Of a stretch of 64,000 nt of DNA, positions 1 to 64,000 are shown in pieces. Both the position numbers and the translations under genes were made by a program. The DNA comes from Peltaster fructicola (lineage: Eukaryota > Ascomycota > Dothideomycetes), in assembly GCA_001592805.2 (NCBI GenBank), contig CP051141.1, positions 1,054,001-1,118,000 on the forward strand, given 5' to 3'. Every line of letters begins with the position of its first letter. The stretch's first letter is position 1. Under the pieces are notes generated by a model. The model saw only the letters and a list, made by a program, of their open reading frames with translations, made no database searches and had not been told where the DNA came from.

Positions 1-547
1 TGTTCGAAGCATCATTCTTATGCAGCAATCCCTAGTCTCCTACCGGCTTCCTGACCTTGATGTTACAAGCGCTGTATCACCAGAATTCACAAGCAGGCTA
101 TACAGAGGTCTATAGATGTGTGTCCTGTGGCGATTTGTCGGAGTTGTGCTAAGCTGATCTCGACTTGTAATCGCGAGATTGGCAAGGCTCGCCGCAGTTG
201 CGCATGAATTCCTGCCCGGAGTCGATTTCTTGAGGCGCATGTGTCTATGGACTCATGTCCGGACTGCTGGAGGGTCTTGTCGGTTTCCATCGACGTTATG
301 CTGCATACACACGATGCAGACCAGTTCGCTGCGGTCAAAAGCGCAAAGCGGAACATTTGGACCTCCGTAGCGCTGTGACGCCAGACGTGACTTCAAATAT
401 TTCCCTGGTAGCATCACATCAAACCACGCATCTCTTTCCATTGATACCTTTCCTTTCTGTCGATCAACCAGCCTTGAAGACTCGTCTGTGGTTGATGAGA
501 CGGACTTGTCTTTTGCAGGCTTGATCTTCGCGCAGTGGTATCACAAG
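1..547. other. Left-edge intergenic region upstream of TIM50
   Basis: No open reading frame here looks like a protein family I know. The part next to the TIM50 start (about 420-547) is pyrimidine-rich and is probably promoter and 5' UTR. An in-frame upstream ATG at 488 exists, but the targeting-signal-like N-terminus begins at 548. Confidence 0.5.
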
Positions 548-2350
548 ATGTTGCGACAGCCAGTATGGCGGGCACTTCGCTCGCATTGCGCCTCGAGCGG
601 CGCCGCCATTCCCTATAGTATCAGACAACCTGCTCTCCGAGCGTACGCGATTTCATCGAAAGGTCGAGGTCAAACAACACCTACGAGCTCGACGAAGGCC
701 AAGGGCCCACCTACTCCTTCACCATACATACCTGTAGCACGAGCGCCCACATCCAACCCCAAAACACGAGACACAGGTTTTCCATCAAGCTCCCAGAGCG
801 ATACTTCCATACCAGAGCAGAGTACTTCCTCCGGCATCGAGAATCAGCCTAGTCCTGCTCAGGGCATGCGACCACAAACAGGCACCGCTTCAGCACAACA
901 CCCTCTGAGCGGAGCACAAGCAGCACAGGAGCCGATAGCTCAAGAGAAGGATCTTGACAGCGCAGAGGGACTTCGAGAAGAGACACAGGAAAGACAGTCA
1001 GGCGCAGAGAACACGACCCAGCCGCAACAACCATTGCCAGACCTTCGTCAAGGCATTCCAAGCACTTTCGACTTCGAGTTCGGTCGTGGAAGACAAGGTG
1101 GCAAGGAAAACGAGCAAGGTAATGCAGAAGACGGCGAATCTGTAGGAAAGAGAGGTGCAGAAGAGGATGAGTATAGCAGAGCAGACTTCCAGACATCTAT
1201 CGACCGTCGACGAGCGGCACAACTACGGTACACTTATGCAGTGGCACTCGGTTTCTGTCTGTTTGGTGGTGCATACTTCGCACGACCATTCAGTGGCTCA
1301 GAAGACGTCCCAGCTGGTCTCGATAGTGCAGACGTCAATGGTTGGGCGCCAGGCAAGATGTATCGCCGTGTGCAGGCACGAATCGGCGACAGACTTGGCT
1401 ATTATACGGAGCCGTCCTTCCCAAAGCTTCTGCCTGACGTTCCATTGACACAGCGACCTCCTTTCACACTTGTGCTCAGTCTTGAGGATCTCATGGTTCA
1501 CAGCGCATGGGACCGAGCACACGGATACCGAATGGCAAAGCGACCTGGCATCGACTACTTCATCCGATATCTCAGTCCTTATTACGAGCTTGTGCTATTT
1601 ACCAGTGTGCCAATCGCAGTGGCCGACCCAGTGATCAAGAAGCTGGATCCTTACCATTTCATCATGTGGCCCCTCGGTCGGGAGGCCACCAAGTACGAAA
1701 AGGGAGAGTTTGTCAAGGATCTATCATACCTCAACCGAGACCTCAAGAAGACACTGATCATCGACACAGTCTCTGGCCATGTGAAGAACCAGCCCGAGAA
1801 TGCCATTGTTCTGCCCAAGTGGTCTGGCGATCCCAAGGACCCGAACACCAACGATCTTGTGGCACTGATCCCTTTCCTGGAGTACGTCGCCACGATGAGT
1901 GTAGATGACGTGCGAGAGGTCATTCGTTCCTTCGAAGGCAAGCACATTCCTACAGAATTCGCACGACGAGAAGCCATTGCTCGCGAGAACTTCAACAAGC
2001 AACTAGCAGCAGAGCAGTCCAAGAAGCCAAAGATGTCCCTAGGAGCTGTGTTCGGTGGCGGTCTTGGTATCAAGGCTGATCGAGCTGGTGGCATGATGCT
2101 CAATGATGGTCAGAGTGTTGCAGAAGGCCTCTCTCAGGGCAAGATGCTGTCGGATCAGATTCGAGAGCAGGGTCAAAAGCAATATGAGTTTCTGGAGAAG
2201 CAGATTCGTGAGCAGGGCGCTCAATGGTTGAAGGACGAGGAAGATGAGCAGAAGCGCCTAATGGACGAACAAATGAAGGAGATGAAGAAGAACCCTGTCG
2301 GTACACTGGCTCGATGGTTTGGAGGTGCAGAGCCACCCAAGAAGGAGTGA
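548..2350 (+). CDS. TIM50: Mitochondrial inner membrane translocase subunit Tim50
   Basis: Receptor subunit of the TIM23 presequence translocase in the inner membrane, contacting precursors in the intermembrane space. Intronless, about 600 aa. I start at 548 rather than the in-frame ATG at 488 because the downstream N-terminus (MLRQPVWRALRSHC) is a basic, hydroxylated, acid-free presequence. A long low-complexity linker follows, then one membrane segment near residues 226-245 (YAVALGFCLFGGAYFA). The FCP1/NLI-like domain spans about 305-450 (FTLVLSLEDL, KRPGIDYFIRYL, YYELVLFTS, LIIDTVSGHV). The phosphatase-type DxDx(T/V) motif is degenerate (LSLEDL), as is normal for Tim50, so it is a binding domain. 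The C-terminal tail is charged and helical. The gene converges on malic enzyme with 172 nt between stops. Confidence 0.93.
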   Translation: MLRQPVWRALRSHCASSGAAIPYSIRQPALRAYAISSKGRGQTTPTSSTKAKGPPTPSPYIPVARAPTSNPKTRDTGFPSSSQSDTSIPEQSTSSGIENQPSPAQGMRPQTGTASAQHPLSGAQAAQEPIAQEKDLDSAEGLREETQERQSGAENTTQPQQPLPDLRQGIPSTFDFEFGRGRQGGKENEQGNAEDGESVGKRGAEEDEYSRADFQTSIDRRRAAQLRYTYAVALGFCLFGGAYFARPFSGSEDVPAGLDSADVNGWAPGKMYRRVQARIGDRLGYYTEPSFPKLLPDVPLTQRPPFTLVLSLEDLMVHSAWDRAHGYRMAKRPGIDYFIRYLSPYYELVLFTSVPIAVADPVIKKLDPYHFIMWPLGREATKYEKGEFVKDLSYLNRDLKKTLIIDTVSGHVKNQPENAIVLPKWSGDPKDPNTNDLVALIPFLEYVATMSVDDVREVIRSFEGKHIPTEFARREAIARENFNKQLAAEQSKKPKMSLGAVFGGGLGIKADRAGGMMLNDGQSVAEGLSQGKMLSDQIREQGQKQYEFLEKQIREQGAQWLKDEEDEQKRLMDEQMKEMKKNPVGTLARWFGGAEPPKKE

Positions 2351-2522
2351 AAATCGTCCCCTCTCTTCGACTACTTCGCTCAATCTGGCGTATGTTGTGG
2401 CATTTAGCGCAGGGGATATCTCTATGCCACAAGGCTTGAGTGTACTTGTACATTATATTCGTAGGCTGCGGCCATTCAGCTCAAACAATGAAAGCATCCA
2501 TCCAACCCATCACCTATGCTCG

Positions 2523-4409
2523 TCAAGTTCGATCTACGCCTTTGGCACCCGCTTCACCTCGTGCTGCTCTGTCAGCATCTTCGTGGTGCACTCTCTTGAG
2601 TGCCCGATACTCAGGCTTCCACATCTGCTCCTTGATCCACTCTTCGAGCTCGTCATCTTCCGTTGGAATGTCCTTGATCTGGTTCAAGTCCTCCTCGACG
2701 GCTTGTTTGATGATACCCTTGGCAATCATCACACTTGTGTGCTTCACCTCTGCCAAGTCCGGTAGCAGACCCAGTGTGGGATCCTTGAAAGCAGGCGCAG
2801 TCTCTGACAGAGCTTTGACAGCAGCAACGAGCAAGCTCGGTGTGATCAGGCGAGGTCTACACAGCACGGCTCCTAGACCTATGCCTGGGAAGACAGCTGA
2901 GTTGTTGCATTGTGCAATATCGACCTGCTTGCCGTTGGTGGTGACAGCATCAAAAGGCGAGCCTGTAGCTGTGAGGACCTTGCCGTTTGTCCAGTCATAC
3001 AGATCTTGTGGTACAGCTTCGCACAGTCTTGTGGGGTTTGACAGAGGGAAGATGATCGGCCGCTCAACATGTTTGGCCATCTCTTGGACGCCCTCTTTGG
3101 TGAAGACCTTTGGTACACCACACGCACCTATCAGGATATGTGGCTTGACAACACTTATGATGTCAGCCAGAGACGATTTGTCCTTGAGCTCACTGAAGTC
3201 TGCGTCCGGCTTCGCATAAGGTTTCTGGCCCGATGTGAGCTTGTCACTGTCACTCTCGAGTAGCAGTCCGGGTCGATCGATGCAGAAGATCTGCTTGTAG
3301 GCCTCACTCTTGTCCTTCTCGCCTTCCACGGCAATGGCATCAGCAATTTGTCCAGCTATGCCGAGTCCAGCTGAGCCAGCACCAAACATCAATACTCGAG
3401 AGTCCTTGAGTGGTCGACCAAGGATGCTGGATGCAGCAAAGAGAGCAGCAAGAGTGACACATCCTGTGCCCTGGATATCATCGTTGAAGCAGGCGATCTC
3501 CGGAGTGTACTTGTCAAGGATCCTGCTGGCATTTGCCAGGCCAAAGTCCTCGAAATGGATCATTGCCTTTGGAAAGCGTTTTCGACAGGCTTTTACGAAG
3601 CGGTCGATAAACTCGTCGTACTGCTCGCCTCGCACGCGCTTGTGTCGTAGTCCCAGGTAGAGAGGGTCATCAAGCAATTCTTGATTGTTCGTGCCACAGT
3701 CGAGACCAACAGGGAGAGTCCTATGCGGGTGTATGCCTGCACAAGCAGTGTAGAGGGCAAGCTTGGCGACACTGATCAAGACAGCTCCAACTCCCTGATC
3801 GCCAATGCCAAGAATCTGCTCACCGTCGCTGCAGACAATGATATCTATGTCGTCCTCACCACCGAATCGTGCAAGGGTTTGTTCTATGTCGTCTGGTTTC
3901 TGCACGTTTAGGAAAGCTCCTTCGGGTCGACGAAACAAGTGACTGAAGTTCGCAATGGCATCGCCTTGTGTTGGGGTGTAGATCACAGGAAACATCTCCT
4001 TCAGATGATCCTGAATAAGTCGGTAGTAGAGAACTTCGTTCTGGTCCTTCATCGACATCATGAATGTGTTCTTGCCTATCGCTGAACGGCGAACTGAGTA
4101 CTGATCGTATGCGCGTCGAGCTTGTTGGTCCAGAGTGTTGACCTTCTCTGGCAACAGGCCGACCAGGTTGAACTCTTCGCGCTCATCTTCGCTGAATGCC
4201 GAGCCTTTGTTCAAGTACGAGGTATTGAGCAGTGCCGCACCAGATACTGCGCAGTCTATTGGTCCTGTAGTAGACAGAGGTAGATGCGAGAAGGTAGTTT
4301 TGTGTCTGCTATGGTTGGCGACAGCCATTATTGTCCTCGGTGTGGCCGCTCTTCGACAGGCACGACTCGAGCCAGATGCACCGAGCTGTAGCAACATCTT
4401 ATGTGCCAT
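2523..4409 (-). CDS. NAD(P)-dependent malic enzyme, probably mitochondrial
   Basis: Oxidative decarboxylation of malate to pyruvate with NAD(P)H formation. Intronless, 628 aa, a usual length for fungal malic enzyme. The first 60-70 residues are rich in Arg, Ser and Thr with few acids, resembling a mitochondrial presequence. The N-terminal malic domain carries FPVIYTPTQGDAI near residue 140 and the fumarate/malate-binding block ICSDGEQILGIGDQGVG. The substrate/metal region IHFEDFGLANA and FNDDIQGTG follow, then the Rossmann loop VLMFGAGSAGLGIAGQ near 338. NAD versus NADP preference cannot be read with confidence. The 526 nt upstream form its promoter; the stop faces that of TIM50. Confidence 0.93.
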   Translation of the reverse strand: MAHKMLLQLGASGSSRACRRAATPRTIMAVANHSRHKTTFSHLPLSTTGPIDCAVSGAALLNTSYLNKGSAFSEDEREEFNLVGLLPEKVNTLDQQARRAYDQYSVRRSAIGKNTFMMSMKDQNEVLYYRLIQDHLKEMFPVIYTPTQGDAIANFSHLFRRPEGAFLNVQKPDDIEQTLARFGGEDDIDIIVCSDGEQILGIGDQGVGAVLISVAKLALYTACAGIHPHRTLPVGLDCGTNNQELLDDPLYLGLRHKRVRGEQYDEFIDRFVKACRKRFPKAMIHFEDFGLANASRILDKYTPEIACFNDDIQGTGCVTLAALFAASSILGRPLKDSRVLMFGAGSAGLGIAGQIADAIAVEGEKDKSEAYKQIFCIDRPGLLLESDSDKLTSGQKPYAKPDADFSELKDKSSLADIISVVKPHILIGACGVPKVFTKEGVQEMAKHVERPIIFPLSNPTRLCEAVPQDLYDWTNGKVLTATGSPFDAVTTNGKQVDIAQCNNSAVFPGIGLGAVLCRPRLITPSLLVAAVKALSETAPAFKDPTLGLLPDLAEVKHTSVMIAKGIIKQAVEEDLNQIKDIPTEDDELEEWIKEQMWKPEYRALKRVHHEDADRAARGEAGAKGVDRT

Positions 4410-4935
4410 GCCTACCTATCTGCGCTCATGCACGTTGTAGCAATCTCAATGGCTGCTCAAGCTTTGTTGTCACTGACTGACGACATGAGACGCGTTGTCA
4501 GCACTGCTGCACATGCAAATGCCGAGTCTGTAAGCAGGTCACTTCCTGACAGTCCTGATGACACAAGGTTGTTCGGTCCGGTTATGTGACGACAGACAGG
4601 CCTTATCGTTAACCGGGTTGTGGGAGCGAAACACGTGCGAGGGAGACTGACGCAATCAGGATGGATTCATGACTTCATACGCCAGTGCTACGAGCATCCG
4701 AAGCCCAAGCACTATTCTCACCTGTGATGACATATGCCTAAGGCGGCAGTCCTCGAGTATCGGTCCGTTCGATGTCACCACTTGTCATGTAGATAACCAG
4801 ACAGCATTGCAGATATCTCCCAAACGCTTCTCCGTTGAGTATGAACGCCTGCCATGTGATTAAACATGAAACCTCGCAGGAGCTACATAGATCAACTCTT
4901 CCAAGGCTCCGATATGCTTGACATCTATGAGGACT
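4410..4935. other. Intergenic: malic enzyme promoter and 3' flank of the next gene
   Basis: The genes on both sides are on the minus strand, so this segment holds the malic enzyme promoter and the 3' UTR of the unknown gene at 4936. I see no convincing ORF, repeat or RNA gene. Confidence 0.5.
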
Positions 4936-5905
4936 TTACCACTGGGGTGAGTCGTATTCCTCTTCGTCCGTGTCATATTCCTCGCGAGGTGCTAGCTTCT
5001 CCCTGCGCAACTTGCGGTATGCACTCTGTCGACTGAGCATAGATTGCGCATCATTCAGGGTATAGAATGACGGCCTGATGTAAGAGTCGACTAGGCGACA
5101 GAGCCCGACGATGTCTCGGTAGTTCAGACCGACGAAAGGTGAACGGTCATGTGCGCAAGGGATAGCCTTGATGTATTCGTCGATTGCTTTGTGCAGAGCT
5201 GCTCGTGGAGGCCAAGCGAGCATGAAGTCGACCTTGTATTCGTGAACCCGTCTGACCGTACGCTTCATGGCTGCTAAGTTGAATGTGATTTCGTACACGA
5301 CCCCGGTCTCACCATCGAAGCCTGAAAGATGGGATGGGCCTGGACGAATGACCAGAAGCAGGCGGCGTACACGCATGGACTCATCTGGACCATTGAGGTG
5401 CTCCTTCAAGAAGTCATTGTCTTCGAGGTTGGCAAGGATCTCCCGCATGGTGTGACCTGCAGGAAGATCGAAGACCACCGCGAACAGCTTCTTGCTGAGG
5501 TACTTGACGGCGCAGTCGTTCTGTAGATTGGGAAATCCGACAGTTTCAGGCGTTGGTCGTGCATATTCCAGCACTTGTACTGCGCCGAAGCGTTCGCTCC
5601 ACGATGCGAAGCTCAGGTCCTTCTCAATGCAGAAGGAGAGGGTCTCCAGTATCACCTCGTTGGGAATTACCACTGTGTTCGCTTCCGAAGTGTCAGTCTG
5701 CTGTGCTTGATACAACTGCCGATACTTACGCTTCTTGGTTCCATTGATGTTATCATTGACAACTCTTTCGTTAGCATCGTTGGCGGCTGTGTCGGTAGTT
5801 ATGACAAGACGATGATCGAGTCCTCCATGCTCTGCTGCTGGAGTGCATCAGCTCGAGTCTCGTCTCCTCGCCGTTGTTCTTACCAGAGCTTTCTGATAGT
5901 GCCAT
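4936..5905 (-). CDS. Uncharacterised fungal protein with acidic tail (two exons)
   Basis: I do not recognise the family. The best model is complement(4936..5831, 5884..5905), 305 aa. A 22-nt first exon (ATG at 5905) is joined across a 52-nt GTAAGA...CAG intron with a CTGAT branch-like site, giving an N-terminus MALSESSEHGGLDHRL. Without this splice the main frame has no ATG near its start. The body alternates hydrophobic and charged segments (ITFNLAAMKRTVRRVHEYKVDF, ending before 20 residues of interest) and looks globular. The last 20 residues are acidic (EEYDTDEEEYDSPQW). No signal peptide or membrane segment is visible. It lies in tandem upstream of malic enzyme. The reading frame is convincing; the function is unknown. 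Confidence 0.7.
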
Positions 5906-6631
5906 GATGACAAGGTCCGAGGAGTCCTTCTCCAACAGTTGAGATGTTCTGCAGAGAAGAGAAGTGGAAAGCTGAGCACATAGATACCGAGGACAATCGC
6001 GTATCAACGGCGTAAACAAACTAGCCACGCACAATGACTGCGAGAATTGACTTGCAGCATTGATGGCACACGCCTGACTGTGTTAATTTGTGCAATTGGC
6101 TCTGCTAATGTGAGAGCGTCTGAAGTGATCTCCCCTACCTGCATATCACCACGCCATAGTGCAATTTAAGCATATGCTCAGCCAACCAGGCGAGCTGCAA
6201 TAGAGCGACGTGACCACACTTACTCGGTCTGCCAATGGCATGAGATCTGGATAATTGGTCTTTCTCCAAAGCGAGGGTGTTGAAGAGTAGTCACATAGTT
6301 ATGCCTGGTCTGCTGTTGTGAGGACTAGTGAGTGTCAGCGCTCCATATGGTTCCGCTATGCATCGCTTGCAAGACTTAAATCAAGCACCAGCATCAAGGA
6401 TATGTCCAGGTAAGCGAGGATCTCGCGGTCAGGTCACTAAAGTATCCGTCAGTTTCTGCTCGAGAACTTCACCATTCTCGTCCACACCACAGGCGTCTCG
6501 CTCCAGCGTAGTCAAGCGCTTCGAGCTACTTCTGCCTCACTTCAGCATTCGTGAGGAGTCGGACGTCGTCATCTATGCTGTGAGTCCCGTGATAGCGTTC
6601 TACATGTCATAGTTGTCTGCATACTCGACTT
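5906..6631. other. Intergenic region between unknown gene and GST
   Basis: Both flanking genes are on the minus strand. This 726-nt stretch holds the promoter of the gene ending at 4936 and the 3' UTR of the GST. A plus-strand ORF at 6328-6612 has no recognisable similarity and looks accidental. Confidence 0.45.
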
Positions 6632-7697
6632 CTACTTATGCTTGTCTTGGTCGGCCTTCTGGCCTTGCATGACCTAGCGAGTGTTAGCAGGATGCAGAAG
6701 AACAGCGAGATCGAGAACAAGTACCCAGTTTGAATGATGCTTAGCATATTCTTCCTCACCTTCCTTTGTCTTCATGGCTTCTTTCATTTCGAATTTCTTT
6801 GGCACGTCGACTCCCTTCTGAATGGCTGGCCTCTGTTGAATTGTCTCGAGCCACTTCTGGAGCTCTGAAAACTGCTTTGTCGGGACACCAGCCCACTCAG
6901 CCCAGTTGATCCAGCTGAAGCAGCAGAGGTCGGCGATGGTATACTTGTTGCCAACAAGGTATGGCTGACTCGAGCCGAATGCCTTACGTTGTGCCGCAAG
7001 ACGAGCGTCCAGAACCTCATAGAGACGCTTTGTCTCGGTCTGGTAGCGATCTATGGCGTACTGGATCTTCTCGGGAGCATCTGGTGTATATGGTCAGCCA
7101 CATAGCAGGGTGAGGCAAGATTGTGCTGCTCACAGCGATAGAAGTGATTGGCCTGGCCTTGCATCGGACCAATACCTGACTGCATCCATACAAGCCATTC
7201 GACGACCTCCCAGTATTCGTCTGTATCATAGGCGAAGCTTATCTTGTTGTCCTTGTCATACTTCTCACACAAGTACAGCTGAATGGCGGCGCCTTCGAAA
7301 ACTCGTTTCTCCTTACCAGCGGTCTTGTCGACGATGGCTGGAATACGGCCATTTGCTGAACACTGTGGTCAGCAGACTGAAAGCATTGTGGGAAGCGCGG
7401 TGCTTGTTCAGGAATCGAAGAAGGAAGTGCGTTGCTCGGTACTTCAGCAGGAGAAGGAAATGAAGTCACAGCGCTTGTGGCGGCTTAAACTCACGATTGA
7501 TCTCGAGATACCAAGACTCCTTTTGCACATTCTTGGAGATTTCGATATCGTGGACTGTGTACTTCACGCCGAGCTCCTCGAGAGTACAAGAGATCTTCTG
7601 GCCATTGGGAGTGCCGGAGGTGTAACTGCAGAGATGAGCGTAGAAACGCTTAAGCTCGTGACGTTGCTTACAGGTGAATATCAGTCTTCTCGGCCAT
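6632..7697 (-). CDS. Glutathione S-transferase (Ure2/GST-like), five exons
   Basis: Conjugates glutathione to electrophiles or reduces peroxides in the cytosol; fungal homologues are often induced by oxidative or xenobiotic stress. Model: complement(6632..6663, 6760..7080, 7134..7355, 7495..7625, 7672..7697), 243 aa. Exon 1 encodes MAEKTDIHL and joins YTSGTPNGQKISCTLEELG. The thioredoxin-like N-domain covers about residues 8-90 and includes NGRIPAIVDK with the cis-proline, then the EGAAIQLYL glutathione-contact stretch. The helical C-domain follows (YLVGNKYTIADLCCFSWINW, the GST N-capping region). All internal junctions fit GT-AG and keep frame. The last splice is uncertain: an alternative acceptor ten bases earlier gives a different short tail ending near 6636. 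Confidence 0.85.
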
Positions 7698-8260
7698 TTT
7701 TGAAACGATACCTTTTCAAGTTGAGGAGCACAACAGAAGTGAACAACAATGGAATGCGGCATGGGACGGCTAACGAAGAAGTATACGCTGATCTCGACAT
7801 GCGAGGCTTGAGGACTATAGAGTCAGGGCGACGTCATACAGTGGACATGACCATCGTGATCATCATCCGCCAGCAACTGCTGTCAAACAGTGCAAGACCT
7901 ATAAGACGTACTAGTGTGATGACAGCAGGCAGTCCGAGGCTCAAGCATGCCATGTGATTGACCAGCAGGTATAGCACGCTGAGTGAAGCAATCGTTGTGA
8001 AGCATTGCTGCAACAGTTGGAATCTTGCGGAGTAGTACTATCTACATTATCCCGTACTGCCTTGAGCAGTAGCAGCAAACTCATTATTTCTCCATCTTGA
8101 TTCCCTCATGGTATGTTACAGATTGCCCTCGGTGCTTCGTACGGCAATCATCATCAACGTGTCAATCATCAGCATGACAATCCAGCACAAACCTTGTGTG
8201 CAACCTCGCCATATGTTACAGGTCCCTTTTCACTCCGCAACGCCTCGCTTGAAAAGACGA
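7698..8260. other. Intergenic: GST promoter and NAB2 3' flank
   Basis: 563 nt between the GST start and the NAB2 stop, both minus strand. Nothing protein-like is visible. Confidence 0.5.
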
Positions 8261-9760
8261 TCAAGTGATGATCTCGGCAGACTGATCGGAGGTCTGCATG
8301 TCGGTGTCCTTAGCAGGAAGGATGAGCTCTTCTGTGCCCTCCTGGTGATCCTTGAGACTCTTCAGACGATCAGCTGTCCATACTTTGTCTTCGAACTTGC
8401 CGCGCTTCTGTCCTTCGACATGCTTGTACACACAAGCGGCGTTGAGACAAGGATTGTAGCGACACATGATCTTGGAGTGTGAGAACTTGCAGTTCTCGAC
8501 TGAGCAGTCGGCGCCGTTCCGGCATGCAGGCATATCAGGATGCTTGAATGGACAAGCCGGGTTGGTACAATTCGGGTAGAACTTGCACTCAACATCCTGG
8601 CTCAAATGCTGGCGTCGTTGAGCTGGTGATGGGTGTTTGCCAGCGCACTTGCGATTCTCACATGCTGCACCAAAATTGCAGCGATCGCTGGTGTCGAATG
8701 CTGTGCCTGGTGGTGCTGCTGGTGATTGATGTGCGTATGGGCAAGTTGCGACTGTGCATCGATCGTTGAAGCGACAGACTGTGTCGAATGGTTCCTTGTT
8801 CGAATCATCGTCGCCCATCTCGACATCTGGCTGGCCGTTTTTGCTGAACTTAGGCTTGTTGCTGACACGATCGAACAGACTCTTCCCTCTTTGCTGTTGC
8901 GTAGGTGCTGCATTGAAGGCTCCCATATCCGGGGCTTGACCGTTGAGGATTTGAGCCATCATCTGACTCTGCATCTCCATCATCTGCATGAGCTGTGTTT
9001 GCTGCTGTTGATTCATCACAGGCATGCCGCCATGCTGTTGACCTGGACGACCACCCATCATTCGCTGCATACCACCTGCGATGTTATTGCCACGGCCTCT
9101 TCGGTTGGAATCGCGCCCAGCATGTGAGTTGATGCGGCCTGTGCCACCAGCGGCTCCCTTGATACGCAGCATCTTGTCATCGCCTCCGCGATCCATTTGT
9201 CTATTCAGTTGTCCTAGCATGCGACCGCGGCCACGGCCATTACCTCCTGAGGTGCCGTCACGCATTGCTTTAGGTCCGCTTGGTCTGTCTCGTGTTAGCA
9301 AAGGCTGGTCTGAGACGATAGACGGTACTAACACTGCGCTGGCTGTCTGCTCATCAACCTGCATGTCCTGATCCGGCGTTTGCTGCTGCTGCTGCTGTGT
9401 TGACTGCTGCGCCTGCTGTTCAGTCTGTGCACTCTGCTGCTGCTGCTGCGTTGCGGGTCCGTTCTGGCCTCCAGTGGAAGTCTCTCCAGCGAGTTGTGCG
9501 GTAAGCATAGGTATGATGTTGAAGAGCCATTCCGCGAACTGAGCGATTGCTGGATCGTCGCTGTCATCGCTCAGCAAGCCTGTGCCTAGCTCAGTTATGA
9601 TTTCTTGCTTGTTGCTTCCGTGCGACAGCAGATTTGTGATGTATTCTACGAGCGAGTGATCGCTCTCGTCGGCAGCCCAGCCAATCTCGAGCAACTTAGG
9701 CTGCATCGCCTCCTGTAACAGCTGAGCGAGTGGCGTGTTAGCCTCAACGATCGTCGACAT
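8261..9760 (-). CDS. NAB2: Nab2-type nuclear poly(A) RNA-binding CCCH zinc-finger protein
   Basis: Nuclear poly(A)-binding protein acting in mRNA 3'-end processing, poly(A) length control and export. Intronless, 499 aa. Residues 1-95 form a helical PWI-like Nab2 N-domain (PLAQLLQEAMQPKLLEIGWA). A Gln-rich tract (about 105-140) is encoded by CAG/CAA runs. Gly/Arg/Met-rich and Q-rich segments follow. From about residue 323 there are five tandem CCCH fingers with Nab2-like spacing (CRFNDRCTVATCPYAH, CNFGAACENRKCAGKH, CKFYPNCTNPACPFKH, CRNGADCSVENCKFSH, CRYNPCLNAACVYKH). Yeast Nab2 has seven, so two may be lost or too degenerate to see. It is divergent from UTP18. Confidence 0.92.
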   Translation of the reverse strand: MSTIVEANTPLAQLLQEAMQPKLLEIGWAADESDHSLVEYITNLLSHGSNKQEIITELGTGLLSDDSDDPAIAQFAEWLFNIIPMLTAQLAGETSTGGQNGPATQQQQQSAQTEQQAQQSTQQQQQQTPDQDMQVDEQTASAVLVPSIVSDQPLLTRDRPSGPKAMRDGTSGGNGRGRGRMLGQLNRQMDRGGDDKMLRIKGAAGGTGRINSHAGRDSNRRGRGNNIAGGMQRMMGGRPGQQHGGMPVMNQQQQTQLMQMMEMQSQMMAQILNGQAPDMGAFNAAPTQQQRGKSLFDRVSNKPKFSKNGQPDVEMGDDDSNKEPFDTVCRFNDRCTVATCPYAHQSPAAPPGTAFDTSDRCNFGAACENRKCAGKHPSPAQRRQHLSQDVECKFYPNCTNPACPFKHPDMPACRNGADCSVENCKFSHSKIMCRYNPCLNAACVYKHVEGQKRGKFEDKVWTADRLKSLKDHQEGTEELILPAKDTDMQTSDQSAEIIT

Positions 9761-10180
9761 GATTGCGGCCGTGTGAAAGAAGGTAGAGGTGGCAAGAGGG
9801 TTGAAGTGGTAGCCCTCCTGGCTTTGACGACGTGAGTCGCGTGCCGGAGCTGTTGTCGATACCGTTCTTTGCGTGAGCGTGCGAAAAGGACGCAGCTGTA
9901 TCTGACAGGTCTGGCGAGTTTGAGGAGTTATAAGCGAATGGAAGTATGTGCAGAAGGATGGGAGGTGGTTTGTGAAGATTGCCTACAACAATGTTTCTGT
10001 TTCAAAGCTCACTTGCGCGACCGCTGACATAAACAGCACAAGCCACATCTCATGCAGGCTTTCGTCAAGGTTCCACAGTTTGCGCCACACTTCATGTGCC
10101 TTCGAAAAAAAGTCCACCACGCGCTGCAACACGCTGTTCCAACACCATACGAAGCCACTGCCTCATATCACGGCACCGTC
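9761..10180. promoter_or_regulatory. Bidirectional promoter region NAB2 / UTP18
   Basis: 420 nt between two divergent starts (NAB2 at 9760, UTP18 at 10181). I see no obvious TATA element. An in-frame upstream ATG at 10052 could extend UTP18 by 43 residues, but that stretch is low in family-like sequence and is treated as leader. Confidence 0.45.
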
Positions 10181-11999
10181 ATGTCCAAGGTGTCAGCATT
10201 GCAGGTCGTTGAGCTTCATTCACCAGTACAGTCCCCAGTCACATCCGACGACGATACCTCTGAGGTAGACTTCATCCTCGACGGCGAGATCGAGAAAGAC
10301 GACACGGAGAAAGAGCTAGAGAGACTTGTATTCGGAGATGCCGCAGGTCTCAAGGAAGGCTTCAAGGACTTCAATTTGGTCGATGACGAGCTCGATACTA
10401 TAGGACAGACAGGCCTGGAAGGTCTAGCTGATGCAGATGTACGTTTCCATACTCTCAACATGTCAGACTCCCACTGAAGGTAGGTAGCTTTTCTTTACCG
10501 ATGTTGAGCCCACCGAAGGCAATGATCAAGTCAACCTTGCCGTCCAGCCAATCAATCAGAATGAACGACCTGCCGCCTGGGAGGACAGCGAGGACGAGAG
10601 AATCACAATCAGTCTCGCATCCGTCCCACGATTGCGCAAGCTTCGGCGCACGGAAGCAGAGGACGTTGTGGATGGCGTAGAGTACTCAAGACGGCTGCGC
10701 CAACAATTTGAGCTACTCAATCCTCGACCAGAATGGGCTGTGGAGGCGATGAAAAGCTCGACAAGAAAGAGACGAAAGCTTTCACAGGAGGACGACAATT
10801 CAGACGACGATGCTACATTCGCAGGTGATGACGACGATCTACCATCGGCGCCTCCGTTGTCAGCACTACTCCAGAACGCCTCTTCGCTGACGCGCAGCAA
10901 GCCTGAAGCACGAGGGAAGAAGCGTAAGCTTCGCCCGGAGACAATCAGCATTCAACGCACCAAGGACATACCTGGCGTACAACCTTCAGCCATCACATCT
11001 ATGAGCTTTCACCCAAATTATCCGCTACTGCTATCTTCCGGACCAAGCTCGACATTATACATGCATCACATCGTTGCTTCGCCTCCTGCACCGTCTGCAA
11101 ATCCACTCTTAATCAGCCTACACATTCGTGGTACCCCATTGACCACCACCGCTTTCTGTCCAAACGACTCGAGAATCTTTCTTTCAGCGAGGAGGAAGTA
11201 CTTCCACGTATGGGATCTCGACTCTGGTCAAGTGGAGAAGATCACACAAGTAGCTGGACACGAGAAAGAGCAGCGTAGCATGGAGTACTTCAAGATCAGT
11301 CCAGACGGCAAACACATAGCTCTCCAGGGCTCTAGTCGAAAGGGTGGAGGTCTCGTCAATATTCTGCTGGCTTCTTCTCTGCAGTGGGTCGCACAGGTCC
11401 GAGTGGAGAGCAGAGGCGGCATAGCGGATTTCGCATGGTGGCGAGATAGCAGAGGACTGGCCATTGCTGCAAAGAATGGTGAGATCACCGAGTGGTCCGT
11501 TGAGAAACAACAAGTCGTTGCTCGATGGCAGGACGAGGGTGCAGTCGGCACGACTGTCCTTGCGCTTGGTGGGCAGCATGAAGTCGTCAAATCTGCTGTC
11601 GGCAATGATCGGTGGATTGCTATTGGCAGCTCGTCTGGCATCGTCAATCTGTATGACCGTCGTCTTTTGCTCGATCAAGGCAAGACTCTAGACCAGCCTA
11701 TACCTCTGCGACCGAAGCCTTATAAGACACTTGATCACATCACGACACCTACATCACATCTCAAGTTCTCGCCTGATGGCCAGCTACTTGCTATGGCATC
11801 GAAATGGAAACGGGACGCTATGAGACTGGTACATTTACCCAGCGCAACCGTATATAAGAACTGGCCGACCAGCTCTACTCCACTTGGTCGTATCAGTGCA
11901 GTCGCCTTCGCTGATGGCGAGTTGTCTGGCGGCAATATACACTCATTGCTTGCTGTGGCCAACGAACAAGGCAAGATCAGATTGTGGGAGGTCAGCTAG
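10181..11999 (+). CDS. UTP18: U3 snoRNP / SSU processome WD40 protein Utp18
   Basis: Component of the small-subunit processome needed for 18S rRNA maturation in the nucleolus. Model: 10181..10438 joined to 10488..11999, 589 aa. The 49-nt intron (GTACGT...TAG) joins LADAD to LFFTDVE, restoring the acidic 'DxxLFF' segment typical of Utp18. The start at 10181 (MSKVSALQVVELHS) is preferred to 10052. The N-terminal third is acidic and basic low complexity with NLS-like KRRK clusters (about residues 175-230). From about 230 a WD40 propeller follows (ITSMSFHPNYPLLLSSG, KISPDGKHIALQG, LKFSPDGQLLAMAS, GKIRLWEVS at the end). The stop lies 31 nt from the stop of the convergent kinase gene. Confidence 0.93.
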
Positions 12000-12030
12000 A
12001 GGTGACTTAGGAGTACATACAATGCTAGGA

Positions 12031-14003
12031 CTAAGTGGTTCTTCGACGTTCCATTATACCTCCCTCTCCCAGACATGGTACTCTGACATCTGTGGTCGGC
12101 CGGCGATACGTATATCCGATGAATGCCGTTCTTCGACGCTCCTCCATGGCTATTGGTCCTATGACAGGATCTCTGAGTATCTTGTCTCGTGCTCTCTTCT
12201 CGGACGCAGTCATGTCGATCATGTCCTCTTCGTCCTCGAAGTATTTCGTGAGTGGTTGTCCTTCTTGGACCAGCGGCACCCACGGTGGGCGTCGGAGGTG
12301 CATGACAGACCATGGGATGAACGCAAAGAATGGATGTGCCTTGACTTCAACGGCATCCGATGCTCGCACATGGGTGACCTCAGGTATGGAGACACCAGAG
12401 TCTCGACGCCGTCCCTGCTCTGCACACTGATATGCTGCCGCGCCGAGCCGATACTTGCGATCCGCCAGTAGACCTTGTATGAGATCCACCGCGTCACGAC
12501 TTGGACGATCGAGACGTTCAGCCTGATCAGTGCCTGGTCGTCCAATGCGTTCGTCCTGTGGGAAGTCCAATGTCTCCGGAAAAGCCAAGATATTCTCCTT
12601 CGTGCGCGTGCGACATTCATCATAGAATGGCGTGTAGCCGTATAGCATCTCGTACACGAGTACGCCAAGACTCCACCAGTCACATCGTCCGTCGTAGGAT
12701 TCTCCAAGGATGATCTCTGGCGCCATATAGCCGCTCGTGCCTACAATGCTGCGAGCATATTTCCGACGGCCCTGTAGAGGTTCCAGCAAGGTCTCTGCTG
12801 CGTCAGACATAGGCATGCGATGCCAAGACGATGGCGACGTCGTGCTAATGTCGTCGACGTCTCTCATGTGCACATCCGACGCTTCTCGTGCATCTTGAGC
12901 ATCTCTAGTGACCCTAACACCGAATTTGTCCAGAAGGGCATGTCGCTTGTCTGCGTAGAAGGAGTGACAATGACCCCATTGCCCATCAAAGGCAAGACCA
13001 AAGTCCGAAATCTTGAGATGACCAGTCGAGCTGATTAGAAAGTTGTCTGGCTTGAGATCACGGTGCTAGTATGCCGTCAGTGAAGGACATCGGGCAACCA
13101 CGCTTAACTCACGATCCACATCAGCTTGTGGACAGCTTCAATGGCAAGGACCATTTCTGCCGCGTACTATCTTGCAATGTCCTCGTGGAGTACGCCTTCG
13201 CGGAGAAGCACTCCTAAAAAGTCTCCACCGACCATGAATTCCATGATGAGGTACAGACTGGTGTTGTCTTGGAAAGCTCCAAATAATGACACGATCCAGG
13301 GTGAGCAAGCACTCTCTGCATGCACCAGGAAGTCTCGCTCAGCGCGCACATGGCCTTCCTGACAATTCTTGAGCATCCCTGACTTGCGTAGCACCTTCAA
13401 GGCATAAAACTTCGGCATGCTGTTGTCCTGAGCTGTAACATTGCCGTCGAATCCGCCGCTGTTGTAACACTGGACGCTTCGATCCTCGAGCTGCTTCGCA
13501 ATGAGGCGCACAGTACCAAAGCTTCCTCGTCCGAGTACACGGACTTCTTCGAACCCTGGTATAGATATACTCTTCTCGCGACTCCGTGCCATTGATGTTG
13601 TCTTCAGAGCACGAGTTTGTCGTGTGTGGTCGCTCTCCTCAATGTACCAGAGCTTCCGTGCAACGTAGCATTGGGCATATGAGCGCTCCTGAAGCACAAG
13701 CTCTCTTTCGAACGATCGTCGTCTTTGCTCTCGTGGTGACGCATCGTGTAACATGGTCTTGTATTGCAGTTCCAGCGCGATCTTGGCCGCCGCAACTTTC
13801 TCGATAGTGGCAAGGGAGGGACACAGGTCTTCAGGCTGCTTGTAGTCGATCGGACATGCTTTTCGGTGAGAGTGGCGACTCGCGAACAGGTGATCAGTAT
13901 GAGCGGCACTCTTCTCAAGGTACTCCATGTCGTGACCTTCCTGCCCTTGGCAGAAACAGAGCATAGTAAGAATGTTTTGAAGATGGTCGATGTACGACTT
14001 CAT
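12031..14003 (-). CDS. AGC-type protein kinase of the NDR/Dbf2 family, with in-frame stop
   Basis: Model: complement(12031..13065, 13113..14003), 642 codons. The N-lobe has LGRGSFGTVRL (Gly loop), YALKVLRKSGML (Lys) and ERDFLV. The catalytic loop HRDLKPDNFL begins exactly after a 47-nt phase-0 intron, followed by ISDFGLAFDG, an NDR-type insert, VGTSGYMAPEII and DWWSLGVLVYEML. An NDR-type N-terminal MOB-binding segment (EKVAAAKIALELQYKTMLH) precedes the kinase domain. Codon 279 (13169-13167) is TAG in ...DIAR-stop-YAAEMVLAIE, where relatives have Trp or another aromatic residue. The frame continues perfectly on both sides, so this is one substitution (such as TGG to TAG), not an exon end. It may be a strain-level knockout, readthrough or consensus error. 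The 5' end is uncertain. Confidence 0.82.
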
Positions 14004-14256
14004 GTCGCTGACGACGTGTTATCGCGGAAGACATCAGGCGAAGTGGAGATACGACAATGGCCACCAGGCGTGCTTGACCAAACTGGCTGGGAGGCTCTTG
14101 CTGAAGCATAAGGGATATCGTCAGCAAGCACGACTCGTGATCGGAGTATGCTCAATAAGCTGAAGTAGGAAAAATGAAATACACTGACTGTGTGGTGGTA
14201 TCATTTCGCATCAAGCCAATAGTAACACAAAAGCAACAAGAGGAAAGATTCCTCCC

Positions 14257-16332
14257 TCAAAAGTACTGACCAGATTCTTGCCATCGGACGACCTTGCCAG
14301 TACTTGGCTGCTCGGAGCCAGCTTCGATCAACCTGTCTCCGGCGATCCCTCCTAGGCTGTCACGATAACCTGCGCTTCGTCTTCTGTCGAACGGTGGACT
14401 CTCGATAGCACCTCTCGCGCCAATCCATTCCCAGACTCTGCCAACATCGCCACCTCGGCCCTCACGAACCATAGGTCGGACGTTGGCATTGCCTTCCACC
14501 TTCTTCTGCACCTTCTCCCAGATCTTCTTGCGACGAGTCGCACTGAACTCATCCCTCAGGACATCGTCACGCAGCTGCGCTACGCTGATGTATCCTTCTT
14601 CCCAGGTGTCAGGCTCCACAGCGTGCAAGCTCGCTTGCTCAGACAACTTTCTCAGTGCAAGCGAGGCTAGCTCTTTTGCCTTCTTTTCCTCGAAACGGGA
14701 AGAGGTTATCCTTTGTCGACCATATGCGCCACCAGAAGCAAGGAAGGCGAGCATTACAAGTGTCCAAACATATCGTCTAAGCGTTTCGCGAAGTGATCGT
14801 CTGATAGCACAGGAGATGGGGACTCTGGCGAGAGAGCTTGAGCGGAGTGTTGGGTTACCGATGCTAATCTGTTAGTTTCATTCTTGTAAGCCAATTGTCA
14901 GGAAATTGTGACGAAGAACTTACGTGTCGGCACTGCTTGTGATATCCTCGACAGCTTGCAGCTCACCAAGCGCACTCGCCCATAGATCTTCGAACTCTTC
15001 ATTCGACATGTCGCGTCGTCGCATTGTCGCGATCGTCTTCTTCAAGTCCGTCTCCTTCAGCTCTGACTTACTAGCCTGACCGCACTCATACTTAGCATTT
15101 TGCTCTCGCAGCTCCTCGATCGCTCGGTCTTTGACTGCCTGCACTCGTCGCGCGCGAGCACTATCTGCCTCGCAGGTTGGTGGGAGTGGCAATAGACCGC
15201 CAATGCTCAACGGGTGCTGTTTTAAGACGAAGCCAGACTCGCAGAAGGTAATGAGCTTCTCGTGACAATAAGCGTGTGGTGGACAGGGTTCGCAAGGTGG
15301 TCGAATCGAGTCCGCCCACTCTGGGATTTCAACACCATGAAGCTCTGTGCTAGGCTGACCGACACCGCAGTATCCTACTCGAAACTTCTCTTCACTCCAC
15401 AGGTAACCTGCAGTGGCAAGTAGCGCAGTGAGAATGGATGTAACGCCGGTCCTGGCTACGCTTCCTGCCGCAGATTTCTGTTTGCGACGTCGAGATATCA
15501 CAGCATTTGACTGCGGTTGTCTGACCAGAGATTGCTGCTCTTCTGGGGTGAACTCCTCCGTTGGCTCGATGTCATCATGGAGTTCTTGCTTCAGCTGTGC
15601 TACTGGCATCTCAAATGTCCTTCTTGTCGGAACGACGACACCATCCTGTTGTGGCGCACCTTGCCTGAGATCTTCTGTCTTTCGTCTCGGTTCGCGCGTT
15701 CTCGACCTGCTTATACTCCTGCTTGTGCCGAGAGTCGTTCGTCGTCGGTCGGTCGTTGGCGGTGCCAGTGGAGAGCTGCCAGCCTGAAAGACATTGTCAT
15801 TTGAGAATGGACTCGTATCTTCAGGCTCGTCTTTTACGCCAGCTCTTGATTTCCTGCTTGCTGTTCGCTTTGCTTCTGGCTCGCTAGGTATTGTCTCGAG
15901 TTCGCTGGTCCGCGCATGCTTCCCTGACGCATGTCGAGGCATTGATTCGGGTGGTGCTGTAGAGTGTCTCGTGCTTCGTGGTGGCTGGACCTCCTCGACT
16001 TCCTCCGTACGAGCCCTAGTCGTTCGACGAGGCGTCTTCGCCGGCGTCCTTGTAGCTCTCACATTGACCACTTCGTCGATCTCCTCGTCCGATGGCTCGT
16101 TCTTAACTGGAGTGACATTTTCTATGCCACGGCTCGTGCGCTTAACACGAGCGTTGGCGGCGCGGAGACGACGAGACTGCGAGGCTACCTTGTCTTCGAA
16201 GATCTCAATGAGCTGGCTCTTCTTGGCTGATGCTGGGTACGATATGCTGTGTGCAACGAGTATGGAGCGCAGACGAGGGACAGTAAGAGTGGATGGATCG
16301 AAGCCAGGCTCCAGATATTCCTGTTCGTCCAT
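14257..16332 (-). CDS. SRC1: Inner nuclear membrane protein Src1/Heh1 (HeH and MSC domains)
   Basis: LEM/HeH-family integral protein of the inner nuclear membrane that tethers chromatin and supports nuclear pore quality control. Model: complement(14257..14863, 14924..16332), 671 aa. The start at 16332 gives MDEQEYLEPGFDPSTL; an in-frame upstream ATG gives a less typical N-terminus. The HeH helix-extension-helix fold is at about residues 12-46 (TVPRLRSILVAH, AKKSQLIEIFED). A long Ser/Arg/Pro-rich nucleoplasmic linker contains basic clusters. A first membrane segment lies near 297-318 (VTSILTALLATAGYLW), then the Man1-Src1 C-terminal domain with many Cys residues in its lumenal part. A second membrane segment follows just after the intron (YVWTLVMLAFLASGGA). 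The acceptor at 14864 keeps the frame. Confidence 0.9.
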
Positions 16333-16602
16333 CGTTGCGGAGATATCCTCTGATGCGCGTGCTGCAGGAGTGTGCGACCAAGCGATATAATGCGCACGCG
16401 AACAAAGAGACAAAGAAGTGGTCGATAAGCAAAAGGTGATGGTTGCTGTCGCAAACGTAAACAGAGCTTGCCGCAGGCAGCAAGGCGTCAGCGCACGGAT
16501 CTTTTCTTGCCACTAGTCGTCGACTGCCTAATTAGGCGAACATCTAGAATAATTTCATGATCACATACACTCAACGCGGGACGAACAACAAGCTCTGCGA
16601 AC

Positions 16603-17397
16603 ATGGCTGCAGTCTGTGCCAGCTGCAAGGACCCGCTGGTTCTGGAGATAGAGATTCCTGACGACGCTGACGGTGAGATGACACAGACAATCACGGTTCC
16701 AGACGACGTACGGCTTCCGTGCGGCGAAAACTTTCACTGGCAATGTTTGATCGACTCATCCTTCGAGATCACCAAGTGTCCTTCTTGTGAAAATGATATC
16801 TCTTCTGCACCTGTCTCAAATTCAACTCCGGATGCGAAGCCTCAAGTCCTGGCCACCGTTAACAACGAAGGTGGTTTACAGCCAGACCTCGACCTCTTCC
16901 CAATATTGCAAGAGGAGTCCTATCTCAAGACATATCCTGAGGAGCGGCAAGCTCGCGCGTTCCTCGAGTTCTGTCGAGAGGGCGACTATCATGCAGCAGC
17001 CGGTGTACTGACGAATGACAACGACGAGGATGAGGATGAGGATGAGGATGATTCGGCAGATGCTTCTTCGAAGCCTGCTCTGGATGTAGCTGCAATGCTT
17101 CGTTACCAGGATCCTCTGGCAGGAGAGCAGTCAGCTCTGCATGCTGCAGCTGCAAATGGACACCGCGAAGTTGCTTGGCTACTTCTGCTACTGGCATCGG
17201 AGCTACCAGAGATAGAAATCCCTGCATTGGTATATCAGGAAGCAGCAGCGCTTGGTGTCATGCGCCAAGATCAAGCTGGAACGGTCGACATACGCACATT
17301 GCGTGACGCCCAGGGAAGATCAGCAGAAGACGTCGCTAGAGAGACCGGGGACACGATCTGGAACGGATGGTTCGGAACAGGTCGCCTTGCAGCTTGA
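16603..17397 (+). CDS. Zinc-ligand (RING-like) plus ankyrin-type fungal protein
   Basis: Intronless, 264 aa. I know of no named function. The N-terminal 70 residues hold a possible Zn-binding set: CASCKDPL, then CGENFHWQCL, then CPSCENDI. This C-x2-C...C-x3-H...C-x2-C layout resembles a short RING-like fold without a full RING. A segment YLKTYPEERQARAFLEFCREGDYHAA follows (cut here for length), then an acidic run encoded by GATGAG repeats near 17029-17050. Ankyrin-like helices follow (QSALHAAAANGHREVAWLLLLLA) and a second partial repeat (DAQGRSAEDVARETG). No membrane segment. It is divergent from SRC1 (270 nt) and its stop is 19 nt from that of the DDHD gene. Confidence 0.75.
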   Translation: MAAVCASCKDPLVLEIEIPDDADGEMTQTITVPDDVRLPCGENFHWQCLIDSSFEITKCPSCENDISSAPVSNSTPDAKPQVLATVNNEGGLQPDLDLFPILQEESYLKTYPEERQARAFLEFCREGDYHAAAGVLTNDNDEDEDEDEDDSADASSKPALDVAAMLRYQDPLAGEQSALHAAAANGHREVAWLLLLLASELPEIEIPALVYQEAAALGVMRQDQAGTVDIRTLRDAQGRSAEDVARETGDTIWNGWFGTGRLAA

Positions 17398-17416
17398 GCA
17401 CCAATGTTACAATTAT

Positions 17417-20377
17417 TCAACGACCACTTCTAGATCTTACACGATGATGCCCAGATCGCTCATTCTGATGCCGGCTCAGAAGTTGGCTGATCATAAAGTG
17501 GCTTACATCTTCATCACCCCAATAGCTCAGGTGAGAAGCAATCGCAGCCAGCAGGTTGATATCGAAAGCGCCTTCCTGAATCGCATAGTCGACACGACCA
17601 TTACTATTGAGCTTACGCACCTTTTCTTCTTCTCGCTTCAGACGCTTCCCTCTTTCCTCGATCTCTGCAAGGTCGGCATGCGTTGCTCCCAGGTCTCGAG
17701 TGTTGCTGTCTGAGGAGAGGGACTTTTGACGCTTCTCATAGCCAGATGAGAGCGTCTCGATGTCTTGATCGATCAGAGTTGGCGGGTGCTGGCCCTTTGC
17801 ACCAGCAGCAAGTGCATCGGTCGCAAGTTGTGCTTGTTTGATGTCTGCATTGGCGGCCTCTGCGATAGCCTGCGCAGCCTTCGTCTTATTCGGTGGCATA
17901 GTACCAGCTCCCAGGCTAAGAGGTGCATTCGACTTAGCATCTTTCGCATCAAGAGGACCACTCTTGCTCTGTGGATCTTCAGCATAACCCAAACCACGCA
18001 CCAGAAGGCTTGACGCCAAGCCTGAGCTCATTGACGACCAGAACGACGACACACTCTGACCAACACGAGCGCCAATTCCCGTCAGGCCTTGTCCTACTGG
18101 AGCGCCAAAGATACCTCGCTTCGTGTACGGCAGTGGCTGTGGTTTGAGTGACGACATAGCCTTGCTTATGAGTGGCTCAAGTCTGTAGGCGATAGGGTCT
18201 GTAGGATGGAAGATGTTGAAGATCTGATCACATTGAGGCTGGGAGTACTGAAAGTCGCCTGCATGAGCGTCCGATGCATCTCGGGCGAAAGGTCTGGCGG
18301 ACGGGTGAGAATCGAGCATAGGATCGTCCAAACTGCTACCGAGCATTCCTGCGGTGCTAGACCTCGCGGCGATACCCTCGCCCTTCAACATTTGGAAGAG
18401 TCCTATAGGCGACCCAAGAGCATAGAAGTCTGCCACTTTGAAGTCGAGTTTCATATGACCTTTGTGACCGTGTGAGCTGCGTTTGTCAATAGCGACACCT
18501 TGACCACCTTGTCGACAAAGGAGATCGAACATAATAGCAGAGCCCAGAGAGTGTCCGATCATGCTGACCTTCCCTCTGAAGTCAGGGTTGCGCTCGATGA
18601 ACAAACCATATATGCGATTACATTCCTCCAGCACGATCCGCGAGATGTGATCCTTGTATGCCGGCGATTGGTATAGTAAGATGTCGAGTGCCAGATCCGA
18701 GATGAGATTGCGTACAGCGGGTACGCCTTCTACACTGATGTCTGAAAGACTAGGGTACTCTTCGTGTTCGGCCTGGCCAGGATCAGCAATGTCGTGTTCT
18801 GATCGATCCTTCTTCAGGCTGTGTTTCGGAAAGTCGAGGAGATGCCTCCAGCAGATAGGTAGCACCTGCACACGGGAATTGACCTTGGACGTGCTGTCGA
18901 GCTCTGCATTGAGAGCGCGTAGATCGGGAGAATCCGAGTAGACTGCTTTCAAGGTCTTGCGTAGCATGTTGACATCATGGACGAAGTTGACACTCTCCAG
19001 CCGCAAACCCAATCGTTGACCAATGCCGTGTGTAACCAAGATAAGATGCTCTATCGGTCGTCCTTGGTCTTCGTTGTCGGCTTCTCGATAGTCGTCCTCG
19101 ATTTCCTGCTCGTCTCGCATGCGTTGTTCTTCATCCTGCCTTGCGGGATTTCGTGTGTTGGGGTCTTCCAAAAGATAGCTCATGTGTCGCTCAAGCGTTT
19201 GACGTCTGTTCTCGGCTGGCGTTCTCGGCGATGCCGGATCCTCGAGATCTCCACCATGTGCTGTCTTGTCACCATCACTTACCGACACCTTGAGTGAGTT
19301 GTCGTCCGGTTTTGCTTCTTTCTCCTCGACTTTCTTGACAGCATAGTTGAAGCCTCGGGAAAGTTTGACGCCTCCAAAATGACCGCCTCCGCCAAAGCGT
19401 TGGTACATGTTGTAGTTGATCTTGGAGAGGAAGTCCTCCGTCGACAGCCAGGCTGTCGTTGCATCAGAGTAAGTAACAACAGAATTCATGTGAGAGCCGA
19501 ATAATCGGTAAGTGTTGTCTGATGCTTGATCGGCTTCGGTGACTGTCTGACGGGTGTCATGTCGTTCTGCGGATACCTTTAGATTTGAGTCTGAGCCTTT
19601 CGAGCTGAGCTCCTTGGCGGCTCTAGAAGCAGCGACAGCATCAGGCGCCCATGAAGTAGGTCGTGTTCGGCTTTGCGATACTGATTGCGATCGCGCTCGT
19701 GTCTCTTGAGGTAACCATGGCTTGACCTTGAGGTATCCTTCTTCTAGTTGCGCTGCCAGCTTCTCGTCGCAAGGCTTTTGCACACTACCTTCCTGATAGA
19801 ACCAGGTGCCACGACGAACATCATAGATAGGCCCAAGCCAGTATGCTGGTCCTAGCTCTCTCCTTTCAACATCCACATCGAATAAATAGTCTTCGTTTAC
19901 TGGCACCTTGATACGTCCTGGGTCTTTAGTCTTCGTCGCTCTGCTGTCAGACCTGGCGTGGTGCGCCCCGCCAGGCTGTGGCTCAAGAGGTGGAGGGTAT
20001 CCTACTCGTTCGTCCTCTTCTACTAAGCCCTGCCATGCTGCCTCAAGTGCTTTGGAGTCGGTCTTGGTGAATGCAGCGTACTTCTTCGGCACAGGTGGCG
20101 GCTTATCAGACTTGGTAGGCTCTGTCACATTTGGTCTTCTTTTCGCAATGTCGACCGCATGGAACCACTGCACGCGCATTGGAGGACAGTCCGACGGGTA
20201 CTTCTTCAAGCTGATACGGTGTCTATGCGTTACCACGTGATCCGCAGCTCTATGCAATCTATTGTCCTTGTCACCATCTCTTGTGTTCGAGGAGGCTCTA
20301 GGCTGTGGAGAGCGACTCCATGGACTCCAGCTCCCAATGCCAGTCTTGCCGGAAGGCTGGTCATCCTGGTTGGACAT
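17417..20377 (-). CDS. DDHD-domain phospholipase (PA-preferring phospholipase A1-like)
   Basis: Intracellular phospholipase A1 family acting on phosphatidic acid and related lipids, linked to mitochondrial and ER lipid homeostasis. Intronless, 986 aa from the ATG at 20377 (MSNQDDQPSGKTGIG); the frame is open further upstream but without ATG. The N-terminal region holds a WWE-like stretch (YWLGPIYDVRRGTWFYQEG). LILVTHGIGQRLGLRLE marks the start of the alpha/beta-hydrolase-like part. The nucleophile motif GHSLGSAIMFDLL is near residue 605. The DDHD domain begins around DFKVADFYALGSPIGLF and ends with RVDYAIQEG and SHLSYWGDEDVSHFM, carrying the Asp and His residues that name the domain. The gap between is a large low-complexity insertion. 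Confidence 0.9.
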   Translation of the reverse strand: MSNQDDQPSGKTGIGSWSPWSRSPQPRASSNTRDGDKDNRLHRAADHVVTHRHRISLKKYPSDCPPMRVQWFHAVDIAKRRPNVTEPTKSDKPPPVPKKYAAFTKTDSKALEAAWQGLVEEDERVGYPPPLEPQPGGAHHARSDSRATKTKDPGRIKVPVNEDYLFDVDVERRELGPAYWLGPIYDVRRGTWFYQEGSVQKPCDEKLAAQLEEGYLKVKPWLPQETRARSQSVSQSRTRPTSWAPDAVAASRAAKELSSKGSDSNLKVSAERHDTRQTVTEADQASDNTYRLFGSHMNSVVTYSDATTAWLSTEDFLSKINYNMYQRFGGGGHFGGVKLSRGFNYAVKKVEEKEAKPDDNSLKVSVSDGDKTAHGGDLEDPASPRTPAENRRQTLERHMSYLLEDPNTRNPARQDEEQRMRDEQEIEDDYREADNEDQGRPIEHLILVTHGIGQRLGLRLESVNFVHDVNMLRKTLKAVYSDSPDLRALNAELDSTSKVNSRVQVLPICWRHLLDFPKHSLKKDRSEHDIADPGQAEHEEYPSLSDISVEGVPAVRNLISDLALDILLYQSPAYKDHISRIVLEECNRIYGLFIERNPDFRGKVSMIGHSLGSAIMFDLLCRQGGQGVAIDKRSSHGHKGHMKLDFKVADFYALGSPIGLFQMLKGEGIAARSSTAGMLGSSLDDPMLDSHPSARPFARDASDAHAGDFQYSQPQCDQIFNIFHPTDPIAYRLEPLISKAMSSLKPQPLPYTKRGIFGAPVGQGLTGIGARVGQSVSSFWSSMSSGLASSLLVRGLGYAEDPQSKSGPLDAKDAKSNAPLSLGAGTMPPNKTKAAQAIAEAANADIKQAQLATDALAAGAKGQHPPTLIDQDIETLSSGYEKRQKSLSSDSNTRDLGATHADLAEIEERGKRLKREEEKVRKLNSNGRVDYAIQEGAFDINLLAAIASHLSYWGDEDVSHFMISQLLSRHQNERSGHHRVRSRSGR

Positions 20378-20923
20378 AGTGTCCTTGTCCGGCCATTGGC
20401 GGCTGTCGTGTTTGCTCAGAGAAATCGCTGGTCGGCGAGTGTACGAGTTGTCTTCCGAGACCAGGAGTGGAAAGTTGCGTCTGATCCAGGATGTCCAGCT
20501 GGAGATTCGACGAGCCAATTTGAAAGCTTGTCAAGGCCGCAGACCTTGAGCTGTGTAGTACATGGACGAGCTCCTAGGCGTCTGAAAGGTGCAGCATGTC
20601 TATGAATAGAAAGGTAGGGTAGCGAGAGTAACACTGCATTCCAGTGGAAAGGGTCAATTGTTTCGACTGATGTCACTGGTGAGATCGACAAGGGCTTCCG
20701 CAAGTGCCCGCTGCTGTGCCTGAGAGCGCAGCATAGAAATTCTCGTCGAGATCTAACGTCTACTTCTATTGTACACGGTACGTGGGAATCATCCACTGCC
20801 TCAACATGCTGTTGCAGGCACTGCATTTGTAGTGACTCCTCAAGGCGCTCGTTTTCATGGAGCCTTATTCAGGCGTAGTCACCGGGAATTGTAGCTAATG
20901 TATTACAGCCGAATAGCCACACA
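20378..20923. promoter_or_regulatory. Bidirectional promoter region DDHD gene / thioesterase
   Basis: 546 nt between divergent starts. The first 140 nt remain open in the DDHD frame but contain no ATG, so they are probably its 5' UTR. No other feature is visible. Confidence 0.4.
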
Positions 20924-21397
20924 ATGTCAACCTCTGCAGAGAAAACGCCTGAACACCTGCACATTGAAGAGCTGGTCAAAATCAGGATCCCAGCCAACCC
21001 TATTTACAAGTTTCTGCTTTCGACAGTGCGCATCACCAATGCCACGAAAGGCCATGTCGTTGCACGGCTCGTCTTGACTGATGTTCACATGAACAGTGGC
21101 CACAGCATCCATGGCTCTGTCTCAGCGACCATCATCGACTGGGCTGGAGGTATGGCGATTTCGACCTGGGATCTACGTGTAGGCACTGGCGTCAGTGTGG
21201 ACATTCATGCTACATATCAATCCGGCGCCAAGCTTGGTGACGAGATCGAGATCGAAGGAGTTGCAGATAAGGTTGGCGGCAGTATGGGCTTCACAAAGGT
21301 GACCATCTACAAGGTGGAAGATGGCAAAAGAGGGAGGATCGTGGTGGCAGGATCACATACCAAGTTCGTCAAAGGCTCGGAGCCCAAGAACGCGTAG
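20924..21397 (+). CDS. Hotdog-fold acyl-CoA thioesterase (PaaI/ACOT13-like)
   Basis: Hydrolyses acyl-CoA thioesters; human ACOT13 is a mitochondrial relative. Intronless, 157 aa, the usual size for a single-hotdog enzyme. The motif region is MNSGHSIHGSVSATIIDWAG (about residues 65-84), in the position of the GTLHGG...D helix of ACOT13, including the acidic residue expected to be catalytic. Beta strands follow (VGTGVSVDIHATYQSGAKLG, DEIEIEGVADKVG, FTKVTIYKVEDG). No targeting signal is clear. Substrate chain length cannot be inferred. Confidence 0.87.
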   Translation: MSTSAEKTPEHLHIEELVKIRIPANPIYKFLLSTVRITNATKGHVVARLVLTDVHMNSGHSIHGSVSATIIDWAGGMAISTWDLRVGTGVSVDIHATYQSGAKLGDEIEIEGVADKVGGSMGFTKVTIYKVEDGKRGRIVVAGSHTKFVKGSEPKNA

Positions 21398-21868
21398 CTG
21401 TCCTTCACGGGACACCCTTTCTTCTTTGCGTCTGGTGCGATAACATGCGCTTTGAGCAACCAGACTCACTCGGATAGGGTAAAGAGACTTGTCTTCGTGC
21501 TTTAGAAATCTTTGGTGAGCAAGCGCTGTGAGCCATTGGTAATTCTGTGAAGATTACATTCATCGACATCATAACCACCATAGAAAAGAGTATCAATTGA
21601 TGCCATGCTCCTCTAGAGCGTGCTATACAACTCATTTGCTTCGGATGCTCTGCATTTCAATATCCCGACACAACACGAGTGCGCGAATCGACTACGTGCG
21701 CGGTCAGCTTCAGGCTTCTCGGAACGGAAGCTCTCACCTCCGCCATCAATCTTCGAGAAAGCTATATAACTTTGAAAGACACACCACTCGCCAACATACA
21801 GCGCAAGGACGAAGCCCATATCTCTCAGCGATAGCTTGGCTGAGGTAGAGACCGATCACATTTTCGTT
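21398..21868. other. Intergenic: thioesterase 3' flank and DUF1772 promoter
   Basis: 471 nt between two plus-strand genes. It contains a TATA-like element at 21763-21769 (listed separately). No ORF of interest. Confidence 0.5.
21763..21769 (+). promoter_or_regulatory. Candidate TATA box of the DUF1772 gene
   Basis: TATATAA about 100 nt upstream of the ATG at 21869, a plausible distance for a fungal TATA element. Confidence 0.4.
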
Positions 21869-22499
21869 ATGAGCACTTCTACAAGCATGACTGCCGTCAA
21901 GGCAGCACAAATCCTCAGTGTGCCTATGGCTGGCGTTCTCTGCGGTAAAGATGGACGACACTTCACACCAAACCACAGCTGATCATCACCAGGAATGATC
22001 ACCTGTATGAGCCTCGTTGGCATACCTGCCATAACTATGGCATCAGCAGAGACAGCTTCGAAGCAATGGAAGCGTGTCTACGACATTGGCTCGACAACGA
22101 TGCCACCACTGGTTCTCGGTGTTGCTGCTTGTTTTGGTTTCCTGGCCATCCAGGGTAAGTCGAGCCTCTAAAAGACCAACGATTGCAATGCCTGACGATC
22201 CTTCAGCCGAGAGATTACCAGGACTATTTCCCGATATGTCACTCGACCCAACAGCGCCACGAGCACTGTACGCCATGGCAGCAATTTCAATGCCAGCAAT
22301 CGTCCCGTACACCATTGCTATCATGAAACCGACCAACGACATCCTGATGGCTCGAGCGAACTCAAGTGCAAAGATCTCGGCCAAGGATGCTGAGCTCCCG
22401 TCTCTGCTCGCAAAATGGGCACGCATGAACTATGTACGTGCGGCTCTCGTTGGTTCGGGAGCTGTGCTTGCTGCAACAGCCACGATCCTCTCGCGATAG
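21869..22499 (+). CDS. DUF1772 membrane protein (anthrone-oxygenase-like family), three exons
   Basis: Model: 21869..21944, 21993..22154, 22207..22499, 176 aa. All three exons are needed to build the family pattern: an N-terminal helix (AAQILSVPMAGVLCG), PAITMASAETASKQWKRVYD, a second helix (MPPLVLGVAACFGFLAIQ), then LYAMAAISMPAIVPYTIAIM and the characteristic KPTNDILMARAN, and a last helix (ALVGSGAVLAATATIL). Four membrane segments fit the family. Some DUF1772 proteins act as anthrone oxygenases in polyketide clusters, but no polyketide synthase is nearby, so that role is not implied. Both introns (48 and 52 nt) have GT-AG ends and keep frame. A second member lies at 45.6-46.2 kb. Confidence 0.85.
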
Positions 22500-23135
22500 G
22501 ACTGCTACTGGCAGGCAGATACCATGTTCAGCGACCATGCATGGTGCGGCATGCGAGGCTTTGTACAACCAATCAAAACCAGACACAAGAGTACGAACTA
22601 CATCGCTTAATCCTCGCGCACATGGTTTGCTTTCAACACGGGTGACAGCCATTATCGCACGAGCACTATTCTCTGCTGATGGAGCTCACACCTGCCGCTT
22701 GAGTGTAAATGCATTACCTGTCTGATCTGTTACTGAGCCGGTCTGCTCGCCTTCACGTCATCATGGCATTTGACCACAGCCAGTCTAGAGGAAGACACCA
22801 TTGAAACACCATGCAGCCGAATATCCGTCGAGAATGGCTGAGCCGATGACGATCTTGTGCTGGTTCTAAGAACTCTATTGTGAGCCTTCGGGTCCAGAGT
22901 ACCCAAGCCTCTCTCAGCCTCGTCTTTGACCGGAGGGGTGCTTGCAAGACAACAAGCTTATCGGCGCTGCATCTGTCGAACGTGCTTCCTCGTAAGACAA
23001 GAAGATGTCATACGATCTCCTCTGACAGATCATTCTTTGCTGGCTAAACCTTTACACCTGACCCAAGTTGCACGATTACAGGAGGCGCATACTGCCTTGT
23101 CGTCTCTCCTGAGCTGAGAGTTGCCAGGTCTGATC
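22500..23135. other. Intergenic region upstream of the single-pass membrane protein
   Basis: 636 nt between plus-strand genes; no ORF with recognisable similarity, repeat or RNA gene seen. Confidence 0.45.
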
Positions 23136-24136
23136 ATGTCGACGTCCACTCAGGTGATCACTTCGACCATCGTCACAGTCAGCACCACTACATACACGCC
23201 CCTAGGCTCTAACTTCCAAGGATATTACTACGATGGACAGAAAAGTACAGAGCATGAAGTTTTCTAGCTGTTTTAGAGCTAATATGCGCCAGGAGCCACA
23301 GTGCAATGCGATGCGACGCAGACCTTCTCGACCAGTGGGTCATTCGCGTGGTGCTGCGACACTGGGCCAGGGACAGGTTGTGGGTTCTCAGCAACAGGCT
23401 GTGTGAGTGGTAACTTAATTGTCGGCACTACCACTGGGACATGGTCAGTGGCCATAAAGCCTATACGTTGTGCAGACTTGTGCTGACAACAGCTTCAGTG
23501 GCTCGGGCAGTACATGTCAGTCTGTCTTCGTCTATGCAACGAACCCGACAGTTGGACCCATACAAACAAACGTCGTTTGTGCCAATACTTTCCACGCGAA
23601 CACCATCTTCAGGACGTGGCTTGAGTCGGCCACTAGTCAGTCCTCAATCGTGTTGATTTGGCTCTTACTGACTTGCTGCAGCGACTAAAACTTCGACCAT
23701 CTACTCGCTCTACCCAATCACCGCCGCCAGTCAGACATCAAGCGCCGTTCCAAGCACAAGCAGCAGCAGCAGTGGTGGTGGCAGCGGCCTTTCATCCAGC
23801 AGCGTGATAGCAGTAGCTGTCGTAATCCCTGTGGTCGTACTCGCCATCATCGCCACCCTCCTCTTCTTCTGGTGGCGGAGGAAAAGCCGAACTCGTAACA
23901 ATCCGGCTGTCAGTGGTCCTGCTTATGATGCAGTGGGCGACCAACGAGCATACTATGCCCATAATCCAGATGCCGTAACCGGCCAGACATATGAGATGGG
24001 ACAAGAGAATCAGCCTGTCGAGCTACCAAATAAGAACCATCCATCGAATGCAGCCAAGGTCCAAGAGATGTATGCCGACAATCCCAACATGGGACCGCAT
24101 GAGCTCACGGGCTCCTCTCCTCATGGTCGAAGGTGA
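23136..24136 (+). CDS. Single-pass membrane protein with Cys-rich ectodomain, four exons
   Basis: Model: 23136..23244, 23293..23443, 23493..23635, 23682..24136, 285 aa; no named family. All introns are 45-49 nt, GT-AG, and each splice keeps frame (CAGAAAA|GA, ACATG|C, ACTA|CG). Residues about 37-135 are Cys-rich (VQCDATQTFS, FAWCCDTGPGTGCGF, GTCFSGSGSTCQSVFVY, NVVCANTFHAN), suggesting disulphides outside the cell. A Ser/Gly stalk (SSAVPSTSSSSSGGGSG) leads to a membrane helix (VIAVAVVIPVVVLAIIATLL) followed by FFWWRRKSRTR as stop-transfer. The cytoplasmic tail of about 75 residues is polar. The layout resembles fungal Mid2/WSC-like sensors, but no WSC domain is present and no classical signal peptide is clear, so a type III topology is possible. 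Confidence 0.75.
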
Positions 24137-25026
24137 AGCTAGAGCAGAGGTGGTCTCAATCGTTCGAATAAATGTAATCGGAGAGAACCAGGATACTCAG
24201 CACGAGTGTTCAGTCCTGATTCCCGACATGAGTGTGCATGAGTCAGGAAGACTTGTTGGGAGCTATTCGTGGGCCAGATCTGGACGAAATGGGAAATAGG
24301 AGACGACAGCAGAATCGTGTTCCACCACCAGTGACAGGATTCAACTTGATGATTGCGTCAGAACGCCACAAGGTGCTCGATTCATGCTTGTGTCAGAGCC
24401 ATGAGCCTAGCGGCGATATAACGAATGCCACGCTATGGGCGTCGAACGAGCACTACAAGCCGAATCCATGCGTAACGGCATCGAGACCTGTGATCGAAGT
24501 CTCTTTTTGCCAGAGCGACTGTCGAAGGCCAGACAGTGCCGCCGAACTCATCGATGCCTGGAACCTGGAACTCGACAGCCGGCGTAGATAGAGCGTGGCC
24601 TGAACACCGAGCAGACTGACATGACTTTGTCACATATAACAGCTTAGTGCTCCACAATCGCCGGTGCGAACGACGAACTGCTGCGGTAAGAGTGTCTATA
24701 CCAACGAATACGAACAGGTTAGCGAGACAATTGTTTGGACAAACCTGATCTTTCGCAAAGCTACGCCTTAGCAACGAGATGTATATTATAGTGCAGTACT
24801 GCAAACTTGGTGTGATCGAGATATAGATCATGCTGTGAGGTAGTTGTAGAAGGAGTCTACATGTGAGCTGATTATTGTAGATGCCTGAGGTGTGAAGCTA
24901 GACCCGCAATTCTTAATGCTTGGCGCACGGCGCGCAGTCGCACTGAATTGAGCGGCTGACTTCATGAAAAGCTGCGAACACTAGAACATCACCACTACAT
25001 CAAGGACCACTCGACAAACCGTCAAA
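24137..25026. other. Intergenic: upstream region of ribosomal protein eL42 gene
   Basis: 890 nt without a supported gene. Short ORFs at 24232-24591 (+) and 24433-24831 (-) overlap in antisense and have no recognisable similarity. The last 100-200 nt are the eL42 promoter. Confidence 0.45.
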
Positions 25027-25675
25027 ATGGTAAGTCACCATCAGTACATGCCTCCGAATACACGGCCGTTCTATCCTCTCGACGAGCGCATATCCATTAC
25101 CCACCAGGATAGTCGGAAAAGAGGTGGCACAGATTGAAGAGACGAGAGAGGATCAGCCTGCTCGGAAACAAGAGAAGACGTCTGCTGGCTTTGAGAATAC
25201 TGTGATGCTGTGCGACGCGCGGTCGCGAGGGAAAACGATGGCCACGTGTAGCTGGACCGACATAAACATCAATATGCTGTAGACAATGGCTAATCAGTCC
25301 TTTAACAGGTCAACGTTCCAAAGACACGCAAGACCTACTGCAAGGGCAAGGATTGCAAGAAGCACACCATGCACAAGGTCACACAGTACAAGGCAGGAAA
25401 GGTATGATAGGAAGGACCCTCCAGGAGAAGGAGCCTTGTTAACATGTATCAGGCCTCGTTGTTCGCACAGGGAAAGCGACGATACGACCGCAAGCAGTCC
25501 GGATACGGAGGTCAGACGAAACCTGTGTTCCACAAGAAAGCAAAGACAACCAAGAAGGTCGTGCTCCGATTAGAATGCACACAATGCAAGACCAAGGCAC
25601 AGCTTGCTCTCAAGCGATGCAAGCACTTCGAGCTGGTGGTGACAAGAAGACCAAGGAGCTGCTCTTGTCTTCTAA
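25027..25675 (+). CDS. RPL44: 60S ribosomal protein eL42 (L44/L36a); C-terminal frame broken
   Basis: Large-subunit ribosomal protein near the E site. Exons: 25027..25029 (ATG only), 25309..25401, 25453 onward; introns of 279 and 51 nt. An ATG-only first exon with a long first intron is common in fungal ribosomal protein genes. The sequence follows the family closely ([18 protein letters not shown], four-Cys zinc site with CKGKDC and CTQCKTK). Pro at position 56 is the usual cycloheximide-sensitive residue. After KHFEL the expected tail GGDKKTKGAALVF is present but split over three frames: one base appears missing near 25634 and another near 25655. With both counted, the protein would be exactly the canonical 106 aa ending at TAA 25673-25675. 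As written, translation runs on to about 25728. Confidence 0.88.
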
Positions 25676-27475
25676 GCGTATTGATCAACATCATGGCGTA
25701 TGGAACGGATGGGATATGCTCTGCTTGACGACACCAAGCTACAGCTCTATGCATGTCATATCGTCTTACAATTCAGAAACACATTCCAACACCTTCATTG
25801 CGCATCACGAGATCTTTGCAAGTTGGTTCCTTCTTGCTGTAGCAAAGCCGAAGAAAAGTACCGGACAATAGCAGTGTCCACGCCAAGTGATACCTTACGT
25901 ATGCTACGTAATGCTAATCTGCCTGTAGCGACCTGACTCTTCTCGACGTTCGGCCCATACCCGGGACTGCTGAGATTTGGGCCTCCAACAGCGAGTATTG
26001 TTGCAACATCACCTTCTCATACACAATTGTCGAGAAATGGCGGCTTTGAATCGTTCCCTTTCCACCAACGGCAGCATGCACAATATCTGACGGTCCCACC
26101 TGGGCATTGCCATCCGGACTTGTTTGTCGTCTCAACATAGCCTGTGCAGATCATTGGCTCCAAACACTTCTTTGTTCCTCATCGCTTCCTTCCGACTAAG
26201 GCACACAGCAACGCCAGCATTCATCACAAATGGAAAAACGCTTGTAGGGAAGCCCAAATCGACGTTGGTAATGCTGTCAGACAGTATAGAGCAAGAGCTG
26301 CTTGCTGCTGTCAGCAATGGCTACTAGCACCGGAGAGCCATCGTCGACAAGGCCACATATGACATGGTCTGTACGCAACATTTCACTTCATCACTCAATC
26401 ATTTCGACCACGTTCCTCATCCTTTTCATCTGTCAAATGCTCTGATGCTCCCAGCTGTACCCTTGTCCCTCTGCGAAATAGAGCGTCATCGACGATGATG
26501 TCTGCAGCCTTCAGGCTAATGGACTGTGGCAACACTTCATGCAACAGCACGCCATACGCTAAAGGACTACAACATCACTTCATGCATCAAAGCCTATAAC
26601 CCTCAGATCACTGGATGCTGAGCACACCATGAGCAGGTTGATTGCATCATTCAACACTTCGACCAGCATGCATCGCATACAGGTATTGGACTGTCAATCA
26701 TGTCGTACGATATGATGCCATGCTTATGGTTCACCTTAGCTCTGGAGAGTTCTGTTCTCGCAGACAAGCATGACAGAGTACTCTCCCGATCGCTTCAGTG
26801 ATCGCACGGTCATGAGCAGCGTGCCATTATGCTATGCTCCAACGTCCTCTTAACCAAAACTGTCAGAACTTCTCATCAACGCTCTGCTCGAGCTTCTTCG
26901 CATCGGAGGCTTGTCTGACCGGCTGCAGACTTTTGTTGCCAGCTAATGTGTTTGTACCAACAAATTAGCATCTAACCATCAGTTGGAGGTCTCGAGCCTG
27001 CCAATGAGCTGATACTACCCTAGTACTGACTTTCAGTGTGACATGCGTGGCGCGCGTTTGAGGCCTGTGTGGTAGCAGTCTGTGTGGTCTGACTTCACTG
27101 ATGTAGCTCATTGGCGTCACATCTGAAGCCTGCATGAGCTTCATCCTCTTGCATGGCCAGGTCGACGGCCGCGGAGGATGCTCTCGCTCATAGCACGATT
27201 GATTTGACCGGGCAAGCACTTCACCTGCTAAACAGTCCTTCTGCTACCGTCGCACTTCCCCAACCAGCAGCTGCGTCCAGACTCGATCGTGCGATCCGAT
27301 CGAGACGACATTATCAGAACTCATGGCGTGCTATGGACGACCATGGCGACGTCGCTTACGACAGTATCGACGTCAGGTATAAAGACCCAATGCCGGACCT
27401 GTAGAAGACATCAGCACACACCGACAGCCTTCGAAAAGAACAAGAGCAAACTCTCGGTCCTCACATCGACTCATC
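25676..27475. other. 1.8 kb gene-poor region
   Basis: No ORF longer than about 100 codons and nothing I recognise. Short related phrases around 'cacttcatgca' recur near 26537, 26577 and 26655, too short to call a repeat family. The last part (27153-27475) is open for 84 codons in one frame but is more likely promoter of the secreted-protein gene. No tRNA-like A/B box pair seen. Confidence 0.45.
27378..27383 (+). promoter_or_regulatory. Candidate TATA box of the secreted-protein gene
   Basis: TATAAA 93 nt upstream of the ATG at 27476, in the usual position for a strongly regulated fungal gene. Confidence 0.45.
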
Positions 27476-28192
27476 ATGCAAACCTTTATCAACCTCCTCA
27501 CCTTGGCCATTGGTGCCTCAGCTCTCGCTGTCCCAGAGACTGTCGAAAAGCGAGCTGGTGTCCAGTACGAGGATAACGTGAGCCTGATCTGGATGTCTAG
27601 AACCCTCCGCTCATATTCAGTAGTTCGATGACCTCGCAACCACCATCGCTGCTCCTCAGCTCTTTCCGGTTGGCGCTTACAATGGTCTGTCCTACGGCGG
27701 TGCTGTTGTTCTCGTAAGTCTGCGCTCAGCCCATCGAGCTTCCGCTGACGGGTGAAGCGTCCAATTCCTGGTGTTGCAAGTGTCCTTCCACACTCGCCAT
27801 CTCAGCAAGCCGGTGCAGCAGGTCCTCTCGACCTCCTCTACCTTGGCCAACTCACTCTCAACACGTACGCCACCTTGACTCCAGCAAGCGGCACCAAGAC
27901 CTTCGACCTTCAGTCTTTCTGGTGGGGATTTGGTACCGACACTGCTACCACCGCTGGTCTTGCTCAGGGCGGTACCCTCTACGTTGTGGGCTACGATGTC
28001 AACAACAACCAGACATCTACCAGCTACGCTTTCGCTCCAAAGAGTGCCATCAACGAGCCTCTCATCTTTGCGCAGCTCCCAGCTGGCTTCACTAACCTGA
28101 AGAACGCTACTTTCGCCGTTGCGACCAGCGAGCCACTCACTGAGCGCACCTACATCGCTCTCGACAACGTCCGCCACATCAACTACTCTTAG
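27476..28192 (+). CDS. Small secreted protein, beta-rich, three exons
   Basis: Model: 27476..27577, 27624..27713, 27758..28192, 208 aa. The N-terminus MQTFINLLTLAIGASALA is a clear signal peptide with likely cleavage after residue 18, followed by a dibasic KR at 25-26 that could be a Kex2-type pro-site. The mature part has FDDLATTIAAPQLFPVGAYN, YNGLSYGGAVVL, FDLQSFWWGFG and, near the end, TYIALDNVRHINYS, an arrangement I know from fungal secreted proteins of unknown function with a carbohydrate-binding-like beta sandwich. No Cys is visible in the mature protein, unlike many effectors. Both introns are 44-46 nt and keep frame. Extracellular location is well supported; the function is not known. 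Confidence 0.8.
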
Positions 28193-31100
28193 ACGAAGAC
28201 TGATGTTGCACTGGGACATGCCAGGTAGAAGAAGGGATTGACTAGAGGAATGAAGTGTCGTCAAGTCGTGTTAGTCACTCCCTATAACGAAATATGCACC
28301 ATACATTACACTACTCGCGTTTCAGAGCTACGGCAGCCAAGATGCTATCGAGAGTACCTACCAAATTTCATGTTGCATAAGATCTGTTGCCCTGCTGCGA
28401 TGTGCATGCACGCATGTCTTGCTGGGTGCAGGAAGCCGGCGGCGGATGCTAAGATGGCAATGCAAGAAGCCAGCTGCCGACATGCTTCTCAATGCAGGCT
28501 TGGTTTCCACGCGCGACGCTTCTCTTCTGCAGTGCTATGACAGACTTCGAGGAAGCAGGTCCGACTTCACCTTCGGAACATGATGTCGTATCCAGGATCG
28601 ACGTTAGGTAGCACAGTCATGCTCTTTGCGCGGTCCAGGATTTTGACTTTATGAGATTCAGACTTTTTGATGTCCAATACTTTGGCACATGATAGCAGGA
28701 ATCGGCCACTGGCTTGGGTAAAGAAACTACTGAGATTGTCCAAGAGTTTTGTCCTGAGGTGGAATGCCACCGAATCGGTCCAAGCCAATGGTCTCTCGAA
28801 GGAATAGCGGTGAGCAGATGGGATATGCTCCCCGCCGTCCAGATCACAATCAGATGTCACAAACTGTTGCTCTGATGTGTAGAATCCTTTCGCACGGCCT
28901 ATTCCTCGCTCCAACAAACCTATGAATCACCGTGGCTGAGCATCATCGTTTCACTATTTGCGCAATGAAGACAGTAAGAAATTGGTGCAGGCTAGTTGGC
29001 GGTCGAGGAATGCTGTGTGACGGTCATGCGATGAAAATCCCGTGTAGTGGCGCAATGATTAGGTTGCCCGTAGCATCCACTCTTGTCGACGTGTTCGGTT
29101 GCGATTCGAGATGGCGTTTGCGTGGTCTCCTCTCTGATGACTTTGTGTTTTCGTGCGGCGGCGAAGCCGGATGGTTTTCATTGATTGCTGAGCAGAGCTA
29201 GACACCCAGCTTGGTTTCATATGCTTCGCTGGCAATGCCAACAGCGGCCTGCTGGTGGGTGAGCGATCACTCTCTTGTGGTAAGAAGCATGCTAAGCGCC
29301 GATCGACAAAAGCTCGACAAGGATCATTGGAGAGGGAGCATCGCGCAATCATTGTAGCGTACGGAAAAGATTATCCCTTGGGTCCCAAAGTATGGTCTTT
29401 CGTCTGCCTCGTTTCCCACCTAGCGCGTTTTAGACAGATCTTGAACAATAGACTGGTCACAGCTTGACTTTCCTCGAGACGAGAGGCTGGCTCCACAGCA
29501 TGTCGGATCACGCGCATTGGTGTGCAGCGGGTTGTAAGAGCCGTTGGTAGCGATGCAGACGACCCAGCGGTCGGGAGCTAGAACACTGCAGCTGTTGAAA
29601 AACATATCAAAGATCTGCGGGATATGGTATTCAGCGTTGCGTGGAAACCTCTGCATGCGCGAGTGTATCAAAATGCTGACAGCCCATGGCCCGGTCCTCT
29701 CCTAGATTCCACCCTACGGCGCAATGTCCTGAAAAAGCTGGGTGAAGGATTGACACAGTTTTGCGCTGTCCTGACCTGTCCGCTCATCCGTCAGCCTCAA
29801 GCGAGGAGCAGGACGGGCCCTTGTCGGCGGTGTGACAAAGGTACAAGCAGAAGCTGGTTACCGCAAGCGTTAGAGGTATATCGAGATGAGGGCAGGAAGA
29901 CGTGATACGGGATTTTGGGCTCGATCGTCCTGCGTTGTCATGAGCATTAGTGGCCGGTGTTCAGGCTGCAGATGACGAGCACCGGAAGTGCATGGCGCAC
30001 AGGAGATTCGATGTGAAGTCGTACAGAACCTCGATCACGGCAGAGCGTGATCAAGGAGAGCATGCAAGTGTAGCCTTCCCTGATCAAACAATTGGACAGG
30101 GTATGCTGGACAACCTGACGCCCAGCAGGAATGGGCGTGGCGCTATTATGTCCGTCATCGACTCCGGGCCGCCGTGCGTTGCATGTTCCCACGGAAAGCT
30201 CTGTGCCACTTTCGCTCTTGGGCGTTGTAGAGGCCTTTTCCTGCCCTATGCGCAGCATTCTGTGACAGGCCGATGTGATGGAGAACATGGCCTTGATAGG
30301 CTGCACTCGAGATTCCGCAGCATGGCAAGGCTGCGCGGAGCAGATGTCAGCTCGAAGTGGCTTGCACGTGCGAGAGAGGACAACGGAGCAGTGGGCATGG
30401 GTAGCTAGGTGAACCCGAGAGGATCGTAGAGTGGTGTGTGGATAAGCGCGTGGTGAGAAGACAGTTTGTTTTGGTTAGTTGTGGAAGGGTAGTTGAATCG
30501 TGACGACAGTGAGGGCGTCGACTTTGGCAGACTCACGATGATTGGCGGGTCCCACGATCACGCTTCTGGATACTTCGCTACTCCCAAGCTGAGTGGACCA
30601 GCCTTTCTTCACCTCGTTGATTATCCCATGTCAGTGGCTTGATGGCGAGGCACGGCGGGCTATTTGCTTATCGTGCTCTTTGCTGATCCGGACTGCGAAT
30701 GGATGGGATGAGAAGGCATGTGTTGCTGGCGGGCAGGACAAAGCGTGAAGGGAGGCAGCGAGGGTGATTGACTGGCTTTTCTGTGCTGGGTGATCGGGAG
30801 TCGTGTGTCAGTAGCGACAGAGGTACATCTGTGGCCCAGGCTGTAGCATCGAAGGATTCTTCTGTCCGTCATTCGTCTCCTTCTCTTGCATCGACAGCAA
30901 ATCCCTTGCTGCTGCTCGACGATCCTCGCCTGCATATTCTCATACATGCCCATACCTGGTTCCTGTACTGCCATACGCACGCTTCTCAGGTGATTCGAAA
31001 AGCAAAGCAGAGACAAACACGATCCGTCTCTCTCTCTCTCGCTGTAGGCTTACCGAGACACTGCATGCTGCGAGCTAAGGCTGCAGAGCTGCATTCCTGA

Positions 31101-31832
31101 GGAGAGCAAAGCCAGCCACCCAGAGCCCACACAAACCTCGATTTTCTCCACTCCTCCCTGCACGCCAACGGAATCCTTGCAACTCGGTAACTTCTTCTCA
31201 CTACTACTACTGTCTCAATCAGCAACAGGGCCAGAGCGCACAGCCAAAAGCCAGAGTAGCAAGCCCAGCGGACAAATCGACCAAGAGACCGCGGGTGCCG
31301 CCATTGCTTTTAGCAGTCGACTCCCACCAGCTACATCGACCTAGCCCTGCATCTTCATACAGCAGCCCAGCCCTTCCCTTCCTTCGACCACGCACGCAAG
31401 ATATCGCGCCGTCCCGGCATATGCTGCTGCTGCATCACACTAGCATCTGGTCCATGAGCACATCTTCTCTACTGGCACATCCTTTTTGCTCGCTGAACGA
31501 CGCTCGACGAGACAAGAGCGATAGCGTGTGCCTGGCGTCCTTACAAACGGCCCCGCGGCTATCTGGCACCACCATCCCAACTTCTGCTACCAACGCACGC
31601 ACACACCAAGAGACAGCCTGTGAGCTGGCTACACACTACTGTGCTGTACCCTCACTGTGCCGCCGCCGCACGAACGCAATCGGATCTACTCCCAATCGAC
31701 CACACGTACGCACACCTGCCTACCTTCTTTCCTCTTTGCTGCGAACTTATCGGCTCCGTCGCCTGTCGCGCTCGATTTGGGCATTGCATTGAGCCTGTTG
31801 TGTGGCCCTTTTGCTTCACAAGCAGGACAAAG
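28193..31832. other. Gene-poor region upstream of stuA
   Basis: About 3.6 kb with no supported gene. A minus-strand ORF at 28567-28917 (116 codons) has fairly protein-like composition but no recognisable domain or start context. The last 1.2 kb turns pyrimidine-rich, with CT runs near 31027-31043 and a GA run near 31837-31852, typical of long fungal leader and promoter DNA. Developmental regulators such as stuA often have long upstream control regions, so this is probably its promoter. Confidence 0.5.
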
Positions 31833-32272
31833 GTGAGTGAGAGAGAGAGATCCAGCACACAAACCGCGCATCCCACGCATCAACCAATCGTCCTTCTCCT
31901 CTTCCTCCCAAGCCCCAGCGCATTTGTTGCGAAAGTCAGATGCGGAAAATCAGTGATGAACAGCTCACAGCTGCTGCTTGGTCTGCGCACGCGCTAGCTC
32001 GCCAACCTCCTCACCTTTCCCTGTGCGCTTGCATCTTTATCCTCTTCCCGCCTCCCTCTCCACCACTCTTGACCTGCCTTGCTTTTGCAGCAGCGTTGGT
32101 GTTCCCTCGCTCATGCATTGATAGCCGTCTGCAGCAGACGACTAGGTGCGTCAACTATCCTGCACATCGCTCCCCCATCCTGGCTTCGTGCATCGTCAGC
32201 ACTATCAATCGACACTACCACAACACACATCGTCTTCTATGATGAGCACCTATACTAACGACCGCTTCACAG
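31833..32272 (+). other. Candidate 5'-UTR intron of stuA
   Basis: A strong donor (AAAG|GTGAGT at 31833) and a strong acceptor with branch point (CTAAC at 32254, then CAG ending at 32272) bound 440 nt with several ATGs and CT-rich DNA. Splicing would remove those ATGs from the leader. The stuA gene of Aspergillus nidulans is known for a complex spliced leader. Inferred only from sites. Confidence 0.4.
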
Positions 32273-32291
32273 GCTCGTATCTTGGTCGCTT

Positions 32292-32327
32292 ATGCTAACG
32301 AGCGCCACGACCTTTTACGACCCGTAA
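32292..32327 (+). promoter_or_regulatory. uORF in the stuA leader (12 codons)
   Basis: ATG CTA ACG ... CCG TAA encodes MLTSATTFYDP. It is the first ATG after the proposed leader acceptor and the last ATG before the StuA start 741 nt later. The stuA mRNA of Aspergillus nidulans is known to carry an upstream mini-ORF that affects translation, so a regulatory role is plausible. Confidence 0.5.
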
Positions 32328-33068
32328 CGACCTCTTTTAACGACTGCTTTGCCTGCTTGCTTGCATTGACGACATCGTGTTTGAGAAGCGCCACAGCCTT
32401 GAAAGAATTGCAACGACATCTCCATTCAGTCTCTCGATCATTGCGCGCGTGACGAAGAAGCATACCACAAGGTCTGCCATCGAAGCATCGACGACGACGG
32501 TACATCCTCCCGAATCCTGCAGCGCAGCGCCTCATTTGTAACAACGACGACATCCTCATAGCTGGCCGCATTGAGGATTCACGACGTACGATATCTCTGT
32601 AACGAAGGCAAGAGAAACGAAAGCAAGAAGAAAAAAGAACGAATCGCTTGAGTGAATCACACCAAGCAAGACACATAACTGCGCAGAGAAGGTCATTCTT
32701 CTGCGGCAACGAGATCACACACACGCTACACTCATAGATTGAGTTCACAAGTCGAAAAGCTGGCGCTGCCATCCGTCAACCAAGTCCAGACCCGGGGCGC
32801 CAACGATACACAGTGGTATCAGCGCGGTCAACCGTCAGCTCCACTACATCATCAGACAAGTGCTTCGTCAGTAGGCTCGTCTCCCCGGGCTGGATCATTC
32901 AGCAACTCATCCATAGCCAACCAGTCCTACGACTCGAGCACCTCCTACCAAGCATCACCGGCAGATCCTCCACGACACGGCGGACTTCACACTCCTTCGC
33001 CAGAGCACACCCAACACCCTTACCCGCCTGGATCTTCTTACCCATACCACCAGGCCCCATATCACAGT

Positions 33069-34751
33069 ATGAATCAAGCGCAGCCGTATATGGATGTTGG
33101 TCAAGGACATGGCACTGCTCCTGCTCCACCACCAAGCTACAACTATGGACAGCAGCCTCAAGCACTCCAGCCAGCTTCACAGCAATACCAACCTGCTAAC
33201 TATGGCGGCTACTCCAATTACACTATGGCGCCAATGTCACAAGGACACCCTGTGCCGGTCAGCACGCCGATGAGTCAAGGAATGGTCAGTCAATCGATGA
33301 ATCTTCCAGCCATGTCTGCTCCGTTGCCAAATCCCAGCGCTCCAGTATATGGTGCAGCGGGTCATCAATTCGACACCACTGGTCAGATTGCGCCTGCAGG
33401 TATGAAGCCACGGGTGACCGCAACCTTGTGGGAGGACGAGGGCAGCCTGTGCTTCCAGGTCGAAGCACAAGGCGTATGTGTGGCACGTCGTGAGGACAAT
33501 CACATGATCAATGGCACCAAGCTGCTCAATGTTGCTGGCATGACTCGAGGACGCCGAGATGGTATTTTGAAGAGCGAGAAGACTCGCCACGTGGTCAAGA
33601 TTGGCCCGATGCATCTCAAGGGCGTCTGGATTCCATTCGATCGTGCGCTTGATTTTGCGAACAAGGAGAAGATCACAGAGCTTCTTTACCCACTGTTCGT
33701 CCACAACATCGGCGCTCTTCTATACCATCCTACAAACCAGGGCCGTCCAGCGAGCATTGGAAATGCAAGCATGGCAGCTGGCCGACCAGAACGGCAACAC
33801 GACTACATGCGCACTCCGACTGGCACGCAGCCTCCTCCGTTGACGCATCACCACACCATGAGCAACCCTATTGGTCCTCCACAGCCACCACACTCGATCG
33901 CGCCTCACCCATCGTCTGGCAGACCCGGGTTAGATCGTGCTCACACCTTCCCAACACCACCAGCTAGTGCCTCCAGCATGATGAACCTAGGCAACTCTGG
34001 TAGTTCCTACGGTTATGGAGGTCCTCCAAATGCTTCCATGCATGCATGTAAGTCTACGGCAGTCCTGCACCATGATCGCACTGACAAGGTTCTAGCCACG
34101 ACGCCTCCTTCTGCGTCTCAAGCAATTTCGTACGCGGATGGTCAACACTATGACCCATCGCGGGCAGTCTACTCGACACCAACATACAATCAATACCCGT
34201 CCAGCCAGCAATATGGACATGCTGGACATGTGAAAGCCGATCTCTCTGGACAAGCCCGTGCTGGTGCCGAGAACGATCACGCAGACAGCAAGACAGACGG
34301 ATATCCGAACCATGCAGATGGTGAGACTGATGGACCTGCCCACCACGATCCTACGCATATCTCAACTGAGATGACAAGCTCGCCTCAGCAGAACGGCTCT
34401 GGACGAGCCACTCCACGGACTACCACCTACGGCGAGTATGCGACACCGCAGCGAGGAGCTCAACTTCCTTCGAGCAATCTCTATAACGTGATGAGCAACG
34501 ACGGCCGCTCAACAAACGGTGCCGAATCGTACGCCCCGCAGAGCTATCAGCCTCCACAGTCACACTACCCGTCCTCAATGAATGGCTTGTCAAACTCAAA
34601 TAAGCGTGTGCGAGAAGTGGACGACTCCGAAGACCAATATGGTCGCGGCATGAACTCACCAGGTGGTGGTCTCAAACGCCAACGCACCGACGGGGCTGCC
34701 TTGAACAGCCGACCGATCAGCCATCCTCCGCCAGTCAAACCTGTACGATGA
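33069..34751 (+). CDS. stuA: APSES transcription factor StuA
   Basis: bHLH-like APSES regulator of conidiophore and hyphal development. Model: 33069..34047 joined to 34096..34751, 544 aa. The start MNQAQPYMDVGQG matches the well-known StuA N-terminus and is the first ATG after a 741-nt ATG-free leader. The APSES DNA-binding domain spans about residues 112-220 (VTATLWEDEGSLCFQVE, CVARREDNHMINGTKLLNVA, GRRDGILKSEKTRHVVKIG, LKGVWIPFDRALDFANKEKI). Downstream are the conserved LDRAHTFPTPPASASSMM block, the TSSPQQNGSGRATPRTT block and a C-terminal basic cluster (NKRVREVDD ... LKRQRTDG) that looks like a bipartite NLS. The 48-nt intron (GTAAGT...CTGAC...TAG) is in frame even if retained. The frame stays open for 130 codons upstream without ATG. 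Confidence 0.93.
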   Translation: MNQAQPYMDVGQGHGTAPAPPPSYNYGQQPQALQPASQQYQPANYGGYSNYTMAPMSQGHPVPVSTPMSQGMVSQSMNLPAMSAPLPNPSAPVYGAAGHQFDTTGQIAPAGMKPRVTATLWEDEGSLCFQVEAQGVCVARREDNHMINGTKLLNVAGMTRGRRDGILKSEKTRHVVKIGPMHLKGVWIPFDRALDFANKEKITELLYPLFVHNIGALLYHPTNQGRPASIGNASMAAGRPERQHDYMRTPTGTQPPPLTHHHTMSNPIGPPQPPHSIAPHPSSGRPGLDRAHTFPTPPASASSMMNLGNSGSSYGYGGPPNASMHACKSTAVLHHDRTDKVLATTPPSASQAISYADGQHYDPSRAVYSTPTYNQYPSSQQYGHAGHVKADLSGQARAGAENDHADSKTDGYPNHADGETDGPAHHDPTHISTEMTSSPQQNGSGRATPRTTTYGEYATPQRGAQLPSSNLYNVMSNDGRSTNGAESYAPQSYQPPQSHYPSSMNGLSNSNKRVREVDDSEDQYGRGMNSPGGGLKRQRTDGAALNSRPISHPPPVKPVR

Positions 34752-35347
34752 TAACACTGGCACACAACAACTTCTCCTTTGGACCGTGTAATCTTTTTCC
34801 CTCCTGATCACTTTCCGTTCTGAGCCCCGAAAACTCATTTACGACTTTTACGACCTTCACACGATTGTCCTTTTTCAGCTTCAATATACGAGCAACCGAG
34901 GAGAAGTGATATCACACTCAGGTCTCGTACCATACAATCAAACGACTTTTTCCTTTATTTTAGCCTTCTGATGATGATGGAAATGAGAGCCAAATGGGAA
35001 AATGCAGAAAGACTTATGCACGAGACCAATGTCAACGACCACAAGACCAACTTTACTACAACCCACATCGCCCTGTGTCGACAAACTACTTTGCTTTCAT
35101 TTTATGCCAACGAACGAGCTCCTTGCTCGCACGAGCGAACGCACTCTTCATCACGACGACTTGCATCTCATGTTCGTCTCCTGGAAGATATTGTCAGAAG
35201 ACGAGCATGGTGCATCTTTTGGACGATTGATGTGTCATTCATTCCACCTGATGAGATAGAGAGTGTAATGGACAGGCAGCTACTCGCAATAAAATTTCCT
35301 TGCTTCAAACTATGTACTTTTCATGGCTCCTCTCAACGTGCTACATT
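34752..35347. other. Intergenic: facing 3' flanks of stuA and antizyme
   Basis: 596 nt between convergent stops. T/C-rich after the stuA stop; overlapping short ORFs at 34971-35474 (+) cover the antizyme last exon in antisense and are not genes. Confidence 0.5.
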
Positions 35348-36311
35348 TCACACATCCATCGACAGGAATATCCACTGCTCACTAGTGCAAGCGCTTACAT
35401 CAGACCAGAAGTCAAGAGTAGCGAGCTCGAAACCCACCCAGCCAAGGTCTTTCACCAAATCGGTACTGTCTTGAGCATCTGCTGTGCGGTCGACACAGAC
35501 GATGAGCTGCGAACAATCGAAGCTGGCGGTGCTTGCTAGTTCAAGCAGTGCAGTGAGACTGTGTTCTGTCAGTAGTGTTATTAAAACAAAAGAAAGGGTG
35601 GACTGACCCAGGCTTCAGATCTTCTCCGATGACAGTCTTGCTGAAGAAAGCGAACAAGGCACGTTCACCATCCTTTTCAGCTACCAAGCCACGCAATGTG
35701 ACACCTCCAGTGTAGTCATACATCTCCAAGTATGTCTTGACCATGCCGATGCTACCAGTGTAGCTCTCCAGTGTGCCAGGTGAGGCAGAGGGAGTTGGCA
35801 GACCAGTCTGGCCCACGGAATTGTATCCAGTATTGCGCGTATGTCCACCTATACGGCCATTTCTCTTTGGCACATCCATCACAAGCGAGTTCTCAAGTGC
35901 CGTATCCTTCTCAACCAAGAATACGGCCTTCAGCGTCTCGCAGAGGAGTCTCTCACACTCCTCCGTGATGTTATGTGCGGCGTCTCCACTGCGTGATCGA
36001 GCACGCATCACTGGTCGTTGCCCTTCGATCAGTGGAGACGGCGGCGGTGACGGTACCCCCGAAGGGACCTCAAACCAACCACCCCAGTCCTGTATATGCG
36101 ATCAGCTGCTGTATCATAAGTGGCACAATGGGTGTAACGTACCGCCTGCCCCGCAGGTTGAGTAGTGGAAGCCAGTCAATGCCATGGTGTGTGCATCGAC
36201 GACGTAGGCGCTCGCAGTGGTGTTCTGGCGGCGAGAGCTCTCAGAGGAGGTGCGTTGAGTAGAGTAATTACTACTACTACTGTAATGATTCATGTCTGAT
36301 ATAAACGCCAT
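35348..36311 (-). CDS. Ornithine decarboxylase antizyme, +1 ribosomal frameshift
   Basis: Polyamine feedback regulator: binds ornithine decarboxylase and sends it to the proteasome. Model: complement(35348..35558, 35608..36089, 36143..36311). ORF0 starts at 36311 (MAFISDMNHY) and contains YVVDAHTMALTGFHYSTCGA; intron 1 (53 nt) is phase 1, and ORF0 ends GGLGWLV at TGA 36072-36070, 62 codons. Skipping one base at GTT-T-GAG continues as EVPSGVPSPPPSPL, then HNITEECERLLCETLKAVFL. Intron 2 (49 nt, GTCAGT...CAG) leads to the core domain LTALLELASTASFDCSQLIV, DLGWVGFELATLDFW and a C-terminal QWIFLSMDV. The predicted recoded product is 286 aa. GTT-TGA at the shift site fits the family rule of a stop in the A site; polyamine-stimulated frameshifting is inferred from the family. 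Confidence 0.88.
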
Positions 36312-36895
36312 TGCTTGAGCCTGCCACGGTGATTGCTTCGTCTGCTGTACTTGCGTAGGTGGATGCGAGAGATCTTGTCGAAATGACGAAGCGTAGCGAA
36401 GACTGTGCAAAGGTGGATGGTGGATGGTGACTGAGTGACTGAAGAACGATAGAGCTGATTTCACGATGTGATTGCGACGATGGTCTCTGCAGCGGGACTT
36501 GCCTGCAAGCGGCGAACCTTGCTTGGCGTCGTTCGCTCGCCCACGTGCTCGACCGAGTCGCGAGCAATGAGGTGAGGCATTATATCCTAGGGAGCGAGGT
36601 CTTTGTGATCGTTACACCATAGACATGAGCTTGAGCCGATCAAACTTGTCGTGCAACCCATAGCAGAAACTATTTTGGTGTTGCAATCGTCGTGTTGTGC
36701 TTCCGTGCCTCAGGCAGCACCACGGTCCGTGCTGTGAGCAGCTTTCTCATAGTTGAACGCTCTGCTTTGCGCTTTCTTCTCTCACTATCGCTTCTACACT
36801 CTCACTTCTCGTTACCTGACATTGCTCTATCACTGCGCATCTGTCGCACAGAGAGACCCTCTACAACACCGCCGATACATCGCGCGACAGCCAGC
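36312..36895. promoter_or_regulatory. Bidirectional promoter region antizyme / HRP1
   Basis: 584 nt between divergent starts, pyrimidine-rich on the HRP1 side near 36770-36840. The antizyme frame stays open upstream to 36464 with one more ATG, which could give a longer ORF0. Confidence 0.45.
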
Positions 36896-39364
36896 ATGGC
36901 GGGCGCGCCGGATGATGACGACCTGTTTGCTGATCTGTGAGTGCTGTTAAGCCACGCGGCAGTAAGCCGAGCAAAGAACTGACATTTCTCGAAAGCTATG
37001 ATGGCGAAGGCGAAGAGGCCGCAGCACCGGTCGTTGAGCCAGCGAAGATTGAATCTATTGCTCAGCCAGAACCTGTAGCTGCTGTTTCAGCACAGGTGCC
37101 GACATTCGAGGCTGGAACTGCTGGGCAACAAAACCACGATCACATTGATGCTCCCGCGTTTGATCCTGCCGCAGAGGATAATCATGAAGAGCTGTCATAC
37201 GAGGACAAACGTAATAGGCCTGTACAGCTTAAGGATGATGGGTAAGTCGTGTCCCTGTGAAGTAACTTTACCTAGATATATGCGCGTGCAAGCCTCGACA
37301 AGTACTTCAGGACCGGGAAAGATCTCCGCTCGATGGGCTGGCGCCCATGTTGATCGTGTTACAAGTTGGCAGGACTGGCACTTGGTCTCATTTGCTTCAG
37401 CCATGTGCTGAGATGAGCAGGAGAAAGTAACAGCGGCTGTCAAGCTTGACTGTGCTTTGCTTGTTTACCTAGTGGATTGGATCAACAGCAAAAGGTCGCA
37501 AAAGACTATCTCGAGCTATTAGCAACTACACTGGCTGTACAATCTCAAAACGACAAGACAAATGAAGGCATATAAACTCAGTCGATAACAACGCCACAAG
37601 CGTCTATGCAGATGACAGAGAGATAGTGGATACAGCTGAATACCGCTCTGAAAAGACTATGGTTCATGAAACCTCAAATGTCAAATGGATGCGAGACTTG
37701 CGTATGAGAGAGACACCGAATACTTGCGCTTGTTGCTTGAGCAGATACTTGGCCACGGCGCTTTAGCCTTGCTACTACTACTCATGCTTGCGTTTGCACT
37801 CGGGAGTGGATCGCCCATATCTGTCGCACGTTCCCGTTGGCGTCTCTCTGAGATTGATGGTCCTTGTTCGTCCACCACATCTCCGAGTCCGTCCACGTCC
37901 TGGGATTGCCATGCACCGACCAGCACTCGAGGAGCAAGTTGCGCACGACCACTCAGATGATAGCATACTAGGATGGCGACATACAGCAATGGCTTGCGCG
38001 CGCATATACTCGGACCACGCTTGCAACGCACACTGAAAGGTTATGTACTGACGATTCGCTAGCAAGATGTTCATTGGCGGTCTCAACTGGGAGACAACTG
38101 ATCGTATGTGCAATGTCACAGACTGCCAGATAGTTTTGGCTAATTCGTATAGAATCTTTGAAGGAGTACTTCTCGCAGTTCGGCGAAGTCACTGAATGCA
38201 CAGTCATGCGAGATGGTGCCACCGGCAGATCACGAGGCTTTGGCTTCTTGACCTTTAGAGATCCAAAGGTCGTCAATGTCGTCATGGTCAAAGAACATGT
38301 CCTTGACGGGAAACTAGTAAGCCATATTGATAGCCTGCAGATCGTGTCTAATCGTACTTGCAGATCGATCCAAAGCGTGCTATCCCGCGTGACGAGCAAG
38401 AGAAGACATCTAAGATCTTCGTCGGTGGTGTGAGTCAAGATGCCACTGAGCATGATTTCAAGAGCTTCTTCGAGCAGTTCGGACGAGTTCTTGACGCCAC
38501 TCTGATGATGGACAAAGACACTGGCCGTCCCCGTGGCTTCGGCTTTGTGACTTTCGACAGTGACAGCGCTGTCGACCGCACTCTTGATGGACCACTCGAG
38601 ATTCTCGGAAAGCCAATCGAAGTCAAGCGCGCACAGCCTCGTAACAACGTTCGCGATGAAGAGGACGGTGGAGGCGGACGAGGCGGACGCTTCGGTGGTC
38701 GCGGAGGACGAGGTGGTGCTCAGAACAACTTTGGCTCGAACCAGAATACTGCTCAGCAGCAGAGCCAGGCAGCACCAAACAACATGAGCCCAGCTCAGAT
38801 GGCACAGTGGTGGATGAACATGCAGAATCTCTGGAAGATGACCCAGCAGAACGCCATGCAGAACAACCCAGCCATGATGCAGCAGATGATGGCCATGCAA
38901 GCACAGCAGAACCCAGCCATGATGCAGCAGATGGCAGCCATGTACGGCGGCGGCGGTGGTTTCAAGGTGGCATGCCTCAACAAACTGGCTCCCCGATGAA
39001 TGGTGGCGCTGGGCGTGGCAACTTCAGCAACCCTAATGAGCAGATGATGTTTGAGCAGCAGAAATACGAACGACAACAGATGGCTCGCATGCAGCAGCAG
39101 AACTTCACCCAGGGCGGCGCCTGGGACGGCATGTACGAGGACGAACCTGCGCCAGGTAACGGCAACGGAGGCCGTGGTGGTTTCGCTGGACGAGGTGGTC
39201 GAGGAGGGCGAGGGGGAGGTGCGGGTACTGCTGCTGTACCTGTGCAAGCTCCTGCTGGCGCTCCGACAGGACCAAAGAATGCTGGCCGCCCTGGCAGCAA
39301 CTATCGTGGTGGAGGTCGTGGCAGTCATCGTGGGTACCACCCATACGCACGAGGTGGTAGCTAG
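36896..39364 (+). CDS. HRP1: Hrp1/Nab4-like hnRNP with two RRMs; C-terminal frame broken
   Basis: Nuclear RNA-binding protein of cleavage factor I (mRNA 3'-end formation) in yeast. Exons: 36896..36936, 36996..37241, 38063..38103, 38153..38316, 38364..39364. RRM1 is spread over exons 3-4 (KMFIGGLNWETTD, SRGFGFLTF), and RRM2 lies in exon 5 (SKIFVGGVSQDATEHDF, RPRGFGFVTF). A Gly/Arg-rich block and the MAQWWMNMQNLW region follow, then Met/Gln repeats. After MYGGGGGF the conserved continuation QGGMPQQTGSPMNGG lies in the -1 frame: one base, most simply a C near 38963, is missing. Counting it, the protein would be 497 aa ending PYARGGS at 39364; as written it stops at 38999. Intron 2 is unusually long (821 nt). 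Confidence 0.87.
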
Positions 39365-39822
39365 AAGCAATCACGTCGACATGCAACGGGAAGCGAGCGT
39401 CATTGATGTGCAGGTGGCACATCAACAGGCGGACAGCCTGTCTCCGCCACTGCTTACGCTCATGCGACTGCCCTCAAGTGCTGAGGCAGAAAAAGGACAA
39501 TGTATAATAGTCACCCTACAATCTATTCTCGAGCTGTTTGATTCTGTAAGACCTATAGCTTTACTGGGTGAGCCTATGTGGTATTGTCCATGGCGCTGTA
39601 CACACCTTCCAGTACTGAGCAACTACAGATGTCACAGCCAAGCAGTGAGTCGTATGGATTAGTTGCATTCACCAAGTGTTGATGGGTAAGTAGCGATCTA
39701 GTGACCGATGGAGTGCAGTCTGCTTGCATCATGTGACATCGCCGCTCATGACGCATTCCGAGGTCTATACATGAACATCGAACGATGATATGCTTCGCCA
39801 TTGATAGCGATGCAGATCTAAC
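39365..39822. other. Intergenic: HRP1 3' flank and GYP1 promoter
   Basis: 458 nt between plus-strand genes; no ORF or repeat of interest. Confidence 0.5.
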
Positions 39823-41903
39823 ATGAACTTCACTCGGCCTTCGCAACCTCCTCCGCAGGTATGTAGTTCGCGGACAGCATTGCAACCGCTGACAATGAGT
39901 CCAGGAGATGGTTCAGGTCGGTTCGTACCCAACCAGCCACACGACTCATCACGACAGCTAGCTGACATGACGCCTGCGGGACCTATAGACCGTAATGAGT
40001 GAGTATCGTACCTACGACAGGCCTTGCAAGCCAGGACTGACCACGAGCAACAGAAGCACTTCGCCGTTTTGGAGAACATCATCAGCATCAAGCCAGCGCG
40101 ACAAGCAAGGCCAGCCCACCTCGAGCACAGATGCACCAAAGAAAGTCATAGGCGCAAGCTATTCGCATGCAGACATACTCAATCTCAACACTCTGTACGG
40201 ATTCCTATGAGCACAGTTTCGGTGAGACTGATCATTCACAGCAATCTTTCCTCTTCCGACACACGACCACGAACACCTCCGTATACACGGATCAAAAGCT
40301 CTCCACCACCTTCGCGAGGCTCAGCCAACCCATCTCCGCAAGTCCGCCGTACATATACGTCTTTCCTCTCTTCAACGAACGAGTCTCGGACTGGAAGCCC
40401 TGGACAAGATGACGAGGAATACAACAACGATAGCCTTGGTTATGATGAAGATGAGGACGAGTTTGGGCTGCCCAGCATAACGACTATTCGATCTAAAGGC
40501 AAGCGCATACCGAGCAGAAAGGCGAAAGACACAGGCAGTTTTGGGTTCGGCAACACGTTCAGTCCACGAGGCGATAGTTTGCGGAATGGCAATGAGCCAA
40601 TACAATGGGCGCAAGACAACGGTGATGTTGCAGACACTCGGACGGTCATATCCTATCCGTCTACGAAAGTCTCGCAAGGAAAGATATTGCGACCCCAGTA
40701 CAAGGAGATATTGCGAGATCCAGCAAATGCCCTTCACTTAATCTCGCATCCGGCGTCACCTCAGCATGCTCCTGCGAAGGAGACCGAAGCACACGCAGCA
40801 AGGACGACAAGGATCAACAAGTTCAAGAAGATTCTACAGGCATCCTCGATAGCATTGCCAGAGCTCAGAGAAGCGGCATGGTCTGGTCTCCCTACTGAGG
40901 TTCGCGCAATGGCGTGGCAACTACTGCTAGGCTACCTCCCGACATCTTCAGAGAGACGAGTCGCAGTTCTGGAACGCAAGCGAAAGGAATATCTCGAAGG
41001 AGTACGTCAAGCATTCGATCGTCCAAATGGTGGTCTGCAGTCACCATATTCCCCTCCTAGTGGTAGACCTCGTGGCTTAGACGAGGCCATCTGGCACCAA
41101 ATCTCGATCGATGTACCAAGAACCAACCCTCATCTCGCACTGTACCAATACGAAGCCACACAGCGAAGTCTGGAGCGCATACTCTATGTTTGGGCTATAC
41201 GACATCCTGCTTCTGGCTATGTACAGGGCATCAACGATCTTGTCACGCCATTTTGGCAGGTCTTCCTTGGCCAGTATATGACTGATGCAGATGTGGAGTC
41301 TGGCATGGATCCAGGACAGCTGCCGAAACCTGTGCTCGATGCTGTGGAAGCAGATTCCTTCTGGTGCCTTACAAAACTACTTGATGGTATCCAGGACAAC
41401 TACATACACGCTCAGCCGGGTATACAAAGGCAAGTGGCCGCGTTGCGCGATCTGACTAGCCGTATCGATGCAACTCTCGCCAAACATATGGAGCAGGAAG
41501 GCGTCGAGTTCATCCAGTTCTCGTTCCGATGGATGAACTGCTTGCTCATGAGAGAGATCAGTCTGAAGAATACAATACGAATGTGGGATACATATCTGGT
41601 GAGTGGATTGGAGTCGATGTCGTGCGCTTATACTGACATTATTCCCAGGCTGAAGACCAAGGATTCTCTGGCTTCCATTTGTATGTCTGCGCCGCTTTCC
41701 TGGTGAAATGGTCGGACAAGCTGCTCCGAATGGACTTCCAGGAGATCATGATGTTCCTGCAGTCTCTGCCCACCAAAGACTGGACGGAGAAGGACATCGA
41801 ACTGCTGCTCAGTGAGGCTTTCATTTGGCAGAGTCTGTTTCAGGGCAGCAAGGGCCATGTTGTCAAGACGAAAGGTGGTGAGCTTGGCGTGCTCAACTTA
41901 TGA
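39823..41903 (+). CDS. GYP1: TBC-domain RabGAP, GYP1-like; N-terminal frame interrupted
   Basis: GTPase-activating protein for Ypt/Rab GTPases, probably at the Golgi. Best model: 39823..39858, 39905..39998, 40054..41598, 41649..41903, about 643 aa. The TBC domain has SGLPTEVRAMAWQLLLGYLP, the arginine finger (QISIDVPRTNPHL), the glutamine finger (GYVQGINDLVTPFW) and FRWMNCLLMREISL. The 55-nt intron 39999-40053 (GTGAGT...CTGAC...CAG) joins RNE to STSPFWRTSSASSQRDKQGQ. Two places break the frame: at the exon 1-2 junction one G seems missing (CAG|GGA expected), and near 40204 after LNTLYGFL another base is missing. The catalytic half is intact. As written, the longest uninterrupted frame starts only at about 40024. 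The stop is 19 nt from that of the dCMP deaminase gene. Confidence 0.78.
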
Positions 41904-41922
41904 TGACTCGCGTGAGCAGTAC

Positions 41923-43040
41923 TCATGTTGAATGCCCATTCGTGGCGTTTGTCGATGCCATGCGAAGTGGCTTGGCCGACAATTCGTGCTCCAGATTGAA
42001 TGAAGCTCTCCCTGGATCTCCAAGATCGACCAGACCACTTTCAGGAGGTTCAAACTGGCGCAACTTGATACCTGCCTCGGCGAAGATCTTGGCAGCTTGA
42101 GCATCCATATAGTACTTCTCACCGTATACCACTTCGGTGATACCAACCTGGACGATCTTGATACTGCAAGTCAAGCACGGGCAGGTTGTGCAGTAAAGCA
42201 CAGCATCCTGGCCAACACGCTCTCGTCCAGCCTCCAGCAGGGCATTCTCTTCAGCATGAATACACAGGCAAGTGCTTAGTGAAGCACCGCCAGGATTCAA
42301 GCCAGAATTGTTGCATCGAGGACAGCCGCCTGAGAGACAGTTGAGAGTGTTGCGAGGCGTGCCGTTGTAGCCTGTGGCAATGACGCGAGAGTGTCGAACC
42401 AGCACACAGCCGACTGCTCGCTTCATGCAGTTAGCTTTCGACGTGCTGCGAGCGAGGCAAGCAGCATAAAGTAATGGTCCCACGAAGGTCGCAGGCGCGT
42501 TGGATCCACCAGATTCAGCTCATCCAAAGCGGTATGCAATTGTTGTAGACTGCTTGCAGTATTCAACAGCTTGATTTGTGCCTGAGACGCGAGGGAGGCG
42601 AGTCCTGTCGTTGGAGAGTACATATGCTCATCGTTCCTAAGCACAAACTCCTCCAATGTGGGTGGCTCTTGATCGCTCTTCAGACACCGTGCTTGGAATC
42701 GTTGCCATCTTAACGAGATGGGTGCATCAATCTGTAGCAGTATGAAGAAAGGTCGTCGACTCAGAATATCCACAACATCCTTCGTGTAAATGGACGTGGT
42801 GACAAACGCCGTCCTCCAATTCGCTGTTGCATAGTCGAGGAGTGAGTTGACATCTGGGAACGTCAAAGGCTGAGGCGTAGGAACTGGCGAAGGCACATGC
42901 AGATCTGATGCTGACTTCTCGACTGAAGGCGTGTTGTGTGTCCTTGGGATCTTCAAAGGAGTGAAGCCATGTCGCTCTATAAGATACTGCTGCACTGTAG
43001 CTTTGCCAGCACAGATACCACCACAAATCCCGATCAGCAT
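41923..43040 (-). CDS. DCD1: Deoxycytidylate (dCMP) deaminase with N-terminal P-loop; one frame break
   Basis: Converts dCMP to dUMP for thymidylate synthesis. Intronless, 372 aa if the frame break is counted as one missing base. The N-terminal part (start 43040) has a kinase-like P-loop (LIGICGGICAGKATVQQYL), usual in fungal dCMP deaminases. The C-terminal part has the zinc site (CIHAEENALLEAG and CPCLTCSIKIVQVG) and VIATGYNGTPRNTLNC. Between SWDHYFMLLASLAARR and NCMKRAVGCVLV the frame shifts by one base near 42432-42437 (AAGCTAAC where AAGGCTAAC is expected). No intron signals fit there. As written, the first frame stops soon after LAARRKLTA. Divergent from ATG7 (289 nt apart). Confidence 0.85.
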
Positions 43041-43329
43041 GGTATGAGTGTGTTGGTCAGTCGATCAGACAAAATCAGTCGCCATGAACTCTTGGCGACA
43101 TCAGCAGTCGCTCACGCGTGAATCTCGCGTTGCTCGATCTGAAACCCACGGGTTGTCACTCGCTCGTTGGCCCCACTTGTTCCTCGCATAAGGCAGGCGA
43201 CTACACCTGCATGAGCAACAGGCACGATACAAGATCGCGTGCCTCGTCGATAACACTTTCGAGTCGTCGACATAGTTATGACTACCTGATCTTAGGCTAA
43301 CAAGGACCACAATCAGATATCCTCACAAC

Positions 43330-45567
43330 ATGTCGCTGGTGCCGTTGCAGTATGCGCCTTGGCTCTCAGACGTGGAGCTGAGCTTCTTCTCGGCTCTCGC
43401 ATCGATCAAGATCAACCATGACAAACTCGACTCGTCGGCGCGTAAACTGCTGGGACTGTACGAAATCAACCCAAAGGATCCTGCAGAACGATCGACTCGC
43501 ATGCAAATTCACGGTAATGCTCTGACCGCAGACGAGTAAGCACAACAGGATGGTGACACATAGTGAGGCTGATTCGTGTACAGGAGCTCTGCAGGCTACT
43601 ATCGTGCCGAAGGCATGATCAGGAACTACAACACGATCGAAGAATTTAGACAAGTGGACAGGACAGCACACATTGAGCAAGCAGGCAAGATCATCTGGGA
43701 TGCGATCAACGATGGCACCATCTACTCGTGCCCATCACTGTTGGCCTCGTTTTCTGTTATCTGTTTCGCCGATCTGAAGAAATACAAATTCACATATCAC
43801 TTCGCCTTCCCAGCACTCCATTCTGACCCACAGTGGCGGCTGTCCTCGCCTGACGACAAAGCAGAGAGCGGACTCGGCCGCCTCGAGGTGAAGGAGACTG
43901 TAGCACTTGTCGAGTCCATTCAGACTTGGCGCTATAGTGTCGATGTGCGTCAGCACGGCTTCTTCCTTGCCAAGCGCATACGTCTTGAGTCTCCGGAGTG
44001 GCAGACCGACAACGAGCCTGAAGATGGCAACCTCCATCGTCCCAAGACACCTACCACACCGAGTCACGAAGAGCTCGGCTTCAAATGGGTCATCGGTGCA
44101 CTTGCGAGCTTCCAGAACAACTTCTTTGCAAACACAGCGGAAGAAGATCGCTTCGTGTGCTTCGCTGACCCATCGACGTACTCGACTGGTCCAGCCTGGA
44201 TGCTGCGCAATCTGCTCGTCCTCGTTCGAAATCGATGGCGACTCAATAAGGTCCAGATCTTGTGCTATCGCGACACACACATCCGTCGGGACCAACCAGC
44301 ATCACTAGTGATGAATCTGCAATCGGCAGAGCCTGTGAATTGGACGGATGGACCACCCATAGCAATGCCTAAAATCACCGGCTGGGAGCGGAACGAGACT
44401 GGTCGCGGAGTGTCACGCACCGTCGACCTTGCAGCATACCTAGACCCAGCTAGACTGGCAGATCAGGCGGTAGATCTGAATCTCAAGCTGATCAAATGGC
44501 GCATCTCACCATCACTAGATCTTGAGAGGATCAAGGACACTAAATGTCTGCTCCTGGGTGCTGGCACTCTAGGCAGCTACGTCGCGCGCAACCTCATGGG
44601 CTGGGGTGTTCGAAAGATCACTTTCCTGGACAACGGAAAGGTCAGCTACTCGAATCCTGTGCGACAACCACTGTATGAGTTCTCCGATTGTGTTGAAGGT
44701 GGCAAGAAGAAGGCTGAGCGAGCTGCTGAGAAGCTCAAGGAGATCTATCCAGGTGTCCAAGCTCATGGCGAAAGTCTGACTGTCCCTATGGCTGGACATG
44801 CTCTGGTCGACGAAGCGAAGACAAAGCGTGACTTCGAACGATTACAGGAACTGGTCAAAGAGCATGATGCGATCTTTCTTCTCATGGACACTCGCGAGAG
44901 CCGTTGGCTGCCAACTGTCATGGGCAAAGCAGAAGGCAAGATCGTTATCAATGCGGCGCTGGGCTTTGACACATATGTTGTGATGCGCCATGGCGTGCGA
45001 TCTGGCGATTCGCATCCAGAGCCAGGATGCTATTTCTGCACGGATGTGGTGGCGCCGGCTGACTCACTCAAATCAGCTACACTCGACCAGCAGTGTACAG
45101 TGACTCGGCCTGGCGCCGCACCGATCGCTTCAGCTCTTGCCGTCGAGCTTCTTGTCTCCATCACACAGCATAGACTGGGAAAGCTCGCTCCAGCACCATC
45201 ACTGCCTCCGCCAGGCACGACCGGGATATTGCCAGCACCACCGACGGATCCAAGCATGGAGAATAGCCATCCCTTGGGCACAGTACCACACACTCTGCGA
45301 GGCTACATGAGCACGTGGCAGACAATCCAAGTCAGTGGTCGTGCGTACGATGCCTGTGCTGCGTGTAGTCCAGGTATCGTGAAACGCTACTCGAACGAAG
45401 GCTGGGACTTCGTCAAGCGTGCAATTAGCCAGAAGGGCTTTGTGGAAGAGGTCAGCGGCCTGGCTGAAGTGCAGCGCAAAGCTGAAGAGGCCGCGAAAGC
45501 GATGGATGACGACGACGATGATGATGACAATTGGGGTGAGGAAGATGGCGAAGGAGAGCTTGTTTAG
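43330..45567 (+). CDS. ATG7: Autophagy E1-like enzyme Atg7
   Basis: Activates Atg8 and Atg12 in autophagy and the Cvt pathway; cytosolic and at the phagophore assembly site. Model: 43330..43535 joined to 43584..45567 (48-nt intron), 729 aa. The N-terminal Atg7 domain starts [19 protein letters not shown]. The adenylation domain has the nucleotide loop [16 protein letters not shown] near residue 394, [19 protein letters not shown], and [13 protein letters not shown]. The catalytic Cys lies in [11 protein letters not shown] (Cys573, codon at 45094-45096). The C-terminal tail is acidic ([18 protein letters not shown]), matching the Atg8-recruiting tail of the family. The stop is one base away from the stop of the convergent DUF1772 gene. 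Confidence 0.95.
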
Positions 45568-45568
45568 C

Positions 45569-46210
45569 TCATCGACCTTGCACTATAGTGACGAGTGTCA
45601 CCCTGGTTGTCACTGCGCCCAGAGCGAGTGCACCAGCAAGTGCTGTAGTAATGATTCGAAAGACGTTCCGAATGCGCCAGTTCTCCAACAGCTTCTTAAC
45701 CTTGAGCTCCTCGTACTCAGCACCACTGAAAGGTGAATCTTCATAGGGCTCAAATTCCTCGATAGGTGTTATGCATGGACGGGGGCTGCTTGGTACCGCC
45801 AGTGCCCCATGCTCGAGCTTCGGTTCTGTGTCTTGACTACTCCGTGACCCTGTCAGTGACATGATCTTCTGAGCGTCTGTGTCCATGGTAAGCAGCGTCC
45901 AGGGGAACACAGCGAACATTGCTGCCGATGCACCGGCGTAAAACTTCCAGCTCGATACATTCAAGGATCGAGTCTGAAATGCCAGATATCCGAATGCGAG
46001 CGTCGCGAAGATCTCAGCTGAGACCTCAGCGATCTTGGTGTATCTGTAGCTAGCTTCGAAATGCCTCGCGAGTGTTTGAGCCGTCGTGGGGTCGTTTGCG
46101 GTGATGGACAGGATGCTGGGTATGGTGACGAAGGAGCTCGTTGCGAGACTACCGGTGGTGATGAAGGAGACTGCAATGGCGAGGCCTCTGACAGTCGCAA
46201 GCAGCGTCAT
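45569..46210 (-). CDS. DUF1772-like membrane protein
   Basis: Intronless, 213 aa from the ATG at 46210 (MTLLATVRGLAIAVSF); the frame is open a little further upstream without ATG. Four hydrophobic helices fit the DUF1772 layout (GLAIAVSFITTGSLATSSF, IFATLAFGYLAFQ, FYAGASAAMFAVFPWTLLTM, ITTALAGALALGAV). TLLTMDTDAQKIMSL matches the 'PxT...' block in position but not in detail. A polar insert of about 60 residues before the last helix is longer than in the family member at 21.9 kb. No function is known. Its 3' end abuts ATG7, so their transcripts must overlap. Confidence 0.7.
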   Translation of the reverse strand: MTLLATVRGLAIAVSFITTGSLATSSFVTIPSILSITANDPTTAQTLARHFEASYRYTKIAEVSAEIFATLAFGYLAFQTRSLNVSSWKFYAGASAAMFAVFPWTLLTMDTDAQKIMSLTGSRSSQDTEPKLEHGALAVPSSPRPCITPIEEFEPYEDSPFSGAEYEELKVKKLLENWRIRNVFRIITTALAGALALGAVTTRVTLVTIVQGR

Positions 46211-47046
46211 CGTGCTACTCTGCTGCGATTCTGAGGTCAACAATACATGTATTTTTGAGATTGACCAGCCGATGTAGACTATGCTTAGTCATGCACATGT
46301 GGGAGCACAGACGTGTCCAATCGCATCATCTCTTCCAGCACTTCTTCTGACTTCCTTCCATCACTTCTGATATAACGACCACACATTGACAACCCGTGGC
46401 TGATTTCCTCGACCAGAGCACAAGGGCTTCTGTCAAGGGGCATCGACCGCGACTTTGATAGACGAGGATGGAGCCTTTTCCCGGGATTGCGACCAGAACG
46501 GCAAACCGATCATGAAAGTGGAAGAGCTACAGGTCTCACGAGCGAGCACAACAATGCCACGATCCATAGCATAAGAACACCAGAGAGCCTCTTGACCCTA
46601 GTCACGTCGGCAATCAGGATATCTCGACCATCCTACAGCAGCTCTGCCGAAAAGAGACGGCAAGTATTGCGATGATTGCGGGGCTCCAGTATTCTATCAT
46701 CTCTGATATGGAGGGGTTCCTAGCAGTGGCAAAGACCTAGATCAGCAATCTTCACACTGGCTTGGTAGTGGGCGTGTCTGGTCATCAGATGAATCATTGG
46801 GCTCGTGTGTCGCGTCCACAGAATGCCTAAACCTGTTGAGGAATCCCGATCAACCTGTACCCGAAGGGCGGCATTAATATGAGGTAGGTTGTGCAGTGCA
46901 CGATGAGGTATAACAATAGTTGTCCTGCCATATTTCAGAGAACATCGTCCCTTTTCCTTTCGTTCAGACAAACGTCATTCTCTTCGAGCAAGTCTTCTGT
47001 CACTCACCGAAGCTCACGCATAGCTCCTACGATTGAAGACACCATT
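46211..47046. promoter_or_regulatory. Divergent promoter region DUF1772 / transketolase-like gene
   Basis: 836 nt. A CT-rich tract near 46930-46975 resembles a fungal transcription start region. The transketolase frame is open from 46891 with an ATG at 46903, giving a possible Ser/Arg-rich N-terminal extension, but I take 47047 as the start. Confidence 0.45.
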
Positions 47047-49275
47047 ATGGCAGCAGCAGCAGTTGAGCCAACTGGCTTCGGCCACGCCAATGGCAATGTC
47101 AAGAGTACAGCATATGGCGCGAACATGGTCAATGGTATCCTCGAGGCAGAAAAGACACCAACTGCACCAGGCAAAGCAAGCAAGGAGGAGATCGAGCTTG
47201 TGCTTCACACATTCAGACTGATGGTCAGCGACCTCTGCCAACAGTTCAACATGGGTCACCCTGGTTCAGCAATGGGCATGGCAGCACTCGGAGTCGCCCT
47301 CTGGAAGTACACGATGAAGTACGCACCACACACACCAAATTGGTTCAACCGAGATCGATTCGTCCTTTCCAATGGTCACGCCTGTCTCTTCCAGTACCTT
47401 AATCTCTACTTCAGTGGCTACAAGGCCATGACATGGGAGCAGCTGCTCTCTTACCACTCCGAACGACCGGATAGCTTGTGCCCTGGCCATCCAGAGATCG
47501 AGCATGAGGGTGTTGAGCTCACAACAGGTCCTCTCGGCCAGGGTATCGCCAATGCCGTAGGTCTAGCAATTGCCTCCAAGCACCTTGCAGCTACGTACAA
47601 TCGACCTGGCTATGAAGTCGTCAACAACCACACTTGGTGCATTGTCGGAGATGCATGTCTGCAGGAGGGTGTTGGCTGCGAAGCTTTCTCATATGCTGGT
47701 CACCTTCAGCTCAGCAACCTCACTGTTCTTTACGACAACAACCAGATCAGCTGTGACGGCAGCGTGGACCTCACAAACACTGAGGATGTCAACACCAAGA
47801 TGCGAGCTTGCGGCTGGGAAGTTGTTGATGTCATGGATGGTGTGAATGATGTTGACGGCATCGTCTCTGCCATTGAGAAGGGCCGCGATCCAAATCGTGT
47901 CAAGCCACTGTTCGTCAACATCCGCAGTGTCATCGGTGTCGGCAGTGCAGTGGCTGGCAAAGCAGTCTCACATGGAGCCCCACTCGGTGAGAATGACATT
48001 GCCACCATGAAGAAGGCGTACGGTTTTGACGTCGACAAGAAGTTCGTCGTGCCCGAGCAGGTCCGTGACTTCTACGCAGACATCCCGGCTCGTGGAGAGA
48101 AGTACGTGCAGGAGTGGAACGATCTCATCTCCAAGTACAACAAGGAGTTCCCAGAGCTCGGAGAAGAGTTCAAGGGTCGCGTGGAGGGACGACTCCCATC
48201 AGACTGGACCAAGCTCATTCCTTCAAGCTTCCCTACTGAGCTCACACCTACACGAAAGAGCAACAATTACGTGATGAAGGACATCATGGAGCAGGTCCAG
48301 TCTTTCATGGTCGGTACTGCTGATCTTACACCATCAGTCAATCTCACATACAAGGACTACGAAGTCTTCAACCCTCCGACACTCAAGCCAACATCGGGCA
48401 AGGTTGGCTCCTATGCAGGACGATATATCCACTACGGCATTCGAGAGCACGTCATGGCTGCCATTGCCAATGGCCTTGCTGCTTTCAACCCACAAACCAT
48501 CATTCCAATCACATCCTCCTTCTTCATGTTCTACCTCTACGCGGCCCCAGCTGTTCGTATGGGTGCCCTGCAGAAGCTCCAGGTCATCCATGTTGCAACC
48601 CACGACAGCATCGGAGCCGGCGAGGACGGCCCAACTCACCAACCTGTAGAGCTTGCCGCCCTCTACCGTGCCATGCCAAACATGCACTACATTCGACCAG
48701 CAGACAGTGAAGAGGTGGCAGGTGCATGGGAAGCAGCAGTCGGATACAAGCATGGCCCGACCATCATCTCAGTCTCTCGACACGCCCTACCACAGACTGG
48801 CGTCACGAAGCGATCAGAGGTCAGCAAGGGAGCCTATGTTGTGATCGAGGAGGAGAAGGCAGATGTCACACTCATCTCTGTCGGTGCTGAGCTTCACTTC
48901 GCAGTTAAGCTGGCGAAAGATCTGGCCGAGGCACAGCCACCGCTCAAGGCTCGCGTTGTCAGCTTCCCATCGTACGCTCTTTTCCGCGACCAGCCACAGC
49001 AGTACCAGCGATCAGTCCTCCGACGACATGAGGGCATCCCGGCAGTCGCTATCGAGCCATATGTTTCACTAGGTTGGGAACGATGGGCTGATGCTGGTCT
49101 CCACATGAGGTCCTACGGCCACAGCTTGCCAGGCAAGTACATTTACAACTACTTTGGCTTTTCGATGGAGAACATGAACCTCAAGATCCAGGGCTTCGTC
49201 AAGGACTTCCAGAATGGTGTCGTCGGACGTGGTGAGTTCGTTGAGCTCTTGGAGAAGCCAGCGGGACATAACTAG
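47047..49275 (+). CDS. Transketolase family enzyme, dihydroxyacetone-synthase-like
   Basis: Thiamine-diphosphate enzyme transferring two-carbon ketol units. Intronless, 742 aa from ATG 47047 (MAAAAVEPTGFGHANG); an in-frame ATG at 46903 would add 48 residues. Features: FNMGHPGSAMGMAALG near the N-terminus, DRFVLSNGHACLFQY, GPLGQGIANAVGLAIA, and the ThDP motif GDACLQEGVG with LYDNNQISCDG. The pyrimidine domain has HYGIREHVMAAIANGLAAFN, THDSIGAGEDGPTHQPVE and the C-terminal domain VTLISVGAELHFAVKLA. RPDSLCPGHPEIEHEGVELT and the overall length recall dihydroxyacetone (formaldehyde) synthase more than canonical transketolase. The C-terminus PAGHN is not a peroxisomal PTS1, unlike methylotroph DHAS. 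The true substrate is undetermined. Confidence 0.85.
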   Translation: MAAAAVEPTGFGHANGNVKSTAYGANMVNGILEAEKTPTAPGKASKEEIELVLHTFRLMVSDLCQQFNMGHPGSAMGMAALGVALWKYTMKYAPHTPNWFNRDRFVLSNGHACLFQYLNLYFSGYKAMTWEQLLSYHSERPDSLCPGHPEIEHEGVELTTGPLGQGIANAVGLAIASKHLAATYNRPGYEVVNNHTWCIVGDACLQEGVGCEAFSYAGHLQLSNLTVLYDNNQISCDGSVDLTNTEDVNTKMRACGWEVVDVMDGVNDVDGIVSAIEKGRDPNRVKPLFVNIRSVIGVGSAVAGKAVSHGAPLGENDIATMKKAYGFDVDKKFVVPEQVRDFYADIPARGEKYVQEWNDLISKYNKEFPELGEEFKGRVEGRLPSDWTKLIPSSFPTELTPTRKSNNYVMKDIMEQVQSFMVGTADLTPSVNLTYKDYEVFNPPTLKPTSGKVGSYAGRYIHYGIREHVMAAIANGLAAFNPQTIIPITSSFFMFYLYAAPAVRMGALQKLQVIHVATHDSIGAGEDGPTHQPVELAALYRAMPNMHYIRPADSEEVAGAWEAAVGYKHGPTIISVSRHALPQTGVTKRSEVSKGAYVVIEEEKADVTLISVGAELHFAVKLAKDLAEAQPPLKARVVSFPSYALFRDQPQQYQRSVLRRHEGIPAVAIEPYVSLGWERWADAGLHMRSYGHSLPGKYIYNYFGFSMENMNLKIQGFVKDFQNGVVGRGEFVELLEKPAGHN

Positions 49276-49658
49276 ATTGTGTCTCTCTCTCTCACGTTTG
49301 ACATCTTAGCGAGCTTTTGGCATTGTAGCATAATATATATAATGGCAGACACATAATGATGTGCGGAATGGAAGTGGATCAAACGACACCCGTGTAATTT
49401 TAAGCTTCAGGATTGTTCTCAATTTAGCAATTGACTCGACAGTGACGCGAGCGTTGCAGACGACCTGTGCCTCCGTCGCTGCCTGGTGCTGCATACCTCG
49501 TATTCGACACAATCGATAGAGTCACTCGGTGCGCTGCGCGATTCACACAATCATTGGCTGGAGTCATTTGGGGCCCATCTCGACATGAGTAGCCCTCCAC
49601 AAACATACATACGCACACCAGCGAGGTAGTGCATGTTACAGCATCAAAGGCGGTGACT
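49276..49658. other. Intergenic: transketolase-like 3' flank and ABC transporter promoter
   Basis: 383 nt. CT run just after the stop, AT-rich ATATATAA stretch near 49334, otherwise featureless. Confidence 0.5.
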
Positions 49659-52600
49659 ATGCAGACGATACTTACGGCGGACACGTCCAGCCTCGGAAAC
49701 CTCATCGCATCGCCATATCAGGGCACTCTCAAGGACATCTGCTGGTCGAGTCCTTGGGACTATCGTCAAGCACAGTTTCGGCCATGTTTCTTACCAGTCC
49801 TGCAAGGCATACCGCTTGTCATCATCACATTCCACATCCTTGGACTGCTTCTCAAGCGAAGACCGCAGTGGCTACGTCCTTTCATTGTCGAATTCCCGCC
49901 ACCGAAAGTCGACGATGTGCTGGAATACTGCTCCCGAGCTCGACCGAGTCTATGCCAGCTTGCATTGGTTGTGCTCACAGGCATCACATTCGCCCTGCAA
50001 CTGGCGAGAGCTCTGCTCCAGTGGCCCGCTGTCGGATCTCTTCTCTCGACGGCGACATGGCTGCTCCTGCTGACCACGCTCGTGGTGTATCGTCCTCGAA
50101 CGCTCCCACTTAGTGCCTTCTATGTGATCCTGGCATCCGTCCTTTCATCTGCAGCATGCTTAGCACAGCATACCTCACCGAGTCTGTCAGTCCGAGCGAT
50201 CGACATAGCGACACTCATTTCCAGCATTGCAAGCGTTGTAACAATAACACAAATGCCATTTCGCGATCCTGCTTTACCCAGCAAGGATATCAGCACTCCG
50301 TTCACGGAACCTACATCAACACTTCGAAGTCCAGAGGACAATTTGACCCTCTGGGAGTACATTACAGTCTCATGGGTGTCACCACTAATCAAGCTCGCCT
50401 CAAAACGACAACTTGAGGATGGTGATGTATGGGAGCTGGGTTTCGAGTTTCAGCACAAGCGTCTTCATGAGCGATTCAGAGAAGTCAAGGGCACGGTCAT
50501 CAGTCGACTTATTCAGGCCAATGGGATCGACATTGGGCTTCTGACGTTTCTTGGCCTGCTCGAGACCACACTTGAGTATGCTCAGCCGTTTCTTCTCGAG
50601 CGTTTCCTCGCCGCCATGCAGGCATCTGAGGCGACACGAAACATTGCATGTGCGATATATGCAGCACTAGCATGGCTGCTAAGGCAGAGTAAAGCCGAAG
50701 TGGGCGTGCTCGCACTATGGCACGGCAGACGAGCATACGAACGTTCTCGTGGCGAGATGATCACCATGCTATACGAAAAGGTGCTTGGCCGCAAGATCAG
50801 TTCGCTCCCAAGCACGAGCGAAGAGGAGACTAATGGACAACTGCTGCAAGAGAGCGACGATATTGAGGTCGAAGTCCACGAGGGCTCCAATGGTGTCAAT
50901 AGCAAGCTGGACACTACACCGAGCTTCCTGTCTCGTGCATCAACACTAATCGGATCCACGTTTAGTCGCACGAAAAAGGTCGAGGTCAAGCAGCCCGCAT
51001 CCATGGGCAAGATTCTCAATCTTATGCGTAACGATGTGTACGAAGTTGCCCAGCGATTCTGGGACATTCGACAGATGGTCCAGATTCCACTCAGCATCGT
51101 CTTCGCAGCGTATACTGTCGTGCATTTCCTAGGTCCGGCCGCCCTACTAGCTATCGTCTTTGTGGTCCTCGGTCAACTCATCATCCTAGTTCTTGGCAGA
51201 GTTCTCATGTGGCTTGAGAAGCATCGTCGCAAGGCCACAGACGACAAGTTACAGATAGCATCACAATTTGTCGAATCTATCCGACATCTACGATGGTATG
51301 GCTGGCAAGACTCCTGGATCGAGCAGATCATGGAAGCTCGCCAACACGAATTGCATTGGCGCATAGTCACTGGCCTGTGCAACCTACTTATCGGCTTTAT
51401 CAATGCTGTTGGCCTGGAAGCAGCTCCAGCGATAGGTTTCTATGCATATACGACTGTGACCGGAGGTCCTTTGAGCGTTGATGTTGGCTTTCCAGCCCTA
51501 CAGGCCCTGTTCATGCTTGGCACAAGTCTCAAAGACGTCCCAGACTTGATCAAGGTCATTCTTAATGCCTGGGTTGCAGTAGAGCGTATCGAGGATTTCA
51601 TGGCTGAACCAAACAAGGACGAGCAAGATGAGTCGACACAGACTGGCAGCCGTCTTGCTCTACAAAACGCATCCTTCTCTTGGCCCGGCTCATCCAAGAT
51701 CGTGCTCGCCAATGTCAGCTTATCATTTCCACCAGGCTTGACAGTCATTAGTGGTGAAGTAGCTGCTGGCAAGACGGCACTACTGCAAGCTCTGCTGGGT
51801 GAACTTGATATGCACACTGGTAGCCTCATTCGACCTAACGAAGCTGTCGGCTACTGTGCTCAAAGTCCTTGGCTGCAGAGTATGAGTATCAAGGACAACA
51901 TACTCTTCTCGGCACCATACAACGAACAACGCTATCTCGAGGTACTTGAGGCATGTGCTCTCCTTCCGGATCTTGCTGAGCTGCCAGCGCGAGATTTGTC
52001 CTTCATAGGTGAGAACGGCATCGGCTTATCTGGAGGCCAGAAGGCGCGAGTCGCACTGGCTCGAGCAGCTTACAGCGATACGAAAATTATGCTCTTAGAC
52101 GATCCCTTGTCAGCTCTGGATCAGCAGACAGCGGAGAGTATTGTCAAGAACCTCTTCATTGGACCACTCCTGCAAGGTCGAGTTATCATCCTTGTCACAC
52201 ACAGACTTGATCTCGTTGCGGGCATTGCGGACCAGGTCCTGGAGATCAAAGCTAGCCGTGTGGACTGCGTCGATCGGGCGGATTTGCAAGGTGATTTCCT
52301 GCAACGTACTACATCGAAGAGCACAGCGCCTGGTGAGAAGACGAAGAAGGATGACATAACTGCCAGCGCTGCTGCGGCGGCGAAGTTCATTGAGGACGAG
52401 CACCGAGCACAAGGTGGAGTTAAAGCTTCAGTATACTGGCAGTACATCAAGGCCGGCTCCCTGTGGCTTTGGTTCATACTGATACTCTTGCTATTTGCTT
52501 ACCGATCCGTCACCATCTACTTGAACTGGTTTATCAAGACTTGGGGCGAGGCATACGATGCCGTGGATGGAGCAAAACTGTTGACTTTGCTCGACCACGA

Positions 52601-54191
52601 CTTCATCACAACTGGCTGGAACCCAACAGACGGCTTGCCACCGCCTCAGGATGATGTACGCCCATGGGTACTGATCACTCTACTCATAGGAATGGGTAGA
52701 GCAGTTCTCGGTACTGCCGTCTTGGGTATCATGCTTATCGTCACCTATATCGCAGGGAAAGGCATGTTCAAGGACATCATCTTCAAGGTTGGCCATGCGA
52801 ACTTCCGCTTCTACGATGTAACACCGGTTGGTCGACTCATGAATCGTATCACATCAGATGCTGGAGTGCTGGACGGGAACATTGTGCAGCAGTTTCATGC
52901 TATCGCTTGGCTGCTCTTCGCCTTGGGATCCTCAATTCTGATTGTTGCGTTCGTCACTCCGGTCTTCTTGCTGTTCACGGCTGCATCGACAGTGATATTC
53001 GTCTTGATCTTTAGGAGGTTCCTACCAACAAGTCAGAATCTTCGACGACTAGAGATGGTATCGCTGACACCGCTGATGTCGAATTTCGGTGAACTACTCA
53101 ATGGCCTCGTCACTGTGCGAGCATTCGGTGCACAACGCCGCTTCCAGGACCGTGTCATCAAAGTGGTGGACACCTTTCAGAAGATGGACCACTTCTACTG
53201 GAGTGTGCAGGCCTGGTTGATGTTCCGTTTCGATACGCTGTCAGCAGCATCAACTTTCATCCTGTCCATACTCGCAGTTTATACAGGACTGTCGGCTGGA
53301 CTGACAGCGTTCGTGCTTCTTGCAGCAAACAAGTTCGTGCGAACCATCCACAACCTCTGCCTGCAGTACGGCTCTCTTCAAATGGAGTTCGTGTCGGTCG
53401 AAAGAGTGGTAGAGCTGAGTCATTTGGCACAAGAATCGGAAGGAGAGATCAAACCACCAGCGTGGTGGCCATCATTCTCAGGCAACATCGAGTTTAGAGA
53501 CGTCACAATCAAGTACGCACCTCATCTCGATCCTGCGCTCAATGGAGTCTCCTTCACGATCAAGGGTGGTTCGAAGACTGCGATCTTGGGTCGAACGGGC
53601 TCGGGCAAGAGCACTCTAGCTCTCGCTATGTTGGCTACTATCCTGCCGACAAGCGGCCAGATCCTGGTTGACAATATCGATCTGGCACATGTGGACAAAC
53701 AGGCTCTTCGGACGAGAGTCACTTTCCTGGCTCAAGATCCTGTGCTCTTCCCAGGCTCGATGCGGCAAAACCTCGACCCGCTCGAGCAGCACACACCAGA
53801 AGAATGCGAGGCTGTGCTTGCCCGTGTCTGTGAGCGACAAGGTTGGTCTCTCACCACACAGATAGAAGGCGGTGGCCGCAACCTGAGCCAAGGTCAACGA
53901 CAGCTCGTTGGACTGGCGCGCGCTGTATTGCGACGAAGTGCCATCATCATCCTGGACGAAGCAACAGCATCAATAGATCTAGAGACCTCGATGCAAATAC
54001 AACAGGTCTTACACGAAGAAATGAAAGACAGTACAGTCATCACCATTGCACATCGATTGGAAGCAGTGAGCAATGCGGACTATTGCATAGTTCTTGGAAT
54101 CGGTCGAGTCGTGAAGCAAGGTCCTGCTGCTGACCTTCTAGAAAAACGAAGTCACGATCAGTCAATAGGTGACAGCACTGACGATGCATGA
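49659..54191 (+). CDS. ABCC (MRP-type) full ABC transporter
   Basis: ATP-driven exporter of conjugates or vacuolar loader, by family. Intronless, 1510 aa from ATG 49659. Hydrophobic N-terminal TMD0-like segment (PVLQGIPLVIITFHILGLLL), then TMD1, NBD1, TMD2, NBD2. NBD1: Walker A GEVAAGKTALLQALLG near residue 700 (GKT kept, but the usual GSGK is GEVAAGK), signature LSGGQKARVALARA near 790, Walker B IMLLDDPLSALD with Asp after Asp, as in ABCC NBD1. NBD2: GRTGSGKSTLALAML near 1310, LSQGQRQLVGLARAVL near 1408, IIILDEATASID with the catalytic Glu, so one canonical ATPase site as in many ABCC proteins. It sits between two sugar-phosphate enzymes; the substrate is unknown. The stop is 138 nt from that of the 6PGDH gene. 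Confidence 0.93.
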   Translation: MQTILTADTSSLGNLIASPYQGTLKDICWSSPWDYRQAQFRPCFLPVLQGIPLVIITFHILGLLLKRRPQWLRPFIVEFPPPKVDDVLEYCSRARPSLCQLALVVLTGITFALQLARALLQWPAVGSLLSTATWLLLLTTLVVYRPRTLPLSAFYVILASVLSSAACLAQHTSPSLSVRAIDIATLISSIASVVTITQMPFRDPALPSKDISTPFTEPTSTLRSPEDNLTLWEYITVSWVSPLIKLASKRQLEDGDVWELGFEFQHKRLHERFREVKGTVISRLIQANGIDIGLLTFLGLLETTLEYAQPFLLERFLAAMQASEATRNIACAIYAALAWLLRQSKAEVGVLALWHGRRAYERSRGEMITMLYEKVLGRKISSLPSTSEEETNGQLLQESDDIEVEVHEGSNGVNSKLDTTPSFLSRASTLIGSTFSRTKKVEVKQPASMGKILNLMRNDVYEVAQRFWDIRQMVQIPLSIVFAAYTVVHFLGPAALLAIVFVVLGQLIILVLGRVLMWLEKHRRKATDDKLQIASQFVESIRHLRWYGWQDSWIEQIMEARQHELHWRIVTGLCNLLIGFINAVGLEAAPAIGFYAYTTVTGGPLSVDVGFPALQALFMLGTSLKDVPDLIKVILNAWVAVERIEDFMAEPNKDEQDESTQTGSRLALQNASFSWPGSSKIVLANVSLSFPPGLTVISGEVAAGKTALLQALLGELDMHTGSLIRPNEAVGYCAQSPWLQSMSIKDNILFSAPYNEQRYLEVLEACALLPDLAELPARDLSFIGENGIGLSGGQKARVALARAAYSDTKIMLLDDPLSALDQQTAESIVKNLFIGPLLQGRVIILVTHRLDLVAGIADQVLEIKASRVDCVDRADLQGDFLQRTTSKSTAPGEKTKKDDITASAAAAAKFIEDEHRAQGGVKASVYWQYIKAGSLWLWFILILLLFAYRSVTIYLNWFIKTWGEAYDAVDGAKLLTLLDHDFITTGWNPTDGLPPPQDDVRPWVLITLLIGMGRAVLGTAVLGIMLIVTYIAGKGMFKDIIFKVGHANFRFYDVTPVGRLMNRITSDAGVLDGNIVQQFHAIAWLLFALGSSILIVAFVTPVFLLFTAASTVIFVLIFRRFLPTSQNLRRLEMVSLTPLMSNFGELLNGLVTVRAFGAQRRFQDRVIKVVDTFQKMDHFYWSVQAWLMFRFDTLSAASTFILSILAVYTGLSAGLTAFVLLAANKFVRTIHNLCLQYGSLQMEFVSVERVVELSHLAQESEGEIKPPAWWPSFSGNIEFRDVTIKYAPHLDPALNGVSFTIKGGSKTAILGRTGSGKSTLALAMLATILPTSGQILVDNIDLAHVDKQALRTRVTFLAQDPVLFPGSMRQNLDPLEQHTPEECEAVLARVCERQGWSLTTQIEGGGRNLSQGQRQLVGLARAVLRRSAIIILDEATASIDLETSMQIQQVLHEEMKDSTVITIAHRLEAVSNADYCIVLGIGRVVKQGPAADLLEKRSHDQSIGDSTDDA

Positions 54192-54329
54192 TAGTATAGT
54201 GCATTAGAAATGACTTCATGAAAGTTGATCACATCTTAGACGTATTGGTGTTTTCATCCTAGTTACATCGTTCTATCTACCACATGACCACCAAGCGACC
54301 TGCAGATTGAGCGGCCTAGCACAAGCACT

Positions 54330-56121
54330 TTATGCGTTGTAGGTCGAGGCGCTGACATCACCTCCACGGCCAGTCCAGTTGACGTGAATGTACTTGCCCT
54401 CTGGGTACTTTTCGCTGGCGAACTTTGGCTTGATCAAGAAAGTGTGAGCACCGAAGTAATCACGCTGAGCCTGCAGAAGGTTGGCAGGCAGGTCTTCAGT
54501 GCGGAAACCATCGAAGAATGACAGTGCAGTGGTGAAGGCTGGCATTGGGATACCCCACTGTGCACCCTTGGAGACGATGTCACGCCATCCTGGCTGGGCC
54601 TTGTGGATAGCCTTGTTGAAGAAGTCGTCGAAGAGCAAATTCTCGAGGTCTGGGTTGGCACGGTATGCATTGGTGATGTCCTTGAGGAAGACTGATCGGA
54701 TGATACATCCTCCACGCCACATGAGGGCGATCTCTGGCTTGTGAAGAGTCCAGTTGTACTCCTTGGCAGCCTGAAAAATTGTTAGTGAGATCATAGTGTT
54801 AAACAGGTGCGCAAACATACTGCTTGCATAAGCATGAAACCCTGTGCGTACGAGATGATCTTGGAAGCGTAAAGAGCCTGCTCGAGGTTGTCAAGAACCT
54901 CCTGCTTGTTACCAGAGAACTCTGGCTTTGGACCTTGCAGGAGTTTGCTGGCACGGGTACGCTCAGCCTTGAGGGAAGACAAGCAACGAGCGAAGACTGC
55001 CTCTCCAATGAGGGTCACTGGCTGACCCATGTCAAGTGCGTTGATGGCAGTCCACTTTCCGGTACCCTTCTGTCCGGCAGAGTCAAGGATCTTCTCAACG
55101 AGAGTTGTTCCGTCGGTGTCGTTGAAGTACATGATGTCGCGAGTGATCTCGATGAGGAAGGAGTCAAGTACGCCCTTGTTCCACTTGGCGAAGACGTCTC
55201 CTATCTCCTGTCCGGTCATTCCAAGACCACGCTTCATAACATCGTACGCCTGTGATTTGTGTCAATCGCTTGTGACTTGGCTTTTGAGATTGTGTCCTTC
55301 TTACCTCACAGATGAGCTGCATGTCACCGTATTCAATACCGTTGTGCACCATCTTGACGTAGTGGCCAGCACCCTCGTCACCGACCCACTGGCAACATGG
55401 CTCTCCGTCAGACTTGGCAGAGATGGACTGGAGAACATCCTTGACGTATGGCCATGCCTCCTCGTTTCCACCAGGCATGATAGAAGGACCGTAGCGGGCA
55501 CCCTCCTCACCACCAGAGACACCAGTTCCGACGAATCGGATGCCCTTGTCGGCGAGATACTTGGTTCGGCGGTTGGTGTCTGGGAAGTGGGAGTTTCCAC
55601 CGTCGATGATGATGTCGCCCTTCTCGACGCCACCCTCGTTCAACAGCAGCTCAATGAAGTCGTCGACTGGCTTTCCGGCCATGACGAGCATCATCATACG
55701 TCTTGGCTTCTTCAGCTTCTGCACGAACTCCTTGATGCTGTGGGCGCCGACAATGCTCTTGCCCTTGGCTTCGTTCTCGAGGAAACGGTCGACCTTGGCG
55801 ACAGTTCGGTTGAAGGCCACGACGGTGAAGCCATGGTCAGCGGCGTTCAGGATCAGGTTCTGACCCATGACGGCCAGACCGATAAGACCGAAGTCTCCTC
55901 TGTATGGTCATAACGTCAGCGTTTGTCCTTCATGAGCTGTGCAGTGATGCGTATACGAAGGCTGTTGTGCTTTCTCGAATCCTGCTCTTGCTCCTTCTAC
56001 TCGTGCTGGCCGTGTGTGCTATGATGCGAGGGCTGCACGCAAGACCTCTCCATAGCTGCCCGATATGCATGTTACATCATCGTCTCTGGTGGGAGGAAAC
56101 TTACACAGGCTCGTTCGACAT
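54330..56121 (-). CDS. GND1: 6-phosphogluconate dehydrogenase (decarboxylating)
   Basis: NADP-dependent oxidative decarboxylation of 6-phosphogluconate to ribulose 5-phosphate. Model: complement(54330..54770, 54821..55249, 55305..55899, 56105..56121), 493 aa, the usual length. Exon 1 encodes only MSNEPV and joins GDFGLIGLAVMGQNLILNAA across a 205-nt intron. Motifs: AVMGQN with GFTVVAFNRT (NADP-binding), IIIDGGNSHFPDTNRR, FVGTGVSGGEEGARYGPSIM and the catalytic helix HYVKMVHNGIEYGDMQLI. The C-domain has ALMWRGGCIIRSVFL and ends FHINW-like HVNWTGRGGDVSASTYNA, typical of the family. Splices are GT-AG and keep frame. Divergent from the RBM42-like gene. Confidence 0.95.
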
Positions 56122-57006
56122 GTTGGCGGTTGCTGAGTGAGATGTGAGATGTTGAGAGACGAGGTCAAGTCGTTGTTGAACTTGACCAGAAGATGAAGAA
56201 GATTGATCTTGAACGAAGCAAATCTCCGGAGATGTTGTTTGCCAGCAATCTGTTGAGGCTGATGGACTTTTAAAAAGAGTGTGCATTTGGCGAGAAGAGC
56301 TAAACGGGTAGGTGGGGGTTCAGGAAACTCTTTGCTCTCACTACAGATGCAGCGCGATTGATGATGCTATGCTTTGCTTTGCTTGTTGCTCTCGATGACA
56401 AACAGCTGACTGAGCTCAGACGATGAGCGATATGGGATGGGACGACTGCTTGGTCCAACGACTATCACATCACAGGTGGAGGAATGCGCGCCCTCTCTCT
56501 CTCTATACGGCTCTATCGCCGCTTTCGTGTCCCGCCATCGGCATTGGGAGATGTTGACCACCCCACCCAAAGAAAAGTAAGGACCGAATTACTTGTGTCT
56601 GGGCTCGTACGCCGGGCGACAGCAGATAGATAATAAGAACGCCGCCACAATTACAACATCTCCGAGATTGCCGGAGGGTCAGTCGGGTGAATAAAACGAA
56701 AGCAGCACGACGTCATCGGATGGAAGAAAGGTGACTAAGCAGCCGTCGGTGGAATTTCGGCTGCTCTGCATTATTTCGTAGAAAGACGACTGCCTGGTTG
56801 CTGACGACACGCGACTCGCATAATACTCACTGCTAAAGCTCATCTACACATCTCACAAGAAGAGATGCTTTGATACTTAGCAAGCTGAACAAACTCCTTC
56901 GTTCCGTGTGTACACGTTTCATGGTAAGCGAGAAGGCGCGCGACACTAAATCACCACACATCGTGAGCTACTTGACTATTGAGTGCAACGCGCAGTCCTC
57001 ACACAA
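56122..57006. promoter_or_regulatory. Divergent promoter region GND1 / RBM42-like gene
   Basis: 885 nt. A TTTAAAAAG stretch near 56270 and a CT run near 56493-56506 are the only visible features. No ORF of interest. Confidence 0.45.
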
Positions 57007-57777
57007 ATGGCCTACCCAGGCTACGGCTACGCAGGCGATCAGGCCAACCCGTATGGCCAGCAGCAGCAGCAGCAGCATCATCCTCAGTACCAGAACAATG
57101 TCCCATACATCCAGAATCCTTTCGCTGGAGGCGCCACGAATCCATTCGCGAATATCGACCCAGAGCATGAAGCGCAGGTAGCACAGTGGAGTTCAGCTTA
57201 TACCTACAACCCTGATAAGGACAAGAAGCGAGGAGCTCCAGGTGCAGACGGGCAGCGAGGTTACGATGTCGTCGGCGTCAAAGGTCAGGAGAAGCAGATG
57301 ACTGTCGTTCGCAAAGGAGGCGGTGGCCAATGGGAGGACAATTCTCTTCTAGACTGGGACCCTGCCCACTTCCGTATCATGGTTGGCAACCTTGCTGGCG
57401 AAGTCACGGACGATTCGTTGTTCAAGGCGTTCTCACTATATGGCCCATCCAAAGCACGCGTCATTCGAGACAAGCGCACTACCAAATCCAGAGGTTATGG
57501 CTTTGTCTCCTTCTCAGATGGCGATCTCGGCTTCAAGGCTGCTCGCGAGATGGTTGGCAAGTACATTGGCAGCCATCCAGTCACCATCGAGCGTTCCAAG
57601 TCGGATATCCGTCCTGTGCAGCACAAGGACAAGGATCGATACAAGAAGAATCACAAGAATAAGAGCAAGGACAAGAAGAAGGAGGAGCAGGACGATCCAC
57701 TGCGTGCCAAGACTGGTGCTGGTGTCGAGAAGAAGAAGCCAGTTCGCTCTGCTGGCGGCTTGAAGATTATCGGATGA
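57007..57777 (+). CDS. RBM42-like RRM protein
   Basis: Single-RRM protein resembling metazoan RBM42, which takes part in splicing. Intronless, 256 aa from ATG 57007 (MAYPGYGYAGDQANPYG); the frame continues upstream with an ATG at 56983 absent as a start. A Gln-rich stretch (QQQQQQHHPQYQ) precedes NPFAGGATNPFANIDPEHEA. The RRM covers about residues 118-205 (HFRIMVGNLAGEVTDDSLF, SKARVIRDKRTTKSRGYGFV, RNP1 SRGYGFVSF). The end is Lys-rich (KNHKNKSKDKKKEEQDD), and the last residues RSAGGLKIIG resemble RBM42 family ends. Likely nuclear. Confidence 0.82.
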   Translation: MAYPGYGYAGDQANPYGQQQQQQHHPQYQNNVPYIQNPFAGGATNPFANIDPEHEAQVAQWSSAYTYNPDKDKKRGAPGADGQRGYDVVGVKGQEKQMTVVRKGGGGQWEDNSLLDWDPAHFRIMVGNLAGEVTDDSLFKAFSLYGPSKARVIRDKRTTKSRGYGFVSFSDGDLGFKAAREMVGKYIGSHPVTIERSKSDIRPVQHKDKDRYKKNHKNKSKDKKKEEQDDPLRAKTGAGVEKKKPVRSAGGLKIIG

Positions 57778-58127
57778 GCGTTGCGGTATGCTGATAATTT
57801 TGCGATGATACCCTGTCCATATGGACCTTGCAGCGTTCTCAGACGAGAAGTGGTGGATGCAATGGGACTTCATAACGCTGGCCTACGCTGCTTGCAGTCG
57901 AGTCCGAGCTCCCATAGCTTCCAGAAGTCCTTTCGACGTGTATTGTAATATTGTAACGATGATAACGACATTCTGATGTACGACCCTGCAGCTCGTCTCG
58001 AGATGTTTCTTTCTTCTTTCAATGTAGACTTCCACCTCTTGCCCACCCTCGTAAGTGACTCCAGCTATGATTCGACTTCAGACATCTCCTCGACAGAAAC
58101 GACAATCTCACAACTTGATCAGATCTG
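57778..58127. other. Intergenic: RBM42-like 3' flank and phosphoglucomutase-family promoter
   Basis: 350 nt between plus-strand genes; no feature beyond a pyrimidine-rich stretch near 58005-58045. Confidence 0.5.
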
Positions 58128-59870
58128 ATGAGCACAACACAAGAGCTTGCCACCGAGTGGCTGAGACTGGACAAGGACGAGAGCACTCGAAAAGAGATTC
58201 AGAATCTCCTCGACAGCAACGATGAAGTCGAGCTTGAAGCACGCCTGCGCAAACGCATTGCCTTTGGCACAGCAGGTCTACGCTCGTCGATGAAGGCTGG
58301 CTTTGCACATATGAACTCCCTGACTGTACTACAAGCATCACACGGTCTGGCAAACTATGCTCTCCAGAGCACATCCAGCAAGGCTCCATCGGTAGTCCTC
58401 GCATACGACGCCCGACACAACTCAGAGAAGTTTGCTCGTTTGGCAGCAGCAGCTTTCTTGTCAAAGGGCTTCCGAGTCTTCTGGTTCGGACAGCATGTAC
58501 ACACACCTATGGTACCATTCGTGGTCTCTAGATATGGAGCTGACGTTGGTGTTATGGTCACAGCAAGCCATAACCCGAAGAACGACAATGGCTACAAAGT
58601 GTACTGGTCGAATGGATGTCAGATCATCCCTCCTTTGGACGCTGGCATCGCCACTGCTATCGAGCAAGTCACAGACATCGATACATGGGACACCAGCATC
58701 GTCGATACACACAATCATGTCGAAAACATATATGAATCTGCTACGAAGGCGTATCTCAGCTCTCTTTATAAGCTCAGCGGAAGCTCAGCAGACCCAGATT
58801 ACGTCCGTCCATTCACGTACACTCCAATGCATGGTGTAGGGTTGCCTTTCCTTCTTCCGAGCGCCCATGAACTTGGGTACACAGGCGACTCCTTACGCAT
58901 TGTCAGTGCACAAGCCGAGCCAGATCCAGATTTCTCGACAGTACCATTTCCGAACCCGGAAGAGAAAGGAGCTCTCGATCTTGCTATACAGGACGCCGAG
59001 CAGTATGGCACATCAGTCATCCTGGCAAATGATCCTGACGCAGACCGCTTTGCTGTGGCCACACAAATCGAAGCTGGTCGATGGCATCAGTTTACTGGCA
59101 ATGAAATGGGCGCACTGCTCGCAAGTTTTGTCCTTGACACCTACCAGGGCGATAAGAGTCGACTCGTCATGTTGGCTTCCACAGTGTCATCTCGGATGCT
59201 GGCAGCCATGGCGGAAAAAGAAGGCTTTCAGTGTCGAGAGACATTAACTGGCTTCAAGTGGCTTGGCAATGTCGCCCGAGACCTCAAGAACCAAGGCCTT
59301 GTGCCTGTCTTCGCATATGAGGAAGCCATCGGCTACATGTTTCCTTCTGTGGTCTGGGATAAGGATGGCATTGCTGCAGCAACGATCTTCCTGACGGCCT
59401 GGCAGGGTTGGGCCAAGAAGAACATCACACCATTCGAGAAGTTGCAGCAGTTGTATCGCAAGTATGGCTTCTTCGCAGATTCGAATACTTACCTCATCTC
59501 TCCGTCGCCAGATGTGACGAGCAAGGTCTTTGCAAGCATCAGGTCTCTATGGAACGGCAAGCCTCCAGGACAGGTTGGACGGAGGAAGGTCCTTCGATGG
59601 CGAGACCTGACTGTCGGATTTGATAGCGCTTCGCCTGACGGTAAACCAGATCTCCCTGTGGATGCATCCGCGCAGATGATTACCTGCGAGCTGCACGATG
59701 TGGTCTTCACAGCTCGTGGTTCCGGTACAGAGCCCAAAATCAAGCTGTATATCGAGGCTAGTGCCGGCTCGCATGAGGAAGCAAAGCGGATAGCGGACGA
59801 AGTGCTTGCAGATCTGTTGAGGGAGTGGTTTCCGCAGTCCTTTGGTCTGCACTTGGCCGGGTCATCATAG
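58128..59870 (+). CDS. PGM3: Phosphopentomutase / phosphoglucomutase-2 family (yeast Pgm3-like)
   Basis: Alpha-D-phosphohexomutase superfamily member; the fungal PGM2-type clade interconverts ribose 1- and ribose 5-phosphate. Intronless, 580 aa. RIAFGTAGLRSSMKAGF near the N-terminus is the phosphate-contact loop. The catalytic phosphoserine is Ser147 in VTASHNPKNDNGYKVYW. The metal loop is NDPDADRFAVA. The sugar-binding loop is EEAIGYMF. The phosphate-binding tail is ARGSGTEPKIKLYIEA. These match the Pgm3/PGM2 clade better than canonical phosphoglucomutase. With 6PGDH and the transketolase-like gene nearby, it adds to a sugar-phosphate theme. The exact substrate preference is inferred from the clade. 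Confidence 0.92.
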   Translation: MSTTQELATEWLRLDKDESTRKEIQNLLDSNDEVELEARLRKRIAFGTAGLRSSMKAGFAHMNSLTVLQASHGLANYALQSTSSKAPSVVLAYDARHNSEKFARLAAAAFLSKGFRVFWFGQHVHTPMVPFVVSRYGADVGVMVTASHNPKNDNGYKVYWSNGCQIIPPLDAGIATAIEQVTDIDTWDTSIVDTHNHVENIYESATKAYLSSLYKLSGSSADPDYVRPFTYTPMHGVGLPFLLPSAHELGYTGDSLRIVSAQAEPDPDFSTVPFPNPEEKGALDLAIQDAEQYGTSVILANDPDADRFAVATQIEAGRWHQFTGNEMGALLASFVLDTYQGDKSRLVMLASTVSSRMLAAMAEKEGFQCRETLTGFKWLGNVARDLKNQGLVPVFAYEEAIGYMFPSVVWDKDGIAAATIFLTAWQGWAKKNITPFEKLQQLYRKYGFFADSNTYLISPSPDVTSKVFASIRSLWNGKPPGQVGRRKVLRWRDLTVGFDSASPDGKPDLPVDASAQMITCELHDVVFTARGSGTEPKIKLYIEASAGSHEEAKRIADEVLADLLREWFPQSFGLHLAGSS

Positions 59871-61426
59871 ACATAGATGGGACGAACTGCGACAAGACTT
59901 GTGCATTGTAGTCTGAAGTTACAGCACGTACTTTATGGATGAGCCGAAGGCTTGAATCCTCCTGGCTACAAGGAGCAGTCTGTGTATGTTCCACATGATT
60001 GTTGCGTGCTGTCCACGAGAGTAGCGATCGTGGGAGAGGAAGCCACGACATTGTGAGCTTGCATACTCTTGATGCCAATGGATATAATGCTTCAGTCCAG
60101 CCACAACGTGACCGTTGTGCTGCTCTTTCATCTGTGTTAGTCACTCTCCTGAGAATTGCATGGCTTAGTGATCGGAAGGAGGAGTCCGTAACGTCTTAGA
60201 TACAGCGAGTAGGACGAACTTTGTCTGGCAATCTTTGCATAATGGTTCCGACCACGAGTTCCTACATGAGGAGCCAGATGGAAGCGTAAATTGACCTACC
60301 TGTGCCGCTCGGCTGCACACAAGACTACGCCCAGGTCCTGATGCTGGATAGGATGGCTGGTCATGATCTGCAGCATGCTTGCCATTGTCCAGATTGTTAG
60401 GAGTACTGCGCGAGGTCACGCCAATAGAGCCCAATCAATGGAGCAGATCCTCGTCGCCTTCGCCTCGATCTCCAACGTTGAGAACATTGAGTAGACTGGT
60501 AGTACCGCAGATGGAGTCGACGTCCGTGCTCTGGCGAGCGACACCTCCTCACCGCAGACCACTCAAGAGCACACGGGCCTCGATCGTATTGCGTTCATCT
60601 TGCAATGCTGCTTATGTTCAAGCAATCTCGCCGGCCGTTGTTGCTGTAGTTGGTGCGATAACCGAGTGAGTCATGGCTGGGGCATTGTTCTTGAGTTGGT
60701 GTGGTAATCACCAAAGCAGTGGCTCAAGACCGGATCAAGAGAATCAATGAAGCATATTATGGAGTACGTGGTCCGTGCGAGATTGTCTTGGCGCAGTAGA
60801 CTTGACTTCGAAGCTGTTGCAGCAACCTACCCTCCTACATCTACTGGCTCGCAGTCGATGATCGCCTGTGCTTACCTGTGTGCCCACTTATCGCAGACTC
60901 GACAACTCCAGAAGCGCATTTGAGTACATGCAATACGTTGCAGACATCGAGCTAGCACCCCTCGAATGGACAAGAGTGAACACATGATCATCTGTGCACT
61001 TGCTGCACAATCTGGGAGAATGAAGCAAGCGCCTGTTCGCATTCAGTCGTGTGCCGTGTTGTGGCATCATTGCTGCTTACGCGCAGTGCCTCGGGACCAG
61101 ACTAAGTCAGTGAACGAGTTAACAACATAGGCCAGGTAGTCGAGTACAGCCGAAGTCTACGGTACAGACTGAACGAGCATGCGATGAAGTCGTCCAATGA
61201 GTAGCTGCACAATGGCAACAGTTCGCACGATTCGATAGGCTCGAACGCTCCCTCGTCCAACGGTGTTTGCACAGCATTCAAACAAGCTTGGATTTCTACG
61301 CTGAACAGGCGAGAGTCTTTGAAAACCGTCTAGAATAAGTATTCTCTATTGCCACTGAATGGTTCGATATCCCTCTATCACACACTACACTCGTCTCGAG
61401 ATCCCCTATCTTCACAATTGATCAAA
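59871..61426. other. 1.55 kb intergenic region
   Basis: No supported gene. A plus-strand ORF at 60379-60669 has no recognisable similarity and no splice-supported partner. No tRNA or repeat seen. Confidence 0.45.
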
Positions 61427-62637
61427 ATGCCTAAGCGCGCTGCCCAACACGCTGCGAGCACCTCTCCGGCCAAGAAACAGAAGAATGGCTCTGGCACAGC
61501 AACACCAACATCGACCAGCGACAACAGCAGCGATGCCACCACCTATCAAGACTCAGTCGACGCTTTACAGCCATTGACTTCAGGCGGCAGGCCACGCAGA
61601 ATCAGAACACCATCAAAGAGATCGCAAGTCACCACCGAAGCTGAGATGAGTTCAGGCAAGAAGACCAGAGCAAGTCCACAGAAGAGCGGAGCGACCAATG
61701 GATCTAAGAACGGACTACCTTTGAAGAAAGGCAAATGGACATTCGAGGAGGTAAGTGCCTGCAGGCTTCTAGCAAACCTCCATGACTGACAACTTGGCAG
61801 TATTGCATCCTGGTTAGCAGGTCATCGAAGCGCATCAAGCATGCTGAGACTGGTGCCGAGCTCCGTCGTACACCTCAGGCTTGTCGCATTCAGCTGCACC
61901 ATCTGAAGCATGGTCTAATCAAAACCTCATATCTTGAGTGCCGCGACGCTATCTCGACGAAGGAGTTTGCTGAAAGACTTAGAGAGACCAACACATCGGC
62001 CTTGTTGCAAAGAATAACCCTTTCGGCCACTGCGCAGAAGCGCACCGAGTACATGAAAGCGACAATTGCAAAGGAAGATGGCTCATCGCCAACGATAACG
62101 AAATCGCCATCCCTCTCAGATACATCAGCAACATCTGTGTCAACATGGCTGTCGGAGCTATCTGAATCGGCACATTTGAAGTCACCAACAGAGGCTCTGA
62201 AGGCAAAGACGGTTGCCGCACATAAGAGATCCACAGTCCGCTCGCTCAAACATGCAGCTTCTTCCCTCGTCCCACCTCTAGCAAAGCTTAGGGAGCTCTC
62301 TCCTGTCTCAGATCCAGAGACGAAGCAGAATGTCGAACGTGCCTCAGAGCACGGCTGGCGCTCCTTTCAACCCATCAATCATGCAAAGCCTCCACGTTCC
62401 ACGGCCGAGCTTTCAAAGGCATACAGTGCAAGAGAGCTTGAAGCTGCGGAAGCCCTACAGCTGTTGAGAACTGCAGGACATCCGGTGACCGCTGCAGACG
62501 ACGTAGTGGCTGCCACAGCGCTTCTCAAAATGGTAGGGACGCCTCCAACCATTGAACGTAAGGCTGAGACCAACAACAAGGCCACCATCAAGGATAGCCA
62601 AGGCAGACGTTCAAATCTCCATGGCTTCCTCAACTAA
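61427..62637 (+). CDS. SANT/Myb-like domain protein, two exons
   Basis: Model: 61427..61750 joined to 61801..62637 (50-nt GTAAGT...CTGAC...CAG intron), 386 aa. Residues 1-95 are a basic Ser/Thr-rich tail (MPKRAAQHAASTSPAKKQKN, then RPRRIRTPSKRS). At the splice, GKWTFEE joins YCILVSRSSKRI, and TGAELRRTPQACRIQLHHLK follows. This W...E...(RT)xxACRxxxHxLK pattern is typical of degenerate fungal SANT/Myb domains (about 101-150). The rest is polar with helical segments rich in Ala and Leu (ARELEAAEALQLLRTAG). Probably nuclear and DNA-associated; the target is unknown and no specific orthologue is recognised. Confidence 0.72.
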
Positions 62638-64000
62638 CAGTAATCAAGGTGGTCAATGACTCGTGGGAATGACAAACGAGGCGATCCAGGCGACTAGAGG
62701 ATAAGGATGAGACAGACGTTTTGCTTTTACAACCGATAGCCATGCCCAGCAAATTGAATGCACATACATAGCATAGCACATATCCTCCAGTACAGCATCG
62801 CATTCGCATGGTAGCATCCTGTAAAGTTTCAGACTGTGCCACAGTGCTGGAACTGGCTGTGGTTTTCAGTATCCGACTGTCTCAGTGCTCGTCGGGGACC
62901 CAGATGGACGTCAACCCGGTTATTCAAAACGGTCACATTCGATTCATAGACTTCCGGACCGTTTGAGACATGATGCACGGCGCGATTGTCAAATTCCTAG
63001 TAGCTAGTGGGCGAAGTTACTGCTCGATGGTGCGTATAGAGCGACCAAGCCGGTGCAATGCCTGGCCAGTCGTCAGATGCTCGGCGTAACTAATCTCCCT
63101 CCAGCTGAAATCGCTCCAATGTGGTCCTGGCATCAATACCGAAGAATCGGAGCACATCATGGCTTGTCTTGCAATTCTACGGAGTGATCTGCGACCCATG
63201 GGGCTGACTCGGCCAGGCTCTGAGAGCACAATCGGTCATGAAGAGTTGAAGATCATAATCGAAAATGTACTAGATTATTACGCAGGCTCGAGGCCAAGTA
63301 CCCTATAATGTGTTTACACAATCGCCCAGAGCTCTATAATGGTTGCCAGCATATAGTCTTGTCGTGAAGAAAGGATAGGCTAACATGTCCTGCATGTAGC
63401 CAATACCGTTGCACGTTGCGGGCGTGCATGCGTCGTGGCGTCGGTAGAACAATCCTCTTCTTGTTCTCGAGTGTTCACCGTTTCTTCGGATTTCTCCTTG
63501 CACAGTAAGGGCCATGCAGTGAGCGCTAGTCCACCGGCACATCCGTTTGTTGTTGGCGCTAAAGCGTAGTGCAACAGCTGTACCGTTGTGGCGCTTAGTC
63601 GTTATTGTTGGGTACTGCTGTTGTAGTCGTCGTCATCGTCATGCTCTCTCATGAGAAAACCTCGTCCTGTGTCTGCTATCTCGAGCTCAACAGCCTTGTC
63701 GTGACATGCCGAGCTACTGAAGCCGTTCCCAACCTTGGAAGAAATGATCCTCCACCGATCTTGCTCATACTCCGCCAGGGCATTGCGAAGTTTGTGAACC
63801 TACTCAGACATTTGTTAGTGGCAGTTCTGTGCACTCGTCCGACCAATGGATACCAATGGCGTGCCTGCATTAGACCGACCGTCTAGTGTCAGATGCTCCA
63901 TCAGCAAGACAACCAGCAGAGCCTCAGGTCTGTCTGGAATTGCTGTTTCCAGCGCCGCGCTTTCGTGCGTGTTCGGTTCTTGACTCACCATCTCATCTGT
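62638..64000. other. Right-edge intergenic region
   Basis: 1.36 kb with only short overlapping ORFs on both strands (such as 63605-63886 +, with antisense 63676-63870 -). None shows a domain, signal peptide or good splice context. A gene may begin beyond the window. Confidence 0.45.

What the first reader, a model, noticed from the sequence alone, without database searches (positions are those of the whole stretch)
35348..36311. Complete antizyme gene with a GTT-TGA +1 recoding site
ORF0 (62 codons) ends at TGA 36072-36070, and the conserved antizyme body continues only if one base is skipped. Intron 1 is phase 1 and places the reading frame exactly so that GTT-TGA sits at the shift, directly before EVPSGVPSPPPSPL. 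The shift codon is GTT rather than the better-known TCC or TTT. This is a case where an ordinary gene caller would truncate or split the gene. Because other genes here show frame breaks that look like errors, this one needed separate support: the direction (+1), the stop codon at the shift and the family all agree.
Basis: partly seen in the sequence, partly recalled or inferred. Interest (0 to 1): 0.75.

Follow-up and report, generated by a model that had tools for sequence, protein, structure and literature searches.

The report
Fungal antizyme gene needing ribosomal frameshift
This is a fungal gene for antizyme, the protein that limits polyamine production, and like its relatives elsewhere it can be read in full only if the ribosome skips one base at a stop codon; here the codon at the skip is an uncommon one, which the fungus appears to share with its close relatives.

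Summary
On the minus strand, 36311-35348, lies a three-exon ornithine decarboxylase antizyme gene (Pfam ODC_AZ, 114 of 114 positions). ORF0 (62 codons) ends GTT-TGA (36075-36070); the body continues only in the +1 frame. The genome fits Peltaster fructicola, whose public model AMS68_004277 hides the shift under an invented 91-nt intron. An assembly error is unlikely: of 11 ORF0-only relatives, the 4 that read as far as the site all end ..GW[LC]V, as here. TGG sits two codons before the shift codon, as in known antizymes. So this is ordinary antizyme recoding. Two points go further. First, at the junction 33 of 209 records read FE (implying NTT-TGA) and 56 read PE (implying NCC-TGA); named FE species are Capnodiales-like, Dothideales or Myriangiales, so the shift codon was probably swapped in that lineage. 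Second, AlphaFold models of two relatives make a conserved ORF0 segment a beta-hairpin of the antizyme fold, so the shift lies inside the domain. Frameshifting, polyamine response and splicing were not tested experimentally. An 11-bp stem 29 nt downstream is only a post-hoc candidate stimulator.

The parts
36143..36311 (-). Exon 1: most of ORF0, from ATG 36311 (168 nt of codons + 1 nt)
   Evidence: start matches relatives' MA.. ORF0 starts
36156..36215 (-). ORF0 codons 33-52, ASAYVVDAHTMALTGFHYST: conserved segment, modelled as a beta-hairpin of the antizyme fold in two relatives
   Evidence: AlphaFold models of relatives; conservation; coordinates
36090..36142 (-). Intron 1, 53 nt, phase 1, GT..AG (predicted)
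   Evidence: relative P0097 lacks it
35608..36089 (-). Exon 2: end of ORF0, shift site, linker and first part of the antizyme body
36079..36081 (-). TGG codon two codons 5' of the shift codon (the strongly conserved UGG of antizyme mRNAs)
   Evidence: PMC5009743 passage
36070..36075 (-). Shift site GTT-TGA; the T at 36072 is skipped, so the next codon is GAG
35981..36040 (-). Candidate 3' RNA structure: 11-bp stem CGUCUCCACUG/CAGUGGAGACG, starting 29 nt after the TGA; found after looking, conservation untested
   Evidence: z -2.70, 1 of 200 shuffles as stable (70-nt stretch 36050-35981)
35989..36079 (-). Not a real feature in my reading: the 91-nt intron implied by the public model AMS68_004277 (P0001), which removes the shift site and the PSPPPSP linker
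35559..35607 (-). Intron 2, 49 nt, GT..AG (predicted)
   Evidence: Pfam match continues across it
35348..35558 (-). Exon 3: C-terminal part of the ODC_AZ domain, stop TGA 35350-35348
36321..36329 (-). CCG-TGG-CAG upstream of the ORF0 ATG, in the ORF0 frame at fixed spacing; conserved in relatives, role unknown

Best explanation
A normal fungal antizyme gene, the only one found in this genome. Ribosomes translate ORF0 and reach GTT-TGA with the peptidyl-tRNA on GTT. At low polyamine most terminate and release a 62-residue peptide. At high polyamine a larger share moves one base forward, reads GAG next, and makes the 286-residue antizyme, which binds ornithine decarboxylase, sends it to the proteasome and limits polyamine uptake. 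Shown here: gene structure by prediction, reading frames, family, presence of the target enzyme, and conservation of the site in relatives. Inferred: that the shift happens, that polyamines regulate it, and that the tRNA on GTT re-pairs with UUU through its second and third positions, as the serine tRNA would at UCC-U.
Against: No experiment. No excess folding directly next to the site: z from -0.02 to +1.53 for fourteen 40- and 60-nt windows starting 6-25 nt after the first base of GTT; seven 90-nt windows give z -1.2 to -2.2, owing to a stem further down that was defined only afterwards. No antizyme family among Rfam matches up to E 5. Many relatives are annotated with ORF0 and body in one frame, and in four metagenome records they join through what looks like a retained intron. 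The tRNA that reads GTT was not located.
Confidence: 0.93

Rival explanations
1. Splicing, not recoding, joins the frames: an alternative intron removes the TGA so that ORF0 and body are read in one frame, as the public model AMS68_004277 and many relatives' models assume.
For: 34 GT/GC..AG single-intron choices (40-300 nt) fuse the frames mechanically, including the normal intron-1 donor 36142 with an AG at 36023. P0001 uses an extra 91-nt intron. Four metagenome records are in one frame through what looks like an unspliced intron 1 (P0055, P0061, P0074, P0076).
Against: The annotated junctions vary between species and drop different pieces around the site, as expected of gene callers avoiding a frame break. 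P0001's intron removes the FEV..PSPPPSP stretch seen in many relatives. P0097 has no intron there, yet ORF0 still ends at GWLV. In this window, retention of intron 1 meets two in-frame TGA codons. In P0096, P0100 and P0102 the read-through intron keeps ORF0 in its own frame and still ends at the site.
Confidence: 0.04
2. Sequencing or assembly indel in a gene that is really in one frame.
Against: It was polished with Nanopolish and Pilon. ORF0 of four other sequences stops at the same point. Antizyme genes need a +1 shift in virtually all organisms (PMC2375905 abstract), and this break has that direction, at a stop codon.
Confidence: 0.02
3. ORF0 is only an upstream ORF, and the body starts at its own internal ATG (body-frame ATG 36008, MRARSRSGDAAH..).
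For: A body-frame ATG exists at 36008.
Against: The annotated relatives aligned mostly have L or another residue at that position (RPGLKARSRSG, RPSLRRQRKRSG); the near relative P0005 does share the M. ORF0 residues 29-57 are at least as conserved as the ODC_AZ domain (mean top-residue share 0.75 and 0.72 against 0.68 in a 27-row alignment), and in two models they fold into the domain.
Confidence: 0.01

Closest known systems
Vertebrate antizyme 1 (OAZ1), UCC-UGA shift site
   Same: ODC_AZ domain, fold (4zgy_B best hit), +1 shift at UGA at the end of a short first ORF, UGG two codons before the shift codon
   Different: Shift codon GTT rather than UCC; no pseudoknot recognised 3' of the site; the first strands of the human domain (residues 98-124, PMC6995573 passages) lie in the solved C-terminal fragment 95-228, whereas here the matching hairpin is coded by ORF0 (model-based)
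Agaricomycete antizymes (Coprinopsis cinerea), UUU-UGA
   Same: Fungal, NTT-type codon before UGA, conserved ORF0 peptide near the site
   Different: GTT instead of TTT; their structure of two adjacent stem-loops starts 19 nt 3' of the site (PMC4505036 passages), while the only candidate here is one 11-bp stem 29 nt after the TGA
Schizosaccharomyces pombe antizyme
   Same: AGG at codons -8 to -6 before the shift site (AGGA at -8 to -5 in the pombe row of PMC5009743 Table 2; AGGL here)
   Different: Shift codon (pombe site recalled as UCC, not read here)
Other Pezizomycotina antizymes with PE at the junction (for example Westerdykella, Botrytis, Trichoderma, Xylographa)
   Same: ORF0 peptide, linker motif and antizyme body
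   Different: Body-frame PE implies NCC-UGA; the window and its close relatives have FE, implying NTT-UGA

Membership tests
Ornithine decarboxylase antizyme (PF02100) | Full-length ODC_AZ domain | tested here: met
   E 7e-38, 129.5 bits against cut-off 24.2, 114/114 positions
Ornithine decarboxylase antizyme (PF02100) | Two ORFs joined by a +1 shift at a UGA stop | tested here: met
   Sequence arrangement only; the shift event itself is not testable here
Ornithine decarboxylase antizyme (PF02100) | UGG two codons 5' of the shift codon (module A region) | tested here: met
   TGG 36081-36079; stated as strongly conserved in PMC5009743 (passage)
Ornithine decarboxylase antizyme (PF02100) | Antizyme fold | tested here: met
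Ornithine decarboxylase antizyme (PF02100) | ODC-contact residues (human K153, E161) | tested here: inconclusive
   They appear to match invariant K215 and E223, but the profile alignment is weak (E 0.17) and the numbering was matched by eye
Ornithine decarboxylase antizyme (PF02100) | Target enzyme present in the same genome | tested here: met
   One PF02784 match, E 5.2e-80
Ornithine decarboxylase antizyme (PF02100) | 3' RNA stimulator | tested here: inconclusive
   Nothing next to the site, no Rfam antizyme match; an 11-bp stem 29 nt after the TGA, z -2.70, chosen post hoc
Ornithine decarboxylase antizyme (PF02100) | Polyamine-induced frameshifting and ODC degradation | not testable with these tools
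   needs reporter and protein assays

The most novel reading that the evidence does not exclude
In filamentous ascomycetes the recoding site lies inside the antizyme fold: ORF0 supplies the first beta-hairpin of the GNAT-like domain, so termination releases a bare hairpin peptide and the shift is needed to complete the domain. In the Dothideomycete lineage of this fungus the shift codon was swapped once from NCC-UGA to NTT-UGA (GTT here), while the UGG upstream was kept, giving a natural series for asking which P-site tRNAs allow +1 shifting at a stop codon.
Probability: 0.5. Interest if true: 0.55.

Novelty: new member of a known kind. Interest (0 to 1): 0.4.

Why it matters
It is a clean example of a gene that standard annotation gets wrong: the public record has an invented intron and lacks both ends. 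The lineage-wide change of shift codon, if confirmed at DNA level, offers matched natural sites (NCC-UGA against NTT-UGA) to test whether the P-site tRNA must re-pair in the +1 frame, a question recently reopened for yeast sites (PMC12661321, passages). The ORF0 hairpin would explain why ORF0 is conserved as protein in these fungi.

Tried and rejected
Viral and prokaryotic contig scans for orthologue DNA found no relatives, so no orthologue DNA alignment could be made; shift codons of relatives are deduced from protein letters, not read.

A 3' stimulator was sought. Short windows next to the site show nothing. Checking why 90-nt windows reached z -2.2, I found an 11-bp stem at 36040-36030/35991-35981 (z -2.70, 1 of 200 shuffles as stable). 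It was picked after looking and its conservation is untested. A stronger hairpin at 35927-35899 (z -5.4) begins 142 nt after the TGA, too far for a classical stimulator.

tRNA-Val(AAC): 26 tRNA loci scanned, one Val gene, CAC. Anticodon patterns and 20 loci drawn from their hits (8 made, 12) gave no tRNA. The published count is 44 tRNA genes, so this is incomplete, and no conclusion is drawn.

Solved structures by sequence: single-sequence search none at E 10, profile only weak (E 0.17 and 0.48); the fold comparison carries that point.

A looser regex labelled two relatives wrongly (P0199, P0044); one search corrects it. P0025 was dropped from the tree for lack of an anchor match. In one search two rows (P0074, P0085) were put in wrong classes by the regex; one search has them as FE. 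In one search P0025 was tagged ORF0-only by the regex although it has a body; the recount gives 11 ORF0-only records once P0074, which has a body too, is set aside.

Literature: the two main surveys (Ivanov and Atkins 2007, PMC1874602; Ivanov et al. 2000, PMC302018) are not held, so whether GUU-UGA was already listed there is unknown to me. I have an unsure memory that GUU is among published antizyme shift codons. A search for five spellings of GUU-UGA together with antizyme found no paper in the held library.

Full report
What is there. The finding is accurate. On the minus strand of the window a three-exon gene runs from ATG 36311 to stop 35350-35348. Exon 1 is 169 nt, so the 53-nt intron 1 (36142-36090) is phase 1. 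After splicing, ORF0 has 62 codons and ends GGG-TGG-TTG-GTT-TGA, with GTT at 36075-36073 and TGA at 36072-36070. The antizyme body continues only if the T of TGA is skipped: GTT (T) GAG GTC CCT, that is V-E-V-P. The product is 286 aa. Both introns are GT..AG with branch-like CTGAT/CTGAC 14-16 nt from their ends.

Where it comes from. The genome searched as the window's own has 18,987,130 bases in 5 contigs. This fits the published five-chromosome, 18.99-Mb assembly of Peltaster fructicola (PMC7181583, passages). The protein record AMS68_004277 [Peltaster fructicola] (P0001) is listed on a contig of 3,676,293 bases, the same length as the window's contig C3. That record is 185 aa. It starts at MALTG, lacks the C-terminus and bridges the shift by a 91-nt intron at 36079-35989 that I take to be invented.

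Is the frame break real? DNA of relatives could not be fetched, but the protein records carry the answer. Of 11 ORF0-only records, 4 read as far as the site, and they end GAGWLV, GGVGWLV, GVGWCV and GVGWCV, as here (GLGWLV). P0097 has no intron there, so its ORF0 runs directly into GVGWLV and ends. The other 7 end elsewhere, most of them apparently within the unspliced intron. In the body frame the junction reads [W/G/A]-F-E. F followed by E, with a stop at this site, requires TTT-GAR and hence NTT-TGA; W or A before F, as in P0005, P0016, P0055 and P0076, requires a G and hence GTT-TGA. An indel in one assembly cannot produce this pattern in other records.

Results that cut the other way. Many relatives are annotated with ORF0 and body in one frame. 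Their junctions vary between species and drop different stretches around the site, which I read as gene callers avoiding a frame break. In four unnamed metagenome records (P0055, P0061, P0074, P0076) ORF0 runs through what looks like an unspliced intron 1 into the body without a stop. In this window the same read-through meets two TGA codons. In P0096, P0100 and P0102 the read-through intron keeps ORF0 in its own frame to the stop. So intron retention is not a conserved way round the shift, though it cannot be excluded in those four. Mechanically, 34 single GT/GC..AG introns of 40-300 nt could fuse the frames here, and only RNA data can exclude a minor isoform.

Signals around the site. TGG lies two codons before the shift codon, which the 2016 review calls strongly conserved in antizyme mRNAs (PMC5009743 passage). 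Codons -8 to -5 read A-G-G-L, close to the A-G-G-A given for S. pombe, with Gly at -7 beside another Gly as described there (section 33 part 1; numbering matched by me). Codons -15 to -5, where Agaricomycete antizymes carry a nascent-peptide stimulator (PMC4505036 passages), read FHYSTCGAGGL. This is part of the best conserved stretch of ORF0, but it may be conserved for structure instead. Directly 3' of the site no RNA structure stands out (z -0.02 to +1.53 in fourteen 40- and 60-nt windows; two 70-nt windows z 0.51 and 0.05), and Rfam gave no antizyme match up to E 5. The 90-nt windows reached z -1.2 to -2.2. Following that up, an 11-bp stem (36040-36030 with 35991-35981) starts 29 nt after the TGA, with z -2.70 for its 70-nt stretch and 1 of 200 shuffles as stable. 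It was chosen after looking, so it is a candidate only.

A change of shift codon. The three protein searches gave 209 records (one is the window's own public model, and one search listed only the best 120 of 795). Of these, 33 show FE at the junction and 56 show PE; 120 cannot be read there. PE with a stop at the site implies NCC-TGA, the class of the common UCC-UGA. Named FE species include Hortaea, Baudoinia, Dothistroma, Septoria, Cercospora, Aureobasidium, Myriangium and Elsinoe. Named PE species include Westerdykella, Zopfia, Coniosporium and members of other classes. Lineages were looked up for seven species: Hortaea, Aureobasidium and Elsinoe are Dothideomycetidae; Westerdykella is Pleosporomycetidae; Peltaster, Coniosporium and Zopfia are of unsettled place in Dothideomycetes. 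The placing of the other species is recalled. On a tree of 89 body cores (junction left out, P0025 dropped) the quick tree needs two changes. A tree that holds all FE rows together scores 22.8 log units higher and is not rejected (p-AU 0.91). A single swap is thus compatible with the data, not proven. The first base is known as G only in the window and, by deduction, in relatives with W or A before F or with V at the end of ORF0. A record named Quercus suber falls in the FE set, presumably from a fungus.

ORF0 in the fold. In both models the conserved ORF0 segment forms a beta-hairpin, mostly at good confidence: strands 30-38 and 44-50 of P0003, block pLDDT 91 and 88, and strands 25-33 and 38-44 of P0116, block pLDDT 75, 90 and 62. 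Alignment to human antizyme starts at model residue 29 or 24 and chain residue 101. For the shorter chain 4zgz_B, which starts at 126, it starts only at model residue 180 or 168. This suggests that the ORF0 hairpin takes the place of the first strands of the human domain, which lie in the fragment 95-228 (PMC6995573 passages); the aligner gives end points only, so the pairing of strands is inferred. That human ORF1 ends near residue 68 is recalled. In a 27-row alignment ORF0 residues 29-57 are at least as conserved as the ODC_AZ domain (0.75 and 0.72 against 0.68). Both models are of relatives' annotated proteins whose junctions I take to be artificial; the hairpin lies before the junction.

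Mechanism. The likeliest working is the known antizyme feedback loop. Which tRNA reads GTT here was not established. If it carries I34, recalled as usual in eukaryotes, moving from GUU to UUU keeps the second and third pairs and loses the first, just as UCC to CCU does. On that view the swap from UCC to GUU keeps the same re-pairing. This is inference.

Verdict. An ordinary and well-supported antizyme recoding gene, a new member of a known kind, with an uncommon shift codon that looks lineage-wide. The two surveys that would say whether GUU-UGA is already listed are not held. The logo legend of PMC2375905 says that only the U of the stop is universal at these sites, so codon variety itself is known.

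Noticed in passing
36329-36321 (-): CCG-TGG-CAG (P-W-Q in the ORF0 frame) sits four to six codons before the ORF0 ATG. PW at the same spacing is found in 12 of 13 sequences with in-frame upstream residues, window included. It could be a 5' UTR element, a non-AUG extension or a near-cognate overlapping uORF start; the sample is biased towards open frames.
   Followed up: partly
36611-36312 (-): The ORF0 frame is open for 100 codons upstream of the ATG with no in-frame ATG.
   Followed up: partly
35927-35899 (-): Strong RNA hairpin GCCGUAUUCUU-loop-AAGGAUACGGC inside the body, z -5.4, beginning 142 nt after the TGA.
   Followed up: partly
P0055, P0061, P0074, P0076 (metagenome records): ORF0 and body lie in one open frame through what looks like an unspliced intron 1, so a retained intron would give a shift-free antizyme.
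   Followed up: partly
33069-34751 (+): 560-aa ORF convergent with the antizyme gene, by eye an APSES/StuA-type transcription factor (family recalled, not searched).
   Followed up: no
AMS68_004277 (P0001): Public protein model of this gene is truncated at both ends and skips the shift site.
   Followed up: yes
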